The notes under the pieces: generated by a model | The model's database searches: none | What the model was told of the DNA's origin: nothing | Seen by the model: only the letters and a program-made list of their open reading frames with translations | Part shown: positions 1 through 30,009 of the stretch, one piece after another | Layout: every line of letters starts with the position of its first letter | Position numbering within the stretch: the stretch's first letter is position 1 | Made by a program: the position numbers and the translations under genes | DNA from: a virus | DNA length: 30,009 nt | Virus record (IMG/VR): IMGVR_UViG_3300021957_002986 | Location: 1-30,009 of that record | Direction: 5' to 3' (one strand)

Positions 1-1
1 T

Positions 2-2656
2 AAATTTGCAGTAGGAGATGGTTCTGGTCACAATTTTGTAAGTAGCCAAGCCTTTACATCTGATCAAGAGTTAGGTAAAGGAGAATGGCAACATCATTGC
101 GTTAGTTTTGACACTGTAAACAATAACGCATATTATTATATAGACAATGTGCAAGTAAACACATCCACTGGTTTATCTAGAAAAATAGCAACTAATCAAA
201 ATTTTTATATTGGTAAAAAGTGGGATCTTACATCAGGCGGTTTTACAGGTGAAATTAGTCAAGGTTGTATATTCAAATACGCTCTTCCACCAACTGGATC
301 AAACTCTGTAGCAGCTCTTTGGAATGGTGGTAATCCTGGCAACCCAATGGCTTTGTCTAGTCCACCTGTGGCTTATTACCCACTTGGTAATTCAGCTCAT
401 ATGGGAGCTAATTACCTAACGCCAAATGGTGCTCTTCAAGATTATGTTTTTTATTTTAATGGGGGTGATGATTATATAAATTCAGGAAGTACTTCTTACT
501 TAAACGGATTATCTAATTTCACTTTTTCCTCTTGGGTAAATATATCATCATTCGGGGGGTATGATGTAATAGCAGGTGACTGGTCATATTCAGCAACAGC
601 TTCTTTAAATAAAGGTCATTTTATAGCTGCTATTGGCACAAATAATGGAAGTGCTGCAAAAATAAGAATATTTATTAAAAATGCAGGAGCTGATCCCGGT
701 AGTAGTATGATTATTACAGACGATTACATTTTAAATACTGGTAAATGGTATCACGTTTTATTTACTTATAATAGTGGAACTGGTGGTGTATATGTTAACG
801 GGGTTCCTTATGCAGTTACAAGTTATGGTACAATACCAACGTCACTTACAAGTGAAAACAGTGATTTCATTATTGGTAAATGGCAAAATGTTGGTGGAAG
901 ATTTTTTCCTGGCTATATTTCAAATGTTCAAATATTCAACACAGCATTAACAGATGGAACAGGCGGAACAGTAAACCAAATAGAAACTCTTTATAACTAC
1001 GGCTCACCAATACAAACTTTAGCTAATATACCTCAAAACTCTAATCTAAAAGCTTGGTACAAACTCGATGCAACTGAGATTTATAATAGCACAAGTACAG
1101 AGTGGAGTGTAGATAATAACCAAAATCCTTCTGCTTATACACAGTCTACTAAACTCAATGGTAATAGTAATAGTAGAATATATTTAAATCCAAACACAGG
1201 AAGCGGTACTGGTGGAATAACATTGCCAAACAGTTTTTCTTTTAGCTTTTGGATTAATACAGTTTCTACTATAAACGGTCCTTATAGTGGTGGAAGTGTA
1301 ATAGAAGGTTCCGGTGCAAGTGTTGGCTGGAATATATTTAGATATAGTCATTTTTCAAGTGGTAAATGGACATTGAGGTTCCATTCATCCCAAGGATCTA
1401 CAACTGGAAATACACAAGTCACATCAGTAATAAATGACGGTATATGGCATCACGTTTTATTAACTTACGACTCTTCTAGCACTACACTGACAGTATACAC
1501 TGACAATGTTCAAACATATACTTTATCAACTAACAACTTTGGAACAGGAATAAATGTAGCTCGTATAGGAACTAGCTACGATGGAAATGGAGCTTCTGTT
1601 TTTACTGGAAATTTATCTAATCTTTCTTTTTGGACAGATGCTTTAACTTCTTCTCAACGAAATGAAATATATAATAACGGAGCTCCAAAAGATTTGTCAA
1701 CTAACTCAAATTATTCAAATCTATTAAATTGGTATAAGCTAAGTACTGATTTTCAAGATAGTAAAGGCTCTAACTCTGGCACAGGAGGAAATACAACAAC
1801 AAAAACTTTTAGCTTTATAAACGTTTTAGCTGGTAATAGCTCATTTATGACACAAGCCAATTTAGTACAAAGTGACTTATTAACAACTTCAAGCTATAGC
1901 CCGTATGCTTTAGCTTTTGGTGGAACCGGAAGCTATATAGATTTAAACTCAGACATAACTTTAACTGGTAATAAAAGTGTTAGTTTTTGGATTAATTTTA
2001 CAAGCACAATAGATGCAGTGGTTTTTGGTGGAGCAGGAAATAATTATTATCCATGGATTGATGCGACTTATATATGGATAAGAGCTGGTGGAAGCTTTCC
2101 AAGTGATGCTAGTAGTTTTGCTCACGGAGGTTTAACTGCTGGCACATGGTACAATATTTGTATAGCAGGAGATGGAACTAACGCCACCGCTTATTTAAAT
2201 GGCTCCTCATTAGGTACACAAACAGATAGAGGTTTCACTTTTAAATTAATAAATGGAGAGGCAGCTGGATTTTATGGTGTAGATGGTAAACTGTCTAACT
2301 GTGCTATTTGGAACACTGCTTTAACATCTTCACAAGTAAGAGAAATTTATAACGAAGGTCGCCCTAGTAATCTACATAACTTTTCCGGTACAGCTCCTAT
2401 AGCTTGGTGGCAGTTAGGTAGTAATAGCTCATGGACTTCACCAGCGTGGACAGTTTTAGATGAAATAGGTTCAAATGATGGAACTAGTAGCGGCATGCTA
2501 GAAAATGCTATAGTAGATGGTGTAGGAACAAGCGGTAATGGAGTATCAGTAAACATGGGAGCGGGAAATAATATATCAGGATCTTCTCCAAATGGTGAAG
2601 GAAATTCTTTAAGTGTAAACATGACATTAGCTAATATAGCTGGTGGTGTAAATTAA
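2..2656 (+). CDS. LamG-repeat tail fibre/adhesin, 5'-truncated by window edge
   Basis: The reading frame is open from base 2, so the first 884 visible residues are the C-terminal part of a longer protein. The GTG at 149 lies inside a LamG-like strand region (the upstream frame encodes G-E-W-Q-H-H-C-V-S-F-D) and is not a real start. Three complete concanavalin/LamG-like units of about 214 residues follow the partial first one. Each opens with a W-Y-K-L or Y-Y-P-L type strand, contains F-W-I-N or S-W-V-N and W-Y-H-V or W-H-H-V signatures, and closes with A-L-T...Y-N-x-G-x-P. A short Gly/Ser/Asn-rich tail (W-W-Q-L-G onward) ends the protein. Such domains bind glycans, and in phages they occur in tail fibres or adhesins. 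The position beside a structural module supports receptor binding. Function is by fold resemblance, and the exact virion location is inferred. Confidence 0.8.
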   Translation, partial: KFAVGDGSGHNFVSSQAFTSDQELGKGEWQHHCVSFDTVNNNAYYYIDNVQVNTSTGLSRKIATNQNFYIGKKWDLTSGGFTGEISQGCIFKYALPPTGSNSVAALWNGGNPGNPMALSSPPVAYYPLGNSAHMGANYLTPNGALQDYVFYFNGGDDYINSGSTSYLNGLSNFTFSSWVNISSFGGYDVIAGDWSYSATASLNKGHFIAAIGTNNGSAAKIRIFIKNAGADPGSSMIITDDYILNTGKWYHVLFTYNSGTGGVYVNGVPYAVTSYGTIPTSLTSENSDFIIGKWQNVGGRFFPGYISNVQIFNTALTDGTGGTVNQIETLYNYGSPIQTLANIPQNSNLKAWYKLDATEIYNSTSTEWSVDNNQNPSAYTQSTKLNGNSNSRIYLNPNTGSGTGGITLPNSFSFSFWINTVSTINGPYSGGSVIEGSGASVGWNIFRYSHFSSGKWTLRFHSSQGSTTGNTQVTSVINDGIWHHVLLTYDSSSTTLTVYTDNVQTYTLSTNNFGTGINVARIGTSYDGNGASVFTGNLSNLSFWTDALTSSQRNEIYNNGAPKDLSTNSNYSNLLNWYKLSTDFQDSKGSNSGTGGNTTTKTFSFINVLAGNSSFMTQANLVQSDLLTTSSYSPYALAFGGTGSYIDLNSDITLTGNKSVSFWINFTSTIDAVVFGGAGNNYYPWIDATYIWIRAGGSFPSDASSFAHGGLTAGTWYNICIAGDGTNATAYLNGSSLGTQTDRGFTFKLINGEAAGFYGVDGKLSNCAIWNTALTSSQVREIYNEGRPSNLHNFSGTAPIAWWQLGSNSSWTSPAWTVLDEIGSNDGTSSGMLENAIVDGVGTSGNGVSVNMGAGNNISGSSPNGEGNSLSVNMTLANIAGGVN
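365..2365 (+). repeat. Three tandem LamG-like domain repeats (~214 codons each)
   Basis: The units are 365-1009, 1046-1687 and 1721-2365, measured from the opening aromatic strand to the closing Y-N-x-G-x-P motif (Y-N-Y-G-S-P, Y-N-N-G-A-P, Y-N-E-G-R-P). Their lengths are almost equal (645, 642 and 645 bp), but the nucleotide sequences are clearly diverged, so this is an old protein-level duplication. A fourth opening (W-W-Q-L-G, 2396) begins a repeat that is not completed. Confidence 0.75.
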
Positions 2657-2663
2657 AATAAAA

Positions 2664-2912
2664 ATGAATAATACAATATATACAATTGTAAACTTATCTG
2701 ATACTAATGCTATTATATTTAGCCAAGTAGCAGAAGACTCAACTCAATCAATGAGAAGAAATATAGCAAACACTCAAGGTGTTATATCTTATTTAGTTGA
2801 ACCAAGTTTTATAACTAATGGAGCATTAACTCCAGTTAGTACATTAAATCAAACAGAGTTTTTAGCTTTAATGCAAACTCCTGAGTGGAAACTAGCAGGT
2901 CCAAATGAGTAA
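2664..2912 (+). CDS. Small hypothetical protein downstream of fibre
   Basis: This 82-aa protein has no recognised domain. It has an acidic C-terminus and a segment L-N-Q-T-E-F-L-A-L-M-Q-T-P-E-W near the end. It starts 7 bp after the fibre stop in an A/T-only leader, and its stop overlaps the next ATG (ATGAGTAA, 8 bp), so the two are probably translationally coupled. Its place directly after an adhesin gene would fit a fibre-associated or assembly factor, but nothing in the sequence proves that. Confidence 0.6.
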   Translation: MNNTIYTIVNLSDTNAIIFSQVAEDSTQSMRRNIANTQGVISYLVEPSFITNGALTPVSTLNQTEFLALMQTPEWKLAGPNE

Positions 2913-3123
2913 TATAATTAACATACGCTTTCCAGTTCCACCTGTTTGGTGGATTACTTGGACTGACAATACAGAGACTACTGTATTAGGATATGGAAAT
3001 TTAAATAGTTCTGAAGTACTAAGTACTATACAACATATTACTACATATTTAGATGAAGCTGTTTGGAAAAGTGTTTTATTAGAACATGGTATTGATCCAG
3101 ACCCAGAAGAGGAAGATGAATAA
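2905..3123 (+). CDS. Small hypothetical protein, paralogue of next gene
   Basis: This 72-aa acidic protein aligns with the protein encoded at 3139-3360. Both share a Trp/Tyr-rich N-terminal half, a central G-Y-G, a (L/I)-D-E-x-x-W helix and a C-terminal E-H-G-I-x-P-D-P followed by acidic or proline residues. The ATG overlaps the end of the upstream gene by 8 bp. Function is not recognised. The tandem arrangement points to a local duplication. Confidence 0.65.
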   Translation: MSNIINIRFPVPPVWWITWTDNTETTVLGYGNLNSSEVLSTIQHITTYLDEAVWKSVLLEHGIDPDPEEEDE

Positions 3124-3138
3124 ATGTAAAAAAAGATT

Positions 3139-3360
3139 ATGAGTGGTAATATTCCTATAGACAACCCTGCTGTTCGAACTTATTGGATAGCATATGAAAA
3201 CTCAATGAAAGAAGTAGTTGAAGGTTATGGCTTTGTAGATCCTCATCAAAAGCTTTTATCTAAATGGTTTATTGATGAAACCATAGATGAAGACGAGTGG
3301 ATAGCTGAGCTAAAGGAGCATGGTATAACGCCTGATCCAATACCTGATCCACCAGAGTAA
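3139..3360 (+). CDS. Small hypothetical protein, paralogue of previous gene
   Basis: This 73-aa protein is the second copy of the pair. It keeps the G-Y-G, I-D-E-D-E-W and E-H-G-I-T-P-D-P elements but has a Pro-rich end (P-D-P-I-P-D-P-P-E) instead of the Glu/Asp end of its neighbour. It begins 15 bp after the first copy in an A-rich leader. No known domain is recognised. A small virion-associated or fibre-assembly role is only a guess from position. Confidence 0.65.
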   Translation: MSGNIPIDNPAVRTYWIAYENSMKEVVEGYGFVDPHQKLLSKWFIDETIDEDEWIAELKEHGITPDPIPDPPE

Positions 3361-3385
3361 AATAAATATAATTAAATTAAATCAA

Positions 3386-3634
3386 ATGAAAATTAAAGAA
3401 GAAGAATTATTATTAATTCAAGAACAACAAAAACAGCTTAATGAGCTTGTTCACAATATAGGTATGTTAGAAAGCCAAAAACATGGATTACTTCATGATA
3501 TAGCTGGAGCCAACAAAGAGATAGAAGATTACAAAGAAGTGTTAGAAGCTGAGTATGGCCCAATAGAAATAAACCTAGAAGACGGCTCTTATACTAAGAT
3601 AGAAGAAGATGTCGAAAGTAATAAGGAAGATTAG
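3386..3634 (+). CDS. Small coiled-coil protein
   Basis: This 82-aa protein is dominated by charged heptad-like helix from about residue 3 to 55 (E-E-L-L-L-I-Q-E-Q-Q-K-Q-L-N-E-L onward), then a short acidic tail. This composition suggests an oligomeric coiled coil. It is the only gene here that ends in TAG, and its last 26 bp overlap the next gene's start at 3609. The leader holds ATTAAATTAAAT (3371-3382), a 12-mer also found before the acetyltransferase gene. Function is unknown. Confidence 0.6.
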   Translation: MKIKEEELLLIQEQQKQLNELVHNIGMLESQKHGLLHDIAGANKEIEDYKEVLEAEYGPIEINLEDGSYTKIEEDVESNKED

Positions 3635-3836
3635 TATAGGTTCTGACTACAAGAACGATGCGATGCATTATTCAACTGGTCAGGAAGTATACGGTGGACA
3701 TACTATTAGTGATATTCTTTTTGAAGATCAAGATCAGTCATATAATATTTTTATAACTAAAAATAATGAAGTCTTGCCTTGGAAAAAGTTTAACGCTAAT
3801 ATGGCAATATCTGTAGAGTACGATTTAAAGTACTAA
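3609..3836 (+). CDS. Small conserved-looking hypothetical protein
   Basis: This 75-aa protein reads as a compact mostly beta domain. It has an N-terminal I-S-I-G-S-D-Y-K segment, a central Y-N-I-F-I-T strand, then W-K-K-F-N and a closing S-V-E-Y-D-L-K-Y strand. It starts inside the end of the coiled-coil gene (26-bp overlap), and its stop codon shares one base with the ATG of the next gene (TAATG). From memory, similar small proteins occur near terminase genes of marine phages, but I know of no function. Confidence 0.6.
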   Translation: MSKVIRKISIGSDYKNDAMHYSTGQEVYGGHTISDILFEDQDQSYNIFITKNNEVLPWKKFNANMAISVEYDLKY

Positions 3837-4429
3837 TGAAAAGCTTATATAGCTTCATTGTAAAACCTTTAAATGAAAGGTATGACAATATTAAAAAAGT
3901 TGATGATAAAACACTCATCATTAATACAGGTATTGAAAACCATAGGTTTGTTAGTAAAAAAGCTGCTGTTGTATCTACTCCAGCGGCTTACACCTCAAAG
4001 ATAAAAGTAGGTGATGAGCTTCATGTGCATCACAATATATTTAGAAGATGGTATGATCAAAAAGGTAACGAAAGAAATAGTTCAACCTTTTTTAAAGATG
4101 ACTTATACTTTGTTTCACTAGAACAAATATACATGTATAATCTTAAACCACATCTAGATTATTGTTTTGTTAAACCACTTAAAAACCAAAACTTATTAGA
4201 GAACAGGAAAGAGCAACCTAACGTTGGTATAATGAAATATAGTAATAGTTCATTAGAAGCGCTAGGAATCACACCTGGAACACTTATTACGTTTACCCCA
4301 AATTCTGAGTTTGAATTTATAATAGATGGTGAACGACTTTATTGTATGAAATCAAATGATATAGCTTTAACTCATGAATACCAAGGAAACGAAGAAGAAA
4401 ATAATCCAAGCTGGGCAAAAAGCAGTTGA
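3836..4429 (+). CDS. Putative two-domain GroES-like co-chaperonin
   Basis: The 197-aa protein appears to hold two Cpn10-like halves. Half one (about residues 4-101) begins with F-I-V-K-P-L, has a flexible segment with L-I-I-N at 27-30 where the GroES mobile loop lies, then K-V-G-D-E-L-H-V-H-H-N at 57-67, and closes with D-L-Y-F-V-S-L-E-Q-I-Y at 89-99. Half two (108-178) repeats this: F-V-K-P-L at 111, I-T-P-G-T-L-I-T-F at 145-153 and R-L-Y-C-M-K-S-N-D-I-A-L at 167-178. The closings match the E-V-L-I-M-S-E-S-D-I-L-A end of GroES. Phage co-chaperonins (T4 gp31 type) help host GroEL fold capsid protein, which fits a site upstream of the head genes. The match is by eye; the second half is the weaker one. 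Confidence 0.55.
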   Translation: MKSLYSFIVKPLNERYDNIKKVDDKTLIINTGIENHRFVSKKAAVVSTPAAYTSKIKVGDELHVHHNIFRRWYDQKGNERNSSTFFKDDLYFVSLEQIYMYNLKPHLDYCFVKPLKNQNLLENRKEQPNVGIMKYSNSSLEALGITPGTLITFTPNSEFEFIIDGERLYCMKSNDIALTHEYQGNEEENNPSWAKSS

Positions 4430-4649
4430 GGAACTTATAAAGGTAGCAAAAGAAAAGATTGTAGACTCAGACGACGATGTTAGCGCTGATAGATTAAAGA
4501 ATGCTGCCGCTACTAAAAAGCTAGCTATATTTGATGCTTTTGAAATACTTAATCGTATTCAACAAGAGGAAGATATACTAAATGAAAAGCCAAAGGAAAT
4601 TAAAGAACAAAAGTCTTTTAAAGGTTTTGCAGAAGGGAGAAGTAAGTGA
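4374..4649 (+). CDS. Possible terminase small subunit / terL-linked helical protein
   Basis: This 91-aa, highly charged and probably all-helical protein has a central block reading S-A-D-R-L-K-N-A-A-A-T-K-K-L-A-I-F-D-A-F-E-I-L. It starts inside the co-chaperonin gene (56-bp overlap, different frame) and overlaps the terL start by 4 bp (GTGA). A short helical protein immediately before terL is the usual place for a small terminase subunit that recognises DNA and regulates packaging, so I offer that role. No clear helix-turn-helix is visible. The ATG at 4374 is the only ATG start available in the N-terminal region. Confidence 0.45.
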   Translation: MNTKETKKKIIQAGQKAVEELIKVAKEKIVDSDDDVSADRLKNAAATKKLAIFDAFEILNRIQQEEDILNEKPKEIKEQKSFKGFAEGRSK

Positions 4650-6871
4650 GTTACGAGCAAACACTTTGGAAAGAGATTAAGGATGTTGTAAATCCTAAGA
4701 TATTAGCTAAAAACAATAGATTTAAAAAATGGGAGTATGGTTATAACTCTGATTATGATTTTATAGTAATAAGTAAAACTGGAAAAATTGGACAAATCAT
4801 TGAAATACAGGATCTCAGGATTGCTTTACCAGCAGCAGATAAACCGTTTAAACGAAGCGATAAAAAAGCGGAACAATACTGGGAAAGACAAGACTACCCA
4901 AAAGAATTAAGTAGAATTAAAAGTAGATTTGACTGGGAAGAATATCCAGCTGAATTTAAAGAAAAGTGGTATGATTACATCGACGAAGAATTCAAAAGGC
5001 GAGAAAATGGTTATTGGTTTTACAATAACGGCTTGGCTAACTACATTACTGGCACTCATTATATGTACCTCCAATGGTCAAAAATTGACGTTGGCGCACC
5101 AGATTATAGAGAATCAAATAGACTCTTCTTTATATTTTGGGAAGCATGTAAAGCAGATACAAGATGTTACGGAATGTGTTATCTTAAGAACAGACGATCT
5201 GGATTCTCTTTCATGTCGTCAGCGGAACTTGTTAATCAAGCAACTATTTCTTCAGATTGTAGATTCGGTATATTATCCAAGTCTGGAGCTGATGCCAAAA
5301 AAATGTTTACAGATAAAGTTGTCCCAATATCCGTTAATTACCCTTTCTTCTTTAAACCAATACAAGACGGTATGGACAGACCTAAAACTGAATTGGCTTA
5401 TAGAGTACCAGCATCAAAGCTTACTAGAAGAAAACTTGAGTCTAATGAGCAACTTAAAGAATTAGAAGGACTTGATACAACTATTGACTGGAAAAATACA
5501 GGTGACAACTCTTATGATGGTGAAAAGCTAAAAATACTAGCTCATGATGAGAGTGGTAAATGGGAGAGACCTGATAACATATTAAATAACTGGAGAGTTA
5601 CAAAAACTACATTAAGACTAGGGTCTAAAATCGTGGGTAAATGTATGATGGGCTCAACTTCAAATGCTTTAGATAAAGGTGGAGACAATTTCAAAAAACT
5701 TTACAACAATTCAACAGTTACAAAGAGAAATAGAAACGGACAAACATCTTCTGGCCTCTACTCTCTTTTCATCCCTATGGAATGGAACTACGAAGGATTC
5801 ATGGATACTTTTGGACTTCCTGTCTTCACTAGACAAAAGAGTCCAGTCAAAGGAGTTGATGGTGAGTCAATTACAATCGGAGTTATTGAACACTGGGAAA
5901 ACGAAGTCGATGGACTAAAGCAAGATTCCGACGGATTAAATGAATATTACAGACAGTTTCCAAGAACTGAAGCTCACGCATTCAGAGATGAAACTAAAGA
6001 TAGCTTATTTAATCTAACTAAAATATACGAGCAAATAGATTATAACGCAGAATTAAATAATTCAACAGCAGTTACAACTGGTAGCTTTCAATGGCAGGAC
6101 GGAATTAAAGACACGTCGGTTGTTTTTGTACCGAATAATAATGGTAGATTTAATGTAAGTTGGATTCCATCTAAAAATCTACAAAACCGAGTGATACTTA
6201 ATAATGGGGTTAAATCACCTGGTAATGAACATATTGGCGCTTTTGGTTTAGATAGTTACGATATATCAGGTACAGTAGATGGTAAAGGATCTAACGGTGC
6301 TTTACATGGATTAACAAAGTTTAGTATGGAAGAAGTTCCGGCTAATCATTTTTTTTTAGAATATATATCAAGACCACAGACCGCTGAAATATTCTTTGAA
6401 GATGTGTTAATGGCTTGTGTATTTTACGGCATGCCTATACTAGCTGAAAATAACAAACCTAGGTTTTTATATTATCTAAAACGAAGAGGTTATAGAGGCT
6501 TCTCTATGAATCGACCTGATAAAATATGGAACAAACTATCTACAACTGAAAAAGAAATAGGTGGAATACCTAATTCAAGCGAAGATATTAAGCAAGCGCA
6601 CGCTGCTGCTATTGAATCTTATATAGAAACATATGTAGGGTTAAAACAAGATGATTATGGAGACATGTATCATCAAAAGACATTAGAAGATTGGGCTAAG
6701 TTTAATATTAACAATAGAACAAAGCACGATGCTTCAATAAGCTCAGGTTTAGCTATTATGGCTTGTAATAAAAATTTATACAAACCAGTGGCTGATAGAT
6801 CTTTAAAAAGTATTAACCTAGGTATTAAAAGATATAATAACAAAGGAAATTTTTCACAAATAATTAAATAA
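4646..6871 (+). CDS. terL: Terminase large subunit (packaging ATPase-nuclease)
   Basis: This 741-aa motor protein translocates DNA into the prohead and cuts it. The ATPase half has a deviant Walker A at residues 181-188 (K-N-R-R-S-G-F-S), a Walker B at about 296-302 (K-I-L-A-H-D-E, catalytic pair D301/E302) and a coupling-motif candidate M-G-S-T near 335. The nuclease half has the RNase H-like pattern: G-L-D-S-Y-D with D536 and D539, and a late H-D-A-S with D695. The start is GTG at 4646, overlapping the upstream stop (GTGA), with GGGAGA just before it; no suitable ATG exists near the N-terminus. The portal gene follows with no gap. Length and motif set fit crAss-like/marine podovirus terminases. 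Confidence 0.9.
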   Translation: MSYEQTLWKEIKDVVNPKILAKNNRFKKWEYGYNSDYDFIVISKTGKIGQIIEIQDLRIALPAADKPFKRSDKKAEQYWERQDYPKELSRIKSRFDWEEYPAEFKEKWYDYIDEEFKRRENGYWFYNNGLANYITGTHYMYLQWSKIDVGAPDYRESNRLFFIFWEACKADTRCYGMCYLKNRRSGFSFMSSAELVNQATISSDCRFGILSKSGADAKKMFTDKVVPISVNYPFFFKPIQDGMDRPKTELAYRVPASKLTRRKLESNEQLKELEGLDTTIDWKNTGDNSYDGEKLKILAHDESGKWERPDNILNNWRVTKTTLRLGSKIVGKCMMGSTSNALDKGGDNFKKLYNNSTVTKRNRNGQTSSGLYSLFIPMEWNYEGFMDTFGLPVFTRQKSPVKGVDGESITIGVIEHWENEVDGLKQDSDGLNEYYRQFPRTEAHAFRDETKDSLFNLTKIYEQIDYNAELNNSTAVTTGSFQWQDGIKDTSVVFVPNNNGRFNVSWIPSKNLQNRVILNNGVKSPGNEHIGAFGLDSYDISGTVDGKGSNGALHGLTKFSMEEVPANHFFLEYISRPQTAEIFFEDVLMACVFYGMPILAENNKPRFLYYLKRRGYRGFSMNRPDKIWNKLSTTEKEIGGIPNSSEDIKQAHAAAIESYIETYVGLKQDDYGDMYHQKTLEDWAKFNINNRTKHDASISSGLAIMACNKNLYKPVADRSLKSINLGIKRYNNKGNFSQIIK

Positions 6872-9283
6872 ATGGTTGTAACTGATAGTAATAGTATTTT
6901 CCCAGACCAAGTTGTTCCTGATGAAGTAAAATCAAGCTATGACTATGGCATGCAAGTTGGCAAAGCTATAGAAGGTGAGTGGTTTAGTGGTACTAGAACT
7001 GGTTTAGGTAATAGATACTCTACTAACTTTAATAATTTTAGAAACTTAAGGCTTTATGCAAGAGGTGAGCAAGCTGTTCAGAAGTATAAAGACGAATTAG
7101 CTATAAATGGTGATTTATCTTATTTAAATCTAGACTGGAAGCCAGTTCCTGTAATACCTAAGTTTGTAGATATTGTTGTTAATGGCATGTCTGAAAAGCT
7201 TTATGAAATAAAAGCTTATGCACAAGATCCTGAATCTATAAAATCAAGAACTGAGTATGCTAATAGAATATTAAGAGATATAGAGACGAAAGAATATTTA
7301 GATAATATACAAGGAGCTTTAGGTTTAAACCTGTACTCTACAGACAATCCTGAAGACTTACCTCAAAACAAAGAGGAGCTAGAACTTCATATGCAGCTTG
7401 ATTACAAGCAATCTGTTGAAATAGCTGAAGAAGAGTTAATTAACAACACTTTAGATAGAAATAGATACGAGTTAACCAGAAGAAGAATTAATGAAGATTT
7501 AGTTATACTAGGTATAGGTTGTACTAAAACAAGCTTTAACAAAGCTGAAGGCATAACTGTAGACTACGTTGATCCGTCTAGATTAGTTTATTCATACACT
7601 GAAGATCCTAACTTTGAAGATATATGGTATGTTGGTGAGGTTAAAAGAATTAGTTTATCAGATCTTAAACAAGAATTTCCAAATTTAACTTCTGAAGAGT
7701 TAGAAAAGATACAAAAATATCCTGGAAACAGTAATTATATATTTGACTGGAACGGTAGAGACGATAATAATAGCGTGTATGTTTTATATTTTGAATATAA
7801 GACTTATAGTGAACAAGTGTTTAAGATTAAAGAAACATCTAGCGGTTTAGAAAAAGCACTTGAAAAACCAGATACATTTAATCCACAACCTAATGACAAC
7901 TTTGATAGAGTTTCTAGATCAATTGAAGTGTTATACTCTGGAGCTAAAATACTAGGACATGAAAATCTTTTACAATGGGAGTTAGCTAGGAATATGACAA
8001 GACCTGAGTCTAACTTGGTTAAAGTAAATATGAATTATAACATATGTGCTCCTAAAATGTATAAAGGTAGAATAGAATCTTTAGTTAGTAGAATAACTGG
8101 TTTTGCTGACATGATTCAATTAACTCATTTAAAGTTGCAGCAGGTAATGTCTAGAATAGTACCTGACGGTATATATCTAGATGCGGACGGTTTAGCAGAA
8201 ATAGATTTAGGTAGCGGAACAAGCTACAATCCACAAGAAGCATTAAACATGTACTTTCAAACTGGTAGTATTATAGGTAGGTCAATGACTCAAGATGGTG
8301 GCCAAAACCCTGGTAAAGTTCCTATACAAGAACTTTCTACTTCTAGTGGCATGAATAAGATACAAGGTCTTATACAAACTTATCAGTATTATTTACAAAT
8401 GATAAGAGATGTAACCGGTCTTAACGAAGCTAGAGATGGAAGTACTCCTTCTAGTGACTCTTTAGTTGGGCTACAAAAGTTAGCTATTGCTAATTCAAAT
8501 ACAGCAACTAGACATATTGTTCAAGCTAGTTTGTACTTAACTCTTAGAACTTGCGAGAACATAGCTCTTAGAGTGGGAGATTGCTTAGAGTTTGATTTAA
8601 CTAAAGATGCTTTAAAGTCAAGCATAAGTTCTTATAACGTAGGAACGCTCGAGGATATATATAACCTGCATCTATACGACTTTGGTATATTTTTGGATTT
8701 AGTGCCTGACGAAGAAGAAAAAGCTCAACTAGAACAAAATATTCAAGTAGCTTTACAAGGTGGTCAAATATTTTTAGAAGATGCTATAGACATTAGGCAA
8801 GTTAACAACTTAAAACTTGCTAATCAATTGTTGAAACAAAGAAGAAAACAAAAACAACAACAAGATCAAGAAGCTCAACAATCTAACATACAAGCCCAAG
8901 CTGCTGCTCAAGCTGAGACAGCTGAAAGAACGGCAATGGCAGAGGTACAAAAGCAACAGGCTTTAGCACAGACTACCTTATCGATCGAACAAGGTAAATC
9001 ACAGTTCGAAATACAAAGAATGGAAAGAGAGGCTGAAATTAAAAGACAATTAATGCAAGTTGAATTTGACTTTAATATACAGTTAACTCAAGCTAAAGGT
9101 GAAGCTGAAAGAAACAAAGAAAATTTTATAGAAGATCGTAAAGATAAACGAGCTAAACTTATAGGCACTCAACAGAGTCAAATGATAGATCAAAAGAAAA
9201 ATGATTTATTACCAACAAACTTTGAATCCGCAGGTAATGACAACCTTGGTGGGTTTGGATTAGAGCAATTTGCTCCACAATAA
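6872..9283 (+). CDS. Portal protein
   Basis: The 803-aa protein follows terL directly (TAA then ATG, no gap) and precedes the scaffold-like and capsid genes, the canonical portal position. The N-terminal two thirds are mixed alpha/beta, with conserved-looking segments such as W-K-P-V-P-V-I-P-K-F-V-D-I-V-V-N-G-M near residue 90 and R-D-V-T-G-L-N-E-A-R-D-G around 510-522, resembling portal clip/stem regions. Residues about 645-775 form a long Gln/Ala/Glu-rich helical coiled region, as in the extended barrel of P22-type portals. The dodecameric ring would form the vertex for DNA entry, the motor docking site and the tail attachment site. Assignment rests on context and overall architecture. Confidence 0.85.
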   Translation: MVVTDSNSIFPDQVVPDEVKSSYDYGMQVGKAIEGEWFSGTRTGLGNRYSTNFNNFRNLRLYARGEQAVQKYKDELAINGDLSYLNLDWKPVPVIPKFVDIVVNGMSEKLYEIKAYAQDPESIKSRTEYANRILRDIETKEYLDNIQGALGLNLYSTDNPEDLPQNKEELELHMQLDYKQSVEIAEEELINNTLDRNRYELTRRRINEDLVILGIGCTKTSFNKAEGITVDYVDPSRLVYSYTEDPNFEDIWYVGEVKRISLSDLKQEFPNLTSEELEKIQKYPGNSNYIFDWNGRDDNNSVYVLYFEYKTYSEQVFKIKETSSGLEKALEKPDTFNPQPNDNFDRVSRSIEVLYSGAKILGHENLLQWELARNMTRPESNLVKVNMNYNICAPKMYKGRIESLVSRITGFADMIQLTHLKLQQVMSRIVPDGIYLDADGLAEIDLGSGTSYNPQEALNMYFQTGSIIGRSMTQDGGQNPGKVPIQELSTSSGMNKIQGLIQTYQYYLQMIRDVTGLNEARDGSTPSSDSLVGLQKLAIANSNTATRHIVQASLYLTLRTCENIALRVGDCLEFDLTKDALKSSISSYNVGTLEDIYNLHLYDFGIFLDLVPDEEEKAQLEQNIQVALQGGQIFLEDAIDIRQVNNLKLANQLLKQRRKQKQQQDQEAQQSNIQAQAAAQAETAERTAMAEVQKQQALAQTTLSIEQGKSQFEIQRMEREAEIKRQLMQVEFDFNIQLTQAKGEAERNKENFIEDRKDKRAKLIGTQQSQMIDQKKNDLLPTNFESAGNDNLGGFGLEQFAPQ

Positions 9284-9310
9284 TTTTTTTATTAACTATT
9301 ATATTATATT
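9284..9310 (+). promoter_or_regulatory. A/T-only leader with TATTA repeats before scaffold gene
   Basis: The 27-bp gap is a T-run followed by TATTATATTATATT directly abutting the ATG. The 17-mer TATTATATTATATTATG (9297-9313) recurs exactly at 12077-12093. No Shine-Dalgarno sequence is present. It may be a translation enhancer or an AT-rich promoter element. The role is not determined. Confidence 0.4.
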
Positions 9311-10516
9311 ATGTCAAAACAAGTAGAAAAGGGTCCTCCTACTAACGAAGGTAAGGAAGGCTTGAAATTAAAGAAAAAAATAGGTAGACCAAAAAAACTA
9401 AACAAGGTCACTGAACCAGTAAAATTAGACTTAAGTAAAAAACAAGAAGATGCCGTTCAAGAGCCAGAAACAAAGAAAGTTGTGCTACAGCCTAATGAGG
9501 CGAAAGAAGAACAAAAGCTGGAACTGCAAGAAGTGGGAAAAACACACGAAGAGCAAGAATCTACCAAAGAAATCGTAAGCCCAGTATCTGAAATAACTGA
9601 AGAAGAAGTTAAGCAAGAAACTAAAGTTGTAGAACAAGAACTAAAAGAAGCTATAAGAGATGAAAAAGTAACAGGGAAACCTTTACCAGAAAACATCGAA
9701 AAATTAGTTTCATTCATGGAGGAAACAGGTGGTGATATTAATGATTATGTTAGATTAAATGCAGATTATACTAATATCAATGAAGACATTTTACTTAGAG
9801 AATATTACAAACAGACTAAACCACATTTGGACAGAGAAGAAGTTGACTTTATATTAGAAGACAATTATTCTTGGGACGAAGACGTGGATGAAGAGCGAGC
9901 AATTAAAAAGAAAAAGCTAGCTTATAAAGAAGAAATTGCCAAAGCACGTGACTTTCTGGAGCAAACAAAGAGTAAATATTACGACGAGATCAAGTTGAGA
10001 CCGGGCGTTACTCAAGAGCAACAGAGAGCAATGGACTTTTTCAATAGATATAACAAAGAGCAAGATGTAGCAACAAAGCAACATGCTGATTTTGAAAAGC
10101 AAACTAATCAAATGTTCTCTGATGAATTCAAAGGTTTTGAATTTAATGTTGGAGAAAAAAGATTTAGATATGGAGTTTCAAACCCTCAGGAAGTTGCTAA
10201 GAGCCAATCAAACTTATCTCATTTTGTTAAGAAGTTCTTAAACGAAGATGGAAGTGTAAAGGATCATGTTGGTTATCATAAAGCTATTTATGCGGCAGAA
10301 AACGCAGATACTATAGCAAAACATTTTTATGAGCAAGGTAAAGCCGATGCTGTTAAAGATGTAGTAGCTAAATCTAAAAATATAAACATTGAATCTAGGA
10401 CGCCAGCGTCTGAAGGAGATGTTTTTGTAGGAGGATTTAAAGTAAAAGCTATTTCTGGTGTTGATAGCTCTAGGTTAAAAATAAAAACAACAAAAAAAAT
10501 AAAACTTAAAAATTAA
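9311..10516 (+). CDS. Putative scaffolding / head-assembly protein
   Basis: This 401-aa, strongly charged protein sits between portal and major capsid genes, where podoviruses encode the scaffold. Residues 1-115 are low-complexity Lys/Glu/Gln, including a G-R-P-K-K patch (25-29) that resembles an AT-hook. Residues about 130-290 are helical, with a block M-E-E-T-G-G-D-I-N-D-Y-V-R-L-N-A-D-Y and later Lys/Glu helices. The last 14 residues are very basic (R-L-K-I-K-T-T-K-K-I-K-L-K-N), recalling the basic coat-binding tail of P22 scaffolding protein. A scaffold would template prohead assembly and leave before DNA filling. The call is from position and composition, as no sequence motif is decisive. 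Confidence 0.6.
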   Translation: MSKQVEKGPPTNEGKEGLKLKKKIGRPKKLNKVTEPVKLDLSKKQEDAVQEPETKKVVLQPNEAKEEQKLELQEVGKTHEEQESTKEIVSPVSEITEEEVKQETKVVEQELKEAIRDEKVTGKPLPENIEKLVSFMEETGGDINDYVRLNADYTNINEDILLREYYKQTKPHLDREEVDFILEDNYSWDEDVDEERAIKKKKLAYKEEIAKARDFLEQTKSKYYDEIKLRPGVTQEQQRAMDFFNRYNKEQDVATKQHADFEKQTNQMFSDEFKGFEFNVGEKRFRYGVSNPQEVAKSQSNLSHFVKKFLNEDGSVKDHVGYHKAIYAAENADTIAKHFYEQGKADAVKDVVAKSKNINIESRTPASEGDVFVGGFKVKAISGVDSSRLKIKTTKKIKLKN

Positions 10517-10522
10517 TAAATT

Positions 10523-12025
10523 ATGCCAATTGGATTTGAAACAAGCGGGAGTTTTCCTGCTCAAATTAAGCCTGCACAGAAAAGATTAGCACTTAACGAT
10601 AACTACCTAGATTTTACAGGTGGTGCTAATGATTTTGCGCAACAATATCTACCTGAGCTTTACGAAGCGGAAGTAGAAAGATACGGAAACCGAACTTTAG
10701 GTGGTTTCTTGAGAATGGTAGGAGCTGAAATGCCTATGACGTCTGATCAAGTAATTTGGTCTGAACAAAATAGACTACACGTAGCTTACAAAAATGCTGA
10801 TACAGCTGCTGTATCTGGACAAGCTAACCAGATAAAAGTAACATTAGATTTAGCTGCTGCTGCTCCTGGTGCTGATTCACCAAGTGGAGCTGTTAGAGTT
10901 GGGCAATCTATATTGCTTTCTGATAGAGCTACAGGTTTAGTAACTGCTAAAGCTTTAGTGCAGTCTATCGGTAATACATCTGGTACAAAACAAGATATCT
11001 TGACTTGCTCTTTATATGAGACTACTTACGCTGCTTTAGCTACTGGTCTAAAGGGAGACAACATAGCTACATTGTTTGTGTACGGCTCTGAGTTTGCTAA
11101 AGGTTCTACTGGAATGAATGGAACTATTCAACCACAATTTTCTCAGTTTTCAAATTCACCAATTATTCTTAAAGATAACTTTGAGATTAATGGATCTGAC
11201 ACTGCTCAAATTGGATGGGTTGAGGTTGCTACTGAAGAAGGAACTTCTGGATACTTATGGTATTTAAAGTCTGAATCTGAAACAAGATTAAGATTTGACG
11301 ATTACCTAGAAATGTCTATGGTTGAATCAGTTAAATATGATACTACTGGTGGTAGAGCTGAAGAAGCTTTTGCTTATGGAAACTCTGGAGCTACTGTAGT
11401 TAAAGGATCTGAAGGTTTATTCGCTGCTATCGAGGCAAGAGGTAATGTATATTCTGGATTTGCTTCACCAACTGCAGGTGGATCTGGCGCATTACAGGAT
11501 TTTGATAACATTCTTAAGCAATTAGACAAGCAAGGAGCTATTGAAGAAAACATGCTTTTCTTATCTAGATCTACTGCTTTAGATTTCGACAATATGATAG
11601 CCGCTGTAAATGCTGGATATCAAACTGGCGCTTCTTACGGTCTATTTGACAATGAAGAAGATATGGCTCTTAATTTTGGATTTTCAGGATTTAGAAGAGG
11701 TTCTTATGACTTCTACAAAACTGACTGGAAATACTTAAACGATGCTACTACTAGAGGATTAGATAATGCTATTGATGGTGTTATGGTTCCTGCTGGTACT
11801 ACAACTGTTTATGACCAAATGATGGGTGTAAATATCAGACGTCCTTTCTTACATGTAAGATATAGAGCTTCTGAAACTGAAGACAGACGTTATAAGTCTT
11901 GGATCACTGGTTCTGTCGGTGGTGCTTATACTTCTGATCTTGATGCTATGAGAGTTAACTTCTTATCTGAAAGATGTTTAGTAACTCAAGCTGCTAACAA
12001 CTTTGTATTATTCAAAGGAGCTTAA
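10523..12025 (+). CDS. Major capsid protein (HK97-fold, crAss-like type)
   Basis: The 500-aa protein matches the pattern I associate with crAss-like and marine podovirus major capsid proteins. It has an N-terminal A-Q-Q-Y-L-P-E-L-Y-E-A-E-V region, W-S-E-Q-N-R-L-H near residue 80, and a conserved C-terminal third reading F-S-G-F-R-R-G-S-Y-D-F-Y-K-T, P-A-G-T-T-T-V-Y-D-Q, R-R-P-F-L-H-V-R-Y-R-A and S-W-I-T-G-S-V-G-G-A-Y-T-S. It is followed by tandem stops (TAA TAG) and a strong hairpin terminator, as expected for the most abundant virion protein. The start ATG lies 6 bp after the scaffold stop in an A/T leader. Confidence 0.85.
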   Translation: MPIGFETSGSFPAQIKPAQKRLALNDNYLDFTGGANDFAQQYLPELYEAEVERYGNRTLGGFLRMVGAEMPMTSDQVIWSEQNRLHVAYKNADTAAVSGQANQIKVTLDLAAAAPGADSPSGAVRVGQSILLSDRATGLVTAKALVQSIGNTSGTKQDILTCSLYETTYAALATGLKGDNIATLFVYGSEFAKGSTGMNGTIQPQFSQFSNSPIILKDNFEINGSDTAQIGWVEVATEEGTSGYLWYLKSESETRLRFDDYLEMSMVESVKYDTTGGRAEEAFAYGNSGATVVKGSEGLFAAIEARGNVYSGFASPTAGGSGALQDFDNILKQLDKQGAIEENMLFLSRSTALDFDNMIAAVNAGYQTGASYGLFDNEEDMALNFGFSGFRRGSYDFYKTDWKYLNDATTRGLDNAIDGVMVPAGTTTVYDQMMGVNIRRPFLHVRYRASETEDRRYKSWITGSVGGAYTSDLDAMRVNFLSERCLVTQAANNFVLFKGA

Positions 12026-12039
12026 TAGCTATTTAAAAT

Positions 12040-12069
12040 AAAGGATCCCGCTTAGGCGGGGTCTTTTTT
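12040..12069 (+). terminator. Intrinsic terminator after major capsid gene
   Basis: GATCCCGC (12044-12051) pairs with GCGGGGTC (12056-12063) around a TTAG loop, with one G-T wobble, and is followed by six T. Flanking A's can pair with the T-run, extending the stem. Confidence 0.9.
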
Positions 12070-12090
12070 ATTATTATATTATATTATATT
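12070..12090 (+). promoter_or_regulatory. A/T-only TATTA-repeat leader shared with scaffold gene
   Basis: Between the terminator T-run and the next ATG lies only ATTAT/TATTA repeat sequence. Its last 14 bases plus ATG are identical to the leader of the scaffold-like gene (9297-9313). It leaves little room for a conventional promoter, so it may act in translation. Confidence 0.4.
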
Positions 12091-12906
12091 ATGGAAACAA
12101 AAGAAAAGAAAACTACAGCCAAAGCTGTAAAAACAGTTGAAAAAACTGTTGAAACTCCTAAAGTGAAAAAAGATACTTGGGAATATAAAGATAGAAACTA
12201 CTATCTAATGGGAAATAAAAGCCCTTTAACTCATACTATACCTAGTAAGCACTCTGCTAGATATCCTTTAGTCTGGTTTGACTCAGAAAAAGGATATGAA
12301 AGAGAGTTGAGGTATGCTACTAATCAAAAATCAATATTTGTTGACGAACAAAAAGGTCAAGTAACTTTAAAACATATTGTTTTTGAGAATGGTCACCTAA
12401 TGGTTTCTAAACAAAAAAGAAATTTACAAGAGTTTCTAGCTTGTCACCCACATAAAGGTTTACTATTTGAAGAATTTGATGCTGTAGAGCAAGCTGAAGA
12501 TCAATATGATTATTTAGAATTAGAAATAGCCGCGATGAACATGGCTTACGAAATGGACATTAGTAAAGCTGAAGCTATATTAAGAACAGAGATAGGCTCT
12601 GAAGTTAATAAATTAGCTTCTAAAGAATTAAAAAGAGATTTATTATTGTTTGCTAAAAGAAACCCAGGTTTATTTATAGATTTAGCAGAAGATGAAAACG
12701 TTGAACTTAGAAATATTGCTATTATATCGGTAGAATCAGGTATAGTTCAATTATCTAATGATCAAAGAAGTTTTTCATGGGCTAGTAACAATAAGAAATT
12801 AATGAAAATTCCTTTCGACGAAAACCCATACTCAGCAATGGCTGCTTGGTTTAAAACTGACGAAGGTGTAGAGGTTTACAACTCAATAATGAAAAAACTA
12901 AAATAA
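12091..12906 (+). CDS. Unknown structural-module protein between two terminators
   Basis: The 271-aa protein starts with a Lys/Thr/Val-rich tail (residues 3-28, with K-A-V-K-T-V-E-K-T-V-E repeats), resembling a flexible histone-like or tethering segment. A mixed domain (about 30-125) and a helical domain (about 130-270, W-A-S-N-N-K-K-L-M near 230) follow. I do not recognise a family. Intrinsic terminators lie on both sides, so its transcription is separated from the capsid gene and from the connector genes. Position right after the capsid gene suggests a minor head, decoration or head-completion protein, but this is inference. Confidence 0.7.
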   Translation: METKEKKTTAKAVKTVEKTVETPKVKKDTWEYKDRNYYLMGNKSPLTHTIPSKHSARYPLVWFDSEKGYERELRYATNQKSIFVDEQKGQVTLKHIVFENGHLMVSKQKRNLQEFLACHPHKGLLFEEFDAVEQAEDQYDYLELEIAAMNMAYEMDISKAEAILRTEIGSEVNKLASKELKRDLLLFAKRNPGLFIDLAEDENVELRNIAIISVESGIVQLSNDQRSFSWASNNKKLMKIPFDENPYSAMAAWFKTDEGVEVYNSIMKKLK

Positions 12907-12923
12907 ACAAGTGATTATAACTT

Positions 12924-12951
12924 AGGGTGGTTTACGCCACCCTTTTTTTTT
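12924..12951 (+). terminator. Intrinsic terminator after the 271-aa gene
   Basis: AGGGTGG (12924-12930) pairs perfectly with CCACCCT (12937-12943) around a TTTACG loop, with nine T's at 12943-12951. It stands 18 bp after the stop codon and 13 bp before the next start. Confidence 0.92.
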
Positions 12952-12963
12952 AAAAAGATTAAA

Positions 12964-13698
12964 ATGGCAATAAGCGTAAATAAAGTATATAAAACTGTGT
13001 TACTTATACTAAATAAAGAACAAAGAGGTTATATGACACCTGAAGAGTTTAATAGAATAGGTACGCAAGTCCAAAGAGAAATCTTTGAAAAGTATTTTGA
13101 AGATTTAAATCAATATACTAGAATGCCGCAGACTGACGTGGATTACGCTAATAGGTTAATGAACCTAAATGAAAAAATGAACATATTTAAAAGAGATGGT
13201 AATGCTACTTATGTTCCTGCCGACAATAATTTTACTTTACCAACAAGCACGCATATAGTAGGATCTGTCACTTATGAAGATGCTAATAGACTGCCAGTTG
13301 AAATGCAGAGAGTTGATAGAGGTGAGTTTTATAACCTAAGACTATCTCCATTAGTAACTCCAAGCGAGCAATTTCCTATATACTTGTTTGAAAACAATAA
13401 GCTACAAGCATATCCAAATATTATAAACACCAAAGCTAATGCTGCTACTGCTAATGTAGCTGTTCAATATATAAAAGTTCCAGATGATATTAACTGGGCT
13501 TATACAGTGGGTAATTTAGGTCAATTTATTTTTAATGCAAGCACGCCTCCAACTGTAGATTTTGAATTACACAATTCTGAGTTTACAGAAGTTGTATTAT
13601 CTATACTTATGTATGCTGGTATAATAATAAGAGATCCTCAAATAGTTCAAGCTGCCGCAGGGCAACTGCAAGCAGAAAGAGTAAATCAAAAACAATAA
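12964..13698 (+). CDS. Putative head-tail connector / ring protein
   Basis: The 244-aa protein has a helical N-terminal part (L-I-L-N-K-E-Q-R-G-Y-M-T-P-E-E-F-N-R-I near residues 14-32), a beta-rich middle (about 70-175, with F-P-I-Y-L-F-E-N-N-K-L-Q-A-Y-P) and a C-terminal helix with E-V-V-L-S-I-L-M-Y-A-G. This layout and the location after the capsid module fit the ring or tail-tube adaptor proteins of crAss-like and other podoviruses, which sit below the portal. The E-F-N...Q-x-E-I-F-E-K-Y-F motif is common in such connector proteins as far as I recall. It is separated from the next gene by 3 bp. The exact ring position cannot be assigned from sequence alone. Confidence 0.6.
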   Translation: MAISVNKVYKTVLLILNKEQRGYMTPEEFNRIGTQVQREIFEKYFEDLNQYTRMPQTDVDYANRLMNLNEKMNIFKRDGNATYVPADNNFTLPTSTHIVGSVTYEDANRLPVEMQRVDRGEFYNLRLSPLVTPSEQFPIYLFENNKLQAYPNIINTKANAATANVAVQYIKVPDDINWAYTVGNLGQFIFNASTPPTVDFELHNSEFTEVVLSILMYAGIIIRDPQIVQAAAGQLQAERVNQKQ

Positions 13699-13701
13699 TC
13701 A

Positions 13702-14889
13702 ATGAGTTTAATTAATCAAACTAACGAAGAATATTACGCAGGTGAAAAAATGTTTGCTGTAACGGCTGCGCCTCAAACTGTTTTTGAGTGCACATTTGAA
13801 CCAGATCTACATTTGTCATCTTCCACAGAGCCAACTAACTTCAAAGTACAAGTTAGCACAGATAGTGGAACTACTTTCTCTGATTATAGTGGCGCGATTG
13901 TTTCTGTGTCAAATAATAATATTGATAAACCACCTTTCAACAAACAGACTATAACCTTAAACCCAGCAGTTCCTAACACGCCAAGCACATTAGTTAGAGT
14001 CGTATTAAAAGCTACTACTCTTTGGAACAACTATGGAAGTTATCAATATATAAAGCTAAATGATATTGTAAATAATTTTCTAATTGCTTATGTTGGAGAT
14101 GGTAAACTTATACCGAGTGTTAAAAGAACTGATGTTATATTTCACGCTAAAAGAGGTTTGCAAGAATTTAGTTATGACACTTTAAATAGTATAAAATCTT
14201 TAGAACTAGATCTACCTTTAAGTATGTCTGTTATAATACCTCAAGACTACGTTAACTACGTTAGAATGTCATGGGTTGATAGCTTGGGTGTTTTACATCC
14301 TATATACCCAGCTAATAATTTAACTACAGATCCAACATCAGTTCCATTACAATCTAATGATGGAAGTTTTCTTCAAGATGAGGATGGTCAAAACACGGAA
14401 GCTTTACAGTCTGAAACGAGGTCTAGATGGGAAAGTACTAATGACAAACTAATAACAGGTGAGTTTGATCAATACATGTATAATGCTAATGTTTATGGTA
14501 AAAATTGGTGGAATAAATCTTATGGTCAAAGATATGGTTTAGATCCTGTTACTTCACAGGGTAATGGCTGGTTTAATATAGACAATAGACAAAATAAAAT
14601 ATCATTTTCAAGTGATCTAAGAGATAGACTTATAATATTAGAATACATATCTGATGGCTTAGCATCTGATTTAGACACTAAGCTACCTAAAATGGCGGAA
14701 GAAGCGATGTACATGCATATAGCTTATTCTATCTTAGCTTCAAGATCTGGAGTTCAAGAATATGTAGTTCAAAGATTTAAAAGAGATAGATCAGCTAAAC
14801 TTAGAAATACTAAAATAAGATTAAGCAATATGAAGCTAGGTGAAATGATACAAAATATGAGAGGTAAATCTAAATGGATAAAGCATTAA
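13702..14889 (+). CDS. Putative neck/tail connector protein
   Basis: This 395-aa protein has a beta-rich N-terminal domain (about 15-110) followed by a helical connector-like segment (N-D-I-V-N-N-F-L-I-A-Y-V-G-D-G onward, about residue 120-175). The latter resembles the gp4/adaptor-type fold used to join portal and tail in short-tailed phages. A W-Y/N-rich middle and a basic C-terminus (R-S-A-K-L-R-N-T-K-I-R...K-S-K-W-I-K-H) complete it. The gene sits 3 bp after the preceding ring-type gene and 1 bp before the large stabilisation protein, an arrangement typical of a neck operon. Assignment is by context and partial pattern resemblance. Confidence 0.6.
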   Translation: MSLINQTNEEYYAGEKMFAVTAAPQTVFECTFEPDLHLSSSTEPTNFKVQVSTDSGTTFSDYSGAIVSVSNNNIDKPPFNKQTITLNPAVPNTPSTLVRVVLKATTLWNNYGSYQYIKLNDIVNNFLIAYVGDGKLIPSVKRTDVIFHAKRGLQEFSYDTLNSIKSLELDLPLSMSVIIPQDYVNYVRMSWVDSLGVLHPIYPANNLTTDPTSVPLQSNDGSFLQDEDGQNTEALQSETRSRWESTNDKLITGEFDQYMYNANVYGKNWWNKSYGQRYGLDPVTSQGNGWFNIDNRQNKISFSSDLRDRLIILEYISDGLASDLDTKLPKMAEEAMYMHIAYSILASRSGVQEYVVQRFKRDRSAKLRNTKIRLSNMKLGEMIQNMRGKSKWIKH

Positions 14890-14890
14890 A

Positions 14891-17800
14891 ATGGCAGAAG
14901 TAAGAAACGTATTTGTCAAGTCTAAAATGAACAAAGACTTAGACGAAAGACTTTTACCTAACGGAGAGTATAGAGATGGTAGAAATATATCTGTAAATAA
15001 AAGTGAAGGACCAGATGAGGGAGTTGTTGAAAATATAATAGGTAACAACTTATATTCTAATTTTAACTTTGGAACAGGTGTAGAAATTATTGGTACTTAC
15101 GTTGACACTGATAAAGATAGAATATTTATATTTGCTACAAACCACTCTGATAGTTCGCCAAGCCAATTAGATACTAGAGCAGTTGGCAATGTTTATACTG
15201 GGTCAGGTAGACAAATACAAAGTGCTGTATGTGTTATAGCTTACATAGAAGGACCTACTGCTTCTAACAATAGTATACCTAAATTTGACAAGCTTGTTGA
15301 AGGAGTGTTTTTAAATTTTTCAAAAACTCATCCTATAACTGGAATAGATATGATAGAAGATCTGTTATTTTTTACAGATAATAGAAACCAACCAAGAAAG
15401 ATAAATGTAGAAACAGCTATTGGAGCTTCTGCAACTAGTCCAGATCCTTACTATACTCACGAAGATCATATATCAGTTTCTAAACTATGCCCTGTATCAC
15501 CTATAAATTTTATATATAAAGTAGGTGGAGCTTACATATCAGGATTAATGGATGAAACTAGTGAATATTTACCTGCTAATTGTATAGGTATTTTTGCTAA
15601 CTCATCTTCAGGTGCTGGAACAGCCACCATGACAGCCAGCATACCTCAACTTACTACTTCATTAAATGATCAAGTTAGGTTTAAAAATATAAGTTTTCCA
15701 GAATTAGGTTATTTTAAAATGAAAACTATTCTTGGTAATACTCCAAACGCTGCTAGGTTTACTTACGAATACCCTATAGGTTCTAATAATAATGAAGCTG
15801 ATTCTTACGCCGCTGCTATTGAAGCAGCTATAGCCTATAAGGGAGATGTCAATGTTCCTGGCTCGCCTGATAGATTCCCATTTGTAGCTAACGATGTGCT
15901 TCAATTTGAAAGAAAAAACCCTGTGTATAGTAATACCTATGCTGGAGATAAAGATTATTTAAAAAATAAGTTTGTTAGATTTAGTTATAGATTTAAATTT
16001 GATGATGGTGAATACTCTTTAATGGCGCCTTTTACGCAACACGCTTTCGTGCCTAAGCAATATGGATATTTTTTAGACAGTGCGGTTGGTGATGGTAAAT
16101 TAAAAAGAGATGAAAAAGACACTGCTGAAAGTGGTATAAATAAATTAATGGAAAACCAAGTCACTTCTGCTAAATTTAGATTAGAACTTCCTTGGAAAAC
16201 AGACACTCTTCAATCTAGACTTCAATTTTTTAAAAAAGATTTTAAAATACAATCTATACAAGTATTATTAAAAGAGTCAGATGGACTAGCTATAAAAGTT
16301 GTAGATGAAATTGATGTAGACGAAAATGGCAGTTGGTATGGTTCACAAACTGGAACTAATGGTTTTTATGAATATGATTATAAATCAGAAAAACCTTTTA
16401 AAGTGCTACCAGATGCAGACGCCACAAGAGTACATGACAAAGTGCCAATAAGAGCTTTAGCTCAAGCAGTTACTTCTAATAGAGTAGTATATGGTAATTT
16501 TATAGAAAAACATGAATCACCAGAGTCACTTCAATACGACATAAGTGTTACTGGAAAACCTGATAGCAGTTCTAGTTCTTTTGATAGAAAAGAATATCCT
16601 AATCATACTTTAAAACAAAATAGATCTTATAAAGTAGGAGTTGTTTTGGTTGATAGATATGGTAGATCTTCAAATGTTATTTTAAGAGATTCTTTATCTA
16701 CTGTTGCAAGTAGTGGTTTAATATCTAATTTTGCTTCTATATACGCTCCTTATGAAAATTTATCAAGCACGCTTAATTGGCCAGGTAATAATTTAAATTT
16801 ATTATTTAATAACATTATACCAGAAGATAAAACAACTACAGGTTACCCTGGTGTTTGGTCTATTAATAATCCTTTAGGGTTTTATAGTTACAAAATAGTT
16901 GTGCAGCAAAAAGAACAAGAATATTATAATGTTTATGTTCCTGGCGCTTGCTCTGGAAAAATAGTATTAAAAAAAGAAGTAGGATCTGAAACTGTTAATG
17001 GAGATTTACCAGAATATGAAAGAGCTAATAGCGTAAGTAATATAGTTCTCTATGGTGACAATATAAATAAAGTACCAAAAGAACTTGCTGATGTTGGACC
17101 TACAGAAGAAGTATACGGTAGTGAAACTTTGTTGTATCCTAGAGTAGTTACTAGATATATAGTAGACTCAACTAATAGTCCTGATTCTTACAAGCCTGTT
17201 TTATCAACTACTGAGTCGTCTCAAATAAGAGAACTAAATCAATTTACTGTAACCTCTATAATATCATTTAATGATTTAGGAACATGGACAGCAGGAAGAA
17301 ATAAATATGCAGAAAATTCTTCATATCCAAATGATGGAGCAACAAGTCCTAATACTGAATACGTAGATCCACTATACTTAGATGCAAGTGCAAATCCTTT
17401 TGTAGCACAAATAGCAACAAATTTTCTAGTAGGTTTCGCGCCTACTGTTCAAGAATTTACAGGTAATCCTCAATTTTCAAAAAACTTAAATGTATTTGAA
17501 ACAGATTCAGTTACATCTGAAATAGATATATATTGGGAGTCAAGTACTTCTGATAGAATATATACACTAAATAATTCAATTGAAACAGGAACTGCCGGTC
17601 TTCCAGTAGGAATAAGCGAACCTAATTTTAACATGCTAGAGTCTATAACACCTGGAGTTAGCTCTTGGGTGTCAGATACATTTAATATAATAGATGATGG
17701 AGCTGCTCCAATAGCTGGTTCAACCGCAACTATGAACGTTACAAATGGTAATAATGCCAATATAGGAATGTTTGAAATGGTTGAAAGTCCAGCTGCGCCT

Positions 17801-18421
17801 GCGTATAGAATAAGATATAATCCTACAGATGCTAATGTTTACTACGGATCAGACTCTAATGTAAGGACTTTTAATTTTAACATAACAGGAACTGCATCTA
17901 CTGGGCAAAGTAACACTAGTACTCATCAAATGCTATTAAGTAATGTAGCTCCAACTTTTACAATACCTACAAATGGAGTTCCCGGTACAAAAACTTACTT
18001 ACATCCAGGCGAAACTGGATTTCCATCAGGTCAACAAGGATCACTTCTTAATCCATTTCCTATATTCACATTTAATCCTTCAGCTAGTAATCCTTATCCT
18101 GGATCATCACTAGGTAGTTTTAACATATTTACTGACATTGTTAATGGTAGTGGAAGCACAGGATCAAATGTAGCTTCAGAAGAGACAGCTTTAGTTCAAG
18201 CGGGATCTGTAGCATCAAGAGTTATATTTCAATTGTCTACGGCAACAGCTATAACAACTATGAGCGTTACTTCTAACGTAAACGACTTAAACTATTATGG
18301 ATCAAGAAACGATGACACTGGATCTCCTGGTGTTGGTATATACCTTTTTAAAGTTTACGCTGTGGATGCTGATCCTATAGGTCTTAAAACTTTTTATTCT
18401 GCATATTTTTACATACAATAA
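14891..18421 (+). CDS. Tail stabilisation protein with Ig-like C-terminal extension
   Basis: The 1176-aa protein opens with S-K-M-N-K-D-L-D-E-R-L-L-P-N-G-E-Y-R-D-G (residues 11-30) and E-G-P-D-E-G-V-V-E-N, a signature I associate with the stabilisation (P22 gp10-like, crAss 'Stab') proteins that close the neck and form the tail core. Beta-propeller-like repeats follow: D-R-I-F-I-F-A-T-N, D-L-L-F-F-T-D-N-R-N-Q-P-R-K and F-V-R-F-S-Y-R-F-K-F-D-D-G-E-Y-S. The last ~300 residues look like Ig or cadherin-type beta domains rich in Ser/Thr/Asn/Gly, ending K-V-Y-A-V-D-A-D. The next gene begins 2 bp after its stop in another frame and looks like the continuing propeller. Family recognition is good at the N-terminus; the C-terminal domain call is weaker. 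Confidence 0.7.
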   Translation: MAEVRNVFVKSKMNKDLDERLLPNGEYRDGRNISVNKSEGPDEGVVENIIGNNLYSNFNFGTGVEIIGTYVDTDKDRIFIFATNHSDSSPSQLDTRAVGNVYTGSGRQIQSAVCVIAYIEGPTASNNSIPKFDKLVEGVFLNFSKTHPITGIDMIEDLLFFTDNRNQPRKINVETAIGASATSPDPYYTHEDHISVSKLCPVSPINFIYKVGGAYISGLMDETSEYLPANCIGIFANSSSGAGTATMTASIPQLTTSLNDQVRFKNISFPELGYFKMKTILGNTPNAARFTYEYPIGSNNNEADSYAAAIEAAIAYKGDVNVPGSPDRFPFVANDVLQFERKNPVYSNTYAGDKDYLKNKFVRFSYRFKFDDGEYSLMAPFTQHAFVPKQYGYFLDSAVGDGKLKRDEKDTAESGINKLMENQVTSAKFRLELPWKTDTLQSRLQFFKKDFKIQSIQVLLKESDGLAIKVVDEIDVDENGSWYGSQTGTNGFYEYDYKSEKPFKVLPDADATRVHDKVPIRALAQAVTSNRVVYGNFIEKHESPESLQYDISVTGKPDSSSSSFDRKEYPNHTLKQNRSYKVGVVLVDRYGRSSNVILRDSLSTVASSGLISNFASIYAPYENLSSTLNWPGNNLNLLFNNIIPEDKTTTGYPGVWSINNPLGFYSYKIVVQQKEQEYYNVYVPGACSGKIVLKKEVGSETVNGDLPEYERANSVSNIVLYGDNINKVPKELADVGPTEEVYGSETLLYPRVVTRYIVDSTNSPDSYKPVLSTTESSQIRELNQFTVTSIISFNDLGTWTAGRNKYAENSSYPNDGATSPNTEYVDPLYLDASANPFVAQIATNFLVGFAPTVQEFTGNPQFSKNLNVFETDSVTSEIDIYWESSTSDRIYTLNNSIETGTAGLPVGISEPNFNMLESITPGVSSWVSDTFNIIDDGAAPIAGSTATMNVTNGNNANIGMFEMVESPAAPAYRIRYNPTDANVYYGSDSNVRTFNFNITGTASTGQSNTSTHQMLLSNVAPTFTIPTNGVPGTKTYLHPGETGFPSGQQGSLLNPFPIFTFNPSASNPYPGSSLGSFNIFTDIVNGSGSTGSNVASEETALVQAGSVASRVIFQLSTATAITTMSVTSNVNDLNYYGSRNDDTGSPGVGIYLFKVYAVDADPIGLKTFYSAYFYIQ

Positions 18422-18423
18422 TT

Positions 18424-20235
18424 ATGAGTGGTTTTCGAGTAGATGTTAAATATTACAATTCTTTTTGGTTAAAAAAGACTATATACGTAGGTAGCTTGCC
18501 TAATCCAAGTGCAGGAGCGCCTGATCCTAATAGAGGTGGTTATGGCTCTGCTTTTCCAGGTCTACCTTGGAATCCAACGGTAAACTCTTTGAGTTTTCCT
18601 ACGTTTCCATCTGGCGCAGGTGATTCTGAAAATAGTAATTATGACGAAGTAGAAAATTGGTTTATAGAAGAATCTAGGTATCAAGGTGGTTATAACGATG
18701 TGTCAACTGATTATGGTGCTAAAGCTTATTTAAAAGAAGATAATAATGCTCAAGAATATAGGCCTAATGCTTTGATATACTCAGGCGTGTACAACTCTAG
18801 AACTGGATTAAACGATACTAATGTTTTCTCTGTAGGTGAAGCAATAACTAAAGCAGCTGATCCCCATGAAGGCAGCATACAGAAGCTATATGCTGAAGAT
18901 ACTAACTTAATAATATTTCAAGAAGACAAAGTTAATAGAGCTTTAATAGACAAAGATCAAATATACACTTCCGAAAGTGGTACACAAACACTACCACAAG
19001 GAACTGTTATTGGTCAAATAACCCCATATAAAGGTGAGTTTGGTATAAGTAAAAATCCAGAATCATTTGCTGTATATGGTTTTAGAAAATACTTTGCTGA
19101 CAAAGATAGAGGTTCTATACTTAGATTATCTCACGATGGTATGACTGAAATATCAGAATATGGCATGTCTAACTTTTTTAGAGATCAATTAAAAAATATA
19201 AGCGAACTACAACAGCCCGTTGATGTAGTTAAAGCTTCTAATGGACAATTTTCTACACCTAGTGGTAGTTTTCCAGATCCAAAATGGGTTCGAACTTTAG
19301 GAATACTTAATTCAGATGTTGAAACAGGAGCTGCTTTAATAGTTGCTGGTATTGAATATCCAATATATGTAACAGCCGTTGAAGGTGCTTATATATACTT
19401 AACTAGCCACTACAATGATAATACTAATAATCCTATAGTTAGTGGCACTGTAATAACTTTTAGAACTTATAAAAAAGACAAAATACAAGGAGCTTGGGAT
19501 ATACATGATAGAAATTATTTAGTTTCAATACAGCAAGAAATACAAGATGATTACCATACATTAAGCTTTGACGAAGGTGTTTTAGGTTGGCCAACTTTTT
19601 ACAGTTATAGACCAGGTGAAATGTTTAGTTTAAAAAATACTTTTTTTACAACAAAGTCTGGTGAAATATACCAGCATTATTTTGAAAGTGGTGGAAATAA
19701 TAGGAACAACTTTTATGGAGTTACTTCTAAATCTTCTATAACTTTTGTGTTTAATCCTCAACCAAATGTAAATAAAAACTTTTTAACTGTAGGTTATGAA
19801 GGTAGTAATGGTTGGCAAGCTGAAAGTTTTATATCGGATCTTCAAGGTTTTCAAGAAACCCCTAGCAACTATGTAAATCCTAATACTACTAACCCTTTGT
19901 ATGTAAATTACAACGATAGTAGTGTAATAGTAAATAGTTACTACGAAGGTGCTTACGACTCAGCTGGCAATGAATATCCAGCAGCGTTAACAGAGCCAAT
20001 ATATAGGGCTGGTTTCCATTTAAAGGAAGGTAAATATGTTGCTAACTTAAAAAGTAGTAGCACAGCTAGAGCTGGTGAAGTAGTATTTGGACCAGACGCT
20101 TATGGCGGTTATCCAACTAGTGGAATAAAAGGATTTATAGCAACAGTTAAATTATCAACCGATACTAGTACTGATCCAGGCGGGCAAAAACAAATATTTG
20201 CAGTATCGTCTAATCAAGTACAATCATCTAATTAA
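18424..20235 (+). CDS. Tail propeller/muzzle-type protein
   Basis: The 603-aa protein is mostly beta. It contains segments I recall from large podovirus tail proteins: E-E-S-R-Y-Q-G-G-Y-N-D (about 81-91), R-P-N-A-L-I-Y-S-G-V-Y-N-S-R-T-G-L-N, L-Y-A-E-D-T-N-L-I-I-F-Q-E-D-K-V, and G-I-S-K-N-P-E-S-F-A-V-Y-G-F-R-K-Y-F-A-D-K-D-R. These look like propeller blades of a tail hub or muzzle. It starts 2 bp after the stabilisation gene and probably works with it. In relatives these segments may lie within one longer polypeptide (recollection, unverified), so the two genes could be a split form. The stop at 20233 is in the same frame as the following gene. Confidence 0.65.
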   Translation: MSGFRVDVKYYNSFWLKKTIYVGSLPNPSAGAPDPNRGGYGSAFPGLPWNPTVNSLSFPTFPSGAGDSENSNYDEVENWFIEESRYQGGYNDVSTDYGAKAYLKEDNNAQEYRPNALIYSGVYNSRTGLNDTNVFSVGEAITKAADPHEGSIQKLYAEDTNLIIFQEDKVNRALIDKDQIYTSESGTQTLPQGTVIGQITPYKGEFGISKNPESFAVYGFRKYFADKDRGSILRLSHDGMTEISEYGMSNFFRDQLKNISELQQPVDVVKASNGQFSTPSGSFPDPKWVRTLGILNSDVETGAALIVAGIEYPIYVTAVEGAYIYLTSHYNDNTNNPIVSGTVITFRTYKKDKIQGAWDIHDRNYLVSIQQEIQDDYHTLSFDEGVLGWPTFYSYRPGEMFSLKNTFFTTKSGEIYQHYFESGGNNRNNFYGVTSKSSITFVFNPQPNVNKNFLTVGYEGSNGWQAESFISDLQGFQETPSNYVNPNTTNPLYVNYNDSSVIVNSYYEGAYDSAGNEYPAALTEPIYRAGFHLKEGKYVANLKSSSTARAGEVVFGPDAYGGYPTSGIKGFIATVKLSTDTSTDPGGQKQIFAVSSNQVQSSN

Positions 20236-20241
20236 ATTAAA

Positions 20242-20643
20242 TTGAATATACGTAAACTTACAGACAAAGACTGGAATACATTAGTATCTTGGTGGAGTAA
20301 TTGGCCTAAGTGGAAAGCTCCAACAAAAGACTTTTTACCAGAAAATGGTAAAGGAGGTTTAATAGTAGAAATAAATGATACACCAGTAGTAGCTGGTTTT
20401 GTTTATTTAACTAATTCTAAGACAGCTTTATTAGAATGGATAGTGTCTAATCCAAAATATAGAGAAGATGACAGAAAAGCAGCTATAGAGCTTCTTATAA
20501 CTGGTGCTGAAAACTTAGTTAAATCTCTTGATTATAAATATTTATTTGCAGTAATGCAACATAAAGGACTAATAGAAACACATGAAAAACTAGGGTGGGT
20601 AGCAGATACTAAACACTCTTATGAATTAACAAAAGTATTGTAA
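20242..20643 (+). CDS. GNAT-type N-acetyltransferase-like protein (TTG start)
   Basis: This 133-aa protein has the GNAT core: I-V-E-I-N-D-T-P-V-V-A-G-F-V-Y-L (beta 2-3, about residues 40-55), A-L-L-E-W-I-V-S-N-P-K-Y-R-E-D-D-R-K-A-A (beta 4 and acetyl-CoA loop, about 61-80) and a C-terminal E-K-L-G-W strand region. The loop departs from the usual Q/R-x-x-G-x-G/A, so activity is uncertain. TTG at 20242 is the only plausible start, and the N-I-R-K-L-T-D-K-D that follows is a normal GNAT N-terminus. The leader contains ATTAAATTAAAT. The gene sits inside the tail/ejection module, so it may modify virion or host proteins. Its substrate is unknown. Confidence 0.7.
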   Translation: MNIRKLTDKDWNTLVSWWSNWPKWKAPTKDFLPENGKGGLIVEINDTPVVAGFVYLTNSKTALLEWIVSNPKYREDDRKAAIELLITGAENLVKSLDYKYLFAVMQHKGLIETHEKLGWVADTKHSYELTKVL

Positions 20644-20644
20644 T

Positions 20645-21337
20645 ATGGCAGTAGCAACAAGTATGGCAATAGCAGCGGGAGTAGCAGGTGTCACCAAAAT
20701 GGTAGACGCTCAAATGACTAAGAACAACGCTAAAGCAGAATTAAAAAAACAAGAGCAAAAGGCTAATGATGCAAAAACCGCATTAGCAGAACTTGAAAAA
20801 AACAGGCAAGAAGTTATTAATCCTTATGAAAATATGGCTAATGAATTTGAAAACATTGGTGTTGCTACTCAAGCTTCTAAGTTTGCTGCTGAAGAAGCTG
20901 ATATTGCGCTGGCTAATACTTTAGATACTATAATGCAAACTGGCGGTGGAGCTGGCGGTGCAACTGCTTTAGCTAGAGCAGCTTTAGAATCTAAACGTGG
21001 TATATCTGCTGACATAGAAAAACAAGAACAAGCTAATAACACGGCTAGAGCTGAAGGTGCTAACCAGGTACAACAACTGAAAGCTCAAGGAGAAGCTTAC
21101 AAGTTTGAAACTCAAGAAGCAAGAGACGTATCCAAAATGGATAGATTACAAACAGAACAAGACAATGCTGAGGCTATGGCTATGCAAGCTAACAATGTTA
21201 AAATGGCGGCTAATCAACAGATGCTAGGTGCTGTAGGTGGTATGGCTAGCGGTTTAGCTGGTGGTGTTCAGTCTTTTGGAGCTGGTGGTGCTAATGAATA
21301 TTTAGGAGCGGTTATACCTCCAAAAACAACACCTTAA
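20645..21337 (+). CDS. Putative internal virion / DNA-ejection protein (small)
   Basis: The 230-aa protein has a hydrophobic N-terminus (S-M-A-I-A-A-G-V-A-G-V, 6-16), a long charged helical body (about 30-185) and a Gly/Ala/Ser-rich C-terminal end (L-G-A-V-G-G-M-A-S-G-L-A-G-G-V, about 193-207). This layout recalls small ejection proteins such as T7 gp14 or P22 gp7-type proteins, which leave the virion and line the channel across the cell envelope. It comes first in a run of three genes of rising length ending in the giant protein. It begins 1 bp after the acetyltransferase stop. Confidence 0.55.
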   Translation: MAVATSMAIAAGVAGVTKMVDAQMTKNNAKAELKKQEQKANDAKTALAELEKNRQEVINPYENMANEFENIGVATQASKFAAEEADIALANTLDTIMQTGGGAGGATALARAALESKRGISADIEKQEQANNTARAEGANQVQQLKAQGEAYKFETQEARDVSKMDRLQTEQDNAEAMAMQANNVKMAANQQMLGAVGGMASGLAGGVQSFGAGGANEYLGAVIPPKTTP

Positions 21338-21348
21338 AAATATAAATT

Positions 21349-23160
21349 ATGGCAAAAGTACAAAATTATGGCGGTGGATTAGGTAAGGGTGGAACAGCAT
21401 CAAGAAGCACTGGTGCATACTCTAATCCTCAACAACAAACGAACGAGCAGTTTTCTCAATTTTTAGCAGGTAGACCAAGTTTATCTCAAGAAATGGATAA
21501 AATGGTTTCCAGTGTAATAGCTAAAAACAAATTAGAAAGAGCTTCTCAAGAGCAATTGTTTGCAGAGCAAAACACAGAGCAAAGAAGTATGTTTGATAAA
21601 GTTTCAGGTATAAAAGAAACAGGCTATGGTAAATTTGATCAAAATATGAATGATTTTTTTGGTGATCAAACAGAAAACTATTTTAAAATAAAAAAAGGTA
21701 TACAAAATGGTAGTATATCTCAAGTAGAGGGTAATAGACATTTGTCATATTTAAACAATCAAGTTACCACTTTTAAAGAGTCAATTGTTCCTATAATGGC
21801 TCAAACAAAAGCGCTGCAAGAAGCTTTAAAAATACCACCTGGACAACCTGGCTCTATAAGCTCTAGAGTACCTACTGCTCAACAAGAAGTTTTATTAGCT
21901 TTATCTCAAGGTGGCAATGTAAAGTTAGTAGATGATAATGGTCAATTATGTTTATTTAAACCAGGTGAAGATGGTAAAGAACCTGCCATGATAAACGTTA
22001 ATGAGCTGCTTCAATTAGAAAATAGTGGCAAAGAATACTTTAAAACAGTGCCTGATATATCTGAGTCTTTAAAAGGTGTTTATGATAATACTGTTAAACC
22101 TGGTGGTAAAGATAATGCTGATTTAGTAATGTTTGAAACAAAGAGAATAGGTGATCAAGAAGCTACACTTAAATACATGACACCCGAACAAAGAACTAAA
22201 GCTGCTGAATCTATGGTTACTTCTAACCAATTTAAAGGCATCTTAGATGATGAAGAGCGTATGCAAAGCGTTTGGGCTGATATGATGGGTAGAGACACAG
22301 ACTGGATGGATGTCGAAGGCGCTACAGCTGAAGAGACAGAAGCTAATATTAAAAAACAAAGAGACGAGGCTGCGAGGTGGATGGCTAACAAGTCTATAGA
22401 GGATAATGCTGCGGCTGATGGTATAAAGATGATACAATCTACTAAAAAATATAAAGCACCTGGATCAGGCAAAGTAGCTAAGTCAAGCTTAACAGATCAA
22501 GCTAGAGAACAAAGATACAATGTATATGCTGAAAAATCAAATGAGTTAGTTGGTAATCCTGATAAAATAGCATCTGCTTTAACAGAGGTTAATCCGGTTG
22601 GCAAGACTTATAGCGTTATTGACGAAGCATACATACTTGATATGATGACTGACGAGAAAAACGAAGAATATGATGAACTCAAAACCAAGGAAGAAAAAAG
22701 CAAGTTTTTAAAAGATTTAGCAGATAAAAACAAAATGCCAATAGGATCTGTAATTGATGAACAAGGAGATATTATACCAGGAACTAGTACTGCTGAAGGT
22801 ATAAGAGCTGCGTTAGCAGATGAAGGAGGTATTAACTTAGATCAACAAACTATATATGCTAGCCGTAGAAATGAAGCTGCTGTAGCTGCTTATAAAGCTG
22901 TTAATCCAAAGCCTACTGGAGACCAAAAAACTTTTAAACATAACGGAAGAACTTACCCAAACCCTATATACATAGGACCTGGATCTCAGAAACAATCAAG
23001 AAATAAAAATATAAATAGTGTTGCTCCACGTAGTCAAGGAGGTGGAAGTGTTTCAGGTACAACTACACAAAAAGAATTTGATGAAGCGTGGGCTAAACTA
23101 CCTTCAGGCGGAAAGCTTAAAGGTCCAAATGGTGTTACTTACGTGAAACCTAAAAAATAA
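21349..23160 (+). CDS. Putative internal virion protein (medium)
   Basis: The 603-aa protein starts with a Gly/Ser/Gln-rich linker-like stretch (residues 5-40) and then is mostly helical and acidic, with K-K-G-I-Q-N-G-S-I-S-Q near 105 and a low-complexity C-terminus. No catalytic motif is visible. It lies between the small ejection-type protein and the giant polyvalent protein, matching the T7 gp14-gp15-gp16 order of increasing size, so an internal core or ejection role is the best guess. Spacing is 11 bp upstream and 3 bp downstream. Confidence 0.55.
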   Translation: MAKVQNYGGGLGKGGTASRSTGAYSNPQQQTNEQFSQFLAGRPSLSQEMDKMVSSVIAKNKLERASQEQLFAEQNTEQRSMFDKVSGIKETGYGKFDQNMNDFFGDQTENYFKIKKGIQNGSISQVEGNRHLSYLNNQVTTFKESIVPIMAQTKALQEALKIPPGQPGSISSRVPTAQQEVLLALSQGGNVKLVDDNGQLCLFKPGEDGKEPAMINVNELLQLENSGKEYFKTVPDISESLKGVYDNTVKPGGKDNADLVMFETKRIGDQEATLKYMTPEQRTKAAESMVTSNQFKGILDDEERMQSVWADMMGRDTDWMDVEGATAEETEANIKKQRDEAARWMANKSIEDNAAADGIKMIQSTKKYKAPGSGKVAKSSLTDQAREQRYNVYAEKSNELVGNPDKIASALTEVNPVGKTYSVIDEAYILDMMTDEKNEEYDELKTKEEKSKFLKDLADKNKMPIGSVIDEQGDIIPGTSTAEGIRAALADEGGINLDQQTIYASRRNEAAVAAYKAVNPKPTGDQKTFKHNGRTYPNPIYIGPGSQKQSRNKNINSVAPRSQGGGSVSGTTTQKEFDEAWAKLPSGGKLKGPNGVTYVKPKK

Positions 23161-23163
23161 TAT

Positions 23164-26100
23164 ATGAGTGAATTTACACCACCAGCAGGAGCTGTTGTAT
23201 TAGAAGAAGATCAAGTAGAAGATGTAGCTCAAGTTGAAGAACAACAAATAGATTTTATTCCGCCAGCTAATGCTATACTAGAAGAGGAAGTTGAAACTGA
23301 ACCTATCAAAGAAGATGAAGAAGAATCAGGTGAAAAACTTACTGCTATTGAAAAAATACCTGGTATTGGTAAGAATGCAGTTACAGATTTCTTTGGTGAT
23401 ATATCTAGAGCTTGGACTCAAGGCGTAGAACAAGCTAAATCAGTTGATCCTAGTTTAGATATATTCTACGAAGGAGATGAATCAACAGATGAAGAGATTT
23501 TAAAGTTTATAGAAGCAAATAAAAATCTTGCAGAAGTAGATATGGAATCTGATGAAATGAAATCTTTTAATAAAATATATGAAGAAGAAGGTGGAGGTTG
23601 GTGGGGCTTTATAAAAGGTGCTGCAATGAATCCTTCTACTTTGTCATCTATGCTGGTAAGTTCTATATCAGGTCAAGTTAATTCTTTAATAAGTTCTGAG
23701 CAAGTTGCTGCGGCTAGCGCCGTTGCTGCTGGAGGTGGAGCTGCTGTTGGTGCTGGGTTTGCTGGCATAGGCGCTATACCTGGAGCTATAACAGGTTTGA
23801 TGACAGGTAGTATGACAGCTATGGAAACTGGCTTAACTTTTGCTGAACTATTACAAGAAGAAGTAGGTGGTGAGTTAACTAAAGAGAATGTAAGAGCAAT
23901 ACTAGATGATCCAGAAAAACTCCATGACCTAAGAGTGAGATCTGGTGGTAGAGGTTTAGCTATTGGAGCTGTTGAAGCTGCTACTATGGGTTTATCAAAA
24001 GGTATAGGTGGCAAACTAGCCTCTGCAGGTTTTAGAGCTGCGCCTACGGTAGCTGCTGCAGCCACAGGAGCAATAGAAATAGCTGGAGGTGGTTTAGGTG
24101 AAGTTGCTGGTAGAGCAGTAGCTGGTCAAGAAATGGACATAGCTGAAATAGGTTTTGAAGCTTTTGCAGGGTTAGGTAGTATGCCAATAACTGCTGGTCA
24201 ACAATTGCTAAATATAAACACAAACATTGATAGAGTTAAAATAAATAATCAATTAAAAAATACTGAATACAATAATTTAGTTGAAGCTTTTGATCCATCA
24301 ACCGATGTAACTGAAGCTGATTTAAATATATCTCAAATAAAAAACTCTACCAAGATATTAGACGAACAAGTCGATACTCAAGTTAAAAATACTCAAATAA
24401 CTCCTGAGCAAGGAGAAGCTATTAAAAATAATTTTAGAGCTACTCAATCAGCTACTAACAAAGCAAAAAGAGCAAATCTTAAAGGTGAAAACGAAGTTGA
24501 AGTTGTTGCATTACTAAAAGAAAAAGAAGTTCTTGATGGTGAAAGAAAAGCAGTTAATGAATCTAGTTTAACTAAGACTCAAGAAAAAAGAATTAAAGAA
24601 ATAGATGCTAGACTAGAAGAGGTAAGCTCTACTATAACTGATGTTGTAAAAGAAGATAGAAAAGCTCAAGTTGCAGAAAGCGTTAAGTTTGCAGAGACAG
24701 AAGGTGAAAAATTTGGTTTAAAAACAGAAGCTATAAATTCTAAAACAGAGTTTGGAGAGCGTTTTGGTAAAGAAGCTGCTGAATCAGATGGTTTTATACA
24801 AGACGGAACTATATATATTAACAAAGAAGTAGCTCAAGAAACAGGTGCTGTATCTGTTGGTAGCCACGAGTTACTACACGGTATATTAAATAAAGAATTA
24901 AAAGGCAAAGATGCTACTAAACTAGTACAAGACTTTAGAAATCAGTTAAACGAAAAGCAATTAAGTGTTCTTGATAGTAAGCTTCAAGCAGTAGATGAAA
25001 AAGGTAATAGATTATATTCAGATGATTACTTAACACAAAATCCTGATGAAGCTTTAACTTTATTTTCTGATGCTATAGCTAAAAAAGAAATAGCTTACGA
25101 CGACAATGTATTTACTAAGTTAAAAGACTTCTTAACACCTATACTGCGTAAAGCAGGATTTTCTAAGATTAAATTTGAAACAGGTAAAGACGTATATAAC
25201 TTTTTAAGAGAGTATAATAAAAGTATTAAAGAGGGTAAACTTAGTGAAGCTATATCTGAGTTAGGCACAGAAGAAGCAGAAGCTAGTGATAAAAAGTTTT
25301 CTAAGTCAACTTCTGACTCTTACAAAAAAATTGATGATTTTTCAAAAAATCCAGATTTTGATATAGATTCTGAGTTTGATACTAAAAGATTATTAAAAGA
25401 AGCTGGAGGTATTATAGAGTCAACAACATCTAGGCTTTATGACGGAACTGCTCAAATGAATAAAGAGGGTGTTTCAAGAGAAGATTTCAAAAGAGATTTA
25501 GAAGCGTTGTTTACCGAGATATATAAGGGATACGACGAAGACATGGATGTAAACATGCAAGGTGCTGGTAGACAAACTAGCAACTTATTTAATTTAAGAG
25601 CAAATAAATTAGCTACAGATACATTTAAACAAACTAGCAACGAAGTAAGGGCTGATCAAAGCACTTTACAAATAGCAGCTGAAGAAGAAACATCGAGAGA
25701 TACTAGAACTGAAAGAGAAGTAAGACAAGATGAAAGGGAAGGTGTTAAAGTAAGAGAAAAACTAGATCCAAAACCTACACTTGATGATGAAGGTAATGTT
25801 ATAAAACCTTTAAGTCCAGGAACTAGCACAACATCTATATATAAAGTAGATAAAGTTTATAACTTTATAAGATCTAAAGCTAGAAAACAAAACGTAAAAG
25901 GCAAGGACTTAAAACAATTAAAAGGATTTGCTTTAAAAGAGGTGGTAGACATGATTTCTAGAGATAATAAAGAGCTAGCAGACTCTATGTTTAAAAAACT
26001 AGAAAAGAACTCTGATCTTAATAAAGCTGAAATGCTAGCTATTCAAAATTTTATATTTGCAGATACTGATCTGTCTAAAAGTTCTTTAATAGAAGGTTAT

Positions 26101-29100
26101 ACTTCAGAATTCAAAGCTACAGGAGTTGTAAATAAATTATTAGAAAAGTTTTATAATAAACGTAGTGTTAGATCTAAGACTGGAGCTGGTTTAAATATTC
26201 AAATTAAAAAACCAAATATAAGTGATGTTGAGTTTAGAGAAGCTTTTGGCATAAAAGGTAGGGAAAGATCTAACTGGAATCAAAAAGTTCCTTCTAAAAA
26301 AGGTGGCGTAAGTGACATACTAAAAGGTTTTGTAAGAAACTTTGATCAAGTAATATCTAGTCAAGAAATTAGAGAACAATTAATACAAGATGGTGAAGCA
26401 ATAGAATCATTAAGAACTCTTAGAGATGGTATACCACCTCAACTTTTTAGCAAGAGTACAAAAGAAAAACTATTTACTGCTGAAAATTTAGGTAAAACTT
26501 TTAACAAGTTAAATGAAGATCAAAAGTCAACATACTTAGCTAATCTTCCAATGTTCATAGAGCTGCTATCTACTAAAGGTATTACTCCTGACACTGCTTT
26601 TAGATTAGCTTATGATACTTTTTTATATAACAAAAAAGGTACAAAACCGCTAAGTTTAAGAATAGATATAATAAGCTCTTGGAAAGATATAGTTGATCAA
26701 GCTCCTAAAACATTATACGATAGCAAAAAACCTAATAAATTCCAGCTTAATGAATATTTATATAGATCTTTTGAAGAACAAACAGATGTAGATTCAATAA
26801 AAGAAAACTTAGGTATAAGTAAGGAGGGTGTAAACTTTAGAGAAGAAGATCAAATGCTAGGTTATTTAAGCTTAATGAGTGAGTATTTTGGGGACTTGCA
26901 GCAAGAATTTGATAATGATGCTAAGTTTTTTCAATACGTTGTGCAGCATTTTGAACAAACTTTTACTTCTGCAGCTAAAATAGGTGGGCTACCTAATCAC
27001 GCGTGGAAACAAATTAATGGCATATGGAAACTAGTAGAAGGTGACAAGTCTGGCAGAGGTTCTGATTTAAGGTTTGGTTTATTTAATAATAAAACAGAGT
27101 TTTTTAATGTTTTATTAAAGCCTTTTGATACAGAAAATAAATTAAAACTTGTTAATAACAAACTTGTTTATGATAGTGAAAAAATAACAACAAAAAGAGC
27201 TCCACAATCTACAGCTGCTAAAAATAAATACCTAAAAGAGTTTATAAAAAATGGTAAATTAAGTAATGAAAGTTTGCTTTTAAGTTACAATGACGCTACT
27301 GGAAATCAAGATGCGATTATAAGACAACTAAAGTGGTATAAAGATAATCAAGCTAAAGACATTAAAGATAAAACTAAAGCTAACATAAATACAAATGATC
27401 TTGGTATGTTTTTAGCTGCTTCTGTTGGAGATATGACAGCAATACTTAGATCAGCTTATGCTATAGATAGTATAGCGTTAAGTGATAGTAAAAACTCAGC
27501 CGACTACACATATGAGCATAATCCACCTGTAAAAGTTATGCAAAACTACATGGCTCAATTTGTTAATGGTGATATTACAGAAGTTGAGTTAAGACAAAAA
27601 TTTAAAGATGCTAGCACTAGTGTTATACCAGAACTAATGGATGACGCTATTAATATAAGATACAAATCTAGTATACCTCAAGATTCTACAAGTAGGTTTG
27701 ATAGATATTATAATCCAACTACTTACGGCAAGTTTCCTTTTGAAATGACTGTTTATACTCCACAGTTTGATAAAGAAGGCAATGTTACATCATTTAAAAA
27801 ATCAGTTAAAGGTAAAGATTTAAACAAGGCTTACCAAGATGAACAAGCAGCTATAAAAGCTAACAAGCAAGAAGCAAGTAATAGTCAAGTTATAGCTGAT
27901 AAAGACATGACTAATGATGACATGCTTAAACAGTTTAGCAAAACAGACAAAGCTTTAGACTTAGCTAATTCACTAAATCAACCTGTTAAAAAAATTAGAG
28001 TATTTGACTTTGATGATACGCTAGCTTATACTAAGTCAGATGTTTTATTTACAGCACCTAATGGAATAACAGGTAAATTAAATGCTGAAGAGTTTGCCAA
28101 GCAAGGTAAAGAGCTGCTAGACCAAGGTTATAAGTTTGATTTTTCAGAGTTTAATAAAGTAACTAAAGGTAAGCCTGGCCCTTTATTAGATATAGCTAAA
28201 AAAATAAAAGCAGCTAGAGGTAATGAAGATTTATTTGTATTAACTGCTAGAGCTTCTGAAGCTCAAGATGCCATATATGAGTTTTTAAAATCACAAGGTG
28301 TTGAATTTAAAAAACAAAATATTGTTGGGTTAGGTAATTCAACTGGCGAAGCAAAAGCACAGTGGCTAGTTGGTAAGGCAGCTGAGGGTTATAATGATTT
28401 TTACTTTGCAGATGACGCTGTAGCTAATATATCTGCCGTCAAAGAAAGTATGTCTAAGCTAGATGTTAAGTCTAAAACTCAATTAGTAAATAGTAATAAA
28501 ATTAAATTTAGCAAGTCTCGTGGTGAGAAGTTAAACTGGAAAACAGATGAGGCTGGTAATATAAAAACTACTTTTGAAATAGCTGGTAAAAAATATAATT
28601 TTAATTTAGATTCTAGAGACAATCAAGGTTCTTTTGATGTAGAATTTAACTTAGGCGGTAGAATGGACATTACTGGAACAGGAGATGCTGTTGCAGTTAT
28701 TAGAACTGTTTATAATGGTTTAATAGATGTTATAAATGAAAATAAAAACATAAAGAAAATTGAATTTTCTTCTCTTCAATCTGAAACAAGTAGAGTAAAA
28801 CTATACACTACATTAATGAACGATATTGGCAAGAAGCTAGGTTGGGATACAGATGTTTGGGAAAGTAATAATTTTATATCACCAGAAAAAAGTAGTTTTG
28901 ATTTTGAAATAGTTAAACCTAGAAAGAAGCAATCTGCAGCTGTTGAAAGAGTTTTAGGCGTGGTAGATATTAAATCTGAAACACAGCAGTCAAGACCTAA
29001 GTTTAGTAAAAACCTTAGTGAAGATTTTAATAGAATAATAGAGGAAACAGAAAGTATAGGTAGAGAAAAGGTATACTCAGAAGCTAGAGCAAAACAAATA

Positions 29101-30009
29101 GGTAGTCAAAAAGGTAAACGTAAATTCTGGATACCTTTTTCTGCAGAAGATATGCTAGGTCTTATATATCCACTACTAGGTAAAGGTAAAACTGGAGATG
29201 CTCAAATGAAGTTTTTTAAAGACAACTTGTTTAATCCTTTTTCTAAAGCTATGGAAAGTTTAGCTGCGGCAAGGGTACAGTTAATGGCAGATTTTAAAGC
29301 TTTAAAAGAAAACTTAGATGTTCCTAAAGATTTACAGAAAGAAGCATTTGATGGCTTCACTAACGAGCAAGCATTGCGTATGTATATATGGGATTCTCAA
29401 GGCATGGAAGTTCCAGGAGCTTCTAAAAGAGATGTAGCTGATGCTAAGAAAATTATTAAAAGTAATGAAAAATTAAAAACTTTTGCTGAAGAACTTATAA
29501 AGATAAATAAAGAAGATGGTTACCCTAAACCTTCTCAAAGCTGGTTAGCTGGAACTATTACTACAGATCTTATTGAAGGTTTAAATGATATTAAAAGACC
29601 TAGATACTTACAGCAATGGCAGCAGAATGTTGATGCTATATTTAGTAAAGAAAATCTAAACAAATTAGAAGCTATACATGGAAGTAATTATAGAGAAGCG
29701 TTAGAAAACATGTTAACCAGAATGAAGACTGGCAAAAACAGAATAGAAGGTAGTAACAGAATGAGTGATAGAGTATTAGACTGGATTAATGGTTCTGTTG
29801 GCGCAATAATGTTCTTTAATACTAGATCAGCTGTGTTACAGTTAATATCTTCTATTAACTTTATAAACTGGAATGACAACAACTTATATGCAGCCGGCAA
29901 AGCTTTTGCTAATCAAAAACAATACTGGGCTGATTTTAAAATGTTAATGAATTCTGACTTCTTAGTAGATAGACGTAACGGACTTAAAATAAACGTATCA
30001 GAGTCAGAG
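23164..30009 (+). CDS. Giant polyvalent virion protein, 3'-truncated by window edge
   Basis: From ATG 23164 the frame is open for exactly 2282 codons to the last base, so the true protein is longer. Regions: acidic N-terminus with two copies of F-x-P-P-A-x-A-x-x-L-E-E (about 4-15, 31-41); Ala/Gly-rich hydrophobic stretches (about 160-220 and 262-345); zincin-like H-E-L-L-H (568-572); unassigned helical regions to about 1590; HAD phosphatase motifs (1615-1751); a compact possible acetyltransferase-like domain (about 1783-1945); and a C-terminal region ending with N-T-R-S-A-V-L-Q near 2219-2226. The motif F-S-K marks several joints. Such multi-domain proteins (polyvalent proteins) are thought to be packaged and injected with the DNA. 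It follows two ejection-type genes by 3 bp. Function overall is inferred. Confidence 0.8.
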   Translation, partial: MSEFTPPAGAVVLEEDQVEDVAQVEEQQIDFIPPANAILEEEVETEPIKEDEEESGEKLTAIEKIPGIGKNAVTDFFGDISRAWTQGVEQAKSVDPSLDIFYEGDESTDEEILKFIEANKNLAEVDMESDEMKSFNKIYEEEGGGWWGFIKGAAMNPSTLSSMLVSSISGQVNSLISSEQVAAASAVAAGGGAAVGAGFAGIGAIPGAITGLMTGSMTAMETGLTFAELLQEEVGGELTKENVRAILDDPEKLHDLRVRSGGRGLAIGAVEAATMGLSKGIGGKLASAGFRAAPTVAAAATGAIEIAGGGLGEVAGRAVAGQEMDIAEIGFEAFAGLGSMPITAGQQLLNINTNIDRVKINNQLKNTEYNNLVEAFDPSTDVTEADLNISQIKNSTKILDEQVDTQVKNTQITPEQGEAIKNNFRATQSATNKAKRANLKGENEVEVVALLKEKEVLDGERKAVNESSLTKTQEKRIKEIDARLEEVSSTITDVVKEDRKAQVAESVKFAETEGEKFGLKTEAINSKTEFGERFGKEAAESDGFIQDGTIYINKEVAQETGAVSVGSHELLHGILNKELKGKDATKLVQDFRNQLNEKQLSVLDSKLQAVDEKGNRLYSDDYLTQNPDEALTLFSDAIAKKEIAYDDNVFTKLKDFLTPILRKAGFSKIKFETGKDVYNFLREYNKSIKEGKLSEAISELGTEEAEASDKKFSKSTSDSYKKIDDFSKNPDFDIDSEFDTKRLLKEAGGIIESTTSRLYDGTAQMNKEGVSREDFKRDLEALFTEIYKGYDEDMDVNMQGAGRQTSNLFNLRANKLATDTFKQTSNEVRADQSTLQIAAEEETSRDTRTEREVRQDEREGVKVREKLDPKPTLDDEGNVIKPLSPGTSTTSIYKVDKVYNFIRSKARKQNVKGKDLKQLKGFALKEVVDMISRDNKELADSMFKKLEKNSDLNKAEMLAIQNFIFADTDLSKSSLIEGYTSEFKATGVVNKLLEKFYNKRSVRSKTGAGLNIQIKKPNISDVEFREAFGIKGRERSNWNQKVPSKKGGVSDILKGFVRNFDQVISSQEIREQLIQDGEAIESLRTLRDGIPPQLFSKSTKEKLFTAENLGKTFNKLNEDQKSTYLANLPMFIELLSTKGITPDTAFRLAYDTFLYNKKGTKPLSLRIDIISSWKDIVDQAPKTLYDSKKPNKFQLNEYLYRSFEEQTDVDSIKENLGISKEGVNFREEDQMLGYLSLMSEYFGDLQQEFDNDAKFFQYVVQHFEQTFTSAAKIGGLPNHAWKQINGIWKLVEGDKSGRGSDLRFGLFNNKTEFFNVLLKPFDTENKLKLVNNKLVYDSEKITTKRAPQSTAAKNKYLKEFIKNGKLSNESLLLSYNDATGNQDAIIRQLKWYKDNQAKDIKDKTKANINTNDLGMFLAASVGDMTAILRSAYAIDSIALSDSKNSADYTYEHNPPVKVMQNYMAQFVNGDITEVELRQKFKDASTSVIPELMDDAINIRYKSSIPQDSTSRFDRYYNPTTYGKFPFEMTVYTPQFDKEGNVTSFKKSVKGKDLNKAYQDEQAAIKANKQEASNSQVIADKDMTNDDMLKQFSKTDKALDLANSLNQPVKKIRVFDFDDTLAYTKSDVLFTAPNGITGKLNAEEFAKQGKELLDQGYKFDFSEFNKVTKGKPGPLLDIAKKIKAARGNEDLFVLTARASEAQDAIYEFLKSQGVEFKKQNIVGLGNSTGEAKAQWLVGKAAEGYNDFYFADDAVANISAVKESMSKLDVKSKTQLVNSNKIKFSKSRGEKLNWKTDEAGNIKTTFEIAGKKYNFNLDSRDNQGSFDVEFNLGGRMDITGTGDAVAVIRTVYNGLIDVINENKNIKKIEFSSLQSETSRVKLYTTLMNDIGKKLGWDTDVWESNNFISPEKSSFDFEIVKPRKKQSAAVERVLGVVDIKSETQQSRPKFSKNLSEDFNRIIEETESIGREKVYSEARAKQIGSQKGKRKFWIPFSAEDMLGLIYPLLGKGKTGDAQMKFFKDNLFNPFSKAMESLAAARVQLMADFKALKENLDVPKDLQKEAFDGFTNEQALRMYIWDSQGMEVPGASKRDVADAKKIIKSNEKLKTFAEELIKINKEDGYPKPSQSWLAGTITTDLIEGLNDIKRPRYLQQWQQNVDAIFSKENLNKLEAIHGSNYREALENMLTRMKTGKNRIEGSNRMSDRVLDWINGSVGAIMFFNTRSAVLQLISSINFINWNDNNLYAAGKAFANQKQYWADFKMLMNSDFLVDRRNGLKINVSESE
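23641..24200 (+). other. Ala/Gly-rich hydrophobic segments of giant protein
   Basis: Residues about 160-220 and 262-345 are rich in Ala, Gly, Val and Ile, with few charges (for example A-A-S-A-V-A-A-G-G-G-A-A-V-G). They are separated by a charged helical linker. They resemble membrane-active parts of ejection proteins. Whether they cross a membrane cannot be decided by eye. Confidence 0.5.
24661..25140 (+). other. Zincin metallopeptidase-like domain in giant protein
   Basis: Residues about 500-659 contain S-H-E-L-L-H-G, with H568, E569 and H572 forming an HExxH zinc-binding and catalytic site. The downstream Q-N-P-D-E-A-L-T-L-F-S-D-A puts E629 in a good position for the third zinc ligand of a gluzincin-type arrangement. 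Comparable domains are known in phage polyvalent proteins. Possible targets are host wall or envelope proteins or the polyprotein itself. Confidence 0.65.
27985..28500 (+). other. HAD-superfamily phosphatase domain in giant protein
   Basis: All four HAD motifs are present in order: V-F-D-F-D-D-T-L-A with nucleophile D1615 and acid/base D1617; V-L-T-A-R with T1694; K1731 in G-E-A-K-A-Q-W; and F-A-D-D with D1750/D1751. The spacing and the L-T-A-R motif recall small phage HAD phosphatases and the phosphatase part of polynucleotide kinase. The substrate is unknown. Confidence 0.8.
28507..29001 (+). other. Compact possible acetyltransferase-like domain in giant protein
   Basis: Residues about 1783-1945 lie between two F-S-K motifs. 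They read as beta strands (F-D-V-E-F-N-L) followed by T-G-T-G-D-A-V-A-V-I-R-T-V, a helix, I-E-F-S-S and S-R-V-K-L-Y-T-T-L-M. This beta-loop-helix-beta-helix order is GNAT-like. The assignment is tentative. Confidence 0.35.
29002..30009 (+). other. Conserved C-terminal virion region of giant protein (partial)
   Basis: Residues 1947-2282 include F-W-I-P-F-S-A-E-D-M-L-G, G-K-G-K-T-G-D-A-Q-M-K-F-F-K-D-N, R-M-K-T-G-K-N-R-I-E-G-S-N-R, F-F-N-T-R-S-A-V-L-Q and Y-W-A-D-F...N-S-D-F-L. I recall this pattern from very large structural proteins of marine phages and from 'large polyvalent protein associated' regions. Its function is unknown, and the domain continues beyond the window. Confidence 0.55.

Follow-up and report, generated by a model that had tools for sequence, protein, structure and literature searches.

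The giant protein of a marine phage carries the tripeptide Phe-Ser-Lys (FSK) repeatedly along its chain, which raises the question of what this short motif marks and whether the protein is processed there. The DNA analysed here (the window) is a 30,009-nucleotide stretch of an IMG/VR virus record, in which the gene of this polyvalent-type protein occupies positions 23164..30009 of the plus strand; all features described below lie on the same strand. The ORF comprises 2282 residues within the window, the edge of which cuts its 3′ end. A relative (L008) runs ~340 residues past that point, stop-to-stop frames of 2407–2963 residues are found in the relatives L008, L009, L010 and L012, and a relative is encoded at 60 viral loci. 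In 50,697 phage records, tblastn with the giant protein as query found no match, and the LPD38 profile did not match the window protein, in a search in which control genomes were equally silent; a BFVD structure search gave low-TM whole-chain matches (top E 2e-9). The N-terminal region (residues 54–430; 23323..24453) matches phrog_32588, of unknown function (E 2e-52). In four more distant relatives (L054, L055, L058 and L072), the N-terminal part matches gp101, a virion protein from Cellulophaga phage phi38:1, at 23–24% over ~365 residues, a likeness observed in those relatives. Given the gene order and this similarity of relatives to gp101, which is annotated as structural, the giant protein is probably carried in the virion and injected into bacteria.

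The zincin-like metallopeptidase of the protein spans residues ~497–690 (24652..25233), with its HExxH motif at 568–572 (24865–24879) and a conserved glutamate at 629. H568, E569 and H572 are invariant in 18 diverse members, and E629 in 12 members and in 21 zincin segments. The zincin is the best-predicted part of the N-terminal model, and a structure search with this region returned helical matches only. A HAD-like phosphatase or polynucleotide-kinase-type domain is located at residues ~1605–1748 (27976..28407), where phrog_415 matches at 1605–1761 (E 1e-7) and phosphatase chains were matched at VIA Z up to 7.5. The compact domain that follows (~1787–1920; 28522..28923) is possibly GNAT-like, a tentative assignment from models: many GNAT chains were matched at VIA Z 6.2–6.8, together with antizyme (7.3), ICL2 (7.1) and RNase E (6.2–6.7) chains, all of them under the Z of 8 that is the tool's level for a meaningful match, and a weak Pfam match (YidC_periplas, E 0.0017) lies below the cut-off of that profile. 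A conserved, mostly helical C-terminal region extends from residue 1955 onward (29026..30009), with 83–93% identity in five close members. Two traits of polyvalent proteins are therefore present: unlike domains in one large polypeptide (zincin, HAD-like, compact and conserved C-terminal parts, in at least 2282 residues) and a variable architecture, with modules lost or replaced across L008–L013; an ART-PolyVal domain was found in one of 18 relatives. The protein resembles phage polyvalent proteins (PMC5512222) in being a giant multidomain phage protein that combines a zincin-like metallopeptidase with effector-type domains, and differs from them in that a Pfam search at 0.01 found no domain in it.

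FSK occurs nine times in the giant ORF against 0.86 expected (Poisson 3e-7). No other tripeptide of the protein is as over-represented, and none in 300 shuffles was as extreme; the 14 other window ORFs examined contain two FSK and one WSK altogether. The sequence-only reading of this locus had described five copies of [KLQ]FSK[STN], a post hoc pattern for which 0.037 are expected, and had placed them at domain boundaries. All five are found at the residues it gave: KFSKS at 712 (motif 1; 25294..25308; FSK codons TTT-TCT-AAG), after the zincin; LFSKS at 1095 (motif 2; 26443..26457; TTT-AGC-AAG); QFSKT at 1591 (motif 3; 27931..27945; TTT-AGC-AAA), ~14 residues ahead of the HAD domain; KFSKS at 1782 (motif 4; 28504..28518; TTT-AGC-AAG); and KFSKN at 1947 (motif 5; 28999..29013; TTT-AGT-AAA). 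The boundaries that it drew are broadly right for the HAD-like domain, between motifs 3 and 4, and for the compact domain, between motifs 4 and 5, and the conserved C-terminal region does begin directly past 1947. The zincin, as modelled, precedes motif 1 as proposed, but one of four additional FSK copies, all with other flanks, lies inside it (GFSKI, residue 666; 25159..25167). The others are DFSKN at 726 (25339..25347), 14 residues past motif 1, which is kept along with its own module (SDSYKKID[DE]FSKNPDF also in L010 and L013); PFSKA at 2026 (29239..29247), within a helix of the model (block pLDDT 70); and IFSKE at 2160 (29641..29649), in the turn that links two modelled helices (block pLDDT 72). 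Regarding the expectation that the motifs lie in linkers, low-confidence models place motifs 1, 2, 4 and 5 in coil (block pLDDT 30, 29, 31 and 26, respectively), whereas motif 3 falls in a low-confidence helix (block pLDDT 44). None of the five sites is in a folded core of the models; the copies at 666, 2026 and 2160 are.

The junction copies share a longer consensus, [ILV]-[KQ]-F-S-K-[ST], which the remaining FSKs do not. In 70 junction contexts isoleucine is enriched 4.8-fold at −2, lysine 4.9-fold at −1, and serine and threonine 6.3- and 4.9-fold at +3, compared with 0.9-fold for lysine at −1 and 2.0-fold for serine at +3 in 40 other FSK contexts. At the joints the first place prefers F > L > Y, the second is S and the third prefers K > L > R. 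In the 109 of 144 proteins with a strong zincin match, [KQ]FSK[ST] is found 83 times after the zincin and never inside or before it. As judged on a disorder-propensity scale, the flanks of junction copies tend more to disorder than random positions do (p 2e-8), and more than the flanks of other FSKs (p 0.01).

Modules are exchanged at these places among the relatives. The 1782–1947 module, which begins at motif 4, is missing from L008, L009 and L012; L013 has a foreign module downstream of the site equivalent to 1095; and the module after the 712 site differs from the window's in L008 and L011. Of 74 proteins (the window's among them) in which a crude pattern set the start of the C-terminal region, misplacing a few, 35 have an FSK at most 30 residues upstream of it. 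Among 124 proteins, [KQ]FSK[ST] occurs at least once in 54 and at least twice in 26, a density of 0.71 per protein versus 0.013 expected. The motif is thus conserved in homologues to the extent that it recurs at their joints, though many hold few or no copies. The giant proteins of the cultured phages elemoA, phi38:1, phi13:2 and Gundel_1, which are near by terminase, and that of MW202828 contain 0–2 FSK, with no clear excess. An apparent split of L041 at a joint was rejected, as it consists of a deletion plus a frameshift inside the HAD part.

Tripeptides were ranked in a junction graph by the extra edges with which they join unrelated flanks, occurrences at most 60 residues from a protein end being omitted. 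The first set comprised 94 non-redundant members (from 116 ORFs, at 95% identity over 80% of length) and the second 50 further members (from 76; dropped were those below 600 residues and those redundant at 85% over 60% of length, within the set or with the first). FSK ranked first of 582 tripeptides in the first set, with 42 extra edges (581 controls: mean 8.1, sd 5.5, maximum 31), control sites within 12 residues of an FSK being excluded; while these were kept, SKS (43) exceeded it. It also ranked first of 668 in the second set, with 31 extra edges (667 controls: mean 4.6, sd 3.2, maximum 19), a set that shares diverged joints with the first and is thus not independent in descent. In all 144 proteins, the anagrams FKS, SFK, SKF and KSF gave 3–9, against 69 for FSK. 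The graph works by single linkage and chains some unlike flanks, so that 666, because its flanks overlap, and 726 were grouped with the 712 class, and the module after 1095 was merged with the C-terminal region. This was checked by thinning neighbouring copies and by stricter homology thresholds (55, 80 and 100), and the FSK count stayed above all 400 controls in both sets (45, 36 and 35 versus at most 28 in the first; 30, 25 and 24 versus at most 19 in the second). By ratio instead of count, one control equalled or exceeded FSK in the first set at every threshold, and two did so in the second at the strictest threshold; KFS outside FSK reached 0.62 in the first set, versus 0.55 for FSK. Cruder tests gave smaller signals: by independent contexts, FSK ranked 13th of 224, with 73 where 66 were expected, and 9 of 147 BLAST breakpoints at 70% identity or more lay near the motif (p 0.05), such end points overshooting and repeating homologous joints.

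The F-S-(K/R) patches that the sequence-only reading mentioned for other phage polyvalent proteins have a counterpart in those with the LPD38 domain, taken from viral contigs and prokaryote genomes, the genome matches being limited to six with long frames, and reduced from 86 to 60 by the filter of the second set. The pooled pattern [FY]SR, picked after the single-tripeptide results had been seen, marks their junctions, with 25 extra edges versus at most 20 in 300 control patterns; at threshold 100 the result is less clear, 6 of the 300 controls reaching its count and 8 its ratio. Individually, FSR ranked 18th of 702, YSR 36th, and FSK 614th with 0. The two groups are alike in having a short F/Y-S motif at junctions, and differ in that the LPD38 proteins have arginine in place of lysine, flanks rich in Gly, Ala and Pro, and no link to HExxH ([FY]SR density per 1000 residues 0.59 in 32 proteins with HExxH and 0.64 in 28 without). 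In the window's family, none of the 144 members matches the LPD38 profile; of the 60 LPD38 proteins, 4 have a blastp hit of any kind to that family.

With moderate confidence, we interpret the window protein as a multi-effector polyprotein of modular build that is probably carried in the virion. The joints of its exchangeable modules bear the motif [ILV]-[KQ]-[F>L,Y]-S-[K>L,R]-[ST], a putative proteolytic site, cleavage being the likeliest function of the motif. Such processing would yield an N-terminal piece, comprising the virion part and the zincin, and a series of modules, which in the window protein would be 712–1094, 1095–1590, the HAD domain, the compact domain (1787–1920) and the C-terminal region. 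A wider reading, which is possible and remains tentative, takes [FY]-S-[KR] as a general punctuation code at module joints across families of giant virion proteins, cut by a phage or host protease before or after delivery; modules would be freely exchangeable because each of them brings the same cut signal. That the pattern merely reflects chance and shared descent, FSK being common in lysine-rich proteins and inherited with a few conserved modules, would fit the small excess by independent contexts and the several FSKs within conserved domains, yet we regard it as very unlikely in view of the first rank of FSK in both junction sets, the flat anagrams, the restriction of the consensus to junctions and the similar [FY]SR result. 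Even more improbable is a recombination scar, a short repeated DNA where modules swap. Swaps do occur at the motif, but its serine codons (44 TCN and 26 AGY in the 70 junction contexts) are near the ORF background (63.5 to 36.5%), and FSK at junctions is encoded by 9 distinct nine-base sequences. Since the serine codons match the background, selection acts on the protein, in line with the earlier claim, made from differing synonymous codons, that the motif is kept at protein level.

Two further readings retain the motif as a peptide, without cutting, and both are rather unlikely. It might be a docking or sorting tag to which a chaperone or a protein of the capsid, portal or ejection apparatus binds, so that each module is packaged, or passes through the tail, in its turn. 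Cargo proteins of crAss001 are thought to unfold partly on ejection (PMC10172136), and the short six-residue consensus, its flexible setting at the joints that were modelled and its independence of zincin type would suit such a tag; the N-terminal part, however, is devoid of [KQ]FSK[ST], and many relatives retain only one or two copies, or none. The motif might otherwise be a passive hinge or start-of-domain peptide, brought by an imported module and kept since exchange is tolerated. Its place at domain edges, in linkers, agrees with this, as does the finding that either flanking module, right-hand or left-hand, can carry it along by descent, but the same six residues at unlike joints, with a particular serine in second place, are unexpected of a passive linker, and no [KQ]FSK[ST] precedes the zincin.

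The proteolytic reading has parallels in known systems. MARTX toxins are made as one chain with an internal cysteine protease, and their effectors, parted by cut sites in linkers, are exchanged between strains; the window protein differs in being a phage protein with a zincin, instead of a secreted toxin with a cysteine protease, in its six-residue motif, mainly leucine in MARTX, and in that its cutting is putative. In CdiA (VENN) and Rhs (DPxGL) proteins a short constant peptide is found, and cut, at the joint where toxin modules are swapped, whereas the window motif is repeated at several joints of one protein and lies after the peptidase. Among phage head and ejection proteins, virion-carried proteins that a prohead protease processes at defined sites are also known (P1 DarA and SPN3US), DarA being cut by the Pro prohead protease (PMC12810830); no excess of FSK is seen in P1 DarB, DdrB and DarA or in crAss001 gp45–gp47, gp49 and gp50. 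Autoprocessing of polyvalent proteins by the zincin was proposed earlier (Iyer et al. 2017, PMC5512222), in a paper whose main text contains no occurrence of FSK, FSR or RFS and names no such boundary motif. A literature search by titles and abstract openings, with subscription papers largely outside its scope, found no description of the motif and no mention of the FSR form. Polyvalent proteins bring together many effectors of early infection. With a readable boundary motif, many unannotated giant phage proteins could be divided into modules from their sequence alone; the motif would point to bonds for virion proteomics, make the 2017 proposal testable by point mutants, and suggests how effector modules remain exchangeable between phages.

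Whether the in-chain zincin makes the cuts is the least certain part of this interpretation. Without correction, the core motif has a mean of 1.09 where this zincin type is present (32 proteins) and of 0.33 where it is absent (15; p 0.048), and its rank correlation with the zincin score is 0.53, a contrast that we discount because it is confounded by descent: in only two of 10 phylogenetically independent pairs with unlike zincin types do the partners differ in the C-terminal junction motif, once each way. At the C-terminal joint, the proteins that carry [FY]S[KR] number 49 of 93 for this zincin type, 3 of 11 for another HExxH and 1 of 3 where HExxH is lacking. Likeness within proteins at −1 and +3 is not significant (p 0.23 and 0.06; 26 proteins) and gives no hint that the motif co-evolves with a reader in the same chain. 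The independent pairs, the LPD38 proteins without HExxH and the within-protein concordance thus do not support the in-chain zincin as a proven cutter, and another phage protease or a host protease is possible. A hydrophobic first residue would suit the P1′ pocket of a zincin. N-terminal Phe, Tyr or Leu is a ClpS-type N-degron. On the wider, tentative reading of [FY]-S-[KR] given above, a cut ahead of the aromatic residue would leave every freed effector with such a terminus, a signal that would time its destruction.

The giant gene of the window (23164-30009, + strand) encodes 2282 residues and continues past the window edge. Its product contains nine copies of the tripeptide FSK against 0.86 expected, which makes FSK the most over-represented tripeptide of the protein; none was as extreme in 300 shuffles. 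The five copies singled out by the sequence-only reading, at residues 712, 1095, 1591, 1782 and 1947, are exactly those matching [KLQ]FSK[STN], a pattern picked post hoc, for which 0.037 matches were expected. The remaining four are found at 666, within the zincin, at 726, 14 residues past site 712, and at 2026 and 2160, both within the C-terminal region. Across 14 other window ORFs that were checked, FSK occurs twice and WSK once.

The first comparison involved six close relatives of the protein (L008-L013), in which modules are exchanged at these sites. The 1782-1947 module is absent from L008, L009 and L012, where the end of the HAD domain joins ...AR[PV]KFSK directly. The homology of L013 to the window protein stops at GFFSKSS, the counterpart of site 1095, and after some 370 foreign residues it is found again near GFFSKVM, 18 residues ahead of the counterpart of site 1591. 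Past site 712, L008 and L011 contain another module, and in L009 and L012 LSR replaces FSK at the 712 position. L010 and L013 have a different N-terminal half and a diverged zincin (34% identical to that of the window in L010) ahead of the module holding site 726. The FFSK-flanked foreign module of L013 (L013:10840-11937, about 370 residues) has no Pfam match at E 1; by eye it looks like a PD-(D/E)XK nuclease. In a further relative, an apparent deletion and frameshift (L041:9840-10060) interrupts the giant gene within its HAD part, the frame being intact in the near relative L040.

Searching with the C-terminal region and with the zincin brought in further loci, and 94 of 116 giant ORFs were kept once near-duplicates had been dropped. 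The 60 residues on either side of each tripeptide copy were clustered by homology with single linkage, and "extra edges" were counted as the times that one left cluster pairs with several right clusters, or vice versa; control sites at 12 residues or less from any FSK were excluded. FSK ranked first: it had 42 extra edges in the 94 proteins, where the 581 other tripeptides averaged 8.1 (sd 5.5) and reached 31 at most. The main joints lie past the zincin, ahead of the HAD domain (11 left clusters) and ahead of the C-terminal region. The runners-up by ratio, KFS outside FSK, SKT and SKS, are degenerate forms of the motif; SKS, which overlaps FSKS, had 43 extra edges in a smaller sample without the near-FSK exclusion. 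Since single-linkage chaining blurs the clusters, joining sites 666 and 726 to the class of 712 and fusing the module past 1095 with the C-terminal region, a stricter test was run with same-protein neighbours thinned. At thresholds of 55, 80 and 100, FSK retained 45, 36 and 35 extra edges, while the highest of 400 controls reached 28, 24 and 26. Two cruder tests gave weaker results: in a count of independent contexts FSK ranked 13 of 224, with 73 where composition predicts 66.2 and with its anagrams (FKS, SFK, SKF) at 0.62-0.77 of expectation, and BLAST breakpoints were enriched near FSK 3.5-, 3.9- and 1.9-fold at 50, 60 and 70% identity.

A broader zincin profile yielded a second set, drawn from the best 80 of 427 related loci in viral contigs and four in genomes, and the test was run separately on the 50 ORFs lacking close relatives in the first set. 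FSK was again first, among 668 tripeptides, with 31 extra edges (controls: mean 4.6, sd 3.2, maximum 19) and 81 copies against 30.1 expected; after thinning it kept 30, 25 and 24 at the same thresholds against at most 15, 19 and 19 for 400 controls. As these proteins are divergent but belong to one family with the first set, the result is a replication on other sequences and not one of independent origin. With both sets pooled (144 proteins), FSK reached 69 extra edges; its anagrams (FKS, SFK, SKF and KSF) had between 3 and 9. Taken as a whole, FSK is a genuine module-boundary motif, at protein level, in this family of modular phage polyproteins, and is seen in both member sets.

The motif extends beyond the tripeptide. 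In 70 distinct junction contexts, position -2 is enriched in I, V or L (I 4.8-fold), -1 in K (4.9-fold) and Q (3.4-fold), and +3 in S (6.3-fold) and T (4.9-fold), preferences that are weak or absent in 40 non-junction contexts. A single chain, that of the relative L038, contains IEFSKT, IQFSKT, IQFSKT, LQFSKT and VQFSKN. F is the top residue at the first place, followed by L and Y, and K at the third, followed by L and R, while no replacement of the middle serine comes close. Among 124 proteins of at least 1800 residues, [KQ]FSK[ST] is found at 0.71 copies per protein against 0.013 expected, with at least one copy in 54 and at least two in 26. In the 109 proteins whose zincin match is strong, 83 copies follow the zincin and none lies inside or before it, although roughly a quarter of the sequence counted precedes it; the corresponding numbers are 210 after, 7 inside and 13 before for all FSKs, and 70 after and 1 before for a looser core motif. 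None of the three anagrams tried had a position bias relative to the zincin at p below 0.05, these p-values being indicative only, as copies in related proteins are non-independent. The junction serines are coded 44 times by TCN and 26 times by AGY, a split that resembles the 63.5 to 36.5% of the family ORFs, so the signal resides in the peptide, as the sequence-only reading had held.

The window protein was modelled twice, with 11 and with 12 aligned sequences, and both models were poor overall (mean pLDDT 47.7 and 45.3). The idea that the motifs lie in linkers holds in these low-confidence models for 712, 1095, 1782 and 1947, predicted as coil with ten-residue blocks at pLDDT 26-35, but not for 1591, in a predicted helix (block pLDDT 44) 14 residues ahead of the HAD domain. 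Site 2026 is placed inside a helix (block pLDDT 70) and 2160 at an inter-helix turn (block pLDDT 72). Residues ~1605-1748 aligned structurally with phosphatase-type chains (Z up to 7.5), and residues ~1787-1920 with many GNAT acetyltransferases (Z 6.2-6.8). The latter domain is tentatively GNAT-like, because antizyme, ICL2 and RNase E chains reach similar Z and a sub-threshold YidC_periplas Pfam match falls in the region. The window, L010 and L013 have this compact domain (28522-28923), which lies between two FSK sites, and L008, L009 and L012 lack it. The zincin fold was not recovered by structure search, and the putative zincin is assigned from HExxH and a conserved downstream glutamate. Twelve relatives (L018, L023, L030, L031, L036, L043, L049, L050, L061, L064, L066 and L071) keep the C-terminal region and have differing HExxH sequences (HELLH in another context, HEIGH, HEVGH, HELSH, HEMSH, HEPGH, HETGH, HESGH, HEVLH), which the window-type zincin profile does not match; the zincin slot seems to be swapped among relatives sharing the C-terminal region.

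The sequence-only reading had mentioned similar F-S-(K/R) patches in other phage polyvalent proteins. No FSK excess was found in P1 DarB, DdrB and DarA, nor in crAss001 gp45, gp46, gp47, gp49 and gp50. Two of six genome-derived proteins of LPD38, another polyvalent-protein group, contain FSR in linker-like sequence (VRFSRS, ARFSRS, SMFSRH). A set of 60 non-redundant LPD38 proteins (of 86 ORFs, from 80 of 249 loci) contains 63 copies of FSR, 21.4 being expected, and 27 of FSK, for which the expectation is 23.7. By itself FSR is 18th of 702 in the junction test; first place goes to DIR, which in several examples precedes [FY]SR. Pooled [FY]SR has 25 extra edges against a mean of 7.0 (sd 3.6, maximum 20) for 300 random patterns of like frequency, its anagrams having 1 to 3; thinned at 55, 80 and 100, it has 22, 18 and 14, equalled or exceeded by 0, 1 and 6 of 300 controls. 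The pattern was picked once the first examples had been seen, so this part is exploratory; within that scope, [FY]SR at the LPD38 joints agrees with the sequence-only reading and is probably a sister form of the motif. Judged by sequence, the two groups are largely unlike: the LPD38 profile matched none of the 144 members of the window protein's family, and 4 of the 60 LPD38 proteins had a blastp match in that family. One LPD38 protein, L256, repeats a DIRYSRAK joint at residues 2217, 2461 and 2706, two of the three preceded by an FSPTxPDIR ending.

The likeliest reading of the junction motif is that of a putative processing site. On that reading the window protein would work like MARTX toxins, and its motif like the joint peptides of CdiA and Rhs. 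Autoprocessing of polyvalent proteins by the zincin has been proposed (Iyer et al. 2017, PMC5512222), in a main text where FSK, FSR and RFS do not occur; the motif is likewise unmentioned in passages of PMC10172136, PMC12810830, PMC9024508 and PMC7824862, and unnamed in the titles and abstract openings found by literature search. An uncorrected contrast favours the zincin as the cutter, but it tracks descent. In ten independent pairs of relatives differing in zincin type, the junction motif differs in two, once in each direction, and LPD38 proteins have the same [FY]SR density with and without HExxH; both observations count against simple in-chain cutting by the zincin. The likeness of flanking residues within a single protein was not significant. 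The cutter of such a processing site, if any, may be another enzyme, or one acting in trans.

The window is itself a viral record. Regarding the phage lineage, the closest terminase among 50,697 phage records is that of the uncultured record MW202828 (66%), followed by Flavobacterium phages elemoA-F (45%); the 87 matches also include phages of Cellulophaga, Tenacibaculum and Maribacter. In elemoA, phi38:1 and phi13:2 the same gene cluster closes with a giant gene that is annotated as structural; in Gundel_1 a giant structural gene lies ahead of the terminase, and in MW202828 the giant gene is annotated under a different name. The giant proteins of these five phages contain 0-2 FSK, no clear excess. 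Four distant relatives of the window protein resemble phi38:1 gp101 in their N-terminal parts (23-24%). From this setting we infer that the window protein would be a virion or ejected protein. Four zincin-profile matches were found in the genome collection, all metagenome-assembled and three of them Bacteroidota by name; the fourth, contig L128, which encodes the zincin, was assigned to a metagenome genome of Aliivibrio, perhaps through a binning error. One window protein (18424-20235) matches crAss_MUZ_C, the crassvirus muzzle domain, a crassvirus-type muzzle in a lineage with a terminase near those of Elemovirus, Pervagoviridae and Pachyviridae phages. Finally, an open-ended ORF at 2-2656 (884 residues) contains four Laminin_G_3 stretches, and its product is possibly a receptor-binding or fibre protein.
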